Of a DNA stretch of 64,000 nucleotides, positions 1 to 64,000 are shown piece by piece. The notes under the pieces are model-generated. The model worked only from the letters and a program-made list of their open reading frames with translations. It was not told where the DNA came from and made no database searches. Numbering within the stretch: position 1 is the stretch's first letter; every line of letters starts with the position of its first letter. A program made the translations under genes and the position numbers. The DNA is from Bacteroidota bacterium (GTDB lineage Bacteria; Bacteroidota; Bacteroidia; UKL13-3), in the NCBI GenBank assembly GCA_027487835.1, contig JAIYCU010000020.1:74970-138969 (forward strand), read 5' to 3'.

Positions 1-627
1 GGCGGGCAAGGAAATCACCATTTTAAGTCTTCTACCAACCAAACACCTCGCCATTCACAACCAGGTGAAGAAGGTAGAGAAGAGTGGAAAGTTCTTGAGC
101 TAAAAATATTAGCGGATGTTGGTTTAGTTGGTTTCCCAAATGCAGGTAAGTCTACCTTATTATCAGTTGTAACTGCAGCTAAACCTGAAATTGCAGATTA
201 TCCTTTTACCACACTTGTGCCAAATTTAGGTATTGTTAAGTACAGAGAATACCAATCTTTTGTAATGGCTGATATCCCAGGAATTATTGAAGGGGCGCAT
301 GAAGGAAGGGGTTTAGGAACACGTTTCTTGCGTCACATCGAAAGAAATGCCACGCTGTTATTTATGATACCTGCAACTTCTGCAAATATCAAAGACGATT
401 TTGCTGTTCTTAAAAGAGAATTGAAGTTATACAATAAAGAGTTGTTGGATAAATCTCGACTGCTGGCTATCACCCAATGCGATTTGGTGAGTGAAGAAGA
501 TATTAAAGCCATCAAAAAGTTATTGCCTCGTGTACCACATGTTTTTATTAGCTCCGCAACGGGTAGGGGAATAGACGAGTTAAAAGACAAGCTTTATGCT
601 TTAATTAATAATTCGGCCGACCTTTAA
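1..627 (+). CDS. obgE: GTPase ObgE/CgtA, 3' part (5' end outside window)
   Basis: The reading frame is open from base 1, so the N-terminal glycine-rich Obg fold is mostly cut off by the window edge and only its tail ([11 protein letters not shown]...) is seen. The G domain is complete: G1 P-loop GFPNAGKST near bases 130-156, the switch segment DYPFTT, and G3 DIPG at about 271-282, followed by the ObgE-typical [18 protein letters not shown]. The NKxD position reads TQCD, a variant of the usual TKxD/NKxD. Obg proteins are essential ribosome-associated GTPases linked to 50S maturation and stress control. There is no C-terminal extension after the G domain, as in many Bacteroidota. Its stop codon overlaps the stop of the convergent asparaginase-like gene in a shared TTAA. 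Confidence 0.95.
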
Positions 628-1115
628 ACAGCGGTTTCTTCAAATGAGCCAGTTTGCTTGTTTTTGCGGCAATTGTCCCAAGTGAAATATTTACCATTCA
701 TGGCAATATAAACCCCGTGTGGCAAGGTTTGAGCAAAAGCAAGGGCACTGCCAAGGTTAAATAAGCCATCGCTAGAGCCAAATTTATAAGGAATCATAGC
801 GCCCGTAATTATAATGGTTTTGTTTTTTACGGTTTGAGCCAAATAAGCGCCAGTATCTGTCATGGTATCGGTGCCATGGGTAATGACGATGCGTTCCTCT
901 TCGCAATTTTCGCAATTTTCTGCAATAAGCTTGCGGTCGCTATCCGTCATGTCTAAGCTATCAATAAGCATTAAAGTACGAACACTTAAATTTAATTTAC
1001 TTCTGCCAAGTTTTAATATCTCATGAATGTGACTGTCTTGGAAAAATAACTTTCCATTTAATTCATTGTATTCCTTGTCAAAGGTTCCGCCAGTTACAAA
1101 TAATCTGATTGCCAT
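624..1115 (-). CDS. asparaginase-like protein, single N-terminal domain
   Basis: The protein has 163 residues and starts [17 protein letters not shown], which carries the TGGT threonine motif of L-asparaginases. HGTDTM, the second catalytic block, lies near residues 80-85, and [13 protein letters not shown] follows. Full asparaginases have about 330 residues in two domains; this one has only the N-terminal catalytic half and no C-terminal domain. Short stand-alone proteins of this type are known in bacteria, and both catalytic motifs are intact, so I do not call it a pseudogene. Activity on asparagine is plausible but unproven. It is convergent with obgE, with stop codons overlapping in TTAA. 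Confidence 0.85.
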
Positions 1116-1188
1116 GCTGCAAAGAAAACAATTTATTAGATATGTTTAAATTTGGTGTAAATGTCTCTTTACAATAATTCTCTTTATT

Positions 1189-1905
1189 TCAAAACCGTTT
1201 TCTTTCCCAGTCAACGCTCACCTCAGAACCTTCAGCTAATATAACAGAGCTGGGTTTTTGTTGACCCAAGTGGGCAAAAGTTTCACCATACATAGATTTA
1301 AAATCGCAATCAATGGCATAATCCAATATTTTGTTTACTTTCCATCTTGGGTGGTTCACGCGGTATTCTTGAGATTGAAAATCATTTAGCTTTGTATAAC
1401 CAAAATAGTGTTCAAAAATAAATTCCTCTTTACTACCGGGTAACATTTCCTCCTGTTTATTGGATGACTCAACTTTTATTTGATTCCATGATTGGTTAAT
1501 CTTCCAATCATATATAATACTTTTAGTTTGAGGACTTGTTAAAATTGTATTTTTAGTGGGTATTGCAATATAATGTTCTTTATATAGCTTGTTGGCAAGC
1601 CAAGCTACAGGCTTGTAAGGAACTGTTTCATTAATAAAAACAACTCCTCTTTTTATTACAGGCCCGTCTTTTCTTTTTACATAAAAACGCAGGTTAATTT
1701 CTTCAAATGTTCCTAAAAATGGAATTGGAATACTAAAAATACTTGTATTTTTAAACATAAAGCCAACCAAGCTTACAAATGCTTTTTGTTCAAAAAAATC
1801 TATTTCTACGCCATTTGGCAAATATGGTTTTAGTAATTCCGGATTTACCTCATAGTTGGCCATGATAAGGTTTTCCCAACGGGCCTTTAAAAAGATTGCT
1901 GACAT
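1189..1905 (-). CDS. DUF2071 (YqjF-like) protein
   Basis: About 239 residues from the preferred start MSAIFLKARWENLIMANY at 1905; an ATG ten codons upstream (1935) is also open but gives an unlikely leader. WENLIMANYEVNPELLKPYLPNG is the hallmark opening of the YqjF/DUF2071 family, and FVSLVGFMF followed by the EINLRFYV block supports it. The family is related to acetoacetate decarboxylase-like folds; its biochemical role is not established. No signal peptide is seen, so it should be cytoplasmic. It stands alone between the asparaginase-like gene and the divergent korAB operon. Confidence 0.85.
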   Translation of the reverse strand: MSAIFLKARWENLIMANYEVNPELLKPYLPNGVEIDFFEQKAFVSLVGFMFKNTSIFSIPIPFLGTFEEINLRFYVKRKDGPVIKRGVVFINETVPYKPVAWLANKLYKEHYIAIPTKNTILTSPQTKSIIYDWKINQSWNQIKVESSNKQEEMLPGSKEEFIFEHYFGYTKLNDFQSQEYRVNHPRWKVNKILDYAIDCDFKSMYGETFAHLGQQKPSSVILAEGSEVSVDWERKRF

Positions 1906-2039
1906 GTTTTTATTTATATTCTTAACAAACAGCAAAGCGATATGTTCTAAACAAATTTGTCCTTCCTACTCAAACTTATTGCATGATGGATTGTCTTAAT
2001 TTAAGCGCGTTTTCCATAGATGCCATTATACTTAGCATC

Positions 2040-2069
2040 TTGCATTTTAAAGGGAAAAGCATAGTTTCG
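2040..2069 (+). promoter_or_regulatory. korAB promoter, Bacteroidota type
   Basis: TTG at 2040-2042 and TAGTTTCG at 2062-2069 are separated by 19 bases. This fits the flavobacterial TTG-N17-23-TAnnTTTG layout with one change (C for T in the TTTG). The korA ATG lies 31 bases downstream. Assigned by pattern only. Confidence 0.5.
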
Positions 2070-2100
2070 TAGCTTCATTTAAAAATTATATCCTAGATCA

Positions 2101-3951
2101 ATGACTGCTCATATAGATAAAGAGATAGAATCCGTTGTAATCCGCTTTGCTGGAGACTCTGGCGATGGGATGCAGTTAACCGGTACTCAATTTACCAATT
2201 CAACCGCCCTTTTTGGTAACGACCTTGCAACTTTCCCAGATTTTCCTGCCGAAATACGTGCTCCTTTGGGAACTTTGGCAGGCGTTTCGGGCTTTCAAAT
2301 TCACTTTGGTTCAACCCGAGTATATACTCCAGGCGACCAATGCGATGTGTTGGTGGTAATGAATGTTGCCGCCCTTAAGGTTAATTTAAATGGCCTCAAA
2401 AAAGGGGGTGTTATCATTGTTAATACCGATGGTTTTGATGCTAAAAATCTTCGTTTGGCAAATGTGCCTGAAGCTGATAATCCACTTAAAAATGATTCCT
2501 TAAGCGAGTACGATGTTAAATCCATCGATGTTACTAAAATTACAAGAACTGCCCTGGCAGAAAGCGGATTAGGAACCAAAGAAATTGACCGTTGCAAAAA
2601 CATGTTTGTTTTGGGCTTAATTTATTGGATGTACCACCGCGATATGGACAATACTATTGATTTTATCAAAGCTAAGTTTAAGAAAAATGAAGCCGTGATG
2701 AATGCCAATATCAAGGTATTAACTGCTGGATGGAACTACGGAGAAACTACCGAAATGTTTGCCAACAGATTTGTAGTATCACGCGCTAAAATGGACCCAG
2801 GAGTTTACCGCGGTATCATGGGAAATCAAGCTGCTGCCTATGGCTTAATTGCTGCCTCCGTTAAATCTGGATTGCCTTTATTTTATGGCACTTATCCAAT
2901 TACCCCAGCCTCTGATATCTTACATGAACTGAGTAAGTATAAAAACTTTGACATTAAAACCTTCCAAGCTGAAGATGAAATAGCAGGCATTTGCTCCGCT
3001 ATTGGTGCATCTTTCGGCGGAAGTCTTGCCATCACCGGTTCATCGGGTCCTGGTATTGCATTAAAAACAGAGGCAATTGGTTTGGCAACCATGCTAGAAT
3101 TACCATTGGTTGTGGTAAATATTCAACGCGCCGGACCAAGCACAGGTTTACCTACCAAAACTGAACAATCAGATTTGTTGCAGTCGTTTTATGGCAGAAA
3201 TGGCGAATGTCCTGTGGTAATCTTAGCGGCACAATCGCCCGCAGATTGCTTTATCATGGCCTATGAGGCTTGCCGCATTGCCCTTGAACATATGATTCCG
3301 GTTTTCTTTTTATCAGATGGATACATTGCCAATGGCGCAGAACCATGGAAATTTCCAAACTCTGCAGATTTACCAGCCATATCTGTAGCTTTTGCAGAAG
3401 CACGCAATAAAGGGGATGAGCCTTTTATGCCCTATCTCCGAGATGAGAAACTTGGTAGGCCATGGGCTTTGCCTGGTACAAAAGGATTGGAACATAGAAT
3501 TGGTGGATTAGAAAAACAAAACATCACAGGTAATATCAGTTATGATGCTGTGAACCACGAGAACATGGTGAAGCTTCGCCAAGAAAAAGTGGATAGAGTG
3601 GCTAACTATATTCCTGCTCAAGAAATCGATAATGGACCTGCTGAAGGAGATGTATTGTTATTGGGTTGGGGTGGAACCTATGGTGCGTTAAAAACTGCTA
3701 CATTACAATTACGCGGTATGGGCTATAATGTTTCTCATGCACACTTGCGTTACCTTAATCCTTTCCCAAGTAATTTAGGAGAAATACTAAGCAAGTTTAA
3801 AAAGGTAGTAATTCCAGAACTTAACAACGGACAATTAGTTAAAATTATCCGTGACAAATATTTTATAGACGCTATTCCATATAACAAAATCCAAGGTCAG
3901 CCTTTTATGGCCGCAGAAGTTGTTGCTAAAATTAAAGAAATACTCGATTGA
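2101..3951 (+). CDS. korA: 2-oxoacid:acceptor oxidoreductase subunit alpha (fused gamma-alpha)
   Basis: The 616-residue protein is the large subunit of a thiamine-diphosphate 2-oxoacid:ferredoxin oxidoreductase, most likely the 2-oxoglutarate (KOR/KGOR) type common in Bacteroidota. The first ~190 residues are the gamma domain ([38 protein letters not shown]). Residues from about 220 on are the alpha/pyrimidine-binding domain ([11 protein letters not shown]-like [50 protein letters not shown]). The C-terminal part holds the transketolase-like fold ([14 protein letters not shown]). It converts 2-oxoglutarate to succinyl-CoA with reduction of ferredoxin. It is followed directly by korB. A near-match of the GGTTCAAACC word lies at 2308-2319. 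Confidence 0.95.
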
Positions 3952-3953
3952 TT

Positions 3954-4979
3954 ATGACAGACGTTGCAGAAAAATTAAGCTCGAAGGATTTTGCTTCAGA
4001 CCAAGAGGTACGTTGGTGCCCAGGCTGTGGCGATTATTCTATATTAAAGCAAGTTCAAACTGTATTGCCAGAATTGGACAGACCAAGAGAAGAATTTGTT
4101 TTCATCTCAGGCATTGGCTGTTCTTCTCGCTTTCCATATTATATGGATACGTTTGGCATGCACTCCATTCATGGTCGCGCAACTGCGGTGGCTACAGGCT
4201 TAAAGGCTACACGCCCAGAGCTTTCTGTTTGGATTATTACCGGTGATGGAGATGCCTTATCTATTGGTGGAAACCACTTTATTCATTTGCTTAGGAGAAA
4301 TCCAGATGTGAATGTATTGTTGTTTAACAACCAAATTTATGGGTTAACAAAGGGGCAATATTCACCAACCTCAGAACAAGGTAAGGTAACCAAATCTACC
4401 CCAATGGGAAGTTTAGATTATCCATTTAATCCTATTGCTTTGAGCCTTGGGGCAGATGCCACTTTTGTGGCACGCAGCATGGATAGAGACCCAAAACATC
4501 TGCAGATGGTTATCAAAAGAGGGTACCAGCATGCAGGTACTTCTTTGGTAGAAATTTACCAAAATTGCAATGTGTTTAATGATGGCGCTTTTGAAGTTTT
4601 TACTGAGAAGAGCTCTAAGAAATTAGAAACGCTCATGCTCGAGAATGGCAAACCACTTGTATTTGGAGAAAACAATGACAAGGGCATTAAGCTAGATGGG
4701 TTCAAACCGATAATTGTAGATTTAAATGATGCCTCTGTAAATGACCTTTGGATACATGATGAAGAAGATTTGGTTAAAGCAACCATACTTTCTAGGTTTT
4801 ATGATGATCCTAGCGTAGAAGGTCATTTCCCGCGCCCTTTTGGTGTGTTTTATGTAAATAATAAAAAAGCCACCTTCGACCAATTGTTTAATGATCAAAT
4901 TGCTTATGCCAAAGAAACCTTTGGCAAAGGAGATTTAGATAAACTAATCGCTGGCAAAGAAACTTGGGTGGTGAATTAA
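3954..4979 (+). CDS. korB: 2-oxoacid:acceptor oxidoreductase subunit beta
   Basis: The 341-residue ThDP-binding beta subunit pairs with Kor[15 protein letters not shown] near the N-terminus, [24 protein letters not shown], and the ThDP/Mg motif [15 protein letters not shown] with [11 protein letters not shown] are all clear. I start it at ATG 3954, two bases after the korA stop; a TTG at 3948 is also in frame and would overlap korA. The pair is a tight two-gene operon closed by a 48-bp palindrome. An exact GGTTCAAACCGA word sits in the coding sequence at 4699-4710. Confidence 0.95.
4699..4708 (+). repeat. GGTTCAAACC word, copy 1 (in korB, GFKP frame)
   Basis: Exact match continuing as ...CCGA on the sense strand, where it encodes Gly-Phe-Lys-Pro. 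See finding on the word as a whole. Confidence 0.9.
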
Positions 4980-5018
4980 TTAGGTTTCGGGTTGAACCGA
5001 TCATAAAAACAGAAATAT

Positions 5019-5066
5019 GATAAAAACAGAAGAGCCAGATAATTATCTGGCTCTTCTGTTTTTATC
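5019..5066. terminator. 48-bp perfect palindrome / terminator after korB
   Basis: Bases 5019-5066 form an uninterrupted inverted repeat centred between 5042 and 5043 (24 bp per arm, core CAGATAATTATCTG). It ends in GTTTTTATC on the plus strand and is A-rich on the other side, as in an intrinsic terminator. It lies 40 bases after korB and about 70 before the next plus-strand gene. A near-copy of the genome word (TTTCGGGTTGAACC, 4985-4998) sits just upstream. Confidence 0.75.
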
Positions 5067-5134
5067 TGGAATCTAAATTTGTAAATTATTAAGAAATGTA
5101 ATTCTTAATTTTGAACTAATTAAACAAAACACCC

Positions 5135-7729
5135 ATGAAACAAACTTTACCAAAGCAACTTGCCCGTGCATTATTTTTAATAACCTTAATTGGTATATCA
5201 GTCTCAAGTTATACCAATAGTGGCGGACCTCCTACAGGCAATACAGGTGCACCTTCAGAAACAGCCTGCGGCGGCTGCCATGGCGCGGCAACAACCTCGG
5301 GTACAAATTGGAACGCCATTACACTTACTGGTATTGCAGGAAATAATTACACAGCTGGACAAACCTATACCATAACCATTAGTGGAAATGCAGCAGGTAC
5401 TTCACGCAATGGATTTCAGGTAACAGCCTTAAATTCATCAAATGCTGCTGCTGGTACCTTTACTGCTGGTACTGGCAATAGCGCAAGTAGCGCAGGTGGC
5501 AGAAATTATGTTACCCAAAATTCTTCCGGCAATACCCAATCTTCTTGGAGTTTTCAATGGACTGCCCCAACCCCTGCGGTTGGAACTGTTACCTTTTACC
5601 TAGCCTACAATGCTACCAACTCCAATTCAGCAACAAGTGGTGATATCGTATATGCCAAGTCATTTGCTATAACTAGTGGTCCGCCTGCACCTGTATCAAC
5701 CATCACTTCACCTGCCAATGCAGCGGTGTTTTGTGTAGGTGATACAGTTCAATTTACTGGAAGTGCTACCAATAGCCCTACCAGTTTTGCTTGGGATTTT
5801 TTAGGTAATACACCTTCATCATCCGCCCAACAAAATCCAAGGATTGTATTAGGTCCTAATGCAGGTTCTAGAACGGTAAGGTTTAGAGCAACTAATGCAG
5901 GCGGTACCTCTACCAATGCACAAATAGTAATTAATGTTGTGGCTAAACCCACTGCCACCATAACAAGCTCAAGTACTGTAATTTGTGGAAGCGATTCAGT
6001 TACCCTAACAGCCAATTCTGGAAATGGGTTTACCTATTTTTGGAGTCCCGGAGGGCAAAATACCCAAAGTATAAAAACAGCTACACCTGGCAATTATACA
6101 GTACGCGTTACTAATACTGGCAATTGCTCTGTAACCAGCGCAGTTACAACCTTAACAGGCGGTGGACCAAAGCCACAAGTGAGCTTAACGCTTTCAAAAG
6201 ATACCATTTGTTCTTCCGATAGTGTATTGTTAACTGCTACCTCAGGGATGAATTATTATAAATATTCTGTGAATGGCAATGTCATCGATTCTACAAGTGC
6301 CAATACCAAATGGGTTAAAGGCATTATTGGCAATAGTGTAATTTTGGGCGTAAAAGGTTATGTAGGCGTATGCAGCAGTGATGCTGCAGAGAAGTTGTTA
6401 CAAATAAATACAAAACAACCTGCACCAATAATCAGTTGTGGGCCATCAACTGGTAGTTCTGTTTCTTTTAATATTGGAGGAAACGCCCCTCAAATAAGTC
6501 TAGATAGTGGCAAAACATGGGCCGCTGCAAATCAAGGCAGTGTGCATTTTATATCCGGCTTAAATCCAAATACACAAGTTTATCTCATGGCTCGTACCAT
6601 CGATAACGGACCATGCTTGTTTAGCAATACTTCTAATAGAACTTGCGCTGCATCTAATTGCCCTAGCTTTAGTTTGCAAGTTGATGCACCAAGATATGTT
6701 TGTGAACGCAATACTGGCGGTTTTCCAGTTGTAAAACTTAAGGTTCGCCCTTCTATTCCTTTAACAAATCCTTACCACAGTTTTAAGTCAACTAATTCTC
6801 CAGTGATTCTTTCTAATGGGTATATTAAACCAGACTCAATTAATTTTCAATATATCTTAAGTGTTGGGGTGGATTTGCAAATTTTGGTTAGTGTTTTAGA
6901 CAGTGCTAACCCATCGTGCCCGGCAAAGGATACAAGCATTACAGTTTCTTTTAAAAGTAAACCAAACATTAATATTATAACCAATAAACAAACTTTTTGC
7001 CAGGGCGATTCGGTAACGTTTAGGTTAAGTTCAAATTTAAGTTCTGTTTATCCAGCAGCAAGTTATTTTAAGGATAGCTTATTATTAGGAAGCAATACCC
7101 GCCAAAAATCTTATGCCATTGGGCCTTATGCAGTATTTCCGCAATTTGCGGACGGGTCAAAAATTTATGGCGTAATTACAGATACCGTATCCAATTGTAG
7201 CTTTCAAACCAATCTTTACACTATGGTGGTTAAGCCAATTCCAGCAGTTGGATTCACCACCAGCACATTTAATTTGAATATTGAATTAAATGATACTACA
7301 ACACAAACCGTTAGCCGCTCGTGGTATATGGAAAACGATTCATTTCCAAGTGTAAATAGGAAGTATTTTTATACCTTCAAAAATGCAGGAAGCAAAACCA
7401 TCAAAATGAAGGGTGTTTCTAGTTTTGGTTGCGTAGGAGAAGTTGAAAAGACTTTACAAATAAGTGCTACTGGAATTGAAAAATTAACCAATGAATTGAG
7501 TGTGGTGGTGTATCCTAACCCTGCCAAAGACCAAGTGTCAATTGATTGGGAAGAAAATAGCAATACCCTTCAATTAAAATTATATGACGCCTTTGGAAAA
7601 TTAATGATTGAAAAGCAAATAGTGAAAGGGCAAAACTTAGACATAAGCGAACTGCCTTCAGGCGTATTTATTCTGCAATTGAATGGATTAAATAAGCAAA
7701 GTCAGCTAAGATTAATCGTAGGAAAATAA
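5135..7729 (+). CDS. large T9SS-sorted surface protein with choice-of-anchor V/Reeler-like head and PKD/Ig-like repeats
   Basis: The protein has 864 residues. A signal peptide covers roughly residues 1-25. The head (about 28-180) contains GGPPTGNTGAPSETACGGCHG, matching the Cys-x-x-Cys-His opening of the choice-of-anchor V/Reeler-like domains of Bacteroidota, then a beta-sandwich. A PKD-like domain follows (VQFTGSATNSPTSFAWDFLG, about 205-270), then several Ig-like or SprB-like segments with repeated ICSSDSVLLTA and FCQGDSVTFRLSS blocks. The last ~75 residues (VVVYPNPAKDQVSIDWEE ... GVFILQL) are a type A T9SS sorting domain, so it should be exported by T9SS and anchored or released at the cell surface. 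CGGCH could bind haem c or be a plain disulfide. Role unknown; adhesion or matrix is a guess. Confidence 0.85.
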   Translation: MKQTLPKQLARALFLITLIGISVSSYTNSGGPPTGNTGAPSETACGGCHGAATTSGTNWNAITLTGIAGNNYTAGQTYTITISGNAAGTSRNGFQVTALNSSNAAAGTFTAGTGNSASSAGGRNYVTQNSSGNTQSSWSFQWTAPTPAVGTVTFYLAYNATNSNSATSGDIVYAKSFAITSGPPAPVSTITSPANAAVFCVGDTVQFTGSATNSPTSFAWDFLGNTPSSSAQQNPRIVLGPNAGSRTVRFRATNAGGTSTNAQIVINVVAKPTATITSSSTVICGSDSVTLTANSGNGFTYFWSPGGQNTQSIKTATPGNYTVRVTNTGNCSVTSAVTTLTGGGPKPQVSLTLSKDTICSSDSVLLTATSGMNYYKYSVNGNVIDSTSANTKWVKGIIGNSVILGVKGYVGVCSSDAAEKLLQINTKQPAPIISCGPSTGSSVSFNIGGNAPQISLDSGKTWAAANQGSVHFISGLNPNTQVYLMARTIDNGPCLFSNTSNRTCAASNCPSFSLQVDAPRYVCERNTGGFPVVKLKVRPSIPLTNPYHSFKSTNSPVILSNGYIKPDSINFQYILSVGVDLQILVSVLDSANPSCPAKDTSITVSFKSKPNINIITNKQTFCQGDSVTFRLSSNLSSVYPAASYFKDSLLLGSNTRQKSYAIGPYAVFPQFADGSKIYGVITDTVSNCSFQTNLYTMVVKPIPAVGFTTSTFNLNIELNDTTTQTVSRSWYMENDSFPSVNRKYFYTFKNAGSKTIKMKGVSSFGCVGEVEKTLQISATGIEKLTNELSVVVYPNPAKDQVSIDWEENSNTLQLKLYDAFGKLMIEKQIVKGQNLDISELPSGVFILQLNGLNKQSQLRLIVGK

Positions 7730-7760
7730 TTACCTCAACTCATACCCTGAGTGCACAAAA

Positions 7761-7815
7761 CCTCGGGCGAAGCCGAGGCAAAAAAAATCCCGACCAATTT
7801 GGCCGGGATTTTTTT
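7761..7815. terminator. double-hairpin bidirectional terminator between T9SS gene and dnaK
   Basis: A first hairpin has arms CCTCGG (7761-7766) and CCGAGG (7773-7778). A second pairs 7781-7792 (seven A then TCCCG) with 7804-7815 (CGGGA then seven T) around a short loop. The A and T tracts flank the GC stem on both strands, so it can end transcription of the two convergent genes. Confidence 0.85.
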
Positions 7816-7833
7816 ATTATTTAACTATAGAAA

Positions 7834-9738
7834 TTACTTCACTTCTTCAAACTCAACATCCTGTACATTGTTGGCATTGTTATCACCAGCATCAGGACCA
7901 GCTTGCTCAGCACCACCTTGTGGGCCTCCCGCTTGTTGTTGTGCATTGTAAATGTCTTGAGAAGCTTCTTGCCATGCAGCATTTAATGTTTCCATTGAAG
8001 TTTCAATTCCCGCTAAGTCTTTCTCTCCATGCGCTTTCTTTAAAGAAGCAAGAGCAGTTTCTATTTTCTCTTTTTTATCAGCAGGAATTTTATCGCCGTA
8101 CTCTTTAATTTGTTTTTCGGTTTGGAAAATCAAACTATCCGCTTGGTTTACTTTTTCTACTTCTTCTTTTGCTTTTCTATCAGACTCAGCATTGGCTTCT
8201 GCTTCACGTTTCATTTTTTCAATTTCTGCATCACTTAAGCCAGAACTTGCTTCAATTCTAATTTTTTGTTCTTTGCCTGTTCCTTTGTCTTTAGCACTTA
8301 CATGCAAAATACCGTTGGCATCAATATCAAAAGTCACTTCAACTTGAGGCACACCGCGCGGTGCTGGTGGAATATCACTTAAATGGAAACGACCAATTGA
8401 TCTGTTTTGGTTAGCCATTGGGCGCTCACCTTGCAATACATGAATTTCTACCGTTGGTTGGTTATCTGCTGCAGTACTAAATACTTCGCTGCGCTTGGTT
8501 GGAATGGTTGTGTTCGATTCAATTAGTCGGGTCATTACACCGCCCATGGTTTCAATTCCAAGGCTCAATGGCGTAACATCCAATAACAAAACATCTTTTA
8601 CTTCACCCGTTAATACACCTCCTTGAATAGCCGCTCCAATGGCAACTACTTCATCCGGATTAACACCTTTAGATGGCGCTTTTCCAAAGAAATCTTCCAC
8701 TGCCTTTTGAATGGCTGGTATACGTGTAGATCCACCCACTAAAATAATTTCATCAATATCACTTGTGTTCAAACCAGCATTCTTTAAAGCAGAACGACAA
8801 GGCTCTATAGTACGCTTGATTAAGCTATCTACCAATTGCTCAAACTTGGCTTTGGTTAAAGTTTTTACCAAATGCTTTGGTCCGCTGGCGGTAGCTGTTA
8901 CATAAGGTAAGTTAATTTCCGTTTGGCTAGAGCTCGATAGTTCAATTTTTGCTTTTTCAGCCGCTTCTTTCAAACGTTGCAATGCCATTGGGTCTTTGCG
9001 TAAGTCTAAACCTTCTTCAGCATTAAATTCTTCTGCCATCCAGTTGATGATAGCATTATCAAAATCATCTCCTCCTAAATGGGTATCACCGTCGGTAGAT
9101 TTAACTTCAAAAACACCATCGCCAAGTTCTAAAACTGAAACGTCATGTGTACCACCACCACAGTCAAACACCACAATTTTCATATCGGTGCCTTTTTTGT
9201 CCATGCCATAGGCAAGGGCAGCTGCAGTAGGTTCGTTGATGATACGTTTAACCGTTAAACCAGCAATTTCACCTGCCTCTTTGGTGGCTTGACGCTGTGC
9301 ATCATTAAAATATGCAGGTACAGTAATTACCGCTTCACGCACTTCAGTTCCAAGATAATCTTCAGCAGTTTTCTTCATTTTTTGAAGCACCATGGCCGAA
9401 ATTTCTTGTGGCGTATATAATCTTCCATCGATGTCAACACGTGGCGTGTTGTTATCTCCTTTTACAACTTTATAAGGAACACGGGTAGTTTCGTCACTTA
9501 CTTCAGTGTAAGTATGTCCCATAAAACGTTTAATAGAATAAATGGTGTTGATGGGATTGGTTACAGCTTGGCGTTTGGCCGGGTCTCCAATTTTTCGTTC
9601 ACCATCTTTTAAAAAGGCTACAATAGAAGGAGTCGTTCTTCTTCCTTCGCTGTTAGCAATTACTACTGGCTCGTTTCCTTCCATTACAGAAACGCAAGAG
9701 TTGGTAGTACCAAGGTCAATTCCTATTATTTTACTCAT
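7834..9738 (-). CDS. dnaK: molecular chaperone DnaK (Hsp70)
   Basis: The 634-residue protein has the full Hsp70 layout. The nucleotide-binding domain starts [19 protein letters not shown] and contains [29 protein letters not shown] and the linker [19 protein letters not shown]. The substrate-binding domain follows, then a helical lid, a glycine- and glutamine-rich tail, and the C-terminal DVEFEEVK (EEVD-like). It folds and refolds cytoplasmic proteins with DnaJ and GrpE, which are not in this window. In the phosphate-1 loop DCGGGT the usual Leu is Cys (DLGGGT in most DnaKs). The gene stands alone, 132 bases downstream of the lipoprotein gene, and has its own sigma-54-like promoter. Confidence 0.98.
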
Positions 9739-9764
9739 AACTTAGATATTCTTTGCTTCAAGTC

Positions 9765-9781
9765 AGCAATGAAAGTGCCAA
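9765..9781 (-). promoter_or_regulatory. sigma-54 (-24/-12) promoter of dnaK
   Basis: On the minus strand the bases read TTGGCACTTTCATTGCT, a full match to the sigma-54 consensus TTGGCAC-N5-TTGCW. The GC of the -12 element lies about 28 bases before the dnaK ATG, leaving room for a start site and a short leader. Nothing else in the 130-base gap resembles a TAnnTTTG box as well. Confidence 0.7.
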
Positions 9782-9823
9782 TCCACAGTTATGTCAGTTT
9801 TTGTAAATTGTGTCAGTTATTTC

Positions 9824-9833
9824 GGTTTGAACC
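9824..9833 (-). repeat. GGTTCAAACC word, copy 2 (intergenic, upstream of dnaK)
   Basis: Exact match on the minus strand, followed by GAA (plus strand TTCGGTTTGAACC). It lies about 86 bases upstream of the dnaK start, beyond the sigma-54 site. Confidence 0.9.
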
Positions 9834-9869
9834 TACTCGAATGCTGACAGGCATACAGAAATATTGTCA

Positions 9870-10832
9870 CTATGGACGGAAACCATTGAGGTTTGTATTG
9901 AGCAGGGCAATGGTGCCTGGGTCGTTTGCAAGTGGGAATACCTTTAAATTTCTACTTGTAAAAATGCCTATTCCGTTGCTAATATTGGAGTAAACAGGAT
10001 TCTTTTGCACAATGCTGATATTGGGGGCGTTTAAACTTTTAAGGGATTGAAACTCACTTGAACCACCATAGGTTCTAAATTCAAAATTTTGTGCTTTTCT
10101 AAATTTACCTGACTCTTCCTTAAATCTAGATTTTAAGAAATCATAATAACTGGCGCTCGATACTAATTCATCATAACGCACGCCTGGTTTAACCACCTTA
10201 TTTACTTTTAGGCTATAATCTACAAATTTATCCTCAAATAAACTGGTATCTGAACTTGTGTATTCTCGGTAATTAAATCGTAAAGTTAAATCATATAAAT
10301 AGGCATTTAAACCTGTAGTGTAGCGCATCAAAGAGTTATGCGTACTTAAGTCGGTTCTAATTACTATTTTTCTATTATCTACTTCTGGGTCTTTTACTAT
10401 TCTTGTAGTTCCTGAGAATTTTATATTTCCTTTAGGGTAAAAAATATTAAGTTCATATTCTTCATTCACTGTATTTGTTTTAGGAATACTAGCGGCATAA
10501 AGGGTATTTCTTCCTGATGAGAAAAACCCGCTATCTTTTACCAAGGTATCTACGGTATAGCAAGCATAAACAATTCCTGTACTTTTATTGGTGAGTGTAA
10601 CTACTAGGCTATCAAAATATAAAGAATCGGCAATTTGTGCACCTTCTGCGGTGGTTTGGTTGGCCGCATTTTGATACATTTTCTGAATTCTTATATATTG
10701 GATGGGTTCATTCTGGTCTAAAAAGCCATATACAATAGCAATGTCTTTATAAGGGGCATTGATATCAATTTCGTTTTTACAAGTAATAAAAAGGCTAATA
10801 CTTGTTAGGATTAATAATAAACGTAATTTCAT
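9870..10832 (-). CDS. lipoprotein, DUF4249-like
   Basis: The 320-residue protein has a lipoprotein signal (MKLRLLLILTSISLFITC, lipobox cysteine at residue 18). The mature part starts KNEIDINAPYKDIAIVYGFLDQNEPIQYIRIQKMYQ, which looks like the DUF4249 outer-membrane lipoproteins often found beside TonB/SusC receptors in Bacteroidota. No such receptor is nearby here. The rest is rich in beta-strand-like segments. The DUF4249 assignment rests on overall pattern and is moderate; lipoprotein status is firmer. It ends 132 bases before dnaK on the same strand. Confidence 0.65.
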   Translation of the reverse strand: MKLRLLLILTSISLFITCKNEIDINAPYKDIAIVYGFLDQNEPIQYIRIQKMYQNAANQTTAEGAQIADSLYFDSLVVTLTNKSTGIVYACYTVDTLVKDSGFFSSGRNTLYAASIPKTNTVNEEYELNIFYPKGNIKFSGTTRIVKDPEVDNRKIVIRTDLSTHNSLMRYTTGLNAYLYDLTLRFNYREYTSSDTSLFEDKFVDYSLKVNKVVKPGVRYDELVSSASYYDFLKSRFKEESGKFRKAQNFEFRTYGGSSEFQSLKSLNAPNISIVQKNPVYSNISNGIGIFTSRNLKVFPLANDPGTIALLNTNLNGFRP

Positions 10833-10887
10833 TGGGGTGCAAAATACAAAATTTGTGTGAGCAACTATAAATTATTAGTCAGTAAAA

Positions 10888-10917
10888 TTGTCTAATAGGT
10901 TCAATCAACTACTTTTG
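10888..10917 (+). promoter_or_regulatory. panB promoter
   Basis: TTG (10888-10890), 19 bases, then TACTTTTG (10910-10917), a full match to TAnnTTTG. The panB ATG is 17 bases further on. Confidence 0.65.
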
Positions 10918-10934
10918 AAAATTAATTTTATGTT

Positions 10935-11750
10935 ATGAGTATTCATAAAGAGGTAAGAAAAGTAACCACCCATACACTCATCGAAATGAAGATGCGTGGC
11001 GAAAAAATCAGCATGCTAACAGCCTATGATTATAGTATGGCTAAGATTTTTGATGCAGCTAAAATTGATGTACTTTTAGTGGGCGATTCTGCTTCAAACG
11101 TGATGCACGGACATGAAACTACCTTGCCAATTACTTTAGACGAAATGATTTCTCATGCAGCTTCTGTCATTAGAGCTATTGATAGGGCCTTGGTAGTAGT
11201 AGATTTGCCTTTTGGTTCCTATCAGGGTAATTCTAAAGAAGCCTTAAATTCTTCTATCCGGATTATGAAGGAGGCCGAGGCACATGCAGTAAAATTAGAA
11301 GGAGGGAGGGAAGTAGTAGATTCGGTTAGTAGGATTCTTTCTGCAGGTATCCCAGTGATGGGACATTTAGGCTTAACACCTCAATCTATTTATAAATTTG
11401 GCACTTATGAGGTACGGGCAAAAGAAGATGTTGAAGCTCAGAAATTATTGGAGGATGCTAAACTTTTGGAAGAAGCAGGTTGCTTTGCTTTAGTGCTTGA
11501 AAAAATCCCTTCTAAACTCGCCAAACAAGTAGCTGAAATGATTAAAATTCCAGTAATTGGAATTGGTGCTGGGCCAGATGTGGATGGTCAAGTTTTAGTA
11601 AGCCATGATATGTTGGGCATTAATAAAGACTTTTCACCCAAATTTCTCAGGCGTTACCTCAACTTATATGATGCCATCAAAGGCGCAGTTGAGCAATATG
11701 TAGCAGATGTGAAGGCAGTTGATTTTCCAAACGAGAAAGAGCAGTATTAG
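10935..11750 (+). CDS. panB: 3-methyl-2-oxobutanoate hydroxymethyltransferase
   Basis: The 271-residue protein is the first enzyme of pantothenate synthesis: it adds a hydroxymethyl group from methylene-tetrahydrofolate to 2-oxoisovalerate, giving ketopantoate. [56 protein letters not shown] and [11 protein letters not shown] are the family signatures, and the metal ligands (GDS, DLP, EGG) are present. Length is normal. The stop overlaps the start of the RluA-type gene by one base, so the two are likely co-transcribed from the upstream TACTTTTG promoter. Confidence 0.97.
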
Positions 11751-12424
11751 TGTTGAACCCAATTTTTGAAGATAATCATTTATTGGTTTTGGTAAAGAAA
11801 TCGGGTCAAACCGTACAACCTGAACCAGGAAAACCGCCTTCCTTAGAAGAAGAGGCAAAGGCTTATATCAAAGAAAAATACCAAAAGCCAGGGGCTGTTT
11901 TTTTAGGGGTTGTGCATAGATTAGATATGCCTGTTGGTGGATTAGTAGTATTTGCAAAAACAAGCAAGGCCTTAACCCGTATGAATGAAATATTTCAGAA
12001 ACGGGAAGTGAAAAAAACTTACCAAGCTTGGGTGGAAGGTAAACCTTCTCCTGCCAGCGGCCTAATTACACATTGGCTAAAACGAGACGAAAAGAAAAAT
12101 TTCACGAAAGCCTTCAGCACTCAAGTTAAAGATAGTTTGGAAGCAAAACTTCAATACACTTCCCTGAAAATGGAAGGTAATTTTACCCTGCTAGAGATTG
12201 ATTTACTCACTGGAAGAAAGCACCAAATTCGTGCACAATTAAGTGCATTAGGGTTTCCAATTGTAGGAGATGCAAAGTATGGCGCTCAATCAGTTTTTTC
12301 GGATGGTTCCATCCTGCTTCAATCAACAAAATTGCAATTTGAGCACCCAGTTTCTAAAGATTTTCTTAATTTGATTATAGGCGAATTAAAGTTTAATAAA
12401 TCTTCAGTTAAAATGAGGAAATGA
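11750..12424 (+). CDS. RluA-family RNA pseudouridine synthase
   Basis: The 224-residue protein carries VVHRLDMPVGGLVVFAKT, the RluA catalytic block (catalytic Asp about residue 59), and the later GRKHQIRAQL motif. It converts uridine to pseudouridine in rRNA or tRNA; which site cannot be told. There is no S4 domain, so it is the short form. The start is GTG at 11750 overlapping the panB TAG; a TTG at 11753 is a second choice. A one-mismatch form of the genome word (GGGTCAAACCG) is at 11803-11813. Confidence 0.92.
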   Translation: MLNPIFEDNHLLVLVKKSGQTVQPEPGKPPSLEEEAKAYIKEKYQKPGAVFLGVVHRLDMPVGGLVVFAKTSKALTRMNEIFQKREVKKTYQAWVEGKPSPASGLITHWLKRDEKKNFTKAFSTQVKDSLEAKLQYTSLKMEGNFTLLEIDLLTGRKHQIRAQLSALGFPIVGDAKYGAQSVFSDGSILLQSTKLQFEHPVSKDFLNLIIGELKFNKSSVKMRK

Positions 12425-12493
12425 GAAACAAAATGTAATAGTATTGAACCTGAAAAACCAGTTCACTCGCTGGCTAAAGATTTAAATTCATTT

Positions 12494-13558
12494 ATGAAAA
12501 CTCAAAACTCAACAAAAAGCAATCTGCCTTTTGCTAAAAAACCAATTTACCTCAACCCCATTTTTTTAAGTTCATTATTTTTAATTATTGGCTTTGCCAG
12601 CGCGTATGTTTGGTTCAAACCGAAACCTATTAAAAATGAAACGCATAAGCAGAACCAGAATAATTATGCTTTGCTAAATCCTTTAATTGATGATTATGCT
12701 GCCAACCATTTAAACATGGGGGAGCTAAAATCTTTCAGAGATAAAATTGAAGCCTACATCAAAAAAGAAACAGCCAAAAGTCCAGACCTTCATGTATCTT
12801 ATTATTTTCGTGATTTAAACAATGGTTTATGGACGGGTATAAATGAAAAGGAAACCTTTGCACCTGCTAGCCTTATGAAGATTCCAGTGATGATTGCCAT
12901 TCTCAAAAAGGCAGAAACCCATCCAGATGTTTTTGAACAAGAAATGGTGTATGACTCTATCAATAATGGTTTGATTGAAGAAGACCAAGGATTTAAAAGG
13001 GTGCATGGAACTCATTATTCAATGGATGCCTTAATTGAAATGATGATAGATTACTCTGATAACTTTGCAACCCTAACACTTTTAAAATATATTGGAGAGG
13101 AGGCTGTTCAAAAGGTTGAAAAAGATTTGAACGTTAGAATTAAACCTGAATACACAGAGCTTTCTAATTTTGTAACGGTAAAAAATTATGCAGGCTTTTT
13201 TAGAATTTTATACAATGCCTCTTACCTAAATCCTGAAATGTCTCAAAAAGCATTGGGTTTTTTATCTAAAGCTGTCTATAATGAAGGCATTAGAAAGGCA
13301 ATTCCAGATACCATTATGGTCGCACAAAAATATGGCAAAAGGGATATTCAAAACCAAGGAACAAAGTTAGAATCCATTCAGTTGCATCATTTTGGGTTGG
13401 TGTATTATCCAGGCAAGCCATTCATTTTAGGTATTATGACGCGTGGCAGTAACTTAGAACAAAAGAAAAGAATCATTTATGATTTAAGTAAAATTACCTA
13501 CGAGGAAGTGCATGCCCAACACAGTTTAAATTCTTATGATAGGGTTTTTATTGAATAA
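12494..13558 (+). CDS. membrane-anchored serine hydrolase of the class A beta-lactamase fold
   Basis: The 354-residue protein has an N-terminal membrane anchor (about residues 21-40) and then a class A beta-lactamase-like (PF13354) domain. The SxxK motif is S126-L-M-K129 in FAPASLMKIPVM and the SDN motif is at about residues 188-190 (MIDYSDNFATL). The third motif (KTG) is degenerate: KYG or nearby segments are the only candidates, so true beta-lactamase activity is doubtful. A cell-wall or other periplasmic hydrolase is as likely. It stands alone after the RluA gene with 69 bases between. Confidence 0.8.
   Translation: MKTQNSTKSNLPFAKKPIYLNPIFLSSLFLIIGFASAYVWFKPKPIKNETHKQNQNNYALLNPLIDDYAANHLNMGELKSFRDKIEAYIKKETAKSPDLHVSYYFRDLNNGLWTGINEKETFAPASLMKIPVMIAILKKAETHPDVFEQEMVYDSINNGLIEEDQGFKRVHGTHYSMDALIEMMIDYSDNFATLTLLKYIGEEAVQKVEKDLNVRIKPEYTELSNFVTVKNYAGFFRILYNASYLNPEMSQKALGFLSKAVYNEGIRKAIPDTIMVAQKYGKRDIQNQGTKLESIQLHHFGLVYYPGKPFILGIMTRGSNLEQKKRIIYDLSKITYEEVHAQHSLNSYDRVFIE
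12612..12621 (+). repeat. GGTTCAAACC word, copy 3 (hydrolase gene, WFKP frame)
   Basis: Exact match in the longer form TTTGGTTCAAACCGAAA (12609-12625), encoding Trp-Phe-Lys-Pro just after the membrane anchor. Confidence 0.9.
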
Positions 13559-13588
13559 TTAGGTTTGTAACATTGGTTCTATTTTAGA

Positions 13589-13621
13589 TTTGGATATGTT
13601 TTGAGGTGTTGAGTATCTTCG
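13589..13621 (+). promoter_or_regulatory. pruA promoter
   Basis: TTTG at 13589-13592, 21 bases, then TATCTTCG at 13614-13621, one base from TAnnTTTG. It supports the pruA start at 13651 over the in-frame codon at 13606, which lies inside this promoter. Confidence 0.5.
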
Positions 13622-13650
13622 CTACCTCAATATATAACCCAAAGATTTAT

Positions 13651-15279
13651 ATGAATGGTTTTTTTAATGTACCGGTTCCGGTAAACGAACCTGTTCTTAA
13701 TTACGCTCCTGGTAGTGCAGAACGTAAAGCTTTAAAAGAAGCTTTAGCCTTAGCTAAAGCAACAAAGGTTGACGTGCCAATGTATATTGGTGGCAATGAA
13801 GTAAGAAGTGGAAAAACAGCAGAAATGCGTCCGCCGCATGAACATCAGCATGTTTTGGGAACTTACCATGTAAGCGATGCCTCGCACGTTTCACAAGCCA
13901 TTGAAGCAGCACTTGCCGCAAAACCGCGTTGGGAGGCTATGTCTTGGGAACAAAGAGCGGCCATCTTTTTAAAGGCTGCTGATTTAATTGCAGGTCCATA
14001 TCGCGCAAAACTTAACGCCGCTACCATGCTGGGTCAAAGCAAAAACGCTTACCAAGCAGAAATTGATAGCGCTTGTGAATTCATTGATTTTTTGCGTTTC
14101 AATGTATATTTCATGACCCAGATTTATAGCGAACAGCCGCAATCTGCTAAAGGCATTTGGAATAGAATTGAATACAGACCTTTGGAAGGCTTTATATATG
14201 CCCTAACTCCATTTAATTTTACTGCAATTGCGGGTAATTTACCAAGCTCTGCTGCCCTAATGGGAAATGTAGTGGTTTGGAAACCAAGCAATACACAGGT
14301 TTATTCTGCCAATGTATTGATGGAGATTTTTATTGAAGCGGGCGTGCCTGCTGGTGTTATCAATCTTATTTATCCAAGCGGACCTGTGGCTGCCGAGGTG
14401 ATTTTTAAACACCGCGACTTTGCTGGTATCCATTTTACAGGCTCTACAGGCGTGTTTCAAGATATCTGGAAGAGTATTGGGAATAATATTCACTTATATA
14501 AAACCTACCCACGCATTGTAGGCGAAACAGGCGGTAAAGATTTTGTAATGGTACACCCAAGTGCGCAAGTAGAGGTGGTAGTTACTGCCTTGGCACGTGG
14601 TGCTTTCGAATATCAAGGTCAGAAGTGTTCTGCTGCCTCTAGAGCATATGTTCCTTCTAACCTTTGGCCAGCTGTTAAAGATAGCTTAGTAAAAGAAATA
14701 AACTCTTTTAATGTAGGCTCAGTGGAAGATTTTAGGAATTTTGTAAACGCAGTAATTGATGAAAAATCTTTTGACAAACTTGCTGCTTATATCGAATCGG
14801 CTAAGCAAGATGCTTCTTGTGAAATTATAGCAGGTGGTGGATATGATAAATCAAAAGGCTGGTTTATCGAACCTACCGTTATTGTTACTTCTAATCCTAA
14901 ATATACCACCATGTGCGAAGAGTTGTTTGGTCCGGTATTAACAATTTATGTTTATCCAGAAGCAGAATTTGAAACCACGCTTGATATTTTGGATTCAACT
15001 TCTGAATATGCCTTAACTGGTTCAATTATTTCTCAAGATAGATATGCCATTGAATTAGCTACTTGGAAATTAAGAAATGCAGCAGGTAACTTCTATATCA
15101 ATGATAAACCAACAGGCGCAGTGGTTGGTCAGCAGCCTTTTGGCGGTGCACGTGCCAGTGGTACTAATGATAAAGCGGGTGCAATGGTTAATTTGTTGCG
15201 TTGGGTAAGTATGCGCACGATTAAAGAAACTTTTGTACCACCTGTAAAATACACGTACGATTTTATGAAGGAGGCTTGA
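13651..15279 (+). CDS. pruA: L-glutamate gamma-semialdehyde dehydrogenase (1-pyrroline-5-carboxylate dehydrogenase)
   Basis: The 542-residue aldehyde dehydrogenase oxidises glutamate semialdehyde to glutamate with NAD in proline breakdown. The start MNGFFNVPVPVNEPVLNYAPGSAER is typical of the Bacteroidota enzyme. Motifs include LTPFNFTAIAGNLPSSAA, VWKPSNTQVYSA, FTGSTGVFQDIW, the general base block VGETGGKDFVMVH and the catalytic cysteine in YQGQKCSAASRAYVP. No proline dehydrogenase gene is in the window. Its stop (15277-15279) lies just upstream of ribD, which shares the AAGGAGG of its last codons as ribosome binding site. Confidence 0.97.
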   Translation: MNGFFNVPVPVNEPVLNYAPGSAERKALKEALALAKATKVDVPMYIGGNEVRSGKTAEMRPPHEHQHVLGTYHVSDASHVSQAIEAALAAKPRWEAMSWEQRAAIFLKAADLIAGPYRAKLNAATMLGQSKNAYQAEIDSACEFIDFLRFNVYFMTQIYSEQPQSAKGIWNRIEYRPLEGFIYALTPFNFTAIAGNLPSSAALMGNVVVWKPSNTQVYSANVLMEIFIEAGVPAGVINLIYPSGPVAAEVIFKHRDFAGIHFTGSTGVFQDIWKSIGNNIHLYKTYPRIVGETGGKDFVMVHPSAQVEVVVTALARGAFEYQGQKCSAASRAYVPSNLWPAVKDSLVKEINSFNVGSVEDFRNFVNAVIDEKSFDKLAAYIESAKQDASCEIIAGGGYDKSKGWFIEPTVIVTSNPKYTTMCEELFGPVLTIYVYPEAEFETTLDILDSTSEYALTGSIISQDRYAIELATWKLRNAAGNFYINDKPTGAVVGQQPFGGARASGTNDKAGAMVNLLRWVSMRTIKETFVPPVKYTYDFMKEA

Positions 15280-15284
15280 TCCTA

Positions 15285-16337
15285 ATGGATCAGCTATACA
15301 TGCAACGTTGCCTAAATTTAGCCCGCTTGGGCGCCGGCAACGTTGCTCCTAACCCCATGGTTGGGGCTGTAATTGTGTATCAAAATCAAATTATTGGAGA
15401 AGGTTGGCATCAAAAACTTGGGCAAGCCCATGCAGAGGTAAATGCCTTTGCGGCGGTTTCAGAGGCCAATAAGCATTTGCTTAAACAAGCCACTTTATAT
15501 GTAAACCTAGAGCCTTGCTCTCACTTTGGTAAAACCCCACCTTGTGCTGATTTAATTATTTCAAGCGGCATTGCAAAAGTGGTGGTGGGTATGCTTGATC
15601 CAAATCCTTTAGTGGCTGGAAGTGGTATTGAAAAGCTTGAACAAGCAGGTATTGAAGTGGTATGTGGTGTTTTGCAAGAGGAATGCCTTGCCTTAAACAA
15701 AAGATTTATTAAAGGGATTACCCAACATAAACCATATGTTATCCTAAAATGGGCCCAAAGCAGCAATGGCTATCTTTCGCCTGATGCCACAAAATTGTCG
15801 GCAGCGGAATTTGAGCAGCAGCGACATATTACCGGAAAATGGGTTCAGAAATTAGTACATAAATGGCGCACGCAAGAAGATGCCATTATGGTGGCAACTA
15901 ATACTGCACTCACCGATAATCCGGCTTTAAACAACCGGGCGTGGGAGGGAAGGAGTCCGGCACGCATTGTTCTTGATAAATCCCTACGCTTGCCAAATAC
16001 CTTAAAACTATTTGATGGTTCGCAAAAAACTTTTGTGCTCAATGCCTTACAAAATAGCTCTACCGATAACTTAATTTACCTTAAGCTAAACTTTGACGGC
16101 GATTGGTTTACCGAAGCCTTAGAAAAATTATATGCACACGGTATTTATAGTATTGTGGTAGAAGGTGGCGCACAATTATTAACTCACCTCATTGAAAATA
16201 ATTTGTGGGATGAAGCCATTGTGTTTTATTCAAAAAGTCATTTGCCTAATGGCATTAAAGCCCCACAGATTACAGGAAGTTTGGTGTTTCAAGAAGCCTT
16301 AGGGCAGGTTTCTTTGTTTCAATATTTGCGTGCATGA
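15285..16337 (+). CDS. ribD: bifunctional riboflavin deaminase-reductase RibD
   Basis: The 350-residue protein combines the deaminase (residues 1-~145: GNVAPNPMVGAVIV, zinc ligands in AHAEVNAF and PCSHFGKTPPC) and the NADPH reductase (residues ~146-350: YVILKWAQSSNGYL, VVEGGAQLLTHLIE). These are the second and third steps of riboflavin synthesis. The start ATG 15285 is preceded by a strong AAGGAGG at 15268-15274; the in-frame TTG at 15276 overlaps pruA and is not preferred. Its stop overlaps the next start as ATGA. Confidence 0.96.
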   Translation: MDQLYMQRCLNLARLGAGNVAPNPMVGAVIVYQNQIIGEGWHQKLGQAHAEVNAFAAVSEANKHLLKQATLYVNLEPCSHFGKTPPCADLIISSGIAKVVVGMLDPNPLVAGSGIEKLEQAGIEVVCGVLQEECLALNKRFIKGITQHKPYVILKWAQSSNGYLSPDATKLSAAEFEQQRHITGKWVQKLVHKWRTQEDAIMVATNTALTDNPALNNRAWEGRSPARIVLDKSLRLPNTLKLFDGSQKTFVLNALQNSSTDNLIYLKLNFDGDWFTEALEKLYAHGIYSIVVEGGAQLLTHLIENNLWDEAIVFYSKSHLPNGIKAPQITGSLVFQEALGQVSLFQYLRA

Positions 16338-16954
16338 GCGATTATATTATGGTGCCCGCAGCGGCCGCAGAAGGGATTTTTAAAGACCGGGGCAGTAAAT
16401 TTATAGGCTATATTTTCAGGGTTGAAGCGGAAGTCAATGCAAAAGAGTTGGTTCAAACCGTTAAAAAACAACATCCTGCCGCCGTGCATTGGTGCTGGGC
16501 ATTTGTAGGTGGTTTTGAAGGTGAGTTAAGAAAAAGTACAGACGACCGTGAGCCTTCTGGATCAGCAGGTAAACCCATTTTAAATGCGATACTAAAGGCT
16601 GGTTTGACCCAAACCTTAATTGTGGTGGTGCGTTATTTTGGCGGAAAATTACTGGGTGTACCTGGTCTTATTAATGCATACAGTGAGGCTGCTTCTGAAG
16701 CCATACTTGCCGCAGGCGCGGCAAAGCTGGTGTTGCAAGTTCCCTTGTTTGTGGCATGTGATTATGAGCAACAACATCAAGTGATTAGAATTGCAAAACA
16801 AATGCAATTAAAAGTTTATCCAGACGTGTATGAATTAAGTGCTGGAATTTGCATTGAAATGCCTCCATTAAAAATAATTGAGGTGAAAAAGCAACTAATT
16901 GAGGCTAGATTTGACACTTTTCATTTAAAAGATATTAAATTGTATCCATGTTAA
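16334..16954 (+). CDS. YigZ/IMPACT family protein
   Basis: The 206-residue protein has the IMPACT domain, with FKDRGSKFIGYIFRV, the CWAFVGG and DDREPSGSAGKPIL blocks and VVVRYFGGKLLGVPGLINAYSEAA. A second small ferredoxin-like domain completes it. The E. coli YigZ structure suggests a translation-related role, but function is not settled. A GC-rich run (16361-16368, GCGGCCGC) encodes the alanines in MVPAAAAEG, an Ala stretch not typical of the family. Overlaps ribD by ATGA and the next gene by seven bases. Confidence 0.93.
   Translation: MSDYIMVPAAAAEGIFKDRGSKFIGYIFRVEAEVNAKELVQTVKKQHPAAVHWCWAFVGGFEGELRKSTDDREPSGSAGKPILNAILKAGLTQTLIVVVRYFGGKLLGVPGLINAYSEAASEAILAAGAAKLVLQVPLFVACDYEQQHQVIRIAKQMQLKVYPDVYELSAGICIEMPPLKIIEVKKQLIEARFDTFHLKDIKLYPC
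16450..16459 (+). repeat. GGTTCAAACC word, copy 4 (yigZ-like gene, LVQT frame)
   Basis: Exact match followed by G, encoding Val-Gln-Thr on the sense strand. A one-mismatch copy (GGTTTGACCC) is at 16601-16610 in the same gene. Confidence 0.9.
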
Positions 16955-18657
16955 AACGCATACATCTGTTTGTTTTTTTGATGGCATTTTTTGCCCAATC
17001 TGGTTTTTCGCAATCCATAGAAAATCCAATGCCGCTGGCCCAAGCAGAGGCATATTTGTTAGCTGAGTATCCTTGGTTAAAGGAAAATCAAAATGGAATT
17101 ATATTAAGCCATATGCGCCAAAGTGCAATTGGATATCATTTTCTATTTACACAAACCCATGCTGGTATTCCAGTGTTTCAGGCAAGCGCCAAGGTAAATT
17201 TATCTGTTTCTCATACCTTGTTGTCTGTATTTTCTGATTTTATCGCCATTCAAAAATATCCAACTCAATTGCACACCCAAGTGGATCCTAAGCTCCAAAG
17301 GGTATGGCATATAAAGGAGGGTAAACTTGAGCCTGCTTATACGCAAATGGTAAAAAATGCCAAAAACGAATGGGAAGAGCAATTGCTCGACCAGAATTTG
17401 GGTTTGGTTCAAACCATAAAACGCTCTTTAAATGCTAGAAAAGACACCTTGGTTCAAGCCAAAGTTTTTAACCCTGATCCACTAACGTCTGCCCAAAAAT
17501 CCTACGGAGAAGGTGGTCAATGGAAAAATTATAACGGCGCGGATAGCCCAGAGTTAAATGCGCAGCGTGTACTTAAAGCAATGAAGTTGAGGTTTGAAAA
17601 TGATACCTTTTTTGCAGAAAACCCTTTTGCAATTATGTTAGATTTAGAAACACCTACCCAAAATGTTTTTGTTTCTAAAGTTCCTAATTTTGATTTTACA
17701 CGTAATACCTCTCAGTTTAGGGAGTTTAATTGCTTATACCATATTGAAAACTATAGAAACTATTTAACTTCTATTGGATTGCCCCTCACAGGCATGTTTC
17801 AGCTAGAAGTAGACCCTACCGCCTACCAAGGTTTTGATCAATCTAGGTTTGATTATGCTGGTTTAAAGCCAGGTTTATATTTTGGAACTGGTGGCGTGCC
17901 TGATGCAGAAGATGCAGACGTAATTGTACATGAATATACCCATGCCATCAATTATTTTATTGCACCTAATACCACTATTGGTAACCAACGTTTGGCCATT
18001 GAAGAGGCAAATTGTGATGTGATGGCCTGCTTTTATTCAAAGGATATTAGCGCATTTAATTGGCGTCAGATTTTTAACTGGGATGGCCATAACGAATATT
18101 GGGAGGGAAGAGATGGAGACACTAAGTCTAAATACCCAGAAGATTTATCGAGTGATTTTTATTCCTCTTCTTTAATTTGGAGCAGTATGCTCAATGATAT
18201 TGGGGTAGATATTGGTCGCGAAGCACTCACCAAAATATTATTGAATTCAATTTATAGTTACAGCAATAATATAACCATGCAACAGGCCGCTAATTTGTTT
18301 CTTCAAGCCGATAGTTTGGTCTACGGAAGAAAGCACTTTGGTGCCATTAAAAACAGAATGATTGAGCGAGGTTTTGATGTGAGCTTGGGTATAAAAGAAT
18401 TAACAGGTGAGTCGGGATTTTTTAAGATGATAAATTCTGAAGGATTTGCATATGGAAAAGAGCCGCTAGAATTGCTTAGCAAAAGTAAAAGCAAATGGCA
18501 AGTAATAGTTTATACCATGGACGGAAAAGAGGTGCTTACCAAACAAACAGAAGACAGTTCAATTAAAATTGACGTACAAGAATTGCCAACAGGTTCTTAT
18601 GTATTGCATATCAGTAACCAAGATTATCGTGCTTATGCAAGGGTAATACGCTATTAA
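16948..18657 (+). CDS. T9SS-secreted zinc metallopeptidase (M4/M36-like gluzincin)
   Basis: The 569-residue protein has a signal peptide (MLKRIHLFVFLMAFFAQSGFSQ), a propeptide with an FTP-like fold (about 25-150), and a catalytic domain with HEYTHAINYF at about residue 327 (HExxH zinc motif) and IEEANCDVMACF some 20 residues later (third ligand Glu). The C-terminal ~75 residues (SKSKWQVIVYTMDGKEVL ... LPTGSYVLHIS) look like a T9SS sorting domain. It should degrade extracellular protein or peptide; substrate unknown. Stop codons of this gene and rlmN overlap in TTAA. Confidence 0.85.
   Translation: MLKRIHLFVFLMAFFAQSGFSQSIENPMPLAQAEAYLLAEYPWLKENQNGIILSHMRQSAIGYHFLFTQTHAGIPVFQASAKVNLSVSHTLLSVFSDFIAIQKYPTQLHTQVDPKLQRVWHIKEGKLEPAYTQMVKNAKNEWEEQLLDQNLGLVQTIKRSLNARKDTLVQAKVFNPDPLTSAQKSYGEGGQWKNYNGADSPELNAQRVLKAMKLRFENDTFFAENPFAIMLDLETPTQNVFVSKVPNFDFTRNTSQFREFNCLYHIENYRNYLTSIGLPLTGMFQLEVDPTAYQGFDQSRFDYAGLKPGLYFGTGGVPDAEDADVIVHEYTHAINYFIAPNTTIGNQRLAIEEANCDVMACFYSKDISAFNWRQIFNWDGHNEYWEGRDGDTKSKYPEDLSSDFYSSSLIWSSMLNDIGVDIGREALTKILLNSIYSYSNNITMQQAANLFLQADSLVYGRKHFGAIKNRMIERGFDVSLGIKELTGESGFFKMINSEGFAYGKEPLELLSKSKSKWQVIVYTMDGKEVLTKQTEDSSIKIDVQELPTGSYVLHISNQDYRAYARVIRY
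17406..17415 (+). repeat. GGTTCAAACC word, copy 5 (metallopeptidase gene, LVQT frame)
   Basis: Exact match followed by ATAAA, encoding Val-Gln-Thr. A one-mismatch copy (GGTTCAAGCC) follows 45 bases later at 17451-17460. Confidence 0.9.
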
Positions 18658-19721
18658 TCTTCTTTGATTAAAGCGGCTTCATGCTTTTTATTGGCCAACT
18701 GACCACAAGCGGCATCAATGTCTTTTCCTCTGCTTCTTCTTACTTTGGCAACCACGCCATTTTTTTCCAAGTATTGACAAAATTTATCAATCTTTTGGGA
18801 GTCTGCTTTTTCAAATTGCCCATCGCCTGTAGGGTTGTATTCAATTATATTAACTTTACTGGGCACCAGTTTGCAGAATTGCAATAACTCTTTGGCATCT
18901 TCTAAACTTTCGTTAAAATCTTTAAAGGCAATGTATTCAAAGGTTACACGCTTTTTAGTTTTCTTATAAAAGTATTGCAAGGCTTCACCTACCGCTTTTA
19001 AATTATTGCTTTCATTAATGGGCATTATCATATTACGTTTGGTATCATTGGCCGCATGTAAACTTAAGGCTAGGTTGAACCGAACATTATCGTCAGCTAG
19101 TTTTTTTATCATTTTCGCAATCCCGGCAGTAGAGACGGTAATGCGCTCAGCACTCATCCCTAAACCTTCTGGCGAAGTGATTTTTTCTATGCCCTTTAAT
19201 ACATTCGCATAATTAAGCAGGGGCTCACCCATTCCCATAAACACAATATTGGTTAAAGGATTTTGGTAATGATGTTGTGCCCAATTTCTAATATGCACCA
19301 CTTGGTCGTAAATTTCATCTGGCGAAAGATTACGTTCTCTCTCTAATTTGCCTGTGGCGCAAAATCTGCAAGTAAGGCTGCAACCTACTTGAGAAGAAAC
19401 ACAAGCCGTCATTCTATCATCTGCGGGAATAAGCACCCCTTCTACCAATTTGTTATCGTAAAGCTTGAACCCACTTTTGATGGTGCCGTCATTGCTTACT
19501 TGTTTGTCTACCACCTCAACTGCATGAATAGCATAATTGGCTTCTAGCCAATTTCTGGTTTCTAGGTTAAGGTTGCTCATTTGCTCAAAGCTTAGTGCAC
19601 TCTTTTTCCATAACCATTCATACACTTGTTGTCCCCTAAAGGCTTTATCACCTTTAGCTACAAAGGCAGTTTTTAACTGGTCTAAGGTTAAACTTCTAAT
19701 ATCTGTTTTTTGCAGCTCCAT
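18654..19721 (-). CDS. rlmN: 23S rRNA (adenine-2503-C2)/tRNA (A37-C2) methyltransferase RlmN
   Basis: The 355-residue radical-SAM enzyme has the CxxxCxxC cluster in VGCSLTCRFCATG, NIVFMGMGEPLLNYANV, the RITVSTAGI block, SLHAANDTKRNMIMPINE and the resolving cysteine in the C-terminal KDIDAACGQLA. It methylates A2503 of 23S rRNA and, in E. coli, A37 of some tRNAs. The gene follows the YHYH gene with 48 bases between and is probably transcribed separately. A shortened form of the genome word (GGTTGAACCGAA) is at 19073-19084. Confidence 0.97.
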   Translation of the reverse strand: MELQKTDIRSLTLDQLKTAFVAKGDKAFRGQQVYEWLWKKSALSFEQMSNLNLETRNWLEANYAIHAVEVVDKQVSNDGTIKSGFKLYDNKLVEGVLIPADDRMTACVSSQVGCSLTCRFCATGKLERERNLSPDEIYDQVVHIRNWAQHHYQNPLTNIVFMGMGEPLLNYANVLKGIEKITSPEGLGMSAERITVSTAGIAKMIKKLADDNVRFNLALSLHAANDTKRNMIMPINESNNLKAVGEALQYFYKKTKKRVTFEYIAFKDFNESLEDAKELLQFCKLVPSKVNIIEYNPTGDGQFEKADSQKIDKFCQYLEKNGVVAKVRRSRGKDIDAACGQLANKKHEAALIKED

Positions 19722-19769
19722 TGCCGCAAAGATAGAAATATTGGCTTGTGGTTTAATTTTTTTATATCC

Positions 19770-21143
19770 TTACTTTACAATGCTCACTTTACGGGTTTCA
19801 CTAAAGCCTTCATTGAATAGTTTTACAAGGTAATTGCCAGCATAAAGCGCTTCTACATCAAAATAGGCAATGGTTTGTCCCTTTAGTATCTTAGTTTCCA
19901 TGATTAATTTACCTTGCATGTCATATAATGCTGCATTGATATCTTGACTCACTAATCCCATTACTTGTATGGCAATTAAATCTGAGCTTGGATTTGGAAA
20001 TACATTAATAACAGTTTGGCTTAACTTACTTTCATTTAACGCGGTGGCTGGCACGTAAGTTTGGGTTGTTTCTGTTACGCTAGTAACTTTGGCAACTACT
20101 TTATTTCCATAATAGGTTGGTCCAATAATATAAGGGTATGTAGAGTTATGGAAGGCATCTACGGTGGCAAAATAACAATAGATTCCTTTTGGATATTCTG
20201 GTGTTACACAAAATCTACCATTATGAATATCTAAATAACTTTCATCTCCTGTATTGCTCACAAATTCGTAGTCTTCTCTAAAATATCCAATTGGGTAAGT
20301 TGCACTTACTGCAGGGCCATCGCTTACATCGATATTACCTGCATGATGGGTTCTTACGGTAATATTTCTTAATTGATAGCTAGATTTCATCCGCACTATC
20401 CCTCCTGTTCCATCTGCTTTTGCAAAACCATAAGCGCCATAAACTGGAAAACCATCGTAAGCAAAACCAATTAAAGGTGAATGTTGCGCAGGATTAATTG
20501 CGTATAATCCATCTGCATCATATAAATTACAAATGGTTGAAAGCACTTTTAAATCTAAATCAAAGGCGCTTGGGTTTTGATGATGATGATAATTGGTGCC
20601 AGCTGGATGCCCTTTTGCGCAGTCAAATCCAGCACGCTCAGCAACAATTGCATCTCTGTTCCAACTTTGAACGGCAGTAGGGCCGCCTGGGCAAGGTGGA
20701 TTTCCCGGACCCCCACAAAGTGCGTTGGTGCTAAGATTCCATGCCACGCCATCTCTATAATCAAACATGGCTACGCCATTAATAAATATCCCAATATTAC
20801 CTGCATTGGTTGTTGTTAAAGTACCTGTATTTTGGGTAGGGAATAAAGGAAACTTGAAAATTGCATTTTGATTACCTGCATTATTAGTATTGCCATCACC
20901 TGTAAAAGGGCCTACTTTATAAGCTGGAATTCCTGTTGCGTTTACATACACAAAAGTGTCGGAATAACGCACCATTTGGCAATTTACCAAAATGTTATTG
21001 GCAATGGGGGTAGGATTTCCTGCCTTGTAATAAAAGCCAGTTTCTGTGTTGTTTTGAAGCCAACTGGTAATGGCCGGATTGGTTTGTGTGGCGCCTTTTA
21101 AGCTAATAAGCATTAAGAGGGCAAGGCTAAAGTTTTTTATCAT
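19770..21143 (-). CDS. YHYH-domain protein with T9SS sorting tail
   Basis: The 457-residue protein has a signal peptide (MIKNFSLALLMLISLKGATQ), a YHYH domain (PF14240 type; AGTNYHHHQNPSAFDL and SPLIGFAYDGFPVYGAYG), and a C-terminal T9SS sorting domain (INVFPNPSSDLIAIQ ... GNYLVKLF). The histidine triplet could bind metal. It is the last gene behind the MauG/MbnH-like gene (33 bases), so it is probably the sixth gene of that operon. Function is unknown. Copper binding or electron transfer is suggested only by the neighbours. Confidence 0.85.
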   Translation of the reverse strand: MIKNFSLALLMLISLKGATQTNPAITSWLQNNTETGFYYKAGNPTPIANNILVNCQMVRYSDTFVYVNATGIPAYKVGPFTGDGNTNNAGNQNAIFKFPLFPTQNTGTLTTTNAGNIGIFINGVAMFDYRDGVAWNLSTNALCGGPGNPPCPGGPTAVQSWNRDAIVAERAGFDCAKGHPAGTNYHHHQNPSAFDLDLKVLSTICNLYDADGLYAINPAQHSPLIGFAYDGFPVYGAYGFAKADGTGGIVRMKSSYQLRNITVRTHHAGNIDVSDGPAVSATYPIGYFREDYEFVSNTGDESYLDIHNGRFCVTPEYPKGIYCYFATVDAFHNSTYPYIIGPTYYGNKVVAKVTSVTETTQTYVPATALNESKLSQTVINVFPNPSSDLIAIQVMGLVSQDINAALYDMQGKLIMETKILKGQTIAYFDVEALYAGNYLVKLFNEGFSETRKVSIVK

Positions 21144-21176
21144 TTTAAGCTTGGTTTGTTGTTGAGTTAGACGAGT

Positions 21177-22172
21177 TTAATCTTTGATTCCTTCGTTGGC
21201 TTCTAAAATTATTTTGGGGAATTGATGCCTTGGGTCAAACACAAACACCTTATCGTTTAAGGTTTGAAGAAAGGCAAGTAAATCTGATTTGTTATTTGAG
21301 GTTAAGGGAAACAACTTTTCATAATGCTTCAGTACTTCTCCTAATTTTTTAAAACGGCCATCATGCATATAAGGATAGGTATAGGTAAGGTTGCGCAAAC
21401 TTGGAACCTTAAAAAGAAAACTGTCTGCAGCTAGTTGGCTAATTCTAACTTTTCCTACATCCTGGAGCAATGAGTCGGGAGCTAAGCCATTATTTGCAAA
21501 TTCATAGGTAGAGAATAAGGGCGCTGGATGGCAAGTTTTGCAATATTGATTAAAAACGGCTAATCCCTTTTGTTCTTGTAGGCTAAACGTGTCTGTTCCT
21601 TGTATTACTTGATCAAATTTTGCATTGGCCGAAACTAGCGTGAGTTCAAATTGGGCAATGGCTTTAAGTAATTGTGCACTGCTTATCAAGGTATCACCAA
21701 AGGCTTGTTTAAAGGCGCTTTTGTAAAAGCTTGATTGCCTTAATTTGGTTAATACATCTGCTAAATTTTCTCCCATTTCTTTTGGATGGGTTATGGGTGC
21801 CAGCGATTGCACTTCGATGTGATTGATGGCTCCATCCCACATAAAAGATTTTTGCCAAGCAAGGTTAAACAAGGCTGGCGCATTTCGGTTTCCAATTTGG
21901 TCGTTAATGCCATGGCTCAAGGTATGGTCGGTATGCGCAAAAGCATTATAAGGTGAATGGCAAGAAGCGCAAGAAATACTATTGTCTTTAGATAAAATTG
22001 GGTCGTAAAATAAATACCTGCCCAATTGCACCTTTGCCATTTCTAATGGACGCTCTTTAAAATTAAAAGCTGGTTTTGGAAAATGCTGGGGTTGATGCCA
22101 AATTTTATCGGGCAATTTAGCCGCCAGAAAAACCATCAATATAAGTACCCCTAAAGTTAAGCCCCTTTTCAT
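21177..22172 (-). CDS. MauG/MbnH-like di-haem peroxidase
   Basis: The 331-residue protein starts with a signal or anchor (MKRGLTLGVLILMVFLAA) and has two haem c sites, CASCH (C68, C71, H72) and CKTCH (C211, C214, H215). The motifs LGRYLFYDPILSKDNSISC, GNRNAPALFNLAWQ and TYPYMHDGRFKKLGEVLKHYE are those of bacterial cytochrome c peroxidase/MauG proteins. Next to an MbnP homologue, the MbnH role is the best guess: in the known pair MbnH oxidises a tryptophan of MbnP to kynurenine, making a copper site. A plain periplasmic peroxidase is the alternative. Start overlaps the MbnP-like stop (ATGA). Confidence 0.88.
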   Translation of the reverse strand: MKRGLTLGVLILMVFLAAKLPDKIWHQPQHFPKPAFNFKERPLEMAKVQLGRYLFYDPILSKDNSISCASCHSPYNAFAHTDHTLSHGINDQIGNRNAPALFNLAWQKSFMWDGAINHIEVQSLAPITHPKEMGENLADVLTKLRQSSFYKSAFKQAFGDTLISSAQLLKAIAQFELTLVSANAKFDQVIQGTDTFSLQEQKGLAVFNQYCKTCHPAPLFSTYEFANNGLAPDSLLQDVGKVRISQLAADSFLFKVPSLRNLTYTYPYMHDGRFKKLGEVLKHYEKLFPLTSNNKSDLLAFLQTLNDKVFVFDPRHQFPKIILEANEGIKD

Positions 22173-22843
22173 TTGGCTAAAATTTTAAAGGCATTGGCAA
22201 GTTGCTTGCTAAGTATGAGTGCTTCGGGCTTTGGACTCATCACCTGATTTTGTGGGAGTGCGAGGGCACTGCTTATCAAATTTGTTAAGTCAATGCCAAT
22301 GCTTAGGGTGTCGGTTTGAACCAAACTCAGTTGCAGCTTTTGCAGCGTGTTGAATGGTTGTTTGTACCCACCTAAATGTAAAATCAGTTCTGTTTTTTGA
22401 GCTTCTTTTGAATAAAGCGTAGCTTCAATTTTTGCATGTATGTAACCACTTTGCCAAGTCCAGTACATTCCCAAGCTAGGGTCTAAGGCACCAGACAAAG
22501 CACCTGAAACGGTGGTGGCCGAATCTACACCTAGCTCAAAGCTAATTCTGTCAAATGTTTTTTTATTGGCTAACCCAATGAGTTGTGAAGTGCTTTCCTC
22601 GAAGTTAAGAAGGTAATGCGTTTCTGGGGCACTTGCCACTAAAACTTCCCCTTTAAAAAATTGAATGTGTCCTATGTAAAATTTTAAGGATTGAAAAGAA
22701 ATGCTATCCTTAAGATAGGGGTAGGTTTGGCTTGGTTCAACCTGAAATTGATTAAAAATTGGTACAAACTTTATGTACAGACTGTCTTGCGCTTTTATTG
22801 AAGCACTGGTAAAGAGCAGCCATATACAAACTAGTTTTTTCAT
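22169..22843 (-). CDS. MbnP-like copper-binding protein
   Basis: The 224-residue protein has a signal peptide (residues 1-18) and the family core FQSLKFYIGHIQFF, FELGVDSATTVSGALSGALDPSLGMYWTWQSGYIHAKIE. The tryptophans W128 and W130 lie in the conserved block where the modified residue of MbnP proteins is expected. MbnP is a periplasmic or outer-membrane copper protein whose partner MbnH is encoded next door. It overlaps both neighbours by ATGA. An exact genome word lies in the coding sequence. Confidence 0.88.
   Translation of the reverse strand: MKKLVCIWLLFTSASIKAQDSLYIKFVPIFNQFQVEPSQTYPYLKDSISFQSLKFYIGHIQFFKGEVLVASAPETHYLLNFEESTSQLIGLANKKTFDRISFELGVDSATTVSGALSGALDPSLGMYWTWQSGYIHAKIEATLYSKEAQKTELILHLGGYKQPFNTLQKLQLSLVQTDTLSIGIDLTNLISSALALPQNQVMSPKPEALILSKQLANAFKILAK
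22313..22322 (-). repeat. GGTTCAAACC word, copy 6 (mbnP-like gene, LVQT frame)
   Basis: Exact match followed by GA on the sense (minus) strand, encoding Val-Gln-Thr. A shorter variant, GGTTCAACC, lies at 22734-22742 in the same gene. Confidence 0.9.
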
Positions 22844-23301
22844 GGTTTAGGATGCTTGCCTGGATGGTTTGAAGGGAAGATTTTGAGAATTTCTTTGCTA
22901 AAGGCTTCATAACTGCTTAATTGCTCAGGCTTGCAGAGTTTTTTGATATCAATAAAATGTTTATAATGGATTTCCTCAACTTGTGCTTGAAGGTTGGCTA
23001 TACCCGACAGGTAAATAGTTTTTAGGCTGTCATTTTCTGAATTTAACTGCTGGTATAAAGCCAGTTTTTGATTGCGAATGGCTTCGTTTTTTTCTCTAAT
23101 TTGTTTCCTATGCTCATCAATTAATTCTTCGTAAGCACTTATTTGTTGTTCATCAAAATGTAGTTTTTCTATGACCAGTTTTTTGGGACCATCAGGGTTA
23201 AAGCCTCTATTCTTTGTAAGTTGAAACGCATAGTATACCACCAATAAATTGCTAAAGAATAAGGCAACAATAAGCACTTGTAGAAATTTTATTTTATTCA
23301 T
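22840..23301 (-). CDS. Spy/CpxP/CnrX-like periplasmic sensor protein, membrane tethered
   Basis: About 153 residues from the start MNKIKFLQVLIVALFFSNLLVVYYAF at 23301 (an upstream in-frame ATG at 23337 is less likely). One membrane segment (about residues 5-25) is followed by a charged, helical periplasmic domain (EKLHFDEQQISAYEELIDEHRKQIREKNEAIRNQK) ending in PSNHPGKHPKP. This resembles the four-helix Spy/CnrX (heavy-metal resistance) family. CnrX is the metal sensor that controls an anti-sigma factor. Its place between the sigma/anti-sigma pair and the MbnP-like gene supports a similar role. Overlaps upstream gene by eight bases and downstream by ATGA. Confidence 0.75.
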   Translation of the reverse strand: MNKIKFLQVLIVALFFSNLLVVYYAFQLTKNRGFNPDGPKKLVIEKLHFDEQQISAYEELIDEHRKQIREKNEAIRNQKLALYQQLNSENDSLKTIYLSGIANLQAQVEEIHYKHFIDIKKLCKPEQLSSYEAFSKEILKIFPSNHPGKHPKP

Positions 23302-23584
23302 GGTACAAGTTGTTTTGTGTTTGACCCACCAATTCAACCATCGCTTTGTTTTTGCGCTGTGTATTGCTTTGATAAATAAAATATCCCTCCATGCATATAA
23401 TTCCTATGAATAAACTAGCTGCAATGCCAACATAGGTAATTGATACTTTTTGAAAATTGACTTTTTGTTGATTGACTTTTTGCATTATTTTACCAGCAAG
23501 AGCAGCCGGAGGGTCTACCTTTTGAATGGTTTGTAATAATGCCAATGGATCGTTCATTGCTACTTTAGACGATTTATTTTTCAT
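23294..23584 (-). CDS. small single-pass membrane protein, probable anti-sigma factor
   Basis: The 96-residue protein has a short cytoplasmic segment (MNDPLALLQTIQKVDPPAALAGKIMQKV), one membrane helix (about residues 49-70, ITYVGIAASLFIGIICMEG), and a short outer tail. No zinc anti-sigma motif is seen. Size and shape recall CnrY (about 95 residues), the anti-sigma factor of the CnrYXH system. It overlaps the sigma gene by 11 bases, so they are coupled. Start at 23584 gives a leader of nine extra residues; MNDPLA at 23557 is possible. Confidence 0.65.
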   Translation of the reverse strand: MKNKSSKVAMNDPLALLQTIQKVDPPAALAGKIMQKVNQQKVNFQKVSITYVGIAASLFIGIICMEGYFIYQSNTQRKNKAMVELVGQTQNNLYHE

Positions 23585-24110
23585 TTTCCTTCGTAGTATT
23601 TAAAATTTGATGGAGGTTTTTCTTTGCTCTTTGGAAAAGCGACTCAACCGCTTTGGTTCTTAGGTCCATTATTTCTGCTACTTCTTGTTGTTTGAGTTGC
23701 TCAATTTTTAGAAGCACCAATACCGTTTTTTGTTGGGCAGGAAGCTTATCAATTGCCTTTAAAACCCTTTGCAAGCCTTCCTTTTGCTCTAAAAGAATAC
23801 CGGGGTGTTGACTGTTTTTTTGTAGAGAGTCGTTTGCTAGCGGGGCATCTGTAGAAATGCCAAAGAAAGTTTTAAAGAGCTTGAATTTTTTTGATTTTAA
23901 AAAATCTAATGAGGTATTGATGGTAATTCTATAAATCCAGGTTTTGAGTTGTGCATTTCCTTCAAACTGCTCAATTTTATCATAAACCTTTAAAAAAACA
24001 TCTTGGGTAATTTCTTCTGCATCTGCCGGTATTTGCACATAGTTCAAGGCTAGGTTATAAACCTGCTTTTGATAACTAAGCACGATGTCTTTAAAATTGG
24101 CAGGACTCAA
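23574..24110 (-). CDS. ECF-family RNA polymerase sigma factor
   Basis: The 178-residue protein has sigma region 2 (DAEEITQDVFLKVYDKIEQF, LKTWIYRITINTSLDFLKS) and region 4 (LPAQQKTVLVLLKIEQLKQQEVAEIMDLRTKAVESLFQRAKKNL). It heads a five- or six-gene minus-strand operon. ECF sigma factors usually drive their own operon, but I could not recognise a matching promoter upstream. The likely partner inhibitor is the next gene. Confidence 0.93.
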   Translation of the reverse strand: MSPANFKDIVLSYQKQVYNLALNYVQIPADAEEITQDVFLKVYDKIEQFEGNAQLKTWIYRITINTSLDFLKSKKFKLFKTFFGISTDAPLANDSLQKNSQHPGILLEQKEGLQRVLKAIDKLPAQQKTVLVLLKIEQLKQQEVAEIMDLRTKAVESLFQRAKKNLHQILNTTKENEK

Positions 24111-24218
24111 AAAATTGACAAATTAAGGTGTCAAATAAACAATAAAGGAATTGGATTAAGAAGTGTCTTGCTTTTAAAGGGTGCTCAACCATAGCTTAAA
24201 CAGCGCTTGTATTTATTG

Positions 24219-24226
24219 TACTTTTG
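24219..24226 (+). promoter_or_regulatory. possible -7 box for the DUF3109 gene
   Basis: TACTTTTG fits TAnnTTTG exactly, 47 bases before the ATG at 24273. No TTG at the usual spacing is seen upstream, so support is partial. Confidence 0.35.
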
Positions 24227-24272
24227 GTTGGACGATTATTTTTATCTGCAATTTTTTTAGTAATCTTGAGGA

Positions 24273-24857
24273 ATGGTAATAATAGGCAATACCTTAATTT
24301 CAGAAGATATATTCGACCAAGAATTTATATGCAATTTGGCGGCTTGTAAAGGCGCTTGTTGTGTAGAAGGAGATTCTGGTGCACCTGTTACACTGGATGA
24401 AAAAGCAAAAATTGAAAGCGAATTAGAGAAAATAAAGCCTTATTTAACCAGCGCTTCCTTAGCAGCTATCGAAAAAACAGCTTCTTTTGAAAAAGACGAG
24501 GACAACGAATGGGTAACTACTTGTTTACCGAGTGGGGAGTGTAATTTTAGTTTTAGGAATGAGAGTGGGGTATTAAGTTGTGGTATCGAGCAAAGTTTTT
24601 TAGCGGGTGAATCTAAGATTAGAAAACCCATTTCATGTTATTTATACCCCATTCGGGTAAGTAAAGTAGGCGATTACGAAGCCTTAAACTACCACAAATG
24701 GGATATTTGCAGTGCCGCTTGTAGCTTAGGCAAACAAGAAAAAGTGGCGGTATACAAATTCTTAAAAGGGCCTTTAATTGATAGATTTGGGGAAGTTTGG
24801 TACCAAGAACTTTGCGAAGTAGCAGAGGCCTTTAAAAATTCTGGAATAGGGGAGTAG
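24273..24857 (+). CDS. DUF3109 family cysteine-rich protein
   Basis: The 194-residue protein starts MVIIGNTLISEDIFDQEFICNLAACKGACCVEGDSGAPVT, the classic DUF3109 opening, and carries further cysteines in CLPSGEC, SCYLYPIRV and DICSAACSLG. The cysteine pattern suggests a zinc or iron-sulfur site as in YkgJ-like proteins. Function unknown; cytoplasmic. It is followed by a 483-base gap that holds the 21-bp repeat array. Confidence 0.9.
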   Translation: MVIIGNTLISEDIFDQEFICNLAACKGACCVEGDSGAPVTLDEKAKIESELEKIKPYLTSASLAAIEKTASFEKDEDNEWVTTCLPSGECNFSFRNESGVLSCGIEQSFLAGESKIRKPISCYLYPIRVSKVGDYEALNYHKWDICSAACSLGKQEKVAVYKFLKGPLIDRFGEVWYQELCEVAEAFKNSGIGE

Positions 24858-24952
24858 GGGGCAATTAAGGATTTTCATAGTGTAGCTTTTAAACCCTCAA
24901 AGGCTGAATTCATTCAATCTGTGTTTTAGATGAAATTATGGGCACTTGGCGC

Positions 24953-25310
24953 CTTACATAAGACAAATTTTGTCTTATGTATGACTTGCGGAGCCTTATT
25001 GATGATAAATTTTGCCTTATTGATGCCTCGCCGAGTCTTATTGATGACAAATTTTGTCTTATTTATGACTTGCGGAGTCTTATTGATGACAAATTTTGTC
25101 TTATTGATGACTTGCGGAGCCTTATTGATGACAAATTTTGCCTTATTGATGACTTGCGTAGTCTTATTGATGATAAATTTTGTCTTATTGATGACAAATT
25201 TTTTCTTATTGATGACTTGCGGAGCCTTATTGATGATAAATTTTGTCTTATTGATGACTTGCGGAGTCTTATGGAAGGCAAATTTTGCCTTATTGGTCGC
25301 CGAGCGAAGT
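24953..25310. repeat. alternating 21-bp tandem repeat array (about 17 units)
   Basis: Units of exactly 21 bases run from 24953. Sixteen clear units end at 25288 and a degenerate one follows to about 25310. Type A is like CTTATTGATGACAAATTTTGT and type B like CTTATTGATGACTTGCGGAGT. They alternate A-B to give a 42-bp higher-order repeat, except that two A units stand side by side at 25163-25204. The A units carry a small inverted repeat (GACAAA-T-TTTGTC). The first is part of a longer one with 13-bp arms (24955-24981), and the last (GGCAAA-T-TTTGCC) keeps pairing with changed bases. Because 21 is a multiple of three, several frames stay open on both strands; I do not call a gene from that. Confidence 0.9.
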
Positions 25311-25337
25311 TGAGGCGCTGTTTTTCTCCTATCTTTG
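25310..25337 (+). promoter_or_regulatory. nnr promoter at the edge of the repeat array
   Basis: TTG (25310-25312), 17 bases, then TATCTTTG (25330-25337), a full match to TTG-N17-TAnnTTTG. Two possible ATG codons lie at 25341 and 25344, so the message would be nearly leaderless. Confidence 0.65.
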
Positions 25338-25340
25338 GAT

Positions 25341-26819
25341 ATGATGCAAGTACTTAGCAATGCCCAAATTTTAGCCTGGGATGCTTATACCATTTCCCAC
25401 GAACCCATACTTTCAATTGATTTAATGGAAAGGGCTTCTCATGCTTTTGTGCAGGAATTTATTAAGCTCCTTCTGCCACAAAAAGAATTACAACCACGCA
25501 TTGGAGTTTTTTGTGGACAAGGCAATAATGGCGGAGATGGGCTGGCAATTGCCCGTTTGCTTCACCAACAAGGGGTTTCTGTGCAGGTAGTTTTATTAAA
25601 ACTTAAATCTCAAGGTACCCCAGAACAAGAGATTAATTTAAAGCGTATACAAGAACTTTCCATTCCAATCATTTGGCTCGAAAATGAACAAACACTAAAT
25701 TCAATACCCTATTTCGACTATATTATTGAGGCTCTTTTTGGCATTGGAATTAACAAACCTTTGCAAGGTTTAGCCCTTCAAACGCTTACTTATTTAAATT
25801 CACTTCCCGCTATAAAAGTTGCCGTAGATGTGCCAAGCCCGCAACTAAAAGTTGCCTTTACTTTTACGTTTGAAGTCTTAAAATATAGCCTGCTTTTTGC
25901 CGAAACTGGCGCCAATGCAGGTAAAGTAAAGGTAATCCCTATTGGCTTGCATCCAAGGTATTTAAGCACCTTGGAAAAGGGAGATTCATTTTTTAATACT
26001 TTTGAAACGCCCAATCATTCCATTAACAGTCAATTTGCTATGAAGTGGGAAAAGGGACATGCCTTGCTTATCGGCGGCTCTTTAGGCATGATAGGGGCAA
26101 TTACCCTATCAAGTAAAGCTGCCCTAAGTTCTTTCTGTGGCATGGTGAGTGTATATGTGCCCAAGCATGCAAATAATATCATTCAAATTGGATTTCCGGA
26201 GGCTTTGGTTCAAACCGACCCACACGATAATATTATTACCTGTTTTCCTTCTACCAAAGCGTATAAAGCCATAGGCATCGGACCCGGTTTAGGCAGAGAC
26301 CCTGAAACGCAAAATGCCTTGAAAGATTTTTTATTGCACTGTGATAAGCCTTTGCTTATAGATGCAGATGCTTTAAATCTTTTGGCTAATATATTTCAAG
26401 TTGAACCTAATTTTGTTTTACCCAATAACTGCATCCTAACACCCCACCAAAAAGAATTTGATAGGTTGTTTGGAACGTCTGAAAATGGGGTGGAGCGCTT
26501 ACAAAAGCAAAGGGCATTTAGTAAAAAGTTAGGAATTGTTATTGTATTAAAGGGCGCTTATACTTCCATTTCTGATGCAAATGGTATTTGTTATTTTAAT
26601 ACCAATGGTCATCCTTTACTAGCCACAGCTGGCAGTGGCGATGTGCTAACTGGAATAATAACTGCATTATTGGCAAGTGGCGAAACGCCTATTATAGCGG
26701 CCAGAAAAGGTGTGTTTTTACATGCACAAGCAGCGCAACAATTAGCACAAAAAGGGCATAGGCAAATTATAGCAAGTACTCTTATTAGTGAGTTGGGCTT
26801 CCTTGCACCGATTCTGTAA
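25341..26819 (+). CDS. nnr: bifunctional NAD(P)H-hydrate epimerase / ADP-dependent dehydratase
   Basis: The ~492-residue protein repairs hydrated NADH/NADPH. The N-terminal YjeF epimerase domain (to about residue 215) shows VFCGQGNNGGDGLAIARLL and the C-terminal kinase-like dehydratase shows GPGLGRD, LIDADALNLL, LTPHQKEFDRL and the catalytic TAGSGDVLTGI. I choose ATG 25341 (MMQVLSNAQILAWD) since an earlier codon at 25335 lies within the -7 box. The last 35 bases overlap the convergent dipeptide epimerase gene. Confidence 0.94.
   Translation: MMQVLSNAQILAWDAYTISHEPILSIDLMERASHAFVQEFIKLLLPQKELQPRIGVFCGQGNNGGDGLAIARLLHQQGVSVQVVLLKLKSQGTPEQEINLKRIQELSIPIIWLENEQTLNSIPYFDYIIEALFGIGINKPLQGLALQTLTYLNSLPAIKVAVDVPSPQLKVAFTFTFEVLKYSLLFAETGANAGKVKVIPIGLHPRYLSTLEKGDSFFNTFETPNHSINSQFAMKWEKGHALLIGGSLGMIGAITLSSKAALSSFCGMVSVYVPKHANNIIQIGFPEALVQTDPHDNIITCFPSTKAYKAIGIGPGLGRDPETQNALKDFLLHCDKPLLIDADALNLLANIFQVEPNFVLPNNCILTPHQKEFDRLFGTSENGVERLQKQRAFSKKLGIVIVLKGAYTSISDANGICYFNTNGHPLLATAGSGDVLTGIITALLASGETPIIAARKGVFLHAQAAQQLAQKGHRQIIASTLISELGFLAPIL
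26207..26216 (+). repeat. GGTTCAAACC word, copy 7 (nnr, LVQT frame)
   Basis: Exact match in TTTGGTTCAAACCGA, encoding Val-Gln-Thr in the dehydratase domain. Confidence 0.9.
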
Positions 26820-27792
26820 TGTACCCATTGCTTTCTTTTAAAAGTTCAAAGGGTTCATTGGCCAATATCAAACAGCCATCTAGGTCGGCATAATCTACAC
26901 CTGCGCACAAGTTCCAAGCACTGTGAATGCCCAAGGTGGTTTCTACCATGCAGCCTACCATGGTTTTCATTTTTCTGCGCCTTGCCTCTTGCAAAATTCT
27001 GAGTCCGTTTAAATAACCTCCTGCCTTCATCAACTTCATATTTATGCCATGAAATTGTTTTTCCAAAGCACTCATATCGGGTTGATCCAATACACTTTCA
27101 TCAGCCATCAGTAGAAAAGGAGAGTGTTTTTTTAAATATACATATTCTTCTTTAAGGTGCGCAGGCAAAGGCTGTTCAACAAATAATACAGGATACTTTT
27201 GTAGCTTAGGTAAAAATTGAATCAATGCTTCTACATCTTTCCAAGATTCATTGGCATCTATCATAACAGGTTTGTTGCTTACACTCGCTAATGCCTCAAG
27301 CATGTCTAAAGCTTGTGTCTCGTTTACCTTTATTTTTAAATGCTGAAATCTATCCAATTCGTAGGTCTCATAAAACTTAACTACATCTTCAGCCTCCATG
27401 ATTGGTAAGGTATAACAGGTAGCTATTTTACTCGGTTTTTCAACCCCTAAAAATTCATGTAAGCTAATTTCATTTGCCTTGCAATACCAATGAATAAAAG
27501 CAGATTCTATCCCAAAACGCAAAGCATTTGGGAGATTATGCACATCCAAAAATTGCATTAGCTCTTTAAGCTCTTCTATGGGTATATTAACAGAAGATTT
27601 AAAGTTCTCAAAGGCTTTTAAAATGATTGTTGGATTTTCATTATACCTAACATTGGGAGCTACTTCTCCTTGACCAACAAATCCATTGTGCTCAAACTCT
27701 ATGATAAAGTTCTCTTTAAATTCGCTGGCATTTCTAGATATCTTCCAGATATATTTTAATTCCAGGCGTAGTTGTTTTATGCGCCATTCCAC
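26785..27792 (-). CDS. dipeptide epimerase (enolase superfamily)
   Basis: The 335-residue protein has the muconate-lactonizing/dipeptide epimerase pattern. The lysine block HLKIKVNE, metal ligands in MIDANESW, LFVEQPL and LLMADESV, and the second lysine in GINMKLMKAGG are all present. It most likely swaps stereochemistry in L-Ala-D/L-Glu or similar dipeptides from cell-wall recycling. Exact substrate cannot be read from sequence. It converges on nnr with a 35-base overlap of the coding ends. Confidence 0.88.
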   Translation of the reverse strand: MEWRIKQLRLELKYIWKISRNASEFKENFIIEFEHNGFVGQGEVAPNVRYNENPTIILKAFENFKSSVNIPIEELKELMQFLDVHNLPNALRFGIESAFIHWYCKANEISLHEFLGVEKPSKIATCYTLPIMEAEDVVKFYETYELDRFQHLKIKVNETQALDMLEALASVSNKPVMIDANESWKDVEALIQFLPKLQKYPVLFVEQPLPAHLKEEYVYLKKHSPFLLMADESVLDQPDMSALEKQFHGINMKLMKAGGYLNGLRILQEARRRKMKTMVGCMVETTLGIHSAWNLCAGVDYADLDGCLILANEPFELLKESNGYITESVQGSPTH

Positions 27793-27863
27793 TTGTGCAA
27801 TGTATAAAACTAGTTTTAAATTATTGGTATATTTTTAAAAAATAGTCCGTATTTGTTGTAAGT

Positions 27864-28910
27864 TTAAGCTTGCTTTATTCTGTCAATGCTTACTTCTCTA
27901 GGGATTGTCAAATTATGTTCAATATGATCAAAGAGTATTTTTGCAAGCCAAGGTCCTCTAATTACACCCTTTGTGCCTAGTCCGTTTAATACATATAATC
28001 CATCCGCAAACTTAAGCTTTCCTATTACTGGGTTTCTATCTTTGGTGGTGGGTCTAACTCCAGCATCTTGGTTCAAAACGCTAAAGGGTAAATGGATTAA
28101 TGCATTAATTTTTTGACACATTTCTTCTTTGCCATGGTCATTGGGAATGTCATTTATTTCATCCCATTCATAGGTGGCGCCTGCCCTAAATAAATGATTT
28201 CCCAACGGCACCAAATAAATTCCCTTTTTAACAATTCTATCTGCAGCCAAGCCCTCGCAATAAATGGTTAGTACTTGGCCCTTGCAAAGTTTAAAGGGCA
28301 TTACTTCTTTTAAATAAGGATTTTGTAAGGCACCAATTCCTTCGGCAAATACTATCTTCTTGTAGCTTTCTTGTTGGTAGTTCCAGCCGGTTTCGGTTTG
28401 AACCAAATCTGAATAATCAAGGAAGTGTTGACGGTAAATGCCCTTTTCTTTCAAGTAAGCGGTATACGTATCAATCATTAAATTGGTGTTTAGCCAGCCG
28501 CTTCTTAGCATTTCAAAACTTCCATAGGGTGCTTGTAAATGCGTTGAGCCTTCCTTTCTATCAGAGAGGTATTGGTCAATTATCTCATTCCTATTTCGGC
28601 TTGCATAATCATTTGCATCTTTCACACTTCCAAAGGCAACTTCAACAGGCATTAAATGAAAGAAGTTCGACCCAAGCTTTTTTTCTAAGGCAGTTGCTGT
28701 GCTTATCAAAGCATCCATCATTTCGGGTGCTTTCCAAGCTAATTTGCTTAATTGTCCGCCCAATGGCCCAAACATCCCAGCGGCTATTTTACTAGCTGCT
28801 TTAGGTTCAAACCCATTTATAAGGCAGAAACTTTTACCTGCTTCTTCTAATTCATGCGCAAAAAATAATCCGGCTAAACCGCCACCAATAATCAAATAGT
28901 CTTTTTGCAT
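27864..28910 (-). CDS. FAD-dependent oxidoreductase, MnmC oxidase-like
   Basis: The 348-residue DAO-type flavoprotein starts DYLIIGGGLAGLFFAHELEEAG (FAD-binding GxGxxG variant) and ends with the family block GVRPTTKDRNPVIGKL and GLGTKGVIRGPWLA. It begins two bases after the mnmD stop, the same two activities that are fused in E. coli MnmC. So it probably removes the carboxymethyl group from cmnm5(s2)U34 in tRNA before MnmD methylates it. Glycine or D-amino-acid oxidase is the alternative, by fold. Two copies of the genome word lie inside. Confidence 0.8.
   Translation of the reverse strand: MQKDYLIIGGGLAGLFFAHELEEAGKSFCLINGFEPKAASKIAAGMFGPLGGQLSKLAWKAPEMMDALISTATALEKKLGSNFFHLMPVEVAFGSVKDANDYASRNRNEIIDQYLSDRKEGSTHLQAPYGSFEMLRSGWLNTNLMIDTYTAYLKEKGIYRQHFLDYSDLVQTETGWNYQQESYKKIVFAEGIGALQNPYLKEVMPFKLCKGQVLTIYCEGLAADRIVKKGIYLVPLGNHLFRAGATYEWDEINDIPNDHGKEEMCQKINALIHLPFSVLNQDAGVRPTTKDRNPVIGKLKFADGLYVLNGLGTKGVIRGPWLAKILFDHIEHNLTIPREVSIDRIKQA
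28395..28404 (-). repeat. GGTTCAAACC word, copy 8 (FAD oxidoreductase gene, LVQT frame)
   Basis: Exact match in the full form TTTGGTTCAAACCGAAA on the sense strand, encoding Val-Gln-Thr. Confidence 0.9.
28804..28813 (+). repeat. GGTTCAAACC word, copy 9 (FAD oxidoreductase gene, antisense)
   Basis: Exact match followed by C, on the strand opposite the gene, where the sense strand encodes Gly-Phe-Glu-Pro. It lies 400 bases from copy 8, in opposite orientation. Confidence 0.9.
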
Positions 28911-28912
28911 AC

Positions 28913-29578
28913 TTAATTTTTTAAGGCCCTTAACATGTGACGCTTGTAAGGAGGGCCTTCCAATTTCTCTACTTCAAATCCTGCTGCCATTAAATTTCTT
29001 CTCACATCTCCCTTGGCCGAGTAAGTTACCAATACGCTTGCTGGCTTCATGGCTTCATATAATTTTTTAAAAATCGCAGCTGTCCATAATTCCGGCTGCT
29101 TGTCGGGCGCAAAGGCATCAAAATACACAAGGTCTATGCTATTGGCCTCTAACTGCAAAGTACATAGGTCGGCTTGTTGTTTTAAAAGCTTGAAATTAGC
29201 GGCAATGGCTAGATTTTGTTCCCAGGTTAATTGATGCATTTGAGTATAATTGTGTATTATCTCATCTGTGCAATTAGCCATATAATTAAGCTGCTTCACC
29301 AATGCAAAATCTAAAGGAAATGTTTCTACTGCATGATAGTTTATTACTTGCGGGCTTGCTTGATGTTGAAGGGTAAGAATGGCATTGAGTCCGGTGCCAA
29401 AACCCATTTCAAAAATAGTAATCTCTTGCTTTGCCTTGATAGCGTCACTTTGCAATCCTTTTTCAATAAACACGTGCATACTTTCTGCTATCGCGCCATG
29501 TCTGGAGTGATAGGTTTCATTTAGGTTTTGGTTCAACAAAGTTTTTGAGCCATCTGTATTGCTGTAAATTTCTATCAT
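28913..29578 (-). CDS. mnmD: tRNA 5-methylaminomethyl-2-thiouridine methyltransferase MnmD
   Basis: The 221-residue SAM-dependent enzyme has FEMGFGTGLNAILTL (SAM motif), DLVYFDAFAPDKQPELWT and the C-terminal GPPYKRHMLRA. It carries out the last methylation of mnm5(s2)U34 in the wobble position of some tRNAs. It corresponds to the N-terminal half of fused MnmC. It forms a two-gene unit with the flavoprotein gene downstream. Confidence 0.92.
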   Translation of the reverse strand: MIEIYSNTDGSKTLLNQNLNETYHSRHGAIAESMHVFIEKGLQSDAIKAKQEITIFEMGFGTGLNAILTLQHQASPQVINYHAVETFPLDFALVKQLNYMANCTDEIIHNYTQMHQLTWEQNLAIAANFKLLKQQADLCTLQLEANSIDLVYFDAFAPDKQPELWTAAIFKKLYEAMKPASVLVTYSAKGDVRRNLMAAGFEVEKLEGPPYKRHMLRALKN

Positions 29579-29659
29579 TGCCTATGGGTTTAAAACAAAT
29601 TCACCAAAATTGTTATTAATATTAATTGTAAGGCACAAAAATAATTGAATATTGCGAGT

Positions 29660-30757
29660 ATGCGTGGTCACCTTTTTACTAAATTTACGCCTCGCCCAAA
29701 CAGCGGAGACGATTTTCAAAGATTGTTAGATTTATTTCTACAATTAATGCAATATACCAATGGTGAGGTTGCTGAGACTTTAGATTGGATGAACCAATTG
29801 GATAATCAGCATAAACTTACCAATGATGCTTATGGCATGGGTAATTTTATACAAGACCTTAAAGACAAAGGCTTCTTGCAAGAAAATCCTGCGGATGGCA
29901 CTTTAAATCCCACCTCCAAAACCAACCAAACCATTCGCAAGCAAAGTTTAGAGGAGGTTTTTGGGAAGATTAAAAAGGGCAATAAAGGCAATCACCGCAG
30001 CAACAAAACCGGACAAGGAGATGAAAGCAATAGTGATTCTCGTAGGTACAGTTTTGGAGATTCAATAGACCAAATTAATATTACAGCCAGTTTGCATAAT
30101 GCCCAAGTAAACCATGGCATAGATAATTTTAGACTTACAGAAGATGACCTTGAAATTCAAGAGAAAGACTTCAAAGCACAAACTTCTACCGTATTAATGA
30201 TTGACATAAGCCATAGCATGATTTTGTATGGCGAAGACCGCATAACACCTGCAAAGAAAGTAGCTATGGCTTTGGCAGAACTTATTAAAACGCGTTATCC
30301 AAAAGATACCTTAGATATTTTGGTTTTTGGCAATGATGCTTGGCCTATTGAAGTGAAAGATTTGCCGTACTTGCAAGTGGGGCCATATCATACCAATACG
30401 TATGCAGGTTTAGAGTTGGCCTTAGAGATGTTGCGCAAACGCAAGAATGCAAACAAGCAAATCTTTATGATAACAGATGGCAAACCCACTTGCTTAAAAG
30501 AGGGGAATGGTTATTATCAAAACAGCTTTGGATTGGATAGGAAAGTAATTAATAAAACCTTGACGATGGCGGCGCAAGCGCGCCGCCTTAATATTCCCAT
30601 CACCACGTTTATGATTGCCAGCGACCCATATCTGCAGCAGTTTGTGCAAGAATTTACACGTATTAATAATGGCAAGGCCTATTATAGTTCATTGAAAGGT
30701 TTAGGCGAATTTATTTTTGAAGATTTTGAAAAAAACAGACGCAAAAATGTCCGGTAG
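29660..30757 (+). CDS. von Willebrand factor A domain protein
   Basis: The ~365-residue protein has a helical and low-complexity N-terminal half (a Lys/Asn/Gly/Ser-rich linker around residues 100-135) and a C-terminal VWA domain with the MIDAS motif DISHSM, the matching threonine in PYHTNTYAGL and ITDGKPTC. I start it at ATG 29660; a TTG at 29645 is also in frame. VWA proteins of this type work with MoxR-like AAA ATPases. A candidate partner lies 2.4 kb downstream on the same strand, with an S8 peptidase gene between. Its last codons and stop lie inside a 58-bp palindrome. Confidence 0.85.
   Translation: MRGHLFTKFTPRPNSGDDFQRLLDLFLQLMQYTNGEVAETLDWMNQLDNQHKLTNDAYGMGNFIQDLKDKGFLQENPADGTLNPTSKTNQTIRKQSLEEVFGKIKKGNKGNHRSNKTGQGDESNSDSRRYSFGDSIDQINITASLHNAQVNHGIDNFRLTEDDLEIQEKDFKAQTSTVLMIDISHSMILYGEDRITPAKKVAMALAELIKTRYPKDTLDILVFGNDAWPIEVKDLPYLQVGPYHTNTYAGLELALEMLRKRKNANKQIFMITDGKPTCLKEGNGYYQNSFGLDRKVINKTLTMAAQARRLNIPITTFMIASDPYLQQFVQEFTRINNGKAYYSSLKGLGEFIFEDFEKNRRKNVR
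30568..30587. repeat. GC-rich hairpin inside the VWA gene
   Basis: Arms GGCGGCGC and GCGCCGCC around AAGC, coding for part of MAAQARRLN. Markedly richer in GC than the surrounding gene. Confidence 0.7.
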
Positions 30758-30796
30758 AAACGCACAATTGTGCGTTTCTACCGGACATTTTTGCGT
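30739..30796. terminator. 58-bp perfect palindrome covering the VWA stop codon
   Basis: Bases 30739-30796 form an unbroken inverted repeat (29 bp per arm, centre CACAATTGTG). The VWA stop TAG (30755-30757) lies in the left arm. The outer ends carry A5 and T5 tracts, so it can act as a two-way terminator between the convergent VWA and S8 peptidase genes. Confidence 0.8.
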
Positions 30797-30841
30797 TTTC
30801 ATGGTTAGGTTTTTGGGTTGGTTTTGATTGAAATTGCTTGG

Positions 30842-33025
30842 CTATTCCTTTAAGAATTTACAAATATATTTTTGTCCATTGTTGTCAATTTCGATATAAT
30901 ATAATCCGGCTGTTAAAGTTCCTACATCAATTCCTTCGGCTGTTAAAATAACTTGGGTGTAAACAGTTTGACCCAATACATTATAGATACTAATCAATGC
31001 TTTTTCTTTCATCCAATCTTCAATGCTTATATAACAAATATCTTTAACAGGATTAGGGTAAACCAACATGTTTTTAGACGAATTGGTTTCATTTAATGAA
31101 ACAGTATTTACTGCCATGGCTATAGCCCTAGTAGCCGTAACTTTTCCAAAACCCCAAAGCGTACTGCCTGTTTCACCAATTACTCCGGTTCGGTTGTCTT
31201 GTCTTGCTGTGGCCTTTAATATTTCCATAATTTGCTTTGGAGTTAAACTTGGATTGGCTTCTAACATTAAAGCCACCACACCCGCCGCAGCTGGCGATGC
31301 CATTGAGGTGCCCGAGAAAGAGGCAAAATGATAGGTTCTGCCATTAAAATTAGTATTGGCAACCGAAGTAAAACTTTCTGTGGTAAATGAATTGATAGAC
31401 GAAATGATATTTGAACCAGGTGCCGAAATATTCGGTTTGGTTCTTTCATCATAAGTAGGGCCTTTAGAAGAAAACGTTGAGCGATTACCAGGATTCAAAT
31501 TTCCATTACCTAAAACCGTTTCAGAAATATGCGAAGCAACCGCAATGGCGCTGTTAGCACAGGCAGGTTCGCCAATTCCATAATTGGCATCTGAAGGCCA
31601 AGAAATTGGTCCAAAAGGAGTGAAAGCCAAGCCCCAATTACCAACCCCATTGCTAAGTTCTACCAAATTCCAATAATGGACAGTACCACCACCAGATGCA
31701 CCAGAAACCATTACAATCGTTAAATTAGTATTGGTATTTTTAATGCGCATTCTTATGTACGGCCTTCCATTTAATGGATGAGATTTTTCAACCGTAAAAT
31801 TGTACACTATGGTATCAATTCCAAACACCAGTAAAGAATCATGATAGCCAGAAAATAGCTCAGTATCAAAAACCTTTGAGCTTCCAATTTTAACATTGGC
31901 GGCATTGTATATTTCAAAGCCAGCGCCAAAAGCTTTGCCAACTTCACCCCACATGCTAATGCTTTGTCCCCACATTTTCGGATGGGCTGCATAGCTGTAA
32001 AAGTTAATTTTGGAACGCAAGCTATCGCCTGGATGGGTATATTTTATATGGAAATTTACATTGCCATTGTTGCCGCCTGAGGTAACAAAAACAACGCCTT
32101 GTTTGCTCATATCATCAATCACTTGGCTAAGTAAAGACTTGCCATCCATGGTGCCAATATAATATAAGCCCCAACTCATATTGATGACCAATCTCTTTTT
32201 ATCCTTGTCTGCAATTTGCTTCATCCAAGTAAAGGCATCAATGGCTGCACCCGCATCTAATTGTATGGAGTTAAACAAATACTCAGCTTCAAAAGCAACC
32301 CCTCTATACCCAATGCCAGCCCCGCTTCCACCCGCTATTCCAGCAACATGGCTGCCGTGGGTGGCATAACCATAATACGTTCCAGCCGTGTCTGATTGGG
32401 CAGCAGCCAAGGCTAAGGGTGTTTCATAGGTTACCCCATAATTAAAACCTTGTGGCTTATTACCACTTATTTTAAAATGGTCCCATGCAGCACGAATCCT
32501 AGTTTGGCTAAGTGTGGTATCCATAAACATAGGATGGGTATAATCAAAACCCCAGTCGGTTATACCAATTAACACATTTTTACCCGTATATGATTTTGGG
32601 AGGTTAATTCCTTTCCAAACACTGTCTGCGCGCGTATCGGCTGCTAGTTTTTGGTTGTCTGCTTGCAGGCGTTGGGCAATTTCAAAATAAACATCATTAA
32701 GTTGTTTTAACTTGGATAAGTTTTTAAGAGGAACTTTAATTGTTAGAATATTTCCTATTGGTTTGCCAAAATAAAAATCCTGTGAATACTTAGAATAATT
32801 GAAGTTTGGTTCAAACCGAATAATGCCAGATAAACAATACATACCGTCTACCTTGTAAATAGGCAAATGGCCTAAATTTGCTTCTATTAATTGAGGGCTA
32901 ATGATTTGTTCTTCGCAAAGAGAAATGGCTCGGTTCAACTCAAATTGGGTGCTAGCGCTCATGCTCGGTTGCGCTATAGCAGTGATAGTAAATAAAATAA
33001 AAATAATACTAAGTAGTTTTTTCAT
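30842..33025 (-). CDS. subtilisin-like serine peptidase (S8) with T9SS sorting domain
   Basis: The 727-residue protein has a signal peptide, a prodomain-like region (to about residue 130), and an S8 domain with the catalytic Asp in IGITDWGFDYTHP, His in GYATHGSHVAGIAGG and Ser in FSGTSMASPAAAGVVALML. The C-terminal ~80 residues (MLVYPNPVKDICYISIED ... GLYYIEI) form the T9SS type A sorting tail. It should be an extracellular protease. It lies on the opposite strand between the VWA and MoxR-like genes. A genome word copy falls in the coding sequence. Confidence 0.93.
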   Translation of the reverse strand: MKKLLSIIFILFTITAIAQPSMSASTQFELNRAISLCEEQIISPQLIEANLGHLPIYKVDGMYCLSGIIRFEPNFNYSKYSQDFYFGKPIGNILTIKVPLKNLSKLKQLNDVYFEIAQRLQADNQKLAADTRADSVWKGINLPKSYTGKNVLIGITDWGFDYTHPMFMDTTLSQTRIRAAWDHFKISGNKPQGFNYGVTYETPLALAAAQSDTAGTYYGYATHGSHVAGIAGGSGAGIGYRGVAFEAEYLFNSIQLDAGAAIDAFTWMKQIADKDKKRLVINMSWGLYYIGTMDGKSLLSQVIDDMSKQGVVFVTSGGNNGNVNFHIKYTHPGDSLRSKINFYSYAAHPKMWGQSISMWGEVGKAFGAGFEIYNAANVKIGSSKVFDTELFSGYHDSLLVFGIDTIVYNFTVEKSHPLNGRPYIRMRIKNTNTNLTIVMVSGASGGGTVHYWNLVELSNGVGNWGLAFTPFGPISWPSDANYGIGEPACANSAIAVASHISETVLGNGNLNPGNRSTFSSKGPTYDERTKPNISAPGSNIISSINSFTTESFTSVANTNFNGRTYHFASFSGTSMASPAAAGVVALMLEANPSLTPKQIMEILKATARQDNRTGVIGETGSTLWGFGKVTATRAIAMAVNTVSLNETNSSKNMLVYPNPVKDICYISIEDWMKEKALISIYNVLGQTVYTQVILTAEGIDVGTLTAGLYYIEIDNNGQKYICKFLKE
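32808..32817 (+). repeat. GGTTCAAACC word, copy 10 (S8 peptidase gene, antisense)
   Basis: Exact match in TTTGGTTCAAACCGAA, opposite the gene, whose strand encodes Arg-Phe-Glu-Pro. Confidence 0.9.
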
Positions 33026-33120
33026 GCTTTAAATCAGACGGTTTGCGGTGTATGACTACAATTATACTTTATTTTAAACTTAATTTGAGATGCGATGTTT
33101 GAAGAGATAAGAAGATAATA

Positions 33121-34587
33121 ATGAAACCAACTATCAAAACCCTAGGCGAACTTAAACTGGCTAATTATCAAAGTAAATCGGTGAAGCAAGAAATGCGCGA
33201 TAACTTGATTACTTTCCTTAAGGCCAAAAAAAATCCTTTTCCTGGTATTCAAGGTTATGAAGAGACTGTAATTCCACAATTACAAACAGCTTTGCTTTCT
33301 GAGCATAATATAATTTTCTTAGGATTAAGAGGACAAGCTAAAACAAGGATGGCGCGCTTAATGCTAAATTTATTGGATGAATACATGCCCATAGTTGCTG
33401 GCAGTGAAATAAATGATGATCCTTTACAGCCTTTAAGTAGGTTTGCCATAGATTTAATTGCCGAAAAGGGAGACGATACAGGCATTGAATGGATTCACAG
33501 AAGTGAGCGTTATACCGAAAAATTAGCTACACCAGATGTTTCGGTTGCCGATTTAATTGGCGATGTTGACCCTATTAAAGCGGCAACCTTAAAGCTTCCT
33601 TATAACGACGAAAGAGTGATTCATTTTGGGTTGATTCCAAGGAGTCACCGTTGCATTTTTGTGATCAATGAATTACCCGATTTGCAAGCTAGAATTCAGG
33701 TTTCTTTGTTCAACATCCTTCAAGAAGGAGATTTGCAAATACGCGGGTTTAAATTGAGATTTCCATTGGATGTGCAATTTGTATTTACAGCAAATCCAGA
33801 AGATTATACCAACCGAGGAAGCATTGTAACCCCATTAAAAGACCGCATCGATAGTCAAATATTAACGCATTATCCAAAGACGATTGAATTAGCAAAATCA
33901 ATCACCACACAAGAAGCACATGTGAAAGTTGCGCAGCAAAAGGCCATTTATGTGAGTCCATTATTGCTTGATTTAATTGAGCAAATTGCAATGGAAGCAC
34001 GTGGAAGTGATTTGGTAGATCAAAAAAGTGGGGTGTCTGCACGTTTAACCATTAGTGCCTTAGAAAATCTATACAGTGCGGCAGAAAGAAGAATGTTATT
34101 GCAAGGTGCAAAGAAAACACAGGCGCGCATTGCTGATTTATTTAGTGTTTTGCCAAGCATTACCGGTAAAGTTGAGTTGGTTTATGAAGGCGAATTAGAA
34201 GGCGCAGTAAATGTTGCCCAAATGCTCATTGGTAAAGCGCTTAGAACTATGTTTGCAGGCAAATTCCCTAATCCAGAAAAAGCAAAAAAATCTAAACAAG
34301 GAAATGCGTATGCCACTATCCTTAATTGGTTTAATGATGGGTATAATGTTGAGTTAATGTCTCAACTTGATGATTTGGCCTATCAAAACGCGCTTTTGAC
34401 AGTTGAAGGTTTGGGAGAATTTATCAAAGAGAAATACCCAAAAGAACCGGAAGCTGAAAAAGTATTGCTTATGGAGTTAGTATTGCATGGCTTAGCAGAG
34501 TTTAGTCAACTCAGCAGACACAACCTTTCTAAGGGCATCGCCTTTAAAGATTTAATGTCGGCTATGTTTAACAAAGATGAAGAGTAA
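33121..34587 (+). CDS. MoxR/magnesium-chelatase-like AAA ATPase
   Basis: The 488-residue protein has a P-loop GLRGQAKTRMARLML at about residue 68, Walker B-like IFVINELPDL, and FTANPEDYTNRGSIVTPLKDRIDSQILTHYP typical of the MoxR/ChlI clade. The C-terminal ~170 residues are helical. Such ATPases act with VWA proteins to remodel or activate other proteins. The VWA gene upstream is the obvious partner. No metal-chelatase pathway genes are near. Confidence 0.88.
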   Translation: MKPTIKTLGELKLANYQSKSVKQEMRDNLITFLKAKKNPFPGIQGYEETVIPQLQTALLSEHNIIFLGLRGQAKTRMARLMLNLLDEYMPIVAGSEINDDPLQPLSRFAIDLIAEKGDDTGIEWIHRSERYTEKLATPDVSVADLIGDVDPIKAATLKLPYNDERVIHFGLIPRSHRCIFVINELPDLQARIQVSLFNILQEGDLQIRGFKLRFPLDVQFVFTANPEDYTNRGSIVTPLKDRIDSQILTHYPKTIELAKSITTQEAHVKVAQQKAIYVSPLLLDLIEQIAMEARGSDLVDQKSGVSARLTISALENLYSAAERRMLLQGAKKTQARIADLFSVLPSITGKVELVYEGELEGAVNVAQMLIGKALRTMFAGKFPNPEKAKKSKQGNAYATILNWFNDGYNVELMSQLDDLAYQNALLTVEGLGEFIKEKYPKEPEAEKVLLMELVLHGLAEFSQLSRHNLSKGIAFKDLMSAMFNKDEE

Positions 34588-34593
34588 GTTTGC

Positions 34594-34980
34594 TTAGGTA
34601 TTTGAATGCAAACCAACCAAATTTCCTTCGGTGTCTATGAAAAATGCCATGAAGCCATTTTCAGGTCCAATGTCTGTTTTTGTTAAAGTTACTTGTTGGC
34701 CAGCCGCTTCAATTCTATCTAAAACCAATTGCAAATCAGGGTTAGCATTTAGGTAAATTACAGAACCTTCAGTGCTAGGTTTGTGACTAGAGCTTTTCAC
34801 TAAAGCACCGTTAGATTTTGGCGGTTGAGGAGGGAACATTAACATTTCCATGCCCATCATTTCAACCAATTCCAATTTAATTTCAAAAATGGTTTCATAA
34901 AAGGCTTTTGCTCTGTTCACATCTGTGATTGGAATTTCGAACCAATTTAAAGCATTGGTTTCTGCACTAAGTTTTTGCAT
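34594..34980 (-). CDS. VOC family (glyoxalase-fold) protein
   Basis: The 128-residue protein has NWFEIPITDVNRAKAFYETIF at the start and GPENGFMAFFIDTEGNLVGLHSN at the end, the opening and closing strands of a VOC domain. A single domain would act as a dimer. Substrate is unknown. It converges on the MoxR-like gene with six bases between. Confidence 0.88.
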   Translation of the reverse strand: MQKLSAETNALNWFEIPITDVNRAKAFYETIFEIKLELVEMMGMEMLMFPPQPPKSNGALVKSSSHKPSTEGSVIYLNANPDLQLVLDRIEAAGQQVTLTKTDIGPENGFMAFFIDTEGNLVGLHSNT

Positions 34981-35220
34981 ATGTTTAAGTTTTAAAGGTT
35001 TATTTTTTTAAATTGCAAATACAAGTAAGTAATTAGTTTTTATTTTCTTGTTACCATAGTATTATTTAATTATTCGGTTTGAACCAAACTTATAGAGTAG
35101 ACTAGCAGATTACCTTATTATTTAGTAAATCGACCAATATTTCAAAAAAAAGATCCTAGAATTATGTTTTTTTAAATTTTTTTTAATATTTGTTTAAACT
35201 TTAAAAAATATAAATAGCGT
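34981..35220. other. 240-base AT-rich gap upstream of the porin/channel operon
   Basis: Nothing coding is seen. It holds a genome word copy (35076-35085) and long A and T runs near 35145-35212. No clear TAnnTTTG box was found, so the porin promoter is not assigned. Confidence 0.6.
35076..35085 (-). repeat. GGTTCAAACC word, copy 11 (intergenic)
   Basis: Exact match in the long form TTTGGTTCAAACCGAA on the minus strand (35073-35088), about 135 bases upstream of the first porin gene. Confidence 0.9.
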
Positions 35221-36345
35221 ATGAAAAAAATCTTACTTGTTAATTTATTTACTTTGACAATTTTATTACTAGCCAAAACTAGCAGTGCCACAGTGGGAAA
35301 TTTTGAGGAGGGAGATTCGTCAAAGGTTATATTACCTAAATGGAAGTTTGGAGGCTATGTGGATGCATATTATGCTTTCTATTCTGATTCTATTGGTGCT
35401 GGAATTCCTCAGCAGTATGCAGGTGTTTCGCCAACCTCTAATGCCTTTTCATTGAATACCGCCCTATTAACTGGTGAATATGAATCGGATAATGTTAGAG
35501 CAACCTTAGGTTTTATGTATGGCGACTTACCTTTAAATTCATGGATTACTAATTACAATATGGTTCTTGAAGCCAATGCAGGTGTTAAATTATTTAAAAA
35601 TTTTTGGGTAGATGCAGGTTTTTTTCAAAGTCATATTGGAGCTGAATGGGTGCTCCCTAAAGATAACCTTGTTAGTTCTTGGGCAGCGCTTTCTTATGCA
35701 GAGGCTGGTTATCAATCAGGAATATGTTTAAACTATATCCCATCAGAAAAACTAGAATTCAACCTTTATTTTATGAATGGTTATGGAATTTTCGAGGAAA
35801 CAAATGATCAAAAATCTTTGGGTTTATTAGTTAACTACCAGTTAAATGATAATGTAGAACTTGTTTATAATAATTATTATGGAGATGATTCACCTGAAAG
35901 TGACTCACTACCACGTACTAGATTTTATAATAATATTATACTAAATTACTCAAAGGGAAAAAATAAAATTCAAGCTGCAATTGCACATGCTGTGCAAAGC
36001 AATGCTGATATTGAAACAGGCATGAAGGCTGGAAACATGTTTGGTGGATTAATAACCATCAAGCATCAATTAAAGGAAAAACTTGGAATTTACGGTCGTT
36101 GGGATATATATGATGATTCTCAAGGTTTCATGTCAGGTTCATTTTATGATTCTCAAAATAGATTAACGGGTGTAAAGCAATGGGGGGCTACAGCAGGGAT
36201 AGAATTTAAACCCACAGAGTTCTCATTTTTGAGACTTGAAGGAAGAAGGATGCAGTTTGAGGACAATCAAAAAATATTTAAAACCAATAACGAATACACA
36301 AATATTCGGTTGGAACTGATGCTTAATCTTGGTATTTTATTGTAA
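35221..36345 (+). CDS. outer-membrane beta-barrel porin (BBP2/OmpL-like), first copy
   Basis: The 374-residue protein has a signal peptide (MKKILLVNLFTLTILLLAKTSSA), then WKFGGYVDAYYAFYSDS and alternating beta-strand segments with aromatic girdles. WVDAGFFQSHIGAEW is shared in pattern with the second porin (WIDAGVMPSHIGFE). It belongs to the putative beta-barrel porin-2 family. The channel gene begins five bases after its stop, so one message is likely. The stretch looks more AT-rich than the flanking genes. Confidence 0.85.
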   Translation: MKKILLVNLFTLTILLLAKTSSATVGNFEEGDSSKVILPKWKFGGYVDAYYAFYSDSIGAGIPQQYAGVSPTSNAFSLNTALLTGEYESDNVRATLGFMYGDLPLNSWITNYNMVLEANAGVKLFKNFWVDAGFFQSHIGAEWVLPKDNLVSSWAALSYAEAGYQSGICLNYIPSEKLEFNLYFMNGYGIFEETNDQKSLGLLVNYQLNDNVELVYNNYYGDDSPESDSLPRTRFYNNIILNYSKGKNKIQAAIAHAVQSNADIETGMKAGNMFGGLITIKHQLKEKLGIYGRWDIYDDSQGFMSGSFYDSQNRLTGVKQWGATAGIEFKPTEFSFLRLEGRRMQFEDNQKIFKTNNEYTNIRLELMLNLGILL

Positions 36346-36350
36346 AAAGC

Positions 36351-37385
36351 ATGAAACATAAACTTATAACTTTATTAGCACTTTTCTTTTTTTCAGGGAG
36401 TCAACTTAGCGCAGCTACTCCTCCTTCAGATCCTCTTATAAAGGTAAAATATGGTGTTTATATTAAACGAATTTCACCGAATTTTAAAGACCAAACCTTT
36501 ACTGCTGAATTTTTTTGGTGGATGATTTACAAAAATGATACAGCATTAACAGGTGTCTCAGATGAAGAAGTGATGAACTTTGAATATGTAAATGGTATTA
36601 ATAATACACCTGGTACTATAGCAGGGGAAATTTTTGAAAGAAAAGATCTTTCACCTAACGAGCATTATTTCTGGGGTTTTCATCAAGGAGATTTTCATTT
36701 TAATCCTGATTACAGGAAATATCCTTTTGATGTTCAAGCCCTTGAAATAATTATTGAAAATTCAGTTCTAGAAGTCGACCAATTGGTGTTTGAGCCTGAT
36801 ACAGCGTCTTTTATTGCCTCTAAACAAGAAAAACCAAGATGGATGCTTTCGTTGGAAATGTTAAAAAACAAAAACTTGGGTTATAGATTTTTCAAAACTG
36901 ATATTTTCTCAGGTTCTGAATCCTATCAAACTAATTTTGGAGACCCAACCATTCCCCCTGTCACAGACTACGGGAGAATAACCGTTGTAACCTATATCAA
37001 CCGTTCTATCGCACCATTTTTTAGTAAATTGATTTTTCCTATCATCGTAATTCTTTTGCTGGTTTATTTCGTATTCTTCCTTCCTCCAGAAAAGATTGAC
37101 ATAGCTGCTGGACTTACAGTAACATCTTTATTAAGTTCTATAGCATTTCAATCTTCAATATCTGCTGGACTGCCAGAAATAGGTTATGTTATCTTTGTTG
37201 ATAAGCTATTTTTTATATGTTATGGTTTAATAGTAATTTGTATGGGAGAATCTCTTGTTACTTATTTTATGGACCGAACTGGAATACCATCTATGGTGAA
37301 AAAAGCAAAACAAATTGACTTTTATTCTAGAATTGTTTTTCCAATTGTATTTATAGGTTTGGTTTTAATTGTACTTAGAACCTAG
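36351..37385 (+). CDS. pentameric ligand-gated ion channel homologue (Cys-loop superfamily, ELIC/GLIC type)
   Basis: The 344-residue protein has a signal peptide (about residues 1-21), a periplasmic beta-sandwich (about 25-215) with YPFDVQALEIIIE at 123-135, and four membrane helices: M1 about 219-244 (SIAPFFSKLIFPIIVILLLV), M2 about 250-270 (AAGLTVTSLLSSIAFQSSIS), M3 about 280-306 and M4 about 325-343. The [FY]PFDxQ motif, the M1 proline, and the M2-M3 pattern ending in LPEIGYVIFVDKLFF are those of bacterial pLGICs; the loop cysteines are absent, as in other bacterial members. It should form a pentameric channel in the inner membrane gated by a periplasmic ligand, which is unknown. Confidence 0.85.
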   Translation: MKHKLITLLALFFFSGSQLSAATPPSDPLIKVKYGVYIKRISPNFKDQTFTAEFFWWMIYKNDTALTGVSDEEVMNFEYVNGINNTPGTIAGEIFERKDLSPNEHYFWGFHQGDFHFNPDYRKYPFDVQALEIIIENSVLEVDQLVFEPDTASFIASKQEKPRWMLSLEMLKNKNLGYRFFKTDIFSGSESYQTNFGDPTIPPVTDYGRITVVTYINRSIAPFFSKLIFPIIVILLLVYFVFFLPPEKIDIAAGLTVTSLLSSIAFQSSISAGLPEIGYVIFVDKLFFICYGLIVICMGESLVTYFMDRTGIPSMVKKAKQIDFYSRIVFPIVFIGLVLIVLRT

Positions 37386-37415
37386 TTTCAATTCAATATT
37401 TATTTTTTTATTCTA

Positions 37416-38492
37416 TTAAAAGGAAATAGAAAGAGATGTGGTAATAAAATAGTTGTCTTTAACTTGATTATTATCCTTAATAAATATCTGATCCTTACTA
37501 TTTAATCCTCTTCCTTCGATTCTCCACATTACATTTTCTGTTTGTAAATAATCAAAGTTTACTGAATAAGCCAATGTTTTAAATCCATTTGGAGTGCCTG
37601 TTGCTATTATTACGCCTTTTTCATCATCGTAATATTCTCCTCTTGCAGCAAAACGTGTTTTTTCAGTTGGTTTAAATTGAACCATAAAAATAGGTGCAAA
37701 CCATTTATAGTAAGCGCTTGTGTCTTTCTTAATCTGTTGAAAACCCATATCAAAACCTGCAATAATTCCTAACTTTTCTGTAATTTGAAATTGTCCATAA
37801 AAATTATTGAAATAACGCATTTGCTTCAAACTATCTGATTGTTCATTACCTGCATAGGTGCTCCAATTTAAAGTTATTTTTGAATTTGGCTTGTAGTTTA
37901 ATTGTGTGCCTAAACTAGGAGTTTGATTTCCTGAAATTCGCTTAATGCGTTGCCAACCGTTCAAATAGAAGATATTTAAATTCAATTTTTCATTTTTTGA
38001 GATATAACTGACTTTAGCACCAGATTCATAGTAAGGAGAGTTTTCAGCTAAAAGACTTCTAGTTAAATTCCAACAATCCCTGCCAATGGCGCTTTCAAAG
38101 CCAATGTGAGAAGGCATAACCCCTGCATCTATCCAAATATTTTTATTTTTTGAGATTCTAACACCTATATTGGCTTCGTAAATATTTTTCAACAAACCTT
38201 GTTCACCTGCTAAGTTATACTGCGCATAGGTTCCAGCCATTAATGCAAAGTTTCCTCTTACTTTATCTGTATTATAAGTTGCTTTTAACATTCCAAAATT
38301 TAAATTAACCTCATTGTGTCTATTAAAGTTGTAAAAGAATGAAGGGCGTTCGTGGTTAGACGGGTTGTTAAAATCATAACTATAATAAGTTTCCAAATAA
38401 CCTGAATATTTAAGTGGATTTTCTTTTGAAATATCTTGGGCTATTATGTTAAACTTTATTAATAAAAATGTTAGTATTAATATATTTTTCAT
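37416..38492 (-). CDS. outer-membrane beta-barrel porin (BBP2/OmpL-like), second copy
   Basis: The 358-residue protein has a signal peptide (MKNILILTFLLIKFNIIA) and a barrel related to the first porin: YSGYLETYYSYDFN, YEANIGVRISKNKNIWIDAGVMPSHIGFE and NLNIFYLNGWQRIKR line up with segments of that protein. It lies on the opposite strand, tail to tail with the channel gene. The porin-channel-porin arrangement suggests a shared task such as ligand or ion entry, but that is an inference. Confidence 0.85.
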   Translation of the reverse strand: MKNILILTFLLIKFNIIAQDISKENPLKYSGYLETYYSYDFNNPSNHERPSFFYNFNRHNEVNLNFGMLKATYNTDKVRGNFALMAGTYAQYNLAGEQGLLKNIYEANIGVRISKNKNIWIDAGVMPSHIGFESAIGRDCWNLTRSLLAENSPYYESGAKVSYISKNEKLNLNIFYLNGWQRIKRISGNQTPSLGTQLNYKPNSKITLNWSTYAGNEQSDSLKQMRYFNNFYGQFQITEKLGIIAGFDMGFQQIKKDTSAYYKWFAPIFMVQFKPTEKTRFAARGEYYDDEKGVIIATGTPNGFKTLAYSVNFDYLQTENVMWRIEGRGLNSKDQIFIKDNNQVKDNYFITTSLSISF

Positions 38493-38707
38493 ATTTTTTT
38501 GATTTTAGCTCTATTAATTTTTATTGAGTTTTTCTCAATAATAATAAATATGGTAATAAGTTATATCGAAAATTTAGAAATGATTTTTTTTAGAAATGAT
38601 TACTATCTCTGTTTTAGTTGTTTTAATGAGGATAAAAATGCAATTAACCTTTGCATAATTGAATCGAATATTGTTATATATAAAATTTTATTGAATATTG
38701 TTAACCC

Positions 38708-39481
38708 ATGAAAACAAAAGAAGAAATAGTGAATGATTGGCTACCACGTTATACAGGTAGGCCATTAGAAGAGTTTGGTGAGTATATTCTATTAACTAAT
38801 TTTATACAATATGTTGAACTTTTTGCTCAAAAGTATCAGGTAGAAGTTATGGGCAAAGACAAGCCTATGCAAACAGCTACCGCCGAAAACATAACTATCA
38901 TTAATTTTGGAATGGGTAGTGCCATGGCGGCAACATGCATGGATTTATTGAGTGCAGTAAAACCCAAAGCGGCTTTATTTTTAGGTAAATGTGGGGGCTT
39001 GAAAAAGGTAACCAAAGTGGGAGACTTTATTTTACCTATTGCGGCCATAAGAGGGGAGGGAACCAGCAATGATTATATCATGAAAGAGATTCCAGCCTTG
39101 CCTTCATTTAGATTGCAAAAGGCAGTTTCTGCCTCAATTGTAAAGCATGATTTGGATTATTGGACAGGAACAGTTTATACCACCAATAGGCGTGTTTGGG
39201 AGCATGATGAACAGTTTAAAGATTACCTCAGAAAAACCCGTGCCATGGCAATTGACATGGAAACTGCTACTATTTTTATTGTTGGGTTTATCAATGAAAT
39301 ACCCAAAGGCGCCCTGCTTTTAGTGAGTGATAATCCAATGGTTCCGGAAGGGGTAAAAACGTCTAAGAGCGATTCGGCAGTTTCTGCAATGTATGTCCAA
39401 AAACATTTAGAAATTGGAATCGATTCGCTCATCGAACTGCGCGATAGTGGCGAATCTGTAAAGCATTTGAAGTTTGAGTAG
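38708..39481 (+). CDS. amn: AMP nucleosidase
   Basis: The 257-residue protein of the PNP/UDP phosphorylase fold has INFGMGSAMAATCMDLLSAVKPKAALFLGKCGGL, the purine-binding AIDMETATIFIVGF and SDNPMVPEGVKTSKSD. Bacteroidota annotate this short form as AMP nucleosidase, which splits AMP to adenine and ribose 5-phosphate. The N-terminal extension of E. coli Amn is missing. A related nucleoside phosphorylase role cannot be excluded. Confidence 0.85.
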   Translation: MKTKEEIVNDWLPRYTGRPLEEFGEYILLTNFIQYVELFAQKYQVEVMGKDKPMQTATAENITIINFGMGSAMAATCMDLLSAVKPKAALFLGKCGGLKKVTKVGDFILPIAAIRGEGTSNDYIMKEIPALPSFRLQKAVSASIVKHDLDYWTGTVYTTNRRVWEHDEQFKDYLRKTRAMAIDMETATIFIVGFINEIPKGALLLVSDNPMVPEGVKTSKSDSAVSAMYVQKHLEIGIDSLIELRDSGESVKHLKFE

Positions 39482-39544
39482 TACTTAACAATCGATATTT
39501 TTCTGCTTTTCATCGACAATTTCTTTTCCTAGTTTTTCAAAAGC

Positions 39545-39552
39545 TATCTTTG
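39545..39552 (+). promoter_or_regulatory. -7 box of the ABC exporter gene
   Basis: TATCTTTG matches TAnnTTTG, eight bases before the ATG at 39560, which implies a leaderless or nearly leaderless message. No good -33 TTG is seen. Confidence 0.4.
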
Positions 39553-39559
39553 CGTGGAC

Positions 39560-41449
39560 ATGGCAAAAAGTAGTTTTAATAGTAACGGAAACATAAAGTT
39601 GGAATCCGAAAAAGCAAAAATTAATAAAGAAAATTTAAAAGAGGCTTTTGCCTTATTTGCATACCTAAAGCCTTTTAGGGCTAAGTTTATATTGAGTTTA
39701 GTATTTATTGCCTTATCGGCACTTAGCACCATGATTTTCCCATTTCTTCTTGGGAAGATGATTGATGCGGCGGCGCCTGGCGCCGCCGCATCTGTGCCAC
39801 AAGCACCCATTAACCCTTCTGCAATGCTAGGGCTCAACCTAAATACCCTCAATTGGAGTCTAAATACAATCCTTATTCTTATTTTTCTTCAACTCTCGGT
39901 TCAAACCGTATTCTCTTTTATGCGCATCTATTTGCTCACAGAGGTGGGCGAAAAATCTTTGGCTAATATTCGCACCGACCTATACGGAAAACTGCTTTCT
40001 ATGCCCATGAGCTTTTATAGCGAACAAAGGGTGGGGGAGTTGAGTAACCGACTCAGTGCTGATTTATCGCAAATTCAAGATGCAATCTCTTTTACATTGG
40101 CCGAATTCCTAAGAGGAATTTTCACCCTCATCATTGGCCTCAGTTTCATCTTTTGGATCAATACCAAACTTGCTTTTGTGATGTTAGCCGTGGTGCCTTT
40201 AATCGCTGTGGTAGCCGTGGTTTTTGGGATGCGCATTCGTAAAATGTCTCGCAAGGCACAAGATCAATTAGCAGAAAGTGGAACCATAGTGCAAGAAACA
40301 TTTCAAGGCATATCAATTGTAAAAGCATTTACAAGCGAAGCCTACGAAATGAGCAGGTACCGTAAAAGTATTTTTGGGGTGGTAGAAACTGCTATTACAA
40401 ATGCCCGTTATAGAGGTGCCTTTGTGAGCTTCATGATTTTTTCTGTTTTTGGTTCTATCGCATTTGTGATGTGGTATGGCGCTGGGCTTATTAAAAGCGG
40501 TGAAATGAGCGCAGGGGATTTAACCATGTTCGTAATATTTTCTGCCTTTGTGGGCGGCACCTTTGCAGGCTTTGCAGATATGTTTTCGCAATTACAAAAA
40601 ACACTCGGTGCCACCCAACGGGTAAGAGAATTACTAAGAAATGAGGGTGAAGCCGTAGAATTAACTTTTAATGATAAGGCGTTCCAAAGGCCAATTAAGG
40701 GAAGTGTTAGGTTTGAAAATGTTGCCTTCGCCTACCCTGGCAGACCCGATGTAGAAGTATTAAGAAACATTAATTTGAATGCAAATATTGGGGAGCAAAT
40801 AGCCTTGGTTGGGCCAAGTGGAGCAGGTAAAAGTACCATTGCCTCTTTGTTGCTTAATTTCTATCAACCCCTCTCAGGTAATATTTATTATGATGAGATG
40901 AATAGCAAGGAGTTTGAGCTGAGCGAACTTAGAAAACAAATTGCTTTTGTGCCGCAAGATGTTATTTTGTTTGGGGGCAGCATCAAAGAAAATATTGCAT
41001 ATGGCAAACCAAATGCCAGTGAGCAAGAAATTATAAAGGCAGCCGAGCAAGCCAATGCCGCTGGGTTTATTGAGAATTTTCCAGAAGGGTATGAAACCAT
41101 AGTTGGCGAAAGAGGTATCAAATTAAGTGGTGGCCAAAGACAACGAATCGCTATTGCAAGAGCGATTTTAAAAGATCCTGCCATTCTCATTTTAGATGAA
41201 GCTACCAGCTCTCTTGACAGTGAAAGCGAACAATTGGTGCAAGAAGCCCTTGAGAATTTAATGAAAGGCAGAACCAGTTTTGTAATTGCTCATCGCTTAT
41301 CTACCGTTAGAAATGCCAATAAAATTGTGGTAATAGATAAAGGAACTGTTCAAGAACAAGGCACCCATGAGCAACTCATGCAGATGGAAAAAGGACTTTA
41401 CAAGAAATTGGTGGATATGCAATTAGAGTGGAGTACCTTGCAAGTCTGA
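39560..41449 (+). CDS. ABC exporter, fused membrane and ATPase domains (MsbA/LmrA type)
   Basis: The ~629-residue half-transporter has six membrane helices in its first ~340 residues and an ATPase domain with Walker A GPSGAGKST, Q-loop AFVPQDVILFGGSI, signature LSGGQRQRIAIARA and Walker B ILILDEATSSLD. It should work as a homodimer exporting lipids, peptides or drugs. I start it at ATG 39560; the GTG at 39554 lies next to the -7 box. The loop after the first helix contains IDAAAPGAAASVPQAP, encoded in part by a 29-bp GC-rich palindrome (39764-39792), which looks like an in-frame insertion. Confidence 0.9.
   Translation: MAKSSFNSNGNIKLESEKAKINKENLKEAFALFAYLKPFRAKFILSLVFIALSALSTMIFPFLLGKMIDAAAPGAAASVPQAPINPSAMLGLNLNTLNWSLNTILILIFLQLSVQTVFSFMRIYLLTEVGEKSLANIRTDLYGKLLSMPMSFYSEQRVGELSNRLSADLSQIQDAISFTLAEFLRGIFTLIIGLSFIFWINTKLAFVMLAVVPLIAVVAVVFGMRIRKMSRKAQDQLAESGTIVQETFQGISIVKAFTSEAYEMSRYRKSIFGVVETAITNARYRGAFVSFMIFSVFGSIAFVMWYGAGLIKSGEMSAGDLTMFVIFSAFVGGTFAGFADMFSQLQKTLGATQRVRELLRNEGEAVELTFNDKAFQRPIKGSVRFENVAFAYPGRPDVEVLRNINLNANIGEQIALVGPSGAGKSTIASLLLNFYQPLSGNIYYDEMNSKEFELSELRKQIAFVPQDVILFGGSIKENIAYGKPNASEQEIIKAAEQANAAGFIENFPEGYETIVGERGIKLSGGQRQRIAIARAILKDPAILILDEATSSLDSESEQLVQEALENLMKGRTSFVIAHRLSTVRNANKIVVIDKGTVQEQGTHEQLMQMEKGLYKKLVDMQLEWSTLQV
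39764..39792. repeat. 29-bp GC-rich palindrome in the ABC exporter gene
   Basis: Arms of 14 bp (39764-39777 and 39779-39792) around a single T. It codes for the Ala-rich DAAAPGAAAS in the loop after helix 1. The block is far richer in GC than the gene around it. Confidence 0.8.
39898..39907 (+). repeat. GGTTCAAACC word, copy 12 (ABC exporter gene, VQT frame)
   Basis: Exact match followed by G, encoding Val-Gln-Thr in a membrane helix. Confidence 0.9.
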
Positions 41450-41535
41450 TAATTACGTTGGTAATTGTTAGAAAAGTTTTTTCAATTGCTATTTTCGGAT
41501 AAATTTGCCGACTACTCATTTTAAATTAATCTTAC

Positions 41536-42864
41536 ATGTCTGAATTTCAATTGGTGATGCCCAAAATGGGCGAAAGTATTGCAGAAGCAACCATTATACG
41601 CTGGACAAAGAACGAAGGCGACCAGATTGCAGTGGATGAAACTGTGCTAGAAATTGCTACCGATAAGGTAGATTCTGAAGTGCCATCACCAAAAGCAGGT
41701 GTATTGGTTAAGAAGTTATTTAAAGATGGTGATGTTGTTGCCGTAAATGCTCCAATTGCTATTATTGCTCTGTCTGGAACTTCTGCAGCCTCTGCACCAG
41801 CGCCAGTTAGTGCGCCAGCCCCAGTAGTTGAAACTGCTGCAAAAGTGGAAGCTACCATTCAAACAATTAAAGAGACTGTTTCTTCGGTAGGAGGCAATAG
41901 ATTTTACTCTCCCCTAGTTTTAAATATTGCTAGGACAGAAAATATTAGTATGTCAGAACTTGAAACCATTCCTGGCACTGGTGCTGAAGGAAGGGTTACC
42001 AAAAAAGACATTCTAGACCATGTGCAAAATAGAGGAAATGCCCAACCTCAAACTGTTGCTGCTCCAGTTGCTCTACCTCAAACTGTTGCCACCCCAGTTG
42101 AACAACTTCAAACTGTTGCTGCCCCTGCAGCTAAACCAAGCCCTAGTGTTTCTGGTGGCGATGAAATAGTTGAAATGGACAGAATGCGCAAACTTATTGC
42201 AGATCACATGGTAATGAGTAAGCATACAAGTCCACATGTTACTAGCTTTGTAGAGGCTGATGTTACCAATATGGTGCTCTGGAGAGATAAAGCTAAAAAG
42301 GTGTATGAAAAAAGAGAAGGAGAGAAAATTACCTTCACACCAATGTTTATTGAGTGTGTGGTAAAAGCAATTAAAGATTACCCATTGATAAATGTTTCAA
42401 TTGACGGTTATAATATCATCAAAAAGAAAAATATCAATGTGGGTATGGCAGCTGCTTTACCTAGTGGAAACCTTATTGTACCGGTAATTAAAAATGCCGA
42501 TATGATGAACTTAGTGGGCTTAACCAAAATGGTTAATGACTTAGCAAATAGGGCAAGAAATAATAAGTTATCACCAGATGACATTCAGGGCGGAACATTT
42601 ACCGTTACCAATGTTGGTGGTTTTGGAAATGTAATGGGAACACCAATTATCAATCAACCGCAAGTTGCAATTTTAGCAACAGGCGCTATAAAGAAAAAAC
42701 CTGCAGTATTAGAAACACCAATGGGAGATGTAATTGCCATTAGACATATGATGTTTTTAAGCTTAAGTTATGATCACCGCGTAGTAGATGGTTCTTTAGG
42801 CGGCTCTTTCCTTCGCAGAATTGCCGATTATATGGAACAGTGGGATATGAACCGCGAAATTTAA
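41536..42864 (+). CDS. odhB: 2-oxo acid dehydrogenase E2 (dihydrolipoamide acyltransferase)
   Basis: The 442-residue protein has an N-terminal lipoyl domain (lipoylated lysine in EIATDKVDSEVPSP, about residue 43), an Ala/Pro linker, a peripheral subunit-binding domain (VLNIARTENISMSELETIPGTGAEGRVTKKDILDH), a second linker with three 30-bp repeats, and the catalytic domain with SYDHRVVDGSLGGSF. It is E2 of an oxoglutarate or branched-chain dehydrogenase; which one is not fixed by sequence alone. E1 and E3 genes are not in the window. A possible -7 box TAAATTTG lies at 41500-41507. Confidence 0.92.
   Translation: MSEFQLVMPKMGESIAEATIIRWTKNEGDQIAVDETVLEIATDKVDSEVPSPKAGVLVKKLFKDGDVVAVNAPIAIIALSGTSAASAPAPVSAPAPVVETAAKVEATIQTIKETVSSVGGNRFYSPLVLNIARTENISMSELETIPGTGAEGRVTKKDILDHVQNRGNAQPQTVAAPVALPQTVATPVEQLQTVAAPAAKPSPSVSGGDEIVEMDRMRKLIADHMVMSKHTSPHVTSFVEADVTNMVLWRDKAKKVYEKREGEKITFTPMFIECVVKAIKDYPLINVSIDGYNIIKKKNINVGMAAALPSGNLIVPVIKNADMMNLVGLTKMVNDLANRARNNKLSPDDIQGGTFTVTNVGGFGNVMGTPIINQPQVAILATGAIKKKPAVLETPMGDVIAIRHMMFLSLSYDHRVVDGSLGGSFLRRIADYMEQWDMNREI
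42046..42135 (+). repeat. three 30-bp direct repeats in the odhB linker
   Basis: Units at 42046-42075, 42076-42105 and 42106-42135 each begin CCTCAAACTGTTG or nearly so, and encode PQTVAAPVAL, PQTVATPVEQ and LQTVAAPAAK. They lengthen the flexible Ala/Pro hinge before the catalytic domain. Confidence 0.85.
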
Positions 42865-42893
42865 AAGTGTTCAAAAGTTTTTGATAATCCAAG

Positions 42894-42926
42894 GAAGCGC
42901 CGTTGCAGTATTCTGCACGGCGCTTC
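42894..42926 (+). terminator. hairpin between odhB and pyrG
   Basis: Arms GAAGCGCCG (42894-42902) and CGGCGCTTC (42918-42926) with an inner TGCAG/CTGCA stem and one bulged T. Followed by GTATTTTTG, so it ends odhB transcription and merges with the pyrG -7 box. Confidence 0.8.
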
Positions 42927-42935
42927 GTATTTTTG
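42903..42935 (+). promoter_or_regulatory. pyrG promoter overlapping the odhB terminator
   Basis: TTG (42903-42905), 22 bases, TATTTTTG (42928-42935), matching TAnnTTTG. The pyrG ATG is 27 bases downstream. The -33 element lies inside the hairpin. Confidence 0.5.
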
Positions 42936-42961
42936 CTTCCCGTAAGTACTATTACGGACAA

Positions 42962-44578
42962 ATGACACCAAAATACATTTTTGTTACCGGCGGGGTAACC
43001 TCTTCATTAGGCAAAGGAATCATTGCCGCCTCACTCGCTAAACTGCTTCAAGCTAGGGGCTACACAGTAACTATTCAAAAACTAGATCCCTATATTAATA
43101 TAGATCCAGGTACACTTAACCCATATGAACATGGCGAGTGCTATGTTACCGAAGATGGCGCCGAAACAGATTTGGACCTTGGCCATTATGAGCGTTTCTT
43201 AAATCATCCAACCTCACAAGCCAATAATGTTACCACTGGTAGAATTTACCAACATGTCATTAACCGCGAACGTGAAGGTGCCTTCCTTGGAAAAACAGTT
43301 CAGGTAATTCCGCACATCACAGATGAAATAAAACGCCGTATTAAGTTATTAGGTGAAACAGGCAAATACGAAATTGTAATTACAGAAATTGGGGGTACCG
43401 TTGGGGATATTGAATCCCTGCCATACATCGAATCGGTGCGTCAATTACTTTGGGAACTAAAAGATGAGGATGCGCTCGTTATTCACCTTACGCTTTTACC
43501 TTATTTAAGTTCAAGTAATGAGTTAAAAACAAAACCTACCCAACATAGTGTGAAACTATTGTTGGAAAGTGGTGTGCAGCCAGATATTTTGGTGTGCAGA
43601 ACTGAACATGCCATTACCAAAGAAATGCGTAAGAAAATCGCATTATTCTGTAATGTAGATTCTAACTCGGTGATCGAAGCCCTCGACGTACCTACTATTT
43701 ATGATGTGCCTTTAATGATGCTGAAAGAAAAGTTAGATAAAACTGTACTTTCAAAATTAAAACTATCTGCCAAGAATGAACCAGACTTAGAAAGTTGGAA
43801 AAACTTCTTAACACGCCATAAAAATCCCAAAAACGAAATTAGAATCGGTCTTATTGGTAAATATGTTGAATTACCAGATGCTTATAAGTCGATTATAGAA
43901 GCTTTTATCCATGCGGGTGCCAGCAATGAAGCACGCGTGCGCGTTCAATACATCCATAGCGAGTTAATTGCTGATGATAATGTAGCTCAAAAGTTGGGCG
44001 AGTTAGATGGAATTTTAGTGGCGCCTGGTTTTGGCGACCGGGGTATTGAAGGGAAAATTACAGCAATTAAATATGCACGCGAGAATAATGTTCCATTTTT
44101 TGGCATTTGTTTAGGCATGCAAATGGCTGTAATTGAATTTGCAAGAAATGTGATTGGCTGGAAAGATGCTCATAGCACAGAAATGAATAGTAAGACCAAA
44201 CATCCTGTGATTGACATGATGTCGGATCAAAAGAATATAACCAAAAAGGGTGGTACCATGCGCCTAGGTTCTTATGTATGTGAGCTTACCAAAAACAGCT
44301 TGGCCTATAAAGCGTATGATAAATCGAAAGTGAATGAACGCCATCGCCACCGTTATGAGTTTAATGCAAAGTTTCAATCAGAGTTTGAATCCCGTGGCAT
44401 GCAAATTACTGGCGTAAATCCAGAAACCAAATTGGCAGAAATTGTAGAGTTAAAAGACCATCCTTATTTTATAGGGGTACAATTTCACCCAGAGTACAAG
44501 AGCACTGTATTAAATCCTCATCCGCTTTTTGTTAGGTTTCTTAAAGCAGCTGTGGTATTTAGCCAGTCCGCTAAATAG
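42962..44578 (+). CDS. pyrG: CTP synthase
   Basis: The 538-residue protein has the synthetase half (KYIFVTGGVTSSLGKGIIAASL, IQKLDPYINIDPGTLNPYEHGECYVTEDGAETDLDLGHYERF) and the glutaminase half with the catalytic cysteine in FFGICLGMQMAVIEFARN and the His-Glu pair in QFHPEYKS. It makes CTP from UTP and glutamine. The open frame extends to 42881 but that segment includes the hairpin and promoter, so ATG 42962 (MTPKYIF) is preferred. Length is normal. Confidence 0.98.
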   Translation: MTPKYIFVTGGVTSSLGKGIIAASLAKLLQARGYTVTIQKLDPYINIDPGTLNPYEHGECYVTEDGAETDLDLGHYERFLNHPTSQANNVTTGRIYQHVINREREGAFLGKTVQVIPHITDEIKRRIKLLGETGKYEIVITEIGGTVGDIESLPYIESVRQLLWELKDEDALVIHLTLLPYLSSSNELKTKPTQHSVKLLLESGVQPDILVCRTEHAITKEMRKKIALFCNVDSNSVIEALDVPTIYDVPLMMLKEKLDKTVLSKLKLSAKNEPDLESWKNFLTRHKNPKNEIRIGLIGKYVELPDAYKSIIEAFIHAGASNEARVRVQYIHSELIADDNVAQKLGELDGILVAPGFGDRGIEGKITAIKYARENNVPFFGICLGMQMAVIEFARNVIGWKDAHSTEMNSKTKHPVIDMMSDQKNITKKGGTMRLGSYVCELTKNSLAYKAYDKSKVNERHRHRYEFNAKFQSEFESRGMQITGVNPETKLAEIVELKDHPYFIGVQFHPEYKSTVLNPHPLFVRFLKAAVVFSQSAK

Positions 44579-44583
44579 GTTTC

Positions 44584-44593
44584 GGTTTGAACC
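44584..44593 (-). repeat. GGTTCAAACC word, copy 13 (intergenic, between pyrG stop and terminator)
   Basis: Exact match in the full form TTTGGTTCAAACCGAAA on the minus strand (44580-44596). It begins two bases after the pyrG stop and is followed by the terminator hairpin 16 bases later. Confidence 0.9.
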
Positions 44594-44604
44594 AAACCTT
44601 TGAT

Positions 44605-44641
44605 AAAAAAAAGAGGCGGCCGAAGGCCGCCTCTTTTTTTT
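44605..44641. terminator. bidirectional terminator between pyrG and DUF2059 gene
   Basis: Stem GAGGCGGCC (44613-44621), loop GAA, GGCCGCCTC (44625-44633), with eight A before and eight T after. It serves both convergent genes. Confidence 0.95.
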
Positions 44642-44656
44642 ATAATAAAATGTTAT

Positions 44657-45100
44657 CTATTGTTCAGAAATTTTCTTGGCAATCTTTTCGCCAATTTTTC
44701 TGCCCCATGTTTCGCCAACTTTCATCGACTCTTGCATAATTGGCCCGGTGCTTTGTGCATACTTCTTACCAACTGGCGTATTGTAGAATTTAGTCATTTC
44801 CTGCAAATCGCTAATCGTTAAGTATTTCTCATAAACAGGTACCAATAATTCTGCTAAGTCTTCAATTGATGATTTTAACATTTCTGTTTCAGCTTCTTTC
44901 CAGAAATTTGCTGGTACATCCTTATAATTGTCTTTAAACATTGTCATCATTTGTTTGATGGCAGATTTGTAAGCCTCATCAGAGCCTGAAGCTGTAAACA
45001 TTTCTAATAAGGCTTTCTTGTAGTCCTCTTTGGATTGTGCAATGCTAGTTTGGATATTTAAAAATAATCCAAAGGCTAAAAGGATAATTAATTTTTTCAT
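44657..45100 (-). CDS. DUF2059 domain protein, secreted
   Basis: About 147 residues from MKKLIILLAFGLFLNIQTSIAQ, a signal peptide; an in-frame ATG at 45121 would put charged residues before it. The mature part (ADLAELLVPVYEKYLTISDLQEMTKFYNTPVGKKYAQSTGPIMQESM) is the DUF2059 helical domain. Function unknown; periplasmic. It lies 29 bases past the pyrG terminator on the other strand. Confidence 0.88.
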   Translation of the reverse strand: MKKLIILLAFGLFLNIQTSIAQSKEDYKKALLEMFTASGSDEAYKSAIKQMMTMFKDNYKDVPANFWKEAETEMLKSSIEDLAELLVPVYEKYLTISDLQEMTKFYNTPVGKKYAQSTGPIMQESMKVGETWGRKIGEKIAKKISEQ

Positions 45101-45168
45101 GATTTTTATATGTAGTTGCATTATCGAAGAATTTTGGCAATTCTCAAAACATATTTATTTGAATTTGC

Positions 45169-45627
45169 TTAAACTCCAAACTGATTCAAATGATGGTCAA
45201 GGTGTTTATAAAACATATTATTCCATTCAGAAGCTTGCAATGCTCCAAATGAATGTGATTCCTTTCCCTCAAAATATTTTTCGCCTAGTTCAACCGTTTT
45301 TGAAATATGCTTTAGCAAGTTCGCTTTTTCGGTTTCAAAATTGCGCTCATCTTTAATGAGAAATGCAGGAGCAGTCTGACTTAGTTTCTTGTAAGGTTTC
45401 TCGTTTACCACGGTTTGTTTTACAAATAATTTTAAAAGCCCCTTTACCAAAAAATTAGGTACAGGATATTTGTTGGTAAATAACATATCATAGGTAACAT
45501 TGCAATGGGCAAGCATTTGGGCAACATTCATAGTTCCCCATACTGGTGCTGTGTTTGGGGTAAGTTTATTAATTCTTTCTGTGAGTTGAGAAGAAACATC
45601 CTGACTAAAATAATTTGGAATAGACAT
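45169..45627 (-). CDS. DUF1569 (DinB-like) protein
   Basis: The 152-residue protein contains WGTMNVAQMLAHCNVTYDML and NNMFYKHLDHHLNQFG, the histidine-bearing ends of the DinB/DUF1569 four-helix fold, which usually binds a metal ion. Role unknown. It is followed by the DUF2059 gene after 68 bases. Confidence 0.85.
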   Translation of the reverse strand: MSIPNYFSQDVSSQLTERINKLTPNTAPVWGTMNVAQMLAHCNVTYDMLFTNKYPVPNFLVKGLLKLFVKQTVVNEKPYKKLSQTAPAFLIKDERNFETEKANLLKHISKTVELGEKYFEGKESHSFGALQASEWNNMFYKHLDHHLNQFGV

Positions 45628-45703
45628 AAGTTTATTTAAGGTTTTTGTGTGAGAGGAGGAATTTAGGTATTCTATTTTAAATTTAAATTAACATAAAATT
45701 ACA

Positions 45704-46534
45704 TTATTGAAAAACTGCTTTAACAGCATAATGATCAGATAATTGAAGTTGATTTGATCGCAAAGGCCTTAAGGTTTGATAGCCTACCTTTTTTAAGCCA
45801 AGATAAAATATAAAATCAATTTGTTTGAACGCACTGGAGTGGGATTTAAAGCCATTAAAGGTTCCCAATCCTAAGCTGTCTTTTTCCATTTGTGAGGCAT
45901 CTAATAATGTTTTACTAAATCTTTGGATAGCTGGCTCGGCAGGTTCACTATTAAAGTCGCCCATTACAATAATTGGAAGACTTCTAATTTTTAAGTGTTG
46001 GTTAATTTTAGTTAGGATAAGATGCGATGATGAATCTCGTGCAATTTTACCCATATGATCGAAATGACTATTATAAACATAAAGGCATCTTCCTGTTTGT
46101 ATAAACTCCAGTTTTGCCCAAGTACAAATTCTATTTAAGGCAGCATCCCAACCCTTTGAAGGTTTTTCTGGCGTTTCTGATAGCCAAAAGGTGCCACTTT
46201 CAATTATTTTATAATGTATAGTATCTACAAAAATAGGGGAGAATTCTCCTCCTTGTTTCCCATCATCTCGGCCCACTCCTAATACGCAATAATTAGATAA
46301 TTGGGAAGATAAAAATTGTAATTGATTAAGCAATACTTCTTGAAAGCCAATTATTTGCGGGCTTTCTTTTTGTAAGAAATCAACCATTTCAAATTTCCTG
46401 TTTTCCCAATAATTTAAACTATCAGAAGCAGTGCTATACCTTATATTATAGCTTATCACTTCAAGGTTTTGCGCCTTATTTGGTTCAAACCAAAAACAAA
46501 GAGAAAATAAAAGGATAAGTTTTGCAGTTTTCAT
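45704..46534 (-). CDS. endonuclease/exonuclease/phosphatase family protein, exported
   Basis: The 276-residue protein has a signal peptide (MKTAKLILLFSLCFWF) and the EEP fold: SYNIRYSTA, IIGFQEVLLNQL, YNSHFDHMG, IVMGDFNSEP and SDHYAVKAVF. The metal and catalytic Asp, Glu, Asn and His are in place. It may be a phosphatase or nuclease outside the cytoplasm. It is divergent from yidC. Confidence 0.92.
   Translation of the reverse strand: MKTAKLILLFSLCFWFEPNKAQNLEVISYNIRYSTASDSLNYWENRKFEMVDFLQKESPQIIGFQEVLLNQLQFLSSQLSNYCVLGVGRDDGKQGGEFSPIFVDTIHYKIIESGTFWLSETPEKPSKGWDAALNRICTWAKLEFIQTGRCLYVYNSHFDHMGKIARDSSSHLILTKINQHLKIRSLPIIVMGDFNSEPAEPAIQRFSKTLLDASQMEKDSLGLGTFNGFKSHSSAFKQIDFIFYLGLKKVGYQTLRPLRSNQLQLSDHYAVKAVFQ
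46482..46491 (+). repeat. GGTTCAAACC word, copy 14 (EEP gene, antisense)
   Basis: Exact match in TTTGGTTCAAACCAAAA, opposite the gene; the sense strand encodes Trp-Phe-Glu-Pro at the end of the signal peptide. Confidence 0.9.
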
Positions 46535-46577
46535 TTGCCCGAAATATACTATTTTCGCCGCTCACTTTAGAAAAAGA

Positions 46578-48401
46578 ATGGATAGAAATTCCCTCATAGG
46601 ATTAACGCTAATTTTCTTGATCCTCATTGGTTTTGCATACATAAACCAACCCTCACAAGCAGAAATGGATGCCTCAAAACGCCAACAGGATTCCTTAGCA
46701 TTGGTGCGTTTTAAAAATGATAGCCTTATTTTGGCTACTCAAACCCAACAAGTTAAAACCCAAAATGCAACAGTTTCTGCAATAGACACCAATGCCATTG
46801 CAAATTCATTTGGTACTTTTGCCAGTTATGCGAGTGGCACAGACCAATTGTTTCACCTAGAAAATGACCAACTTAAAATTGGTATTTTGAATAAAGGTGG
46901 ACGAATTGCTTATGTTCAATTAAAACAATATAAACGAGCCGACGGTTCGCCTCTTGTATTAACAGATGTAAAAGAAAGTGAATTTAGCTATGGTTTTGCC
47001 ACCAAAGATGCCAAGGCAATTTCTACAAAAGATCTTTATTTTACGCCTGTAATTTCTGCCGACGGGAAAAAGTTAAGCATGCAAGTTAAACTATCAGAGA
47101 ACCAAATGATAGAACATGTTTATGCTTTAAACGATAACCAAAACATGGTAGATCTTTCTATCAACTTAATTGGTATGAATGAAGTGATTGCAAGCAATAG
47201 TAATTACTTAGATTTAACATGGCGCCATAATGTGTTACAACAAGAAAAAACACATGATGCAGAAGAAAAAACCTCAACTGTTTATTACAGATATGCCAAT
47301 GATGAACCAGATTATCTTAATGAAACCAAAGATGGTAAAGAAGAGCTTAAAACAGCTGTTAATTGGATTAGCTATAAGCAACAATATTTTAACAGTTCTC
47401 TAATTGCACCACAAAACTTTGAAAACGCAGTAGTTGAAAGCAAATTAGATGAGCGCAAGAAGTATGTAAAAATCCTTAGTTCAAGCATTGGATTAGCTTA
47501 TAACCATGAGCCTAAAACTACCTTCCCAATGCAGTTTTATTTTGGGCCAAATTCTTATAAGGCACTTAAAAACTTAAATGTTGAGCTAGAAAATATTGTT
47601 CCAATGGGCTGGGGAATTTTTGGCTGGGTAAACAAAGCACTCACCGTTAATGTGTTTTACTTTTTAGGTCAGTATATTACCAATTTTGGTCTTATTATTT
47701 TATTGCTAACTGTAATTGTAAAAACTATCTTATTTCCATTGGTATATCGCTCTTATATGAGCTCTGCAAAGATGCGCGTATTAAAGCCTGAAATTGATGA
47801 GATAAAAGTGAAATACGGCAATGATATGGCCAAGCAACAGCAAGAAAATATGAAAATTTATCGCAAGGCTGGCGTAAATCCATTGGGCGGATGCGTGCCT
47901 GTATTGCTTCAAATGCCAATCTTAATTGCGATGTTCCAATTTTTCCCGAGTGCTTTTGATTTGCGTCAGAAAGCATTTTTATGGAGTGAGGATTTAAGTA
48001 GTTATGATAGTATTTTTAACCTTGGCTTTAGCATTCCTTTTTATGGTGACCATGTGAGTTTATTTACCATTCTCATGACAGTTTCTACAATTATTTATAC
48101 CATTTACAATAACCAAATGACTGGGGTAACTGGGCAAATGAAAATTATAAGTTATATCATGCCAATTGCTTTCCTCGGTTTCTTTAATAATTATGCAAGT
48201 GGCTTAACTTATTATTATTTCTTATCTAACTTGTTTACCATTGGCCAGCAATTGTTAATTCGTGCTTTTGTGGATGAAAAAGCATTGCATGCCCAAATTC
48301 AGGAAAATAAAAAGAAACCTATAACCAAAAGTAAATTCCAGCAAAAATTAGAGGATATGGCACGCAAGCGTGGATATGATCCAGATAAACTTGGGAAGTA
48401 A
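46578..48401 (+). CDS. yidC: membrane protein insertase YidC
   Basis: The 607-residue protein has an N-terminal membrane helix (SLIGLTLIFLILIGFAYI), a large periplasmic domain (about 60-350), and the conserved insertase core with GLIILLLTVIVKTILFPLVYRSYMSSAKMR, KAGVNPLGGCVPVLLQMPILIAMFQFFPSAFDLR and the later helices (TVSTIIYTIYN, IMPIAFLGFFNNYASGLTYYYFLSN). It inserts proteins into the inner membrane, alone or with SecYEG. The C-terminus is basic. A terminator follows. Confidence 0.97.
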   Translation: MDRNSLIGLTLIFLILIGFAYINQPSQAEMDASKRQQDSLALVRFKNDSLILATQTQQVKTQNATVSAIDTNAIANSFGTFASYASGTDQLFHLENDQLKIGILNKGGRIAYVQLKQYKRADGSPLVLTDVKESEFSYGFATKDAKAISTKDLYFTPVISADGKKLSMQVKLSENQMIEHVYALNDNQNMVDLSINLIGMNEVIASNSNYLDLTWRHNVLQQEKTHDAEEKTSTVYYRYANDEPDYLNETKDGKEELKTAVNWISYKQQYFNSSLIAPQNFENAVVESKLDERKKYVKILSSSIGLAYNHEPKTTFPMQFYFGPNSYKALKNLNVELENIVPMGWGIFGWVNKALTVNVFYFLGQYITNFGLIILLLTVIVKTILFPLVYRSYMSSAKMRVLKPEIDEIKVKYGNDMAKQQQENMKIYRKAGVNPLGGCVPVLLQMPILIAMFQFFPSAFDLRQKAFLWSEDLSSYDSIFNLGFSIPFYGDHVSLFTILMTVSTIIYTIYNNQMTGVTGQMKIISYIMPIAFLGFFNNYASGLTYYYFLSNLFTIGQQLLIRAFVDEKALHAQIQENKKKPITKSKFQQKLEDMARKRGYDPDKLGK

Positions 48402-48419
48402 AAACTAACCCAAAAAAGA

Positions 48420-48453
48420 AACCCGGTTGATAGCTAATCAACCGGGTTTTTTT
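48420..48453 (+). terminator. yidC terminator
   Basis: Twelve-bp arms (48420-48431, 48437-48448; AACCCGGTTGAT and its complement) around AGCTA, with a T tract running on to about 48454. Confidence 0.95.
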
Positions 48454-48578
48454 TGTATCCAAGTAAAATGAAAATAATACTTTCTAATTGGCAGAAACTT
48501 TGCCAAACTTTTTTTCATCTTGCTTTAATATGTGCTATCAAATGATTATCAGTGAAAAAAAAACTTTATTGTGGTTTA

Positions 48579-48588
48579 GGTTCAAACC
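48579..48588 (+). repeat. GGTTCAAACC word, copy 15 (intergenic, after yidC terminator)
   Basis: Exact match followed by GAAACC. It lies about 125 bases past the yidC terminator and 65 before the end of the flavin reductase gene. Confidence 0.9.
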
Positions 48589-48653
48589 GAAACCTTGATT
48601 GTGTATATAATAATGGAATTATTTCGGGCAAAAAGGACAGCTATTTTAGACAC

Positions 48654-49559
48654 TTATTCACTCAGTAGAACTTTCCATGCGTCTTGCGCCTTGCCTTCTT
48701 CTAATAGTTGATGGGCCAAACGCTGCAATAATTCTCTTTTTTCTATTTTAGAAATGTCTTGGGCTACAATATTCCCCAACTCTTTATGCATTCGTTGAAA
48801 AATAGCTATTGAATCCACATCTGGTAATTGCTCACAATTTGCCAATTGGCCTAGGTTATTTCCACTTAAGACTTTACTAAGTTTTATGTGCTCGGGTAAA
48901 TGATTGAAACCAATGCCTAAATTTTTGGCAGGTTTAGGCACTTCAAACAAAGCTGCGCCACTTGCTCTCACATACCAATCGCTGCCCAAACGACCCACTA
49001 AATCTAATTGGTGCTGGTTTATTTGGCCATCTGCAGTTAAAACATCTGGAGAAATATGCATACAAACCATCTCTGCAATAATCAAGTTACCTGCACCGCC
49101 TTCAGTTCCTGTCTCTTGAATATCTACAATTTTGCATTCAATTTGTACCGGACTTTCCTTTACACGAAATGGTTTTACATGCAATGAGGGTAACATGGTA
49201 AATCCAGCTTTTTCAAATTCGTTAATCCCTTTCGGATACTCACAACTTGCCAAACTCATTTGTTGTACCATTGCATAATTTACCACATTAATGACCACTT
49301 CTTTAGTGGAATATGCATTTTCTAAGGTATGTTTTATGGTATTATCCCGCACTCTTCTAGCAGGAGAAAAGATAAAGCGGGTGGGGTTTGAACCAAAAAT
49401 ATTGAAAAAACTAAATGGACTCAAATTAGGATTGCCATCTGCATCAATGGTACTTGCAAAACAAATTGGCCTGGGGGCAATAGCAGTTAATAAGGTATTA
49501 TGAAACGCTGCCAGTGGCATGTCTTTTGGGCCTATTGTTTTCATTTTAAGGTTCATCAT
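48654..49559 (-). CDS. flavin reductase family (FMN-binding split barrel) protein
   Basis: The 301-residue protein has AIAPRPICFASTIDADGNPNLSPFSFFNIFGSNPTRFIFSP, typical of the flavin reductase-like split barrel (FMN-binding), over its first ~210 residues. The last ~90 residues are an extra helical region. It could reduce flavins or bind FMN in another oxidoreduction; the substrate is unknown. The start is 49559; MKTIGPK five codons in (49544) is also possible. It follows tyrS by one base, so it is probably cotranscribed. Confidence 0.85.
   Translation of the reverse strand: MMNLKMKTIGPKDMPLAAFHNTLLTAIAPRPICFASTIDADGNPNLSPFSFFNIFGSNPTRFIFSPARRVRDNTIKHTLENAYSTKEVVINVVNYAMVQQMSLASCEYPKGINEFEKAGFTMLPSLHVKPFRVKESPVQIECKIVDIQETGTEGGAGNLIIAEMVCMHISPDVLTADGQINQHQLDLVGRLGSDWYVRASGAALFEVPKPAKNLGIGFNHLPEHIKLSKVLSGNNLGQLANCEQLPDVDSIAIFQRMHKELGNIVAQDISKIEKRELLQRLAHQLLEEGKAQDAWKVLLSE
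49385..49394 (-). repeat. GGTTCAAACC word, copy 16 (flavin reductase gene, GSNP frame)
   Basis: Exact match followed by CC, on the sense strand, encoding Gly-Ser-Asn-Pro. It is the only copy in that frame. Confidence 0.9.
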
Positions 49560-49560
49560 A

Positions 49561-50847
49561 TTATAAGAAGCTAATTAAAAAATAGTTTTTCTTTCCTTTT
49601 TGAACCAAAAGGTATTTTTGGTTTATTAGATGCGCTTCTGTTACCATCAAATTTTGATCTTCTATTTTATTTTTGTTTAAGGCCACGCCACCACCTTGAA
49701 GCATTTTGCGTGCCTCACTTTTGGAAGGAAATACAGTTGTTTTTTCTGCTAACAAATCAATAATTGTTAATCCAATTGCTAGTTCACTTTTTGTAAGTTG
49801 AAAGCTAGGAACGCCATCAAAAATTTCTAAAAAGGTAGATTCATCTAGTTGGGCCAAGGTTTCAGAAGTTCCTTGTCCGAATAATATTGCAGATGCTTCA
49901 ATTGCTTGCGCATGGGCCTCGGCAGAATGTACACGAGTGGTAATGTCTTGCGCCAATGCCTTTTGTAAAATACGAGTATGTGGCTCTAATGCATGCGCCG
50001 CCTCTATACTTTCGATGGTTTCTTTGTTTAATAAAGTGAAAATTCGTATCCATGAAGCAGCATCTGCGTCACTGGCATTGAGCCAAAATTGATAAAATTT
50101 ATATGGAGAAGTACGCATTGGGTCGAGCCAAATTGCGCCACTTTCGGTCTTGCCAAATTTAGTACCATCACTTTTTTTAATTAAATTGGTAGTTAAAGCA
50201 AAGGCTGTTCCTTGTCCCTTTCTTCTGATAAGTTCTGTGCCTGTTACAATATTGCCCCATTGGTCTGAGCCGCCCATTTGAACTTGACATTTTTCATTTT
50301 TCCATAAATGAAAAAAATCATAACCCTGAACTAATTGATAGGTAAATTCTGTAAAACTCATCCCTGTCTCACCTTCCAATCTCATTTTTACAGAATCTTT
50401 AGACATCATGTAGTTTATCGTTAAGTGCTTGCCTACGTCTCTAATAAAATCTAGGAAGCTAATATTTTTGAACCAATCATAGTTATTTACCAATTTGGCA
50501 CCTTTATCGGTGTCGTCAAAATCTAAAAACTTTCTTAATTGTGTTTCTAAACATTTCACATTATGAAACAAAATATCTTCAGATAAAAGATTTCTTTCAG
50601 CAGATTTTCCAGATGGGTCGCCTACCATTCCAGTTGCACCACCCACTAAGGCAATGGGGCGGTGTCCTGCTTTTTGATAATGGATAAGCGTCATAATTTG
50701 AACCAAGTGACCAACGTGTAAACTATCAGCAGTGGGATCAAACCCAATATAACCGTTGGTAATTTCTTTATTTAATTGTTCCTCGGTTCCCGGCATCATG
50801 TCGTGCAACATGCCTCTCCATTTTAACTCTTCTACAAAATTGCTCAT
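49561..50847 (-). CDS. tyrS: tyrosyl-tRNA synthetase
   Basis: About 428 residues from [20 protein letters not shown] (50847); an upstream in-frame ATG at 50889 gives an unlikely leader. The HIGH motif is HVGHLVQI, the KMSKS motif is KFGKT, with GYDFFHL and the [13 protein letters not shown] block between; a C-terminal S4-type RNA-binding domain ends it ([16 protein letters not shown]). It charges tRNA-Tyr. It is divergent from the PAS-domain gene. Confidence 0.97.
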
Positions 50848-51077
50848 GCTGCGAAAATAGCAGTAATAATAAAGATTGCAAAGCGCCAAGCAAATGGAAA
50901 TGAAGGTAGAATTTTATGATATTTTAAAGGAAGATAAATGGTATTTTAGAACTAATAATTCATTAGTTTACAAACTAATGACTCAAAATAATTAAAGATA
51001 CCCATTTTTGGGTATTTTTAATTAACTTTTCAATAATACCTTTACATTTCTGTATGGGCAACTAAACGTTAAATCTT

Positions 51078-52754
51078 ATGCTTAATCTATTTCATAGTGA
51101 TATCAGTGATGAGAATTATAAAAGCAAATTAGAAACTTATTCTAAGGACGAGCTTTTAGCGTTTATCATTCAAATTAGGAAATTCAATACAGTAAAGGAT
51201 TTCCAAAATAATTACCAAAACGAATTACATGAATTATTTGTAGAAATATTAGATACTTTTATAGATGTAAAATTAGAGGATGCTGACCATGAGTTAAATA
51301 CCTCACTAAAAAAATTAGGAAACTTTTTTGGGGCAGCGAGAATTTTTATTTTTGACATTTCACCCGCTACGGGATTTGCTTCTATTTCATTTGAATGGTG
51401 CGCGGATGGCACTAAAAGTCAAATTAGTTTTTTAAAAAACGTACCATGTAGAAATTTTCCAGATTGGTATGCTGCCCATAAAAAGGGAGAGATTTACTAT
51501 GTTCCTGAAATCAATGCCTTAGAAGATAGCAACCCAATTAAAAAAGGTTTTTCGAAAGAAGGTATTAATGGGTTATTTTCAGTTCCTTTAATGAATGATG
51601 GCGAACTTGTAGGGTTTGTTGGTGTTGATTTTACAAGGCAGTTTAACCCAGACCCTTTGGTGCAAGAAAAATTGCTATCTGCTTTTGGAAAAATGTTGGT
51701 TAACTTAAAAAACAGAATTTATGCAATCTCCGAGATTAAAGGCAGAGAGCACTTTTTGTCAGACCTTATCGAGAATTCAGGTTCAGTAACCTATCTTAAA
51801 AAATTAGATGGCACTTATGTTAGAGTAAATAAAACTTGGGAAGAGGCAACAGGACTTCTAAAGGAAGATGTTATTGGCAAAACAGACTTTGATTTATTTG
51901 AAACAGAAATTGCAAATCAATTTAGGAATAATGATTTATTGGTTATGCAAGGCAATCAAAAAATAACCAAAGAAGAGGTTTTGATTTCTGGGAATCAACA
52001 AAAACATTTTATTAGTGTTAAGTTTCCTTCTTATGATTCTAAAGGCTTGGTAAATGGTTTGACTGGAATAAGTACAGAAATTACTGAACTTAAAAGGGCT
52101 GAATCATTCTTACGTGAACAAGAAGCGCAACTCAATGCTATATTAAATAGTTCATTGGAAAGTATTTGGGCTATCAATAAAGATTTTGAAATTACCTTTG
52201 CAAATGATATTGTTTTTGAAGACTTTTTAAGGGCTTTTGGTAAAGAACTTACAAAAGGTTCTAATATAATAGATTTACTACCTGAACCTTTTCAAGATTA
52301 TTGGAAGGAAAAATATAACAAAGTTTTATCAGGTACAATATTAGATTTCAATGAAAAAGTTATGGCCGAATCTGAGGTGTTTTATCTCAATATTCGAATG
52401 TTTCCTGTAATTGCGGATGAAGAGGTTTTAGGAGTAGCTGCATTTAGCAGGAATCTTACCAAACAAATTCTTGCTATTGAACAACGTGATGCACATTTTG
52501 ATACAATTGAAAAGCAAAATCAAATATTAAGAGAAATTGCTTGGATGCAATCTCATATGGTTAGGGCTCCTTTAGCTCGTATCATGGGCCTAATTAATCT
52601 TCACAACGACAAAGACGGAGATGATTCTTTTTTTAGCAATGAGCAAATTCTTGAAACCATACAGGTTTCTGCTAAAGAATTGGATGAAATTATTCGGTCG
52701 ATTTCAGAAAAAACCTATTTATCTGATCAACTTGGTGGGGAAGCAACCCAATAA
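51078..52754 (+). CDS. GAF-PAS-PAS signalling protein with DHp-like end but no ATPase domain
   Basis: The 558-residue protein starts with a helical segment, then a GAF-like domain (about 60-215, with EWCADG and GINGLFSVPLMNDGELVGFVGVDF), two PAS domains (about 220-345 and 350-465, NSGSVTYLKKLDGTYVRVNKTWEEATG and NSSLESIWAINKDFEITFAND) and a DHp-like helix pair (IAWMQSHMVRAPLARIMGLI, about residues 490-540). The kinase ATP-binding domain (HATPase_c) is absent, since the gene ends shortly after. It may act as a dimerisation partner or adaptor for another kinase. No response regulator is next to it. Confidence 0.85.
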   Translation: MLNLFHSDISDENYKSKLETYSKDELLAFIIQIRKFNTVKDFQNNYQNELHELFVEILDTFIDVKLEDADHELNTSLKKLGNFFGAARIFIFDISPATGFASISFEWCADGTKSQISFLKNVPCRNFPDWYAAHKKGEIYYVPEINALEDSNPIKKGFSKEGINGLFSVPLMNDGELVGFVGVDFTRQFNPDPLVQEKLLSAFGKMLVNLKNRIYAISEIKGREHFLSDLIENSGSVTYLKKLDGTYVRVNKTWEEATGLLKEDVIGKTDFDLFETEIANQFRNNDLLVMQGNQKITKEEVLISGNQQKHFISVKFPSYDSKGLVNGLTGISTEITELKRAESFLREQEAQLNAILNSSLESIWAINKDFEITFANDIVFEDFLRAFGKELTKGSNIIDLLPEPFQDYWKEKYNKVLSGTILDFNEKVMAESEVFYLNIRMFPVIADEEVLGVAAFSRNLTKQILAIEQRDAHFDTIEKQNQILREIAWMQSHMVRAPLARIMGLINLHNDKDGDDSFFSNEQILETIQVSAKELDEIIRSISEKTYLSDQLGGEATQ

Positions 52755-52806
52755 AAATAAAATCTACTAAAATTGAGATTTGAGTTTTTTATGCTACTCT
52801 AGAGTG

Positions 52807-53229
52807 CTAAAATTCTGCTCGGTTCAGCTTTTTATTGTAAAGAATATTTAGGTAAATTAAAACTGCACTTATCAAGCTGCCCAATATAGTTGCAATTACG
52901 TCGTTTTTGTCAAATGGACGGTATGCGAAAATCTGAATGTACTCCCATAAAGTGAGACCTAAAATGGATAGTATAACCGAGGCAAGCATTCTTTTTTCTG
53001 GGTTAAGCTTAATCTTCTCAAAATAACCATTATTATAAATAAAGATGGCCATACTCATGCCTATACCTGCCAGAAAATTTGGCAAAACACCCAGCAGTTG
53101 TTTAAGTATCTCATCGTAATCTTTGCTATTTGGGCGAATAAAATTCTGCACCAAAATAGTAGTTATAAATGCTATGAATCCTATTGATTCTAAAGTTTGA
53201 TAATTCTTACTTTTAAATAGCTTATACAT
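52807..53229 (-). CDS. small membrane protein, VanZ-like
   Basis: The 140-residue protein has about four membrane helices. Its C-terminal part LTLWEYIQIFAYRPFDKNDVIATILGSLIS matches the general pattern of VanZ-like proteins (E..Q, R, D, ending near G). Family match is weak to moderate. Function unknown. It lies convergent to the PAS-domain gene. Confidence 0.55.
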   Translation of the reverse strand: MYKLFKSKNYQTLESIGFIAFITTILVQNFIRPNSKDYDEILKQLLGVLPNFLAGIGMSMAIFIYNNGYFEKIKLNPEKRMLASVILSILGLTLWEYIQIFAYRPFDKNDVIATILGSLISAVLIYLNILYNKKLNRAEF

Positions 53230-53470
53230 GGTTTTAATTCATTTATTTTTAGTCCTACCAAATCCCCAATGGCTTTGCACCCATAAACAAATATCATAAA
53301 AAATAGCATTTAATTAAATTTAAAGATTCTCTATTAGGTTAATTTTCTTGATAAGCTCTTTGTTTACCAAATTACATTTATCTTTTAAACGCTAACATTC
53401 ATAAATCCATAGAAAATGCGTTATTCGTAGAGAATTAAAATTTTTCTTAGTAAAGAAACCAGTTCATCAA
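53230..53470. other. intergenic gap, nothing recognised
   Basis: This 241-base AT-rich stretch separates the VanZ-like and CPBP genes, which diverge. No clear promoter pair, hairpin or small gene could be picked out. Confidence 0.5.
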
Positions 53471-54763
53471 ATGATAAATTCGATTAAAGAGACATATGAG
53501 GATTTTACAGCTTACCTTAAAAGACCAATTGACCAGCAAGATCCTATACAAACAAGTAAGCAAAAAGTAATTAGACTTTTCTCTCTTTTGGCGATAGACA
53601 TTCCAATCATGGGGGTTTTAATGGCCATTGTTTACGGCCTTGAAAAATTTGGGTTATTTAATACTGAAAATCACAAAATAGTGTTGCTTTTGCAACAATT
53701 ATCCATTTGGTGGATAATACTTTTTGGAGTAGTGATAATGCCATTTATCGAGGAATTAGTTTTTCGTTTTTATCTCCGATTTAGGCAAAATTACTTGGCT
53801 CGTTTACTAATTCTTTTGGCTTCATTAATAGGTCATCAGAATAAAGTTATTGCCGAAACCCAATTGAAGAACTTTTGGATAAATAATTTTAGAAGCATTT
53901 TTTATTTTTCGGCTATAATATTTTCCATAGTTCATTTGTCAAACTTTGAATTTTCAATCAAGATATTACTTTTCTCTCCGATTTTATTAGCCCCGCAATT
54001 TATCATGGGACTTTTCTTAGGTTATTTGAGGGTTAGGTATAATCTAGTTTTAGGGTTTCTTATGCATGCAATTCATAATGCAATTTTTCTTATCATACCG
54101 ATCATCTTCATGAGTGGTGCGGTTGAAAAACTCAATGTTAAAACAAATAGCTATTCCTTAAAAATTGAGGAACGTACCCTAAAGCAAATGAATGTTTCAT
54201 CCACATTTGGCACCGACACAATAAATTTTAATGGAACAAGCCTTAAATCAATAATCGCCTATCTTCTTGAAAAAGATGAAAAACTAATTGATTTTAGCAG
54301 CAACCAAATGGCCGACAAAAGAATTAGCCTAGGTTTTAAAAAGTATAGTAAGAATAGTTCTGATGATAAAAAAACAATACTGAAACATCTATCCCAGGTT
54401 TACAATTTTAAACTTGAGAGCAATAAAACATTTCAATTAGTTTGGGAAATTGATTTGCAAGATTCTACTAAATTATTAAAACATAAATCCAATACACTTG
54501 GAAATTCAAGCATTACGAGCATGTCATCTGAAGAAATAAAAATAGAAAATGCAGACCTTGCCCAATTGGCAAAAGACCTTACCTCAAACTATAATAGGTT
54601 CATCACAAATGAAGCTGAAATTAATGGTAAATTTGATTTTACAATTCCTAAAAAGGATTATAATGAACTTGAAAACTTATTGCTTTCTCAATATGGACTT
54701 TCATTAAAAAGAAATGATAAAGAATTGGAATATACTTATATCAATTTTTTAAAAGCGGAATAA
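53471..54763 (+). CDS. CPBP-family membrane protease with C-terminal secretin/DUF3738-like domain
   Basis: The 430-residue protein has a CAAX/CPBP membrane domain in its first ~225 residues: the EExxxR motif is MPFIEELVFRF (E94, E95, R99), with the histidines in IFSIVHLSNF and HAIHNAIFLI. About 200 residues of non-membrane sequence follow. The end of that part (IENADLAQLAKDLTSNYNRFITNEAEINGKFDFTIPKKDYNELENLL) has the shape of DUF3738/STN-type beta-alpha domains. Such a fusion is unusual; bacterial CPBP proteases often mature peptides or guard against bacteriocins, but the target here is unknown. Confidence 0.75.
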   Translation: MINSIKETYEDFTAYLKRPIDQQDPIQTSKQKVIRLFSLLAIDIPIMGVLMAIVYGLEKFGLFNTENHKIVLLLQQLSIWWIILFGVVIMPFIEELVFRFYLRFRQNYLARLLILLASLIGHQNKVIAETQLKNFWINNFRSIFYFSAIIFSIVHLSNFEFSIKILLFSPILLAPQFIMGLFLGYLRVRYNLVLGFLMHAIHNAIFLIIPIIFMSGAVEKLNVKTNSYSLKIEERTLKQMNVSSTFGTDTINFNGTSLKSIIAYLLEKDEKLIDFSSNQMADKRISLGFKKYSKNSSDDKKTILKHLSQVYNFKLESNKTFQLVWEIDLQDSTKLLKHKSNTLGNSSITSMSSEEIKIENADLAQLAKDLTSNYNRFITNEAEINGKFDFTIPKKDYNELENLLLSQYGLSLKRNDKELEYTYINFLKAE

Positions 54764-54831
54764 TTGGCAAATTTGAACACAAAATATAAATTGGTGAAAC
54801 AGCTCACCGCAAATGCATTAAACGTATAATA

Positions 54832-55500
54832 TTGAATTTCCTCTCTCACTTCTACATCGACGAACAACCGCAAAAGAGTTCTGCCTACCATTTGGGTTTA
54901 ATCCTGCCTGATATTAGCAGAACCTTTGTTAAAGGCCTAGGCAGACAGCAGGAGATGGAAATTGAGACTGCGTTTTTTATGGATTTAAATGAAGGGTGCA
55001 GCAAGCATTTGGCTGCCGATAAGCGTTTTCATGCTTCCAAATTTTTTGAAAATGGATCGGCAATGTGTTTAGAAATGGTAAAGCAATTACCCTTTCAGGA
55101 AACTATTAATCGAAAGTGGTTTATCGGGCATATTCTGTTTGAGATGCTCCTAGATCGTTTGTTGGTTCAACACGTACCTACAGTTGCACCTAGGTTTTAC
55201 AACTATATGCGGCAAATTGAAGAAAGTAAATTGGCAGATTTTATGAACCACTACAATTGTACTGACACTGCAAGATTTCTCAGAAATTTTGAGCATTTTC
55301 GCAAAGTAGGTTATATTGCAAATTATCCAGATAATAACCTATTTGCTTATTCGTTAAGCAGGGTGTTAATGAGTGCTGGCTTGCCTTCTCTTAGTTTTGC
55401 AGATAAGCAAATTTTAATGGACGGTGTGCAAGAACTGGAATCCGGATTTTTTGCCAATAGGCAAGCAATGTTGTATGAATTGAAAAACGTTTTTGAATGA
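54832..55500 (+). CDS. acyl carrier protein phosphodiesterase-like (DUF479) protein
   Basis: The 222-residue protein begins MNFLSHFYIDEQPQKSSAYHLGLILPDI, which matches the usual AcpH start MNFLAHxYL closely, and continues with HKAADKRFHAS-like KHLAADKRFHAS and WFIGHILFEMLLDRLL. Start codon is TTG, since no ATG lies in frame near it and the family start is conserved. AcpH proteins cut the phosphopantetheine arm from ACP; assignment is by family. Stop overlaps the next start as ATGA. Confidence 0.8.
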   Translation: MNFLSHFYIDEQPQKSSAYHLGLILPDISRTFVKGLGRQQEMEIETAFFMDLNEGCSKHLAADKRFHASKFFENGSAMCLEMVKQLPFQETINRKWFIGHILFEMLLDRLLVQHVPTVAPRFYNYMRQIEESKLADFMNHYNCTDTARFLRNFEHFRKVGYIANYPDNNLFAYSLSRVLMSAGLPSLSFADKQILMDGVQELESGFFANRQAMLYELKNVFE

Positions 55501-56573
55501 AAAATTATCTTTTGCTGGTAATAGTAGTGTTCGGTTTGAACCAAACGCAAACGCAAGCCCAAGCCTTAAAATACAGTAATGAATTTCTTAATATTGGAAT
55601 TGGTGGCCGCGCAATGGCAATGGGAGGAGCGGTTATAGCAAGCGCTAATGATGTTTCAGGTACCTATTGGAATCCAGCATCTTTAATGCGCATGTCAGAA
55701 AATTTACAAATTAGTGCCATGCACAATGAACAATTTGCTGGAATTGCAAAACATGATTATGGTAGCATAGGTATTTCACTTTCAGAGAATGCTAAGTTGG
55801 CCTTTTCGCTTATAAGATTTGGTGTAGATGGAATTCCGAACACGCTTTACATTATGCAAGATGGGCAAATCAACTATTCTTTAATCAGAAGTTTTTCTGC
55901 AGTAGATTATGCCTTTGTTGGCTCTTATGCCAAAGAAACAAAAATCAAAGGTTTAAATATTGGTTTGAACGCAAAAGTAATTAGAAGGGTAGTTGGGGAT
56001 TTTGGCGGTGCTTGGGGATTTGGGATTGATGCAGGTGCCACCTATGATATAAATAAATGGCAGTTTGCAGCCATGGCAAGAGATGTGAGTAGCACTTTTA
56101 ATGCTTGGTCCTTTAACCTCTCAGAGGCAGATAAGCAGCAATTGTTGGCAGCCGGCAATGCTATTCCTGCTGGAGGTTTAGAAATTACATTACCTCGCTT
56201 CACTTTTGGCGCAGCAAGAAAGTTCTATTTTGCCAAAGAGAAATACTCTATTCTACCTGAGTTTAACCTCGATTTAACTACAGATGGACAACGAAATGTT
56301 TTAATTAGTAGTAGTATTATTAACTTAGATCCACGTATCGGAATTGAATTTGCCTACAATGATTTTGTTTTTATTAGAGGTGGGTACAGTACCTTACAAA
56401 AGGTTACAGATATTACTGGAAAACAAAATTTTAATGGCATGCCTAGTTTAGGAGTCGGCATAAAACTGAAATCTTTGTCCATTGATTATGCCTTAGGAAA
56501 CGCATTTAACCAAGGACTCATTGGAATGAGTAATATTATTAGCCTAAAATACGGAATCAATAAAAAAGGTTAG
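55497..56573 (+). CDS. PorV/PorQ-like outer-membrane protein
   Basis: The 358-residue protein has a signal peptide (MKNYLLLVIVVFGLNQTQTQAQA) and the family opening FLNIGIGGRAMAMGGAVIASANDVSGTYWNPASLMRMS. PorV-type proteins shuttle T9SS cargo from the secretion pore to the sortase; PorQ-like ones have a lesser-known role. The remainder is a beta-barrel with a typical closing strand (MSNIISLKYGINKKG). Presence fits the four T9SS cargo genes in the window. Overlaps the DUF479 gene by ATGA. Confidence 0.85.
   Translation: MKNYLLLVIVVFGLNQTQTQAQALKYSNEFLNIGIGGRAMAMGGAVIASANDVSGTYWNPASLMRMSENLQISAMHNEQFAGIAKHDYGSIGISLSENAKLAFSLIRFGVDGIPNTLYIMQDGQINYSLIRSFSAVDYAFVGSYAKETKIKGLNIGLNAKVIRRVVGDFGGAWGFGIDAGATYDINKWQFAAMARDVSSTFNAWSFNLSEADKQQLLAAGNAIPAGGLEITLPRFTFGAARKFYFAKEKYSILPEFNLDLTTDGQRNVLISSSIINLDPRIGIEFAYNDFVFIRGGYSTLQKVTDITGKQNFNGMPSLGVGIKLKSLSIDYALGNAFNQGLIGMSNIISLKYGINKKG
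55533..55542 (-). repeat. GGTTCAAACC word, copy 17 (PorV-like gene, antisense, GLN frame)
   Basis: Exact match in TTTGGTTCAAACCGAA on the minus strand (55530-55545), opposite the gene, encoding Gly-Leu-Asn-Gln in the signal peptide. Confidence 0.9.
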
Positions 56574-56578
56574 TCGGT

Positions 56579-58012
56579 TCATGCTTCTGCCTCAGGTTGA
56601 TGATATAAATCCAAGGCTGTTATCATCGCAATAAAGCCCCAAAATAATACTGCAATTTTATCTTGTTCACTATATGCATTCAATAAACCATGTGCTAAAT
56701 AGGTAATTAAACCTAATAAAATTCCTGCACTAAATATTCTGATACTAGCTGTTTTGCCTTTGTAAAACAATTTAACACCTGTTTGAAATGTAGTGAAAAT
56801 AACTGCTAAAAAAGTTACTAAGCCCAACCAACCACTTTCCGATAAAGGATTTAAATATTCACTATGCGCATGTCCTTGGTCACCAAAGGCGGTAGTAATT
56901 GGTGTTGTAAATTCAGGGTCTTGAAAGGGAGCATACGTAAAAGAATAAGCTCCAGGTCCAAAACCCATAATAGGCCTTTCCTTTACCATATTCACAGCGG
57001 CCATCCAACGATTTACACGTTCTAAATTTGAAACATCGTTTCTAACATTCGATACAGATTCTAAATGTTTTTCAAATCCTTCAGCAGAATTTTGTTTATT
57101 TTGATACAATTGAAAAAAGATGTCATCAAAGTTTATAACTATTAAAGATGCTGCTATGGCTAATATGCCCAGCATATGCCATAAGCGTAACCTTAAAATG
57201 AAGGCAAGTCCTAATACCCCGGCGGCCAATAAGCTAACCCATCCTGCCCTTGTATAGCTAAATATAAGTCCTATGGTAAAAAGCAATAACATACCAGCAG
57301 AAATTACCACCGTTAAAAAATTAAAATTCAACCTAAACCCAAATAAGATAAATAAAAGCAATAAGGGTATAAAAAAGGCAATTGCTGCAGCATAAATTCC
57401 ATGGGCTATATAAAAAGGAGCCATGATTTCGAAGGAACTAATTTGGGAAAAATTATCTGCACTATGTTTAATCAAAGTAATGATGATAACAACGCCTAAG
57501 GGTATCATATACGCCCATAAATAGGCTTTTATGCGACTAAATTCCTTGAATAAAACTACGCTCAAAAAATAAAAAACCAATAAAAACCAACTCCTAGATA
57601 AAAAGAATTTAAAGCTTACTACTTTTTCTTGAGAACTGACCATGGTAATAAATATCCATCCTAGGTTAATAAGAATTGCAATAGTTATGGGATGTTTTAA
57701 TACACGGTAATCATATTGTCCATCAATAATAAACTTATAAATAACCAATAAAAAGACGCCAATAATCATTGGCTCAACGGGCAAACTTAGGCCCATCCCT
57801 AAAACAACGTCTTCAATGTTTATAGAAAAAGGTACCAAGAAAACCAAGACCAATAATAAATGATCTAATTTTAATAAGGCCAAAAGAGCCAAAAAAGCAA
57901 AAGCGGGAAGGGCTGCTACCCAATACCACTCCAACATAATACCTAAGGAATTAAGAAGGATAAAGGCGATTCCAATGGCCCAAAACCATTTATTCTTCTC
58001 CTGTAATTTCAA
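56579..58012 (-). CDS. O-antigen ligase/polymerase family (WaaL/Wzy-like) membrane protein
   Basis: The 477-residue protein has about ten or more membrane helices and a large loop (about 310-395) holding ERVNRWMAAVNMVKERPIMGFGPGAYSFTY and HAHSEYLNPLSESGWLG, the typical O-antigen ligase block. It should join or polymerise polysaccharide outside the inner membrane. It follows the Wzz-like gene with three bases between, in a three-gene set with the flippase. Confidence 0.88.
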   Translation of the reverse strand: MKLQEKNKWFWAIGIAFILLNSLGIMLEWYWVAALPAFAFLALLALLKLDHLLLVLVFLVPFSINIEDVVLGMGLSLPVEPMIIGVFLLVIYKFIIDGQYDYRVLKHPITIAILINLGWIFITMVSSQEKVVSFKFFLSRSWFLLVFYFLSVVLFKEFSRIKAYLWAYMIPLGVVIIITLIKHSADNFSQISSFEIMAPFYIAHGIYAAAIAFFIPLLLLFILFGFRLNFNFLTVVISAGMLLLFTIGLIFSYTRAGWVSLLAAGVLGLAFILRLRLWHMLGILAIAASLIVINFDDIFFQLYQNKQNSAEGFEKHLESVSNVRNDVSNLERVNRWMAAVNMVKERPIMGFGPGAYSFTYAPFQDPEFTTPITTAFGDQGHAHSEYLNPLSESGWLGLVTFLAVIFTTFQTGVKLFYKGKTASIRIFSAGILLGLITYLAHGLLNAYSEQDKIAVLFWGFIAMITALDLYHQPEAEA

Positions 58013-58015
58013 AAC

Positions 58016-59023
58016 TTAATCGTTTAGCGATCCGTTTTTTTGAAACTTCTCTACAAATAAAAGCACAATACAAGAAAGTATAAATGAACCCAATATAGCT
58101 CCAAATACAATTAAGGAACGTATTGGATAAGTTTTTCTTTCTGCGGCTGTGGCTGTTTGTAGAATAAAAACATTAGATAAGTTTCCATTTACGTCTATCC
58201 TTGCTTGATCTAATTTCTTTTTTAACTCGGTTGATTGCTCAATTTGATATTCTAAAGTGGCTTGCAAACTTTGTGATTCAGCGCCATATTTTGCTAAATT
58301 TTCTTGCTGACGTTTGATGGATTCAGTCATGCCACTCTTTCCTGCCAACTCGGTAATTGCCTTAGATTGCTCTTCTACATTATAAACACCTTTGGCACCT
58401 AATTCATTCATGCGTACTTTAATGGCATTAATTTCTTCTTCTTTTCTGATATACTCCCCCTCAATTATACTTAAAGCTTGAAGGGCAATTCTTCGCTGTA
58501 CCTCTGTTTTAACACTATCTAAAATCATAACAATGCCATTGGCAATTCTTGCTGCCGAATCTGGGTTTTCATCCAAAACACGCACTTCTATGGAAGCATA
58601 TGGTGTTTTTTTAGTGCTAATATTCTTCTCATATAATTTACCTAACTTATAGTTCTTTTCGTTATCGTCTTCATCAATTCGATAATGTTCCCTTAGGTTA
58701 AATTGTTGAATAACTTTAGATTTTAAATAATCAGATTCTAAAATTTGAACAAATTGTTGCGCACTCACTTGTTCTCCAAATTCGAGTGGGTCTTTTTGTC
58801 TTACCCTGCTATCTGTAAGCAAAGCACTCGATATTGAGTTATTAGTGGAAGGGTAAAAAACCGCTGTCGACTGAAATTTTGGTTTTATAATCCATGGACT
58901 CGAGATGATAATAGAGAGTATAGCGGATACTGAGCAGATAATAATTAATTTCTTTCTCCAGCGCACAATGAACTCAAACACATCAATCAGCTCAAAGTAA
59001 TATTGTTTCTTTTTCTTGTTCAT
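58016..59023 (-). CDS. chain-length determinant (Wzz/GNVR) protein
   Basis: The 335-residue protein has two membrane helices (about residues 24-42, KKLIIICSVSAILSIIISS; about 302-325, IVFGAILGSFILSCIVLLFV) flanking a periplasmic coiled-coil-rich part with the GNVR-like end NGNLSNVFILQTATAAERKTYPIR. It controls the chain length of exported polysaccharide. No tyrosine kinase domain is fused. It lies between the flippase and the ligase/polymerase genes. Confidence 0.9.
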   Translation of the reverse strand: MNKKKKQYYFELIDVFEFIVRWRKKLIIICSVSAILSIIISSPWIIKPKFQSTAVFYPSTNNSISSALLTDSRVRQKDPLEFGEQVSAQQFVQILESDYLKSKVIQQFNLREHYRIDEDDNEKNYKLGKLYEKNISTKKTPYASIEVRVLDENPDSAARIANGIVMILDSVKTEVQRRIALQALSIIEGEYIRKEEEINAIKVRMNELGAKGVYNVEEQSKAITELAGKSGMTESIKRQQENLAKYGAESQSLQATLEYQIEQSTELKKKLDQARIDVNGNLSNVFILQTATAAERKTYPIRSLIVFGAILGSFILSCIVLLFVEKFQKNGSLND

Positions 59024-59067
59024 ACTATTGCGGCAAAAATATAAATTTCAAATTAATATGAGTCTTT

Positions 59068-60507
59068 TTATTCATTACGGTTTTTTATTAAGGCAATTGC
59101 TTGTTTCAAATCAATCATTTTAAATATAAACATACAAATCAAGGTACTTCCCATGATTAGGCTTGAACCCAACACCCAATTTACAGAAAATTGAGAAGCT
59201 AATGTTGCAATTAAAAAGATGATTACCAGTGATATTATTAAGCTTTTATGGAAGCTTGGTTCAAACCGAATTTTTAATTGCCTTAGGCCAAAATAAAAGT
59301 TGCTAATTCCTATAAATCCTTGGGTAACAATGGCCGCAATGGCAGCTCCTAAGGCTTGATGCGTTGGGATTAGCCAAAGGTTAATTCCTAAATTTAATAA
59401 TAAACCAAGGCCAGCTAAATAATTTAAAATTTTTAAATTGCCATTGGCTGTAAGAAGTGTGCCATATACATACATTATGGCTAATGGAATAAAACACAGC
59501 ATCACAATGCCAAAAACATTTCCGCTATAATCTGTACTTTGATAGTTTAGCATCCTAATCAGGGGTTGTTGCCAAAAATAGGTAATCAACCCAAATGCGA
59601 AGGCAGGCAACAACATCAACCCTGTGCTAAATTGAACCAAAGGACTTAAAGTTTCTTTTCGGGCAATCATTTTAGAAAAAATGGGTAGTAATAGCATTGC
59701 CACTAAGGCTGCCATCATATTTGCGGCCTCCAATAGTCTATACGCCGAGGCGTATATGCCATTTTGCAAATCGCCTTCGGCAGCGAGGTTCCTAATTAAT
59801 ACCACATCTATACGGGTGTAAAATGTCATCAGCAAAGACAATAACGCGTAGGGAAGCATTTGTCTGATTACCTTTTTCAAAATGTGGAAATTTATTTCCC
59901 TATTTAAGTGATGTAAATGCGGTAAAATAAACCAAAATGCCAAACTAGCTGCTACCGCATAGGCAATAGTTTGTGCATATATAAACCTATCAATGCTCAT
60001 TTCAAATAGGCCAGACCAAAGCATGAGCCCACAAAAAAGTATCATTAATGATCTATCCACTATCGAAAGAAGTGCATCCGTTTTAAACATTTGTAAACCG
60101 CCAACAATGCTTCTAAAATAAGTATAGAAATAGCCTAATATTTGGTTGAGGCCTAATAATAGCAGTAAGTGTAGCCTATTTGAATCGTAATTATTAAAGG
60201 ATCCTAATATAAGAGTAATGCTTAAATATACTAAAGAAGAAATAAGTTTAAATCCGGTAAGGGCCGCAAATTCAGTTCTTAGTTTTTCTGGGTTTTTGGC
60301 TACATTAGAAGACATATAGGTGTTTAATCCTAGGTCTAATAAAGTGATGAATAGCATTGAAAAAGCAAATAAATCAGCATAAATACCATAAGCGACGTAG
60401 CCTACCTTATTCTGTACACCCCTGTCGATGCCCAATATCCAAAAGGGTTTAACTAAAAGATTAACACTCATTAATAAAATGAGGTTACTTACAAAAGTCT
60501 TCTTCAT
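59068..60507 (-). CDS. polysaccharide flippase (MOP/Wzx-type)
   Basis: The 479-residue protein has about 12-14 membrane helices (GVQNKVGYVAYGIYADLFAFSMLFITLLDLGLNTYMS ... YLNPTHQALGAAIAAIVTQGFIG-like segments) of the MOP superfamily. It most likely flips lipid-linked polysaccharide across the inner membrane. It begins the minus-strand polysaccharide group and is divergent from rnhB with 56 bases between. Confidence 0.88.
   Translation of the reverse strand: MKKTFVSNLILLMSVNLLVKPFWILGIDRGVQNKVGYVAYGIYADLFAFSMLFITLLDLGLNTYMSSNVAKNPEKLRTEFAALTGFKLISSLVYLSITLILGSFNNYDSNRLHLLLLLGLNQILGYFYTYFRSIVGGLQMFKTDALLSIVDRSLMILFCGLMLWSGLFEMSIDRFIYAQTIAYAVAASLAFWFILPHLHHLNREINFHILKKVIRQMLPYALLSLLMTFYTRIDVVLIRNLAAEGDLQNGIYASAYRLLEAANMMAALVAMLLLPIFSKMIARKETLSPLVQFSTGLMLLPAFAFGLITYFWQQPLIRMLNYQSTDYSGNVFGIVMLCFIPLAIMYVYGTLLTANGNLKILNYLAGLGLLLNLGINLWLIPTHQALGAAIAAIVTQGFIGISNFYFGLRQLKIRFEPSFHKSLIISLVIIFLIATLASQFSVNWVLGSSLIMGSTLICMFIFKMIDLKQAIALIKNRNE
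59268..59277 (+). repeat. GGTTCAAACC word, copy 18 (flippase gene, antisense)
   Basis: Exact match followed by GAA, opposite the gene, whose strand encodes Arg-Phe-Glu-Pro. Confidence 0.9.
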
Positions 60508-60563
60508 GCCATCTGATTGCGTGTAAAAATAAAGGATTCAAATAAACTTTGTATCATTGCCAA

Positions 60564-61163
60564 ATGTCACTAAAGCGTTTTTTTCAAAAAGAATTCTTAG
60601 AAGCTGGCTGCGATGAAGCGGGTAGGGGCTGTTTAGCAGGACCAGTTTTTGCGGCTGCAGTAATTTTAAATCCGAAAAAACCAATCGCAACGCTAAACGA
60701 CTCCAAAAAGTTAAGCGAAAAAAAGCGGCGCCAATTAAAAGTAGAAATTCAGGAAAAGGCACTAGCCTATTCAATTGCTTCTTGCTCAAATCAAGAAATT
60801 GATAAAATTAATATCCTAAGAGCTTCTTTTTTAGCCATGCACAGGGCAATTGAAGGTTTGGGCATCGCCCCTCAACTTTTATTAATTGATGGAAATAGGT
60901 TTGTCACCTACAAGGATATTCCACATCATTGTATAATTAAAGGAGATGGGAAATTTCAGGCAATTGCGGCCGCAAGTATTTTGGCGAAAACCTACAGAGA
61001 CGAGTATATGGAATCTTTGTCCATAGATTTTCCCCACTATAATTGGCATAAAAACAAAGGGTATCCTACTCAGGATCACCGACTCGCCATTTTGAATTTT
61101 GGGGCAACTCAGCATCATAGAATGACATTTACCTTGTTAGCTTCACAAATCCAATTATTTTAG
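60564..61163 (+). CDS. rnhB: ribonuclease HII
   Basis: The ~199-residue protein has the catalytic DEAGRG in AGCDEAGRGCLAGPVFAAA, LNDSKKLSEKKR, LLIDGNRF and AIAAASILAKTYRDEYM. It removes ribonucleotides from DNA. I start it at ATG 60564 (MSLKRFF); the TTG five codons upstream lies within a TTTG-like stretch. It is followed by the SDR gene after 10 bases, so the run may be an operon. Confidence 0.95.
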   Translation: MSLKRFFQKEFLEAGCDEAGRGCLAGPVFAAAVILNPKKPIATLNDSKKLSEKKRRQLKVEIQEKALAYSIASCSNQEIDKINILRASFLAMHRAIEGLGIAPQLLLIDGNRFVTYKDIPHHCIIKGDGKFQAIAAASILAKTYRDEYMESLSIDFPHYNWHKNKGYPTQDHRLAILNFGATQHHRMTFTLLASQIQLF

Positions 61164-61173
61164 CAGCAAAATC

Positions 61174-61974
61174 ATGCATACTTATTTTGAACATAAAACA
61201 GTTTTGATTACAGGTGCCTCGTCTGGCATCGGAAAAGCCTTGGCCGAAGGTATTGCTAACAAAGGAACTCAGCTTATTCTAGCAGCAAGGCGTCTGGATG
61301 AATTAGCAAAAACAAAGTCGATTTGCGAGGCAAAGGGGGCAAGTTGCAAGATTTTATTTTTAGATATTGCGGATTCAAAATCAATTGAAGATTTTGTGCT
61401 AACTATTAAGCAAAATAATACCCATATCGATGTGCTTATTAATAACGCAGGAATAAGTCAGCGTTCCCAAGCCGAAGAAACGCCCATTGCTGTTGACCGA
61501 AAAATAATGGAAGTGAACTTTTTTGGGCAAATAAACCTAACCAAAAGTTTATGGCCATTGCTGTTAAATGCGCCTAAGGCAAACATTGTATTAATTAGTT
61601 CGGTAGTAGGTACTTTTGGTTTCCCTCAGCGCAGCGCCTATTCGGCTTCTAAGCATGCATTGGAAGGGTTTTTTGAATCTTGGATGTTGGAAAATAAACA
61701 CCCTCAAGTATTTTTTACTACAGTTTCTCCAGGGCGAATAAAAACCAATATCTCATTTAGTGCATTAAAATCGGATGGAACTCCTCATGCAACCATGGAT
61801 GAAGGTCAAGCAAAGGGCATAAGTGCAGAGGTTTGCGCCAAAAAAATTATCGAGGGCGTGCTTCGAAATAAACGAAAAATATATGTTGCCAAAGGAGAAT
61901 TAGTGTTAGTAATACTAAGAAAATATCTTCCTTTTATTTATTTTAGACTCGTAAAAAAATTAAAATTATCTTGA
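61174..61974 (+). CDS. short-chain dehydrogenase/reductase
   Basis: The 266-residue protein has the cofactor motif TGASSGIGKALAE, NNAGISQRS, the catalytic Ser in LISSVVGTFG and YSASKHALEGF. It is the DHRS7B/SadH type of SDR with a C-terminal membrane-facing end (LVILRKYLPFIYFRLVKKLKLS). Substrate is unknown. It overlaps the open frame of the next gene by four bases. Confidence 0.92.
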   Translation: MHTYFEHKTVLITGASSGIGKALAEGIANKGTQLILAARRLDELAKTKSICEAKGASCKILFLDIADSKSIEDFVLTIKQNNTHIDVLINNAGISQRSQAEETPIAVDRKIMEVNFFGQINLTKSLWPLLLNAPKANIVLISSVVGTFGFPQRSAYSASKHALEGFFESWMLENKHPQVFFTTVSPGRIKTNISFSALKSDGTPHATMDEGQAKGISAEVCAKKIIEGVLRNKRKIYVAKGELVLVILRKYLPFIYFRLVKKLKLS

Positions 61975-61979
61975 TTATT

Positions 61980-63026
61980 ATGGCTTATATCTCAGGAATA
62001 CAGCAAGTTGGAATTGGATGTGTTAATTCACCAGAAACTTTTAAGTGGTTAAGAAATGCCTTAGGTGTAAACGTTCAAATTTTTGATGATGAGGCGCAAG
62101 CGCCGCTTATGACAAAATACACAGGTGGTGAGGTGCATAAGAGAAGAGCCATTTTGGCAATGAATATGAATGGGGGCGGTGGGGCTGAAATTTGGCAATT
62201 CACGAGCAGAACACCTTCTGTTGGTCCCGCAATCAAAATTGGAGATTTAGGTATTAATGCCGTGAAGTTTAAGTCGACCAATCCCAAAATGTCTTATAGC
62301 AATTCACAAGCTAAGGGTATAAAACTTTCAAGTATTGGGGTTGATCCAAAGGGTGATCAAAATTATATATTGGAAGACTTTGCAGGAAATTCCTACCAAG
62401 TTGTAAAAGACCTTAGTTGGTTTAAATCGCAAAGTTTCATGCAAGGAGGCGCCTGCGGCGCCTTAATTGGTGTTAGTAACATGGACCTTTCAATCGCTTT
62501 TTATCAAAATGGTTTAGGTATAAATAAGTTGATTTATGATGTTACCGGTACATTTGATGATCTTGGTGATGAAAATAAAGACAAAAAGTTTAGAAGAGCC
62601 TTACTTAAGTTTAATAATCCTTTTACTGCTCCTTTTAGTAAACTTTTAGGCGATGTACAAATTGAACTTATCCAAAGCTTGGATAGAACCCCTAATAAAA
62701 CATTTGAAAATAGGTTCTGGGGCGATTTAGGTTTTATTCATCTTTGCTTTGATGTGCCCGATCTTCATCGGTTAAAACTTAATTTAGAAAAGTTTAAATA
62801 CCCGCTTACCGTCGACAGCGGAGATACATTTGACATGGGTGAATCAGGTGGAAGATTTGCATATGTTGAAGATCCAGATGGAACCCTCATTGAAATGGTT
62901 GAAACCCATAAAGTGCCTATTTTAAAGAAGTTTAACTGGTTTTTAGATTTAAAGAAAAGAGGCCAACACAAACCATTACCCAATTGGATGCTAAGCCTCA
63001 TGGGTTTAAATAAAATAAAAGATTAA
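61980..63026 (+). CDS. double-VOC (glyoxalase-fold) protein
   Basis: The 348-residue protein has two VOC domains: one from residue 1 (AYISGIQQVGIGCVNSPETFKWLRNALGV), the second from about 155 (GALIGVSNMDLSIAFYQNGLGI) to SGGRFAYVEDPDGTLIEMVETHKVP. I start it at ATG 61980; TTG 61971 overlaps the SDR gene. Metal ligands appear only in part. Its role is unknown; the fold fits dioxygenase, isomerase or lyase activity. Two GC-rich hairpins (62093-62104, 62447-62463) are inside. Confidence 0.85.
   Translation: MAYISGIQQVGIGCVNSPETFKWLRNALGVNVQIFDDEAQAPLMTKYTGGEVHKRRAILAMNMNGGGGAEIWQFTSRTPSVGPAIKIGDLGINAVKFKSTNPKMSYSNSQAKGIKLSSIGVDPKGDQNYILEDFAGNSYQVVKDLSWFKSQSFMQGGACGALIGVSNMDLSIAFYQNGLGINKLIYDVTGTFDDLGDENKDKKFRRALLKFNNPFTAPFSKLLGDVQIELIQSLDRTPNKTFENRFWGDLGFIHLCFDVPDLHRLKLNLEKFKYPLTVDSGDTFDMGESGGRFAYVEDPDGTLIEMVETHKVPILKKFNWFLDLKKRGQHKPLPNWMLSLMGLNKIKD
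62093..62104. repeat. GC-rich palindrome in the double-VOC gene (first)
   Basis: GGCGC-AA-GCGCC, coding for part of EAQAPL. Its core GGCGCAAGCG also occurs in the VWA-gene hairpin. Confidence 0.6.
62447..62463. repeat. GC-rich palindrome in the double-VOC gene (second)
   Basis: AGGCGCC-TGC-GGCGCCT, coding for GGACGAL. Similar in layout to the block in the ABC exporter gene. Confidence 0.65.
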
Positions 63027-63028
63027 GC

Positions 63029-63988
63029 TTAAAAAATTAGTTGGATCAACCCAAAAACAAGTAGCAGATACAAAGGCCATAGAAATAATAGCAAGCCAAA
63101 TATTACACTATCATGAAATAAGGCTTGTTTAAAAAGCTTTTGGGCTATAGCTCTACAAAAGGCATACAAGGGCCAAAATACAAGGGTATGCTTAATGTTT
63201 TTGTATTCTTTTGGTTTAAAATGTTGCGTTGAATCAAGGTTTAATGCTTCCAATATCTCTGGAACGTTCTTCTTTTCCCTAGCTAGTTTTTGTAATTGGG
63301 CCCTAAAATTTAGGTGTTCCTCACTATTGGGTTTCATATTTGGAAGTACAGGAATAAGTTTGGCTAAACTGTCAAAAACTTTTGTGTTAAATTCCCTTAC
63401 AAATTGAGCTTCATTTTCATGAATTTTGAATGAATTTTGCTCAATGACTTTGCCAATATTGACGAGGGTGACCTTGCCTTCTCCTTCATAATGTTCATAG
63501 GTGATACCAATTGGAATCACTACTAAATTCTTGCTATCGTTCTCACTTCTCCACGCTTTTAAGGCCAAACGAGCTAACCCTTTTCGCATAGGTCGTAAAT
63601 CCCAATTGTTTACTGATAAACCTTCTGCAAATAGAATTACCATTTTTCTTTGTACCAGAATATTTTGACATGCGTCAAAAGTGTCATTATTCTTACCCAA
63701 GTTTTCTTTGCCCTCACTCAACCTATAAATAGGTAACATGTTTAAAGAATGTAAAATAGGCCTAGTATAGTTATTATTAAAAGCATCTCCACGTGCTAAA
63801 ACATACGTTTCACGCTTAATATGAGCACCTACTACTATTGCATCCAAGAAAGAGTTTGGATGATTAAGTGCCAAAAGCACTGGCTTGTTTAATGGTATAT
63901 TTTCTTCACCACTAATTACAAGTTTATCAAAGAAAATTTTAGAAATTAACTTTGTATTGATTTTACAGAATGTATAAAATAATCCCAT
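63029..63988 (-). CDS. 1-acyl-glycerol-3-phosphate acyltransferase family (PlsC-like) protein
   Basis: The 319-residue protein has the acyltransferase block LLALNHPNSFLDAIVVG (His-x5-Asp form common in Bacteroidota), VILFAEGLSVNNWDLRPMRKGLARLAL (FPEG-like block) and VIPIGITYEHY. The C-terminal ~45 residues have a hydrophobic pair (HDSVIFGLLLFLWPLYLLLVFGLIQLIF). It should acylate a lysophospholipid or similar acceptor. It converges on the double-VOC gene with two bases between, and starts only 12 bases from the window end. Confidence 0.88.
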   Translation of the reverse strand: MGLFYTFCKINTKLISKIFFDKLVISGEENIPLNKPVLLALNHPNSFLDAIVVGAHIKRETYVLARGDAFNNNYTRPILHSLNMLPIYRLSEGKENLGKNNDTFDACQNILVQRKMVILFAEGLSVNNWDLRPMRKGLARLALKAWRSENDSKNLVVIPIGITYEHYEGEGKVTLVNIGKVIEQNSFKIHENEAQFVREFNTKVFDSLAKLIPVLPNMKPNSEEHLNFRAQLQKLAREKKNVPEILEALNLDSTQHFKPKEYKNIKHTLVFWPLYAFCRAIAQKLFKQALFHDSVIFGLLLFLWPLYLLLVFGLIQLIF

Positions 63989-64000
63989 GCTTTACAATAG

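Follow-up and report, generated by a model that had tools for sequence, protein, structure and literature searches.

Related systems

The nickel- and cobalt-sensing CnrYXH system of Cupriavidus metallidurans combines the ECF sigma factor CnrH, the small single-pass anti-sigma factor CnrY, which embraces CnrH with two helices (PMC4598750), and CnrX, a sensor that is membrane-tethered and periplasmic (PMC7689651). In Methylosinus, ECF sigma factor genes denoted mbnI, together with mbnR (a gene pair of the FecI/FecR type), were reported in 2013 next to MbnP-MbnH pairs (PMC3621798). The MopE and CorA proteins of methanotrophs, in which a tryptophan is converted to kynurenine, are copper-repressed (PMC3912023). 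Neither of the two shows marked sequence similarity to MbnP (PMC3621798).

Gene organization and recurrence

The locus described here is located in a window of 64,000 nucleotides from a Bacteroidota bacterium, and all coordinates refer to positions in this window. The coordinates of the open reading frames bear out the order, sizes and overlaps of five minus-strand genes at 21177-24110 as given in a preliminary description that was made from the sequence alone. Consecutive genes overlap by 11 (sigma factor/small protein), 8 (small protein/sensor), 4 (sensor/MbnP) and 4 (MbnP/MbnH-like enzyme) bases. The first gene (23574..24110, minus strand) encodes an ECF sigma factor of 178 aa with a TTG start (PF04542, 3.8e-17; PF08281, 5.8e-13); the sigma factor genes of many relatives also have a non-AUG start codon (TTG or GTG) at the aligned position. 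It is followed by the gene for a single-pass membrane protein of 96 aa (23294..23584, minus strand; one membrane segment at about residues 47-65), a predicted anti-sigma factor with a CnrY-like layout, and by the gene for a sensor protein of 153 aa, counted from the ATG at 23301 (22840..23301, minus strand), predicted to be membrane-anchored and periplasmic, for which an AF2 model and profile searches indicate a CnrX/Spy fold. The last two genes encode a MbnP-family protein of 224 aa (22169..22843, minus strand; PF20243, 1.7e-35) with an N-terminal signal sequence recognizable by inspection and a MbnH/MauG-like di-haem enzyme of 331 aa (21177..22172, minus strand; PF03150, 1.3e-54). As also claimed before, a gene for a YHYH-domain protein with a T9SS sorting tail (19770..21143, minus strand; PF14240, 4.7e-55; PF18962, 3.8e-11) begins 33 bases downstream of the MbnH-like gene; it is probably a member of the operon.

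The same gene order recurs in L021 and L022, two genomes from this genus, where identity is about 50% in the case of the small protein, the sensor and MbnP and 67-68% in that of the enzyme, and, at lower identity, in many other families, so that the arrangement is not due to chance. A one-helix membrane protein is encoded between the sigma factor and the sensor in all 55 sigma-sensor modules examined. The region upstream of MbnP could be assessed in 69 loci, of which 24 encode both the sigma factor and the sensor, 45 encode neither, and none encodes one alone; that the sigma factor, the small protein and the sensor behave as a unit is supported. This three-gene switch recurs before MbnP-type genes across Bacteroidota and related lineages. 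On the other side of the balance, the 45 loci that manage without the module speak against the reading of a metal-sensing sigma system that controls its own operon.

MbnH is encoded downstream of MbnP in 77 of 80 loci and a YHYH protein in 61 of the 80, and multicopper oxidase genes are present in 12 of 80 related loci; a multicopper oxidase search of the rest of the source genome gave no match to Cu-oxidase_3. In most loci identified by a search with the sensor profile, the cargo is MbnP-MbnH, MbnH alone, or YHYH together with SCO1/SenC, i.e., the cargo families are largely copper-linked. No plasmid-borne relatives of the sensor were found.

A two-box Gibbs search of 29 regions upstream of sigma factor genes yielded a best score of 192.0, hardly above that of shuffled sequences (187.5), so no promoter motif is claimed. 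The absence of a shared motif in these regions counts against an operon that is controlled by its own sigma factor.

MbnP and the di-haem enzyme

The three motifs named in the preliminary description were located at the positions it gave. In the WTWQSGY block of MbnP (residues 128-134, with W128 and W130; 22442..22462, minus strand), both tryptophans are invariant in 28 sequences, as are Met126 and His156 of the protein. Against the equivalog model TIGR04052, the protein scores 38.6 bits, below the 140-bit cut-off, and the best E-value among 28 relatives is only 1.4e-13; a sequence search of the PDB retrieved no solved MbnP structure. The assignment to MbnP is based on the PF20243 domain, the WxW block and the MbnH-type neighbour.

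For the enzyme, the best NCBIfam model is TIGR04039, with 195 bits, yet this is below the 363-bit cut-off; the best PDB match of the enzyme profile is the di-heme enzyme 6E1C (1.2e-62). The cysteines and the histidine of the haem-binding motif CASCH (residues 68-72; 21957..21971, minus strand) are retained in 99 of 99 relatives, and those of CKTCH (residues 211-215; 21528..21542, minus strand) in 98 of 99, with one gap. Tyr284 (21321..21323, minus strand), at the position of the methionine of bacterial cytochrome c peroxidases, is conserved in 96 of 99 relatives, the rest being gapped, and aligns with methionine in 3O5C and with tyrosine in 6E1C. We take the tyrosine at this position to be an axial haem ligand, as in MauG. 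With two CXXCH motifs and a tyrosine in place of the peroxidase methionine, the enzyme is of the MauG/MbnH type.

The small membrane protein

In the AF2 model of the small protein (mean pLDDT 72.9), helices 13-19 and 27-44 precede the membrane helix; with its pair of short cytoplasmic helices and its single membrane helix, the model follows the layout of CnrY, which the protein had been said to resemble in size and topology. The predicted periplasmic C-terminal tail, NNLYHE (23297..23314, minus strand), contains the motif N-x-[LF]-Y, which is present in 37 of 40 MbnP-linked copies; Asn91 and Tyr94 are at least 90% conserved (alignment A6). Gene overlap was considered as the sole cause of this conservation and rejected because the overlap covers the last codons only and 11 of 18 pairs without overlap still have the tail. 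Homology to CnrY was likewise rejected: the hhalign probability is 0.1%, and none of the 30 small proteins scanned matches PF17524, the CnrY family, with which CnrY itself scores 2.2e-51. The small protein does not match the FecR domain PF04773 either, and no solved relative was found in the PDB. The HxxxCxxC motif is absent from the 96-aa protein; this motif marks only the zinc-binding members of the class I anti-sigma factors (ASDIs), and a zinc-free ASDI would be compatible with the sequence.

The sensor

The Spy/CnrX-like fold claimed for the third protein held up when the AF2 model (pLDDT 89.6) was checked: the nine best VIA-align rows are CnrX/NccX (Z 9.4-11.6), and Spy and CpxP are also listed (Z 8.1-8.8). 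Foldseek comparison with CnrX gives weak E-values (0.05-0.2), and helical bundles are known to produce promiscuous structural matches. Sequence kinship to Spy, NccX and CnrX is also detectable: the hhalign alignment with CnrX is collinear (E 1.5e-5), and a search of the PDB with the sensor profile finds Spy as the best match (8.8e-8), with further matches to NccX (0.0018) and CnrX. PF13801 matches 25 of 34 members of the sensor family, the sensor of the window itself only with E 0.19, and the LTXXQ family PF07813 matches 12 of the 34.

Several polar residues of the sensor are candidates for a metal site. His64 (23110..23112, minus strand), a candidate metal ligand, is kept in 48 of 49 MbnP-linked sensors; in the segment from His112 to His115 (22957..22968, minus strand), His115 is kept in 47 and His112 in 34 of the 49. 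Cys123 (22933..22935, minus strand), the sole cysteine of the protein, is found in 47 of the 49, and 35 of the 49 contain a single cysteine. His64, His115 and Cys123 are among the most conserved residues of the sensor, as strongly conserved as the residues of the Spy-like motif. Among the CnrX ligands (H42, H46, E63, H119 and M123), only H119 has a counterpart, His115, with which it is aligned by hhalign; the columns at the other four are occupied mostly by K/R, I, I and I. By helix register, His64 would face His115, with Cys123 about two turns off.

In sequence, the sensor is matched better by the chaperone Spy than by CnrX, which speaks against the CnrX-like metal-sensor reading. Together with the LTXXQ matches and the presence of Spy and CpxP in the structural list, this is what would be expected if the protein were a folding or envelope-stress sensor of the Spy/CpxP type. 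Misfolded envelope protein, in place of metal, would then release the sigma factor, and MbnP, MbnH and YHYH would be made as exported proteins in need of quality control. However, CnrX and NccX outrank Spy structurally and resemble the sensor in having an N-terminal membrane anchor and in their gene setting, the two histidines and the cysteine match the residues of the Spy-like motif in conservation, and the cargo is narrow and copper-themed, with neither chaperones nor proteases. A folding sensor thus appears improbable.

Predicted function

We consider it somewhat better than an even bet (a probability of about 55%) that the operon is under the control of its own transmembrane metal-sensing sigma system. 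Such a system would operate as follows. The inner membrane would anchor the CnrX-fold sensor, whose four-helix domain would reach into the periplasm. The small protein would hold the sigma factor via its two short cytoplasmic helices and cross the membrane once, and its periplasmic N-x-[LF]-Y tail would, in the simplest reading, be the part that touches the sensor. The sensor would bind a metal, most likely copper, at His64, His115 and probably Cys123/His112; the metal-bound sensor would then cause the small protein to free the sigma factor. The freed sigma factor would transcribe the operon, from its own gene and the sensor pair through MbnP and the di-haem enzyme to the YHYH surface protein. 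The enzyme would oxidize a tryptophan of the WxW block of MbnP, probably to kynurenine, completing the copper site.

The same module might work with the opposite sign, the apo sensor letting the sigma factor act and the metal shutting the operon off, so that MbnP-MbnH would serve copper acquisition in shortage. MopE and CorA, which offer an analogy as kynurenine-containing copper proteins that also have a di-haem partner, are made under copper shortage (PMC3912023), contrary to a CnrX-type response and a point against activation by copper excess, and mbn operons serve copper uptake (PMC3621798). Given that CnrX activates upon metal binding (PMC7689651) and that MopE and CorA lack marked similarity to MbnP, we regard the reversed sign as unlikely. 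A redox switch, in which oxidation of Cys123 (e.g., to an intermolecular disulfide) frees the sigma factor and an oxidant induces the di-haem enzyme, a member of a peroxide-using superfamily, would account for the conserved and often single cysteine, and has a precedent in OsrA of Bradyrhizobium, which acts via one periplasmic cysteine (PMC4598750), but does not account for His64 and His115, which are conserved to the same degree and of which His115 aligns with a metal ligand of CnrX, and fits poorly with cargo that is copper-linked rather than antioxidant, and is quite unlikely.

If the metal-sensing reading holds, the module could, tentatively, represent a class of transmembrane sigma systems that sense copper and are centred on the Bacteroidota. 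This class would have an anti-sigma family to itself (characterized by the N-x-[LF]-Y periplasmic tail and without a Pfam model) and a His-His-Cys sensing site on a CnrX fold, and would govern the post-translational maturation of a copper protein and include the uncharacterised YHYH proteins in a copper regulon; this generalization is less probable than self-control of the operon. In Bacteroidetes, class I anti-sigma factors are encoded beside only 6% of the ECF sigma factors, and other classes have been suggested to dominate (PMC7406223); the module is a concrete candidate for such a class. For the MbnP-MbnH pairs of organisms other than methanotrophs, it also provides a candidate regulator; in addition, it shows the CnrX fold with another set of conserved residues and ties YHYH and SCO1/SenC genes to a common switch. 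Named strains of Flavobacterium, among them F. paronense CECT 8460 (L148) and F. cyanobacteriorum TH021 (L145), are module carriers, which makes the question accessible to direct experiment.

Comparison with known systems

Spy, CpxP and ZraP have a related helical fold and share LTxxQ-like motifs with the sensor but lack a membrane anchor beside a sigma/anti-sigma pair, and their His/Cys set differs. The MopE/SACCP and CorA/CorB systems of methanotrophs likewise pair a copper-binding surface protein with a di-haem peroxidase-like partner; we know of no CnrX-type sigma module in either.

MbnI/MbnR of Methylosinus likewise place an ECF sigma factor gene near a MbnP-MbnH pair, with the same copper theme. 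However, that pair is of the FecI/FecR type and tied to a TonB-dependent receptor, whereas the present locus has neither a FecR domain nor a receptor: no TonB receptor is encoded among the genes at 19770-24110. The preliminary description had considered metal-sensing control of MbnP-MbnH maturation by an ECF sigma factor to be, as far as known, undescribed; given the 2013 report (PMC3621798), this claim is too wide and has to be trimmed to the CnrX-type system, of which no description was found in the literature searched. Titles and abstracts on YHYH and copper, and on periplasmic heavy-metal sensors and sigma factors in flavobacteria, contained nothing on the module.

The proposed likeness to CnrYXH is sustained for the fold of the sensor, the plan of the small protein and the three-gene unit, and fails for membership in the Cnr family. 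In both systems, an ECF sigma factor, a small single-pass (here putative) anti-sigma factor and a membrane-tethered sensor of the same fold are encoded together, and the sizes are comparable (94, 148 and 191 aa for CnrY, CnrX and CnrH; 96, 153 and 178 aa for the small protein, the sensor and the sigma factor). The gene order differs, namely sigma factor, small protein, sensor here and Y-X-H followed by cnrCBAT in the pMOL28 record, as does the cargo, MbnP-MbnH-YHYH as opposed to an RND efflux pump. The sigma factor is 24% identical to CnrH, no more than the generic ECF similarity. Because most of the CnrX ligands (H42, H46, E63 and M123) are missing from the sensor and the small protein is unrelated in sequence to CnrY, the module is not a member of the CnrYXH family; with a putative anti-sigma factor that would bind the sigma factor and a sensor that would bind metal, it appears to resemble CnrYXH in its workings.

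Organization of the operon

The five minus-strand genes at positions 21177–24110 have the sizes, order and motifs given in the preliminary description and encode an ECF sigma factor (178 aa; PF04542 and PF08281), a small membrane protein (96 aa), a predicted sensor (153 aa), MbnP (224 aa; PF20243, 1.7e-35) and an MbnH-like di-haem enzyme (331 aa; PF03150, 1.3e-54). Adjacent genes overlap by 11, 8, 4 and 4 bases, in operon order, and 33 bases separate the di-haem enzyme gene from that of a YHYH protein (PF14240 with a T9SS sorting tail), the probable sixth member. The operon is real and widely conserved; its function is predicted. The sigma gene starts with TTG at position 24110, and a TTG (sometimes GTG) start is found at the aligned position in many relatives (L022, L024, L037, L041, L045, L049, L052 and L058); such a non-AUG start could hold sigma synthesis low. 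At 24962–25295, between a DUF3109 gene and the next gene, 42-bp tandem repeats (5.6 and 2.7 copies, 88–89% matches) leave several frames open.

MbnP of this operon is of a short form (about 220–260 aa), and W128, W130, M126 and H156 are invariant across 28 relatives. The window protein scores far under the cut-off of the NCBI equivalog model, to which its relatives show weak matches. For the enzyme, MbnH is the highest-scoring NCBIfam model (195 bits against a cut-off of 363), and the top PDB match of its profile is the di-heme enzyme 6E1C (whole length, 1.2e-62), with peroxidases and MauG ranking lower. The two CXXCH motifs are conserved throughout, and Tyr284 occupies the position of the peroxidase Met, as expected for MauG/MbnH chemistry. 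In MbnP-MbnH pairs, the di-haem partner forms kynurenine. Kynurenine formation in the window MbnP is putative. For MopE and CorA, production of kynurenine by a di-haem partner has been suggested (PMC3912023). A second MbnP-MbnH pair is encoded at another place in the genome (G000:C40:160231-160767, locus L174); its MbnP is longer (270 aa) and lipoprotein-like, and no sigma or sensor gene adjoins it.

The sensor and the small membrane protein

In a Pfam scan of the window copy alone, the sensor falls under all cut-offs (PF13801, the family of CnrX, at E 0.19), and 25 of 34 members of the sensor family match PF13801. The AlphaFold2 model (34 homologues) is confident (pLDDT 89.6) and consists of a membrane helix and four further helices. 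The first nine VIA-align matches are all CnrX/NccX (Z 9.4–11.6), followed by a VirG-like protein (9.3) and, lower, Spy (8.1–8.8); Foldseek E-values are weak (0.05–0.2), yet the probability is 1.00. Because such Z scores can arise by chance in helical bundles, independent sequence evidence matters: hhalign aligns the sensor collinearly with CnrX over 125 columns (E 1.5e-5), and the sensor profile matches Spy (8.8e-8), NccX (0.0018, full length) and CnrX (0.02) in the PDB.

The candidate metal ligands differ from those of CnrX. H42, H46, E63 and M123 of CnrX are mostly replaced by K/R, I, I and I, respectively, in the aligned sensors; H119 is the sole ligand with a counterpart, His115. Among MbnP-linked sensors, His64 (48/49), His115 (47/49) and Cys123 (47/49) are highly conserved, His112 is less strictly kept (34/49), and 35 of the 49 contain a single cysteine. 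From the hairpin register, we estimate that His64 lies opposite His115, with Cys123 about two turns off. The cysteine is no trivial swap because the M123 to Cys substitution in CnrX abolished nickel sensing (PMC7689651).

The small membrane protein produces no Pfam match above any cut-off, and no sequence similarity to CnrY was found. Its cytoplasmic portion of about 45 residues, with two predicted helices, is followed by a single membrane helix and then a periplasmic tail (moderate-confidence model, pLDDT 72.9; orientation assumed from CnrY). In its two cytoplasmic helices the modelled protein would resemble CnrY, where two helices embrace CnrH (PMC4598750); anti-sigma classes are known to bind in a common way despite low sequence similarity (PMC7406223). 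The motif N-x-[LF]-Y is present at the extreme C-terminus in 37 of 40 MbnP-linked copies and 7 of 15 others. Where its gene overlaps the sensor start codon, only the last codons of the small protein are involved, and the tail is retained in 11 of 18 small protein/sensor pairs without gene overlap. We infer that this tail is a sensor-docking segment.

Recurrence and cargo of the module

Among the best MbnP relatives from 60 related genomes, members of other genera and families have the same five genes with YHYH; further genomes of this sample encode MbnP-MbnH-YHYH without the sigma factor. A search with the sensor profile, which is blind to cargo (the genes downstream of the module), located sensors in 38 genomes out of 198 from the class, and the sigma and small membrane protein genes are directly upstream in almost every one of the 30 loci inspected. 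A second, MbnP-led scan of titled genomes yielded 80 loci; upstream of MbnP (69 loci with at least 1.8 kb available), sigma and sensor occur both together (24) or not at all (45), never one alone. Given this all-or-none pattern and the ORF of 80–129 codons with one membrane segment between sigma and sensor in 55/55 modules, the three genes form a unit. On the di-haem enzyme tree, module presence requires 22 changes, at least 6 of them forced by well-supported branches; therefore, the module was gained or lost repeatedly. Among its carriers are Flavobacterium species, Saprospiraceae, MAGs labelled Chitinophaga and Ignavibacteria/Kapaibacterium MAGs. In locus L069, the gene order is small protein-sensor-sigma, as in CnrYXH, and the sensor has Leu in place of Cys123.

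In most sensor-led loci, MbnP-MbnH is directly downstream or one gene off, often with YHYH. In loci L079, L085, L087 and L084, the module heads a run encoding a second YHYH type, a MORN-like protein and SCO1/SenC (PF02630, 8e-22), which in L084 comes after a TonB-type receptor; this suggests a second copper-handling cargo. In one of the remaining loci MbnH is found by itself, and in about seven the neighbours are unrelated or unclear. Some MbnP loci also involve a multicopper oxidase, whether or not they carry the module. Copper is the theme of the cargo by association, short of proof. One five-gene module has a CusA/CzcA-like RND efflux gene in its vicinity (L075:10347-14696; assignment from the N-terminus). 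Near an MbnP-MbnH pair without sigma, a 537-aa YHYH/T9SS protein (L025:3316-4929) is encoded two genes away from the gene of a HupE/UreJ_2 membrane protein (L025:1562-2119).

Comparison with known systems

The evidence best supports a membrane sigma switch that would follow the logic of CnrYXH, the Ni/Co-sensing system of Cupriavidus metallidurans, with altered metal ligands, and would drive its own operon; we infer the steps beyond gene content and predicted fold. A search for a shared promoter motif in 29 regions upstream of sigma genes found none. The preliminary description considered metal-sensing control of MbnP-MbnH maturation by an ECF sigma factor undescribed. This holds for a CnrX-type system, of which a literature search that covered few subscription journals found no report at MbnP-MbnH, but not generally: the 2013 methanobactin survey recorded isolated MbnP-MbnH pairs in the vicinity of TonB receptors, together with homologues of MbnI (ECF sigma) and MbnR (FecR-like) (PMC3621798), so that the claim is limited to the CnrX type of sigma system. 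The known systems differ in the sign of the response: CnrX activates upon metal binding (PMC7689651), whereas MopE and CorA are produced under copper shortage (PMC3912023).
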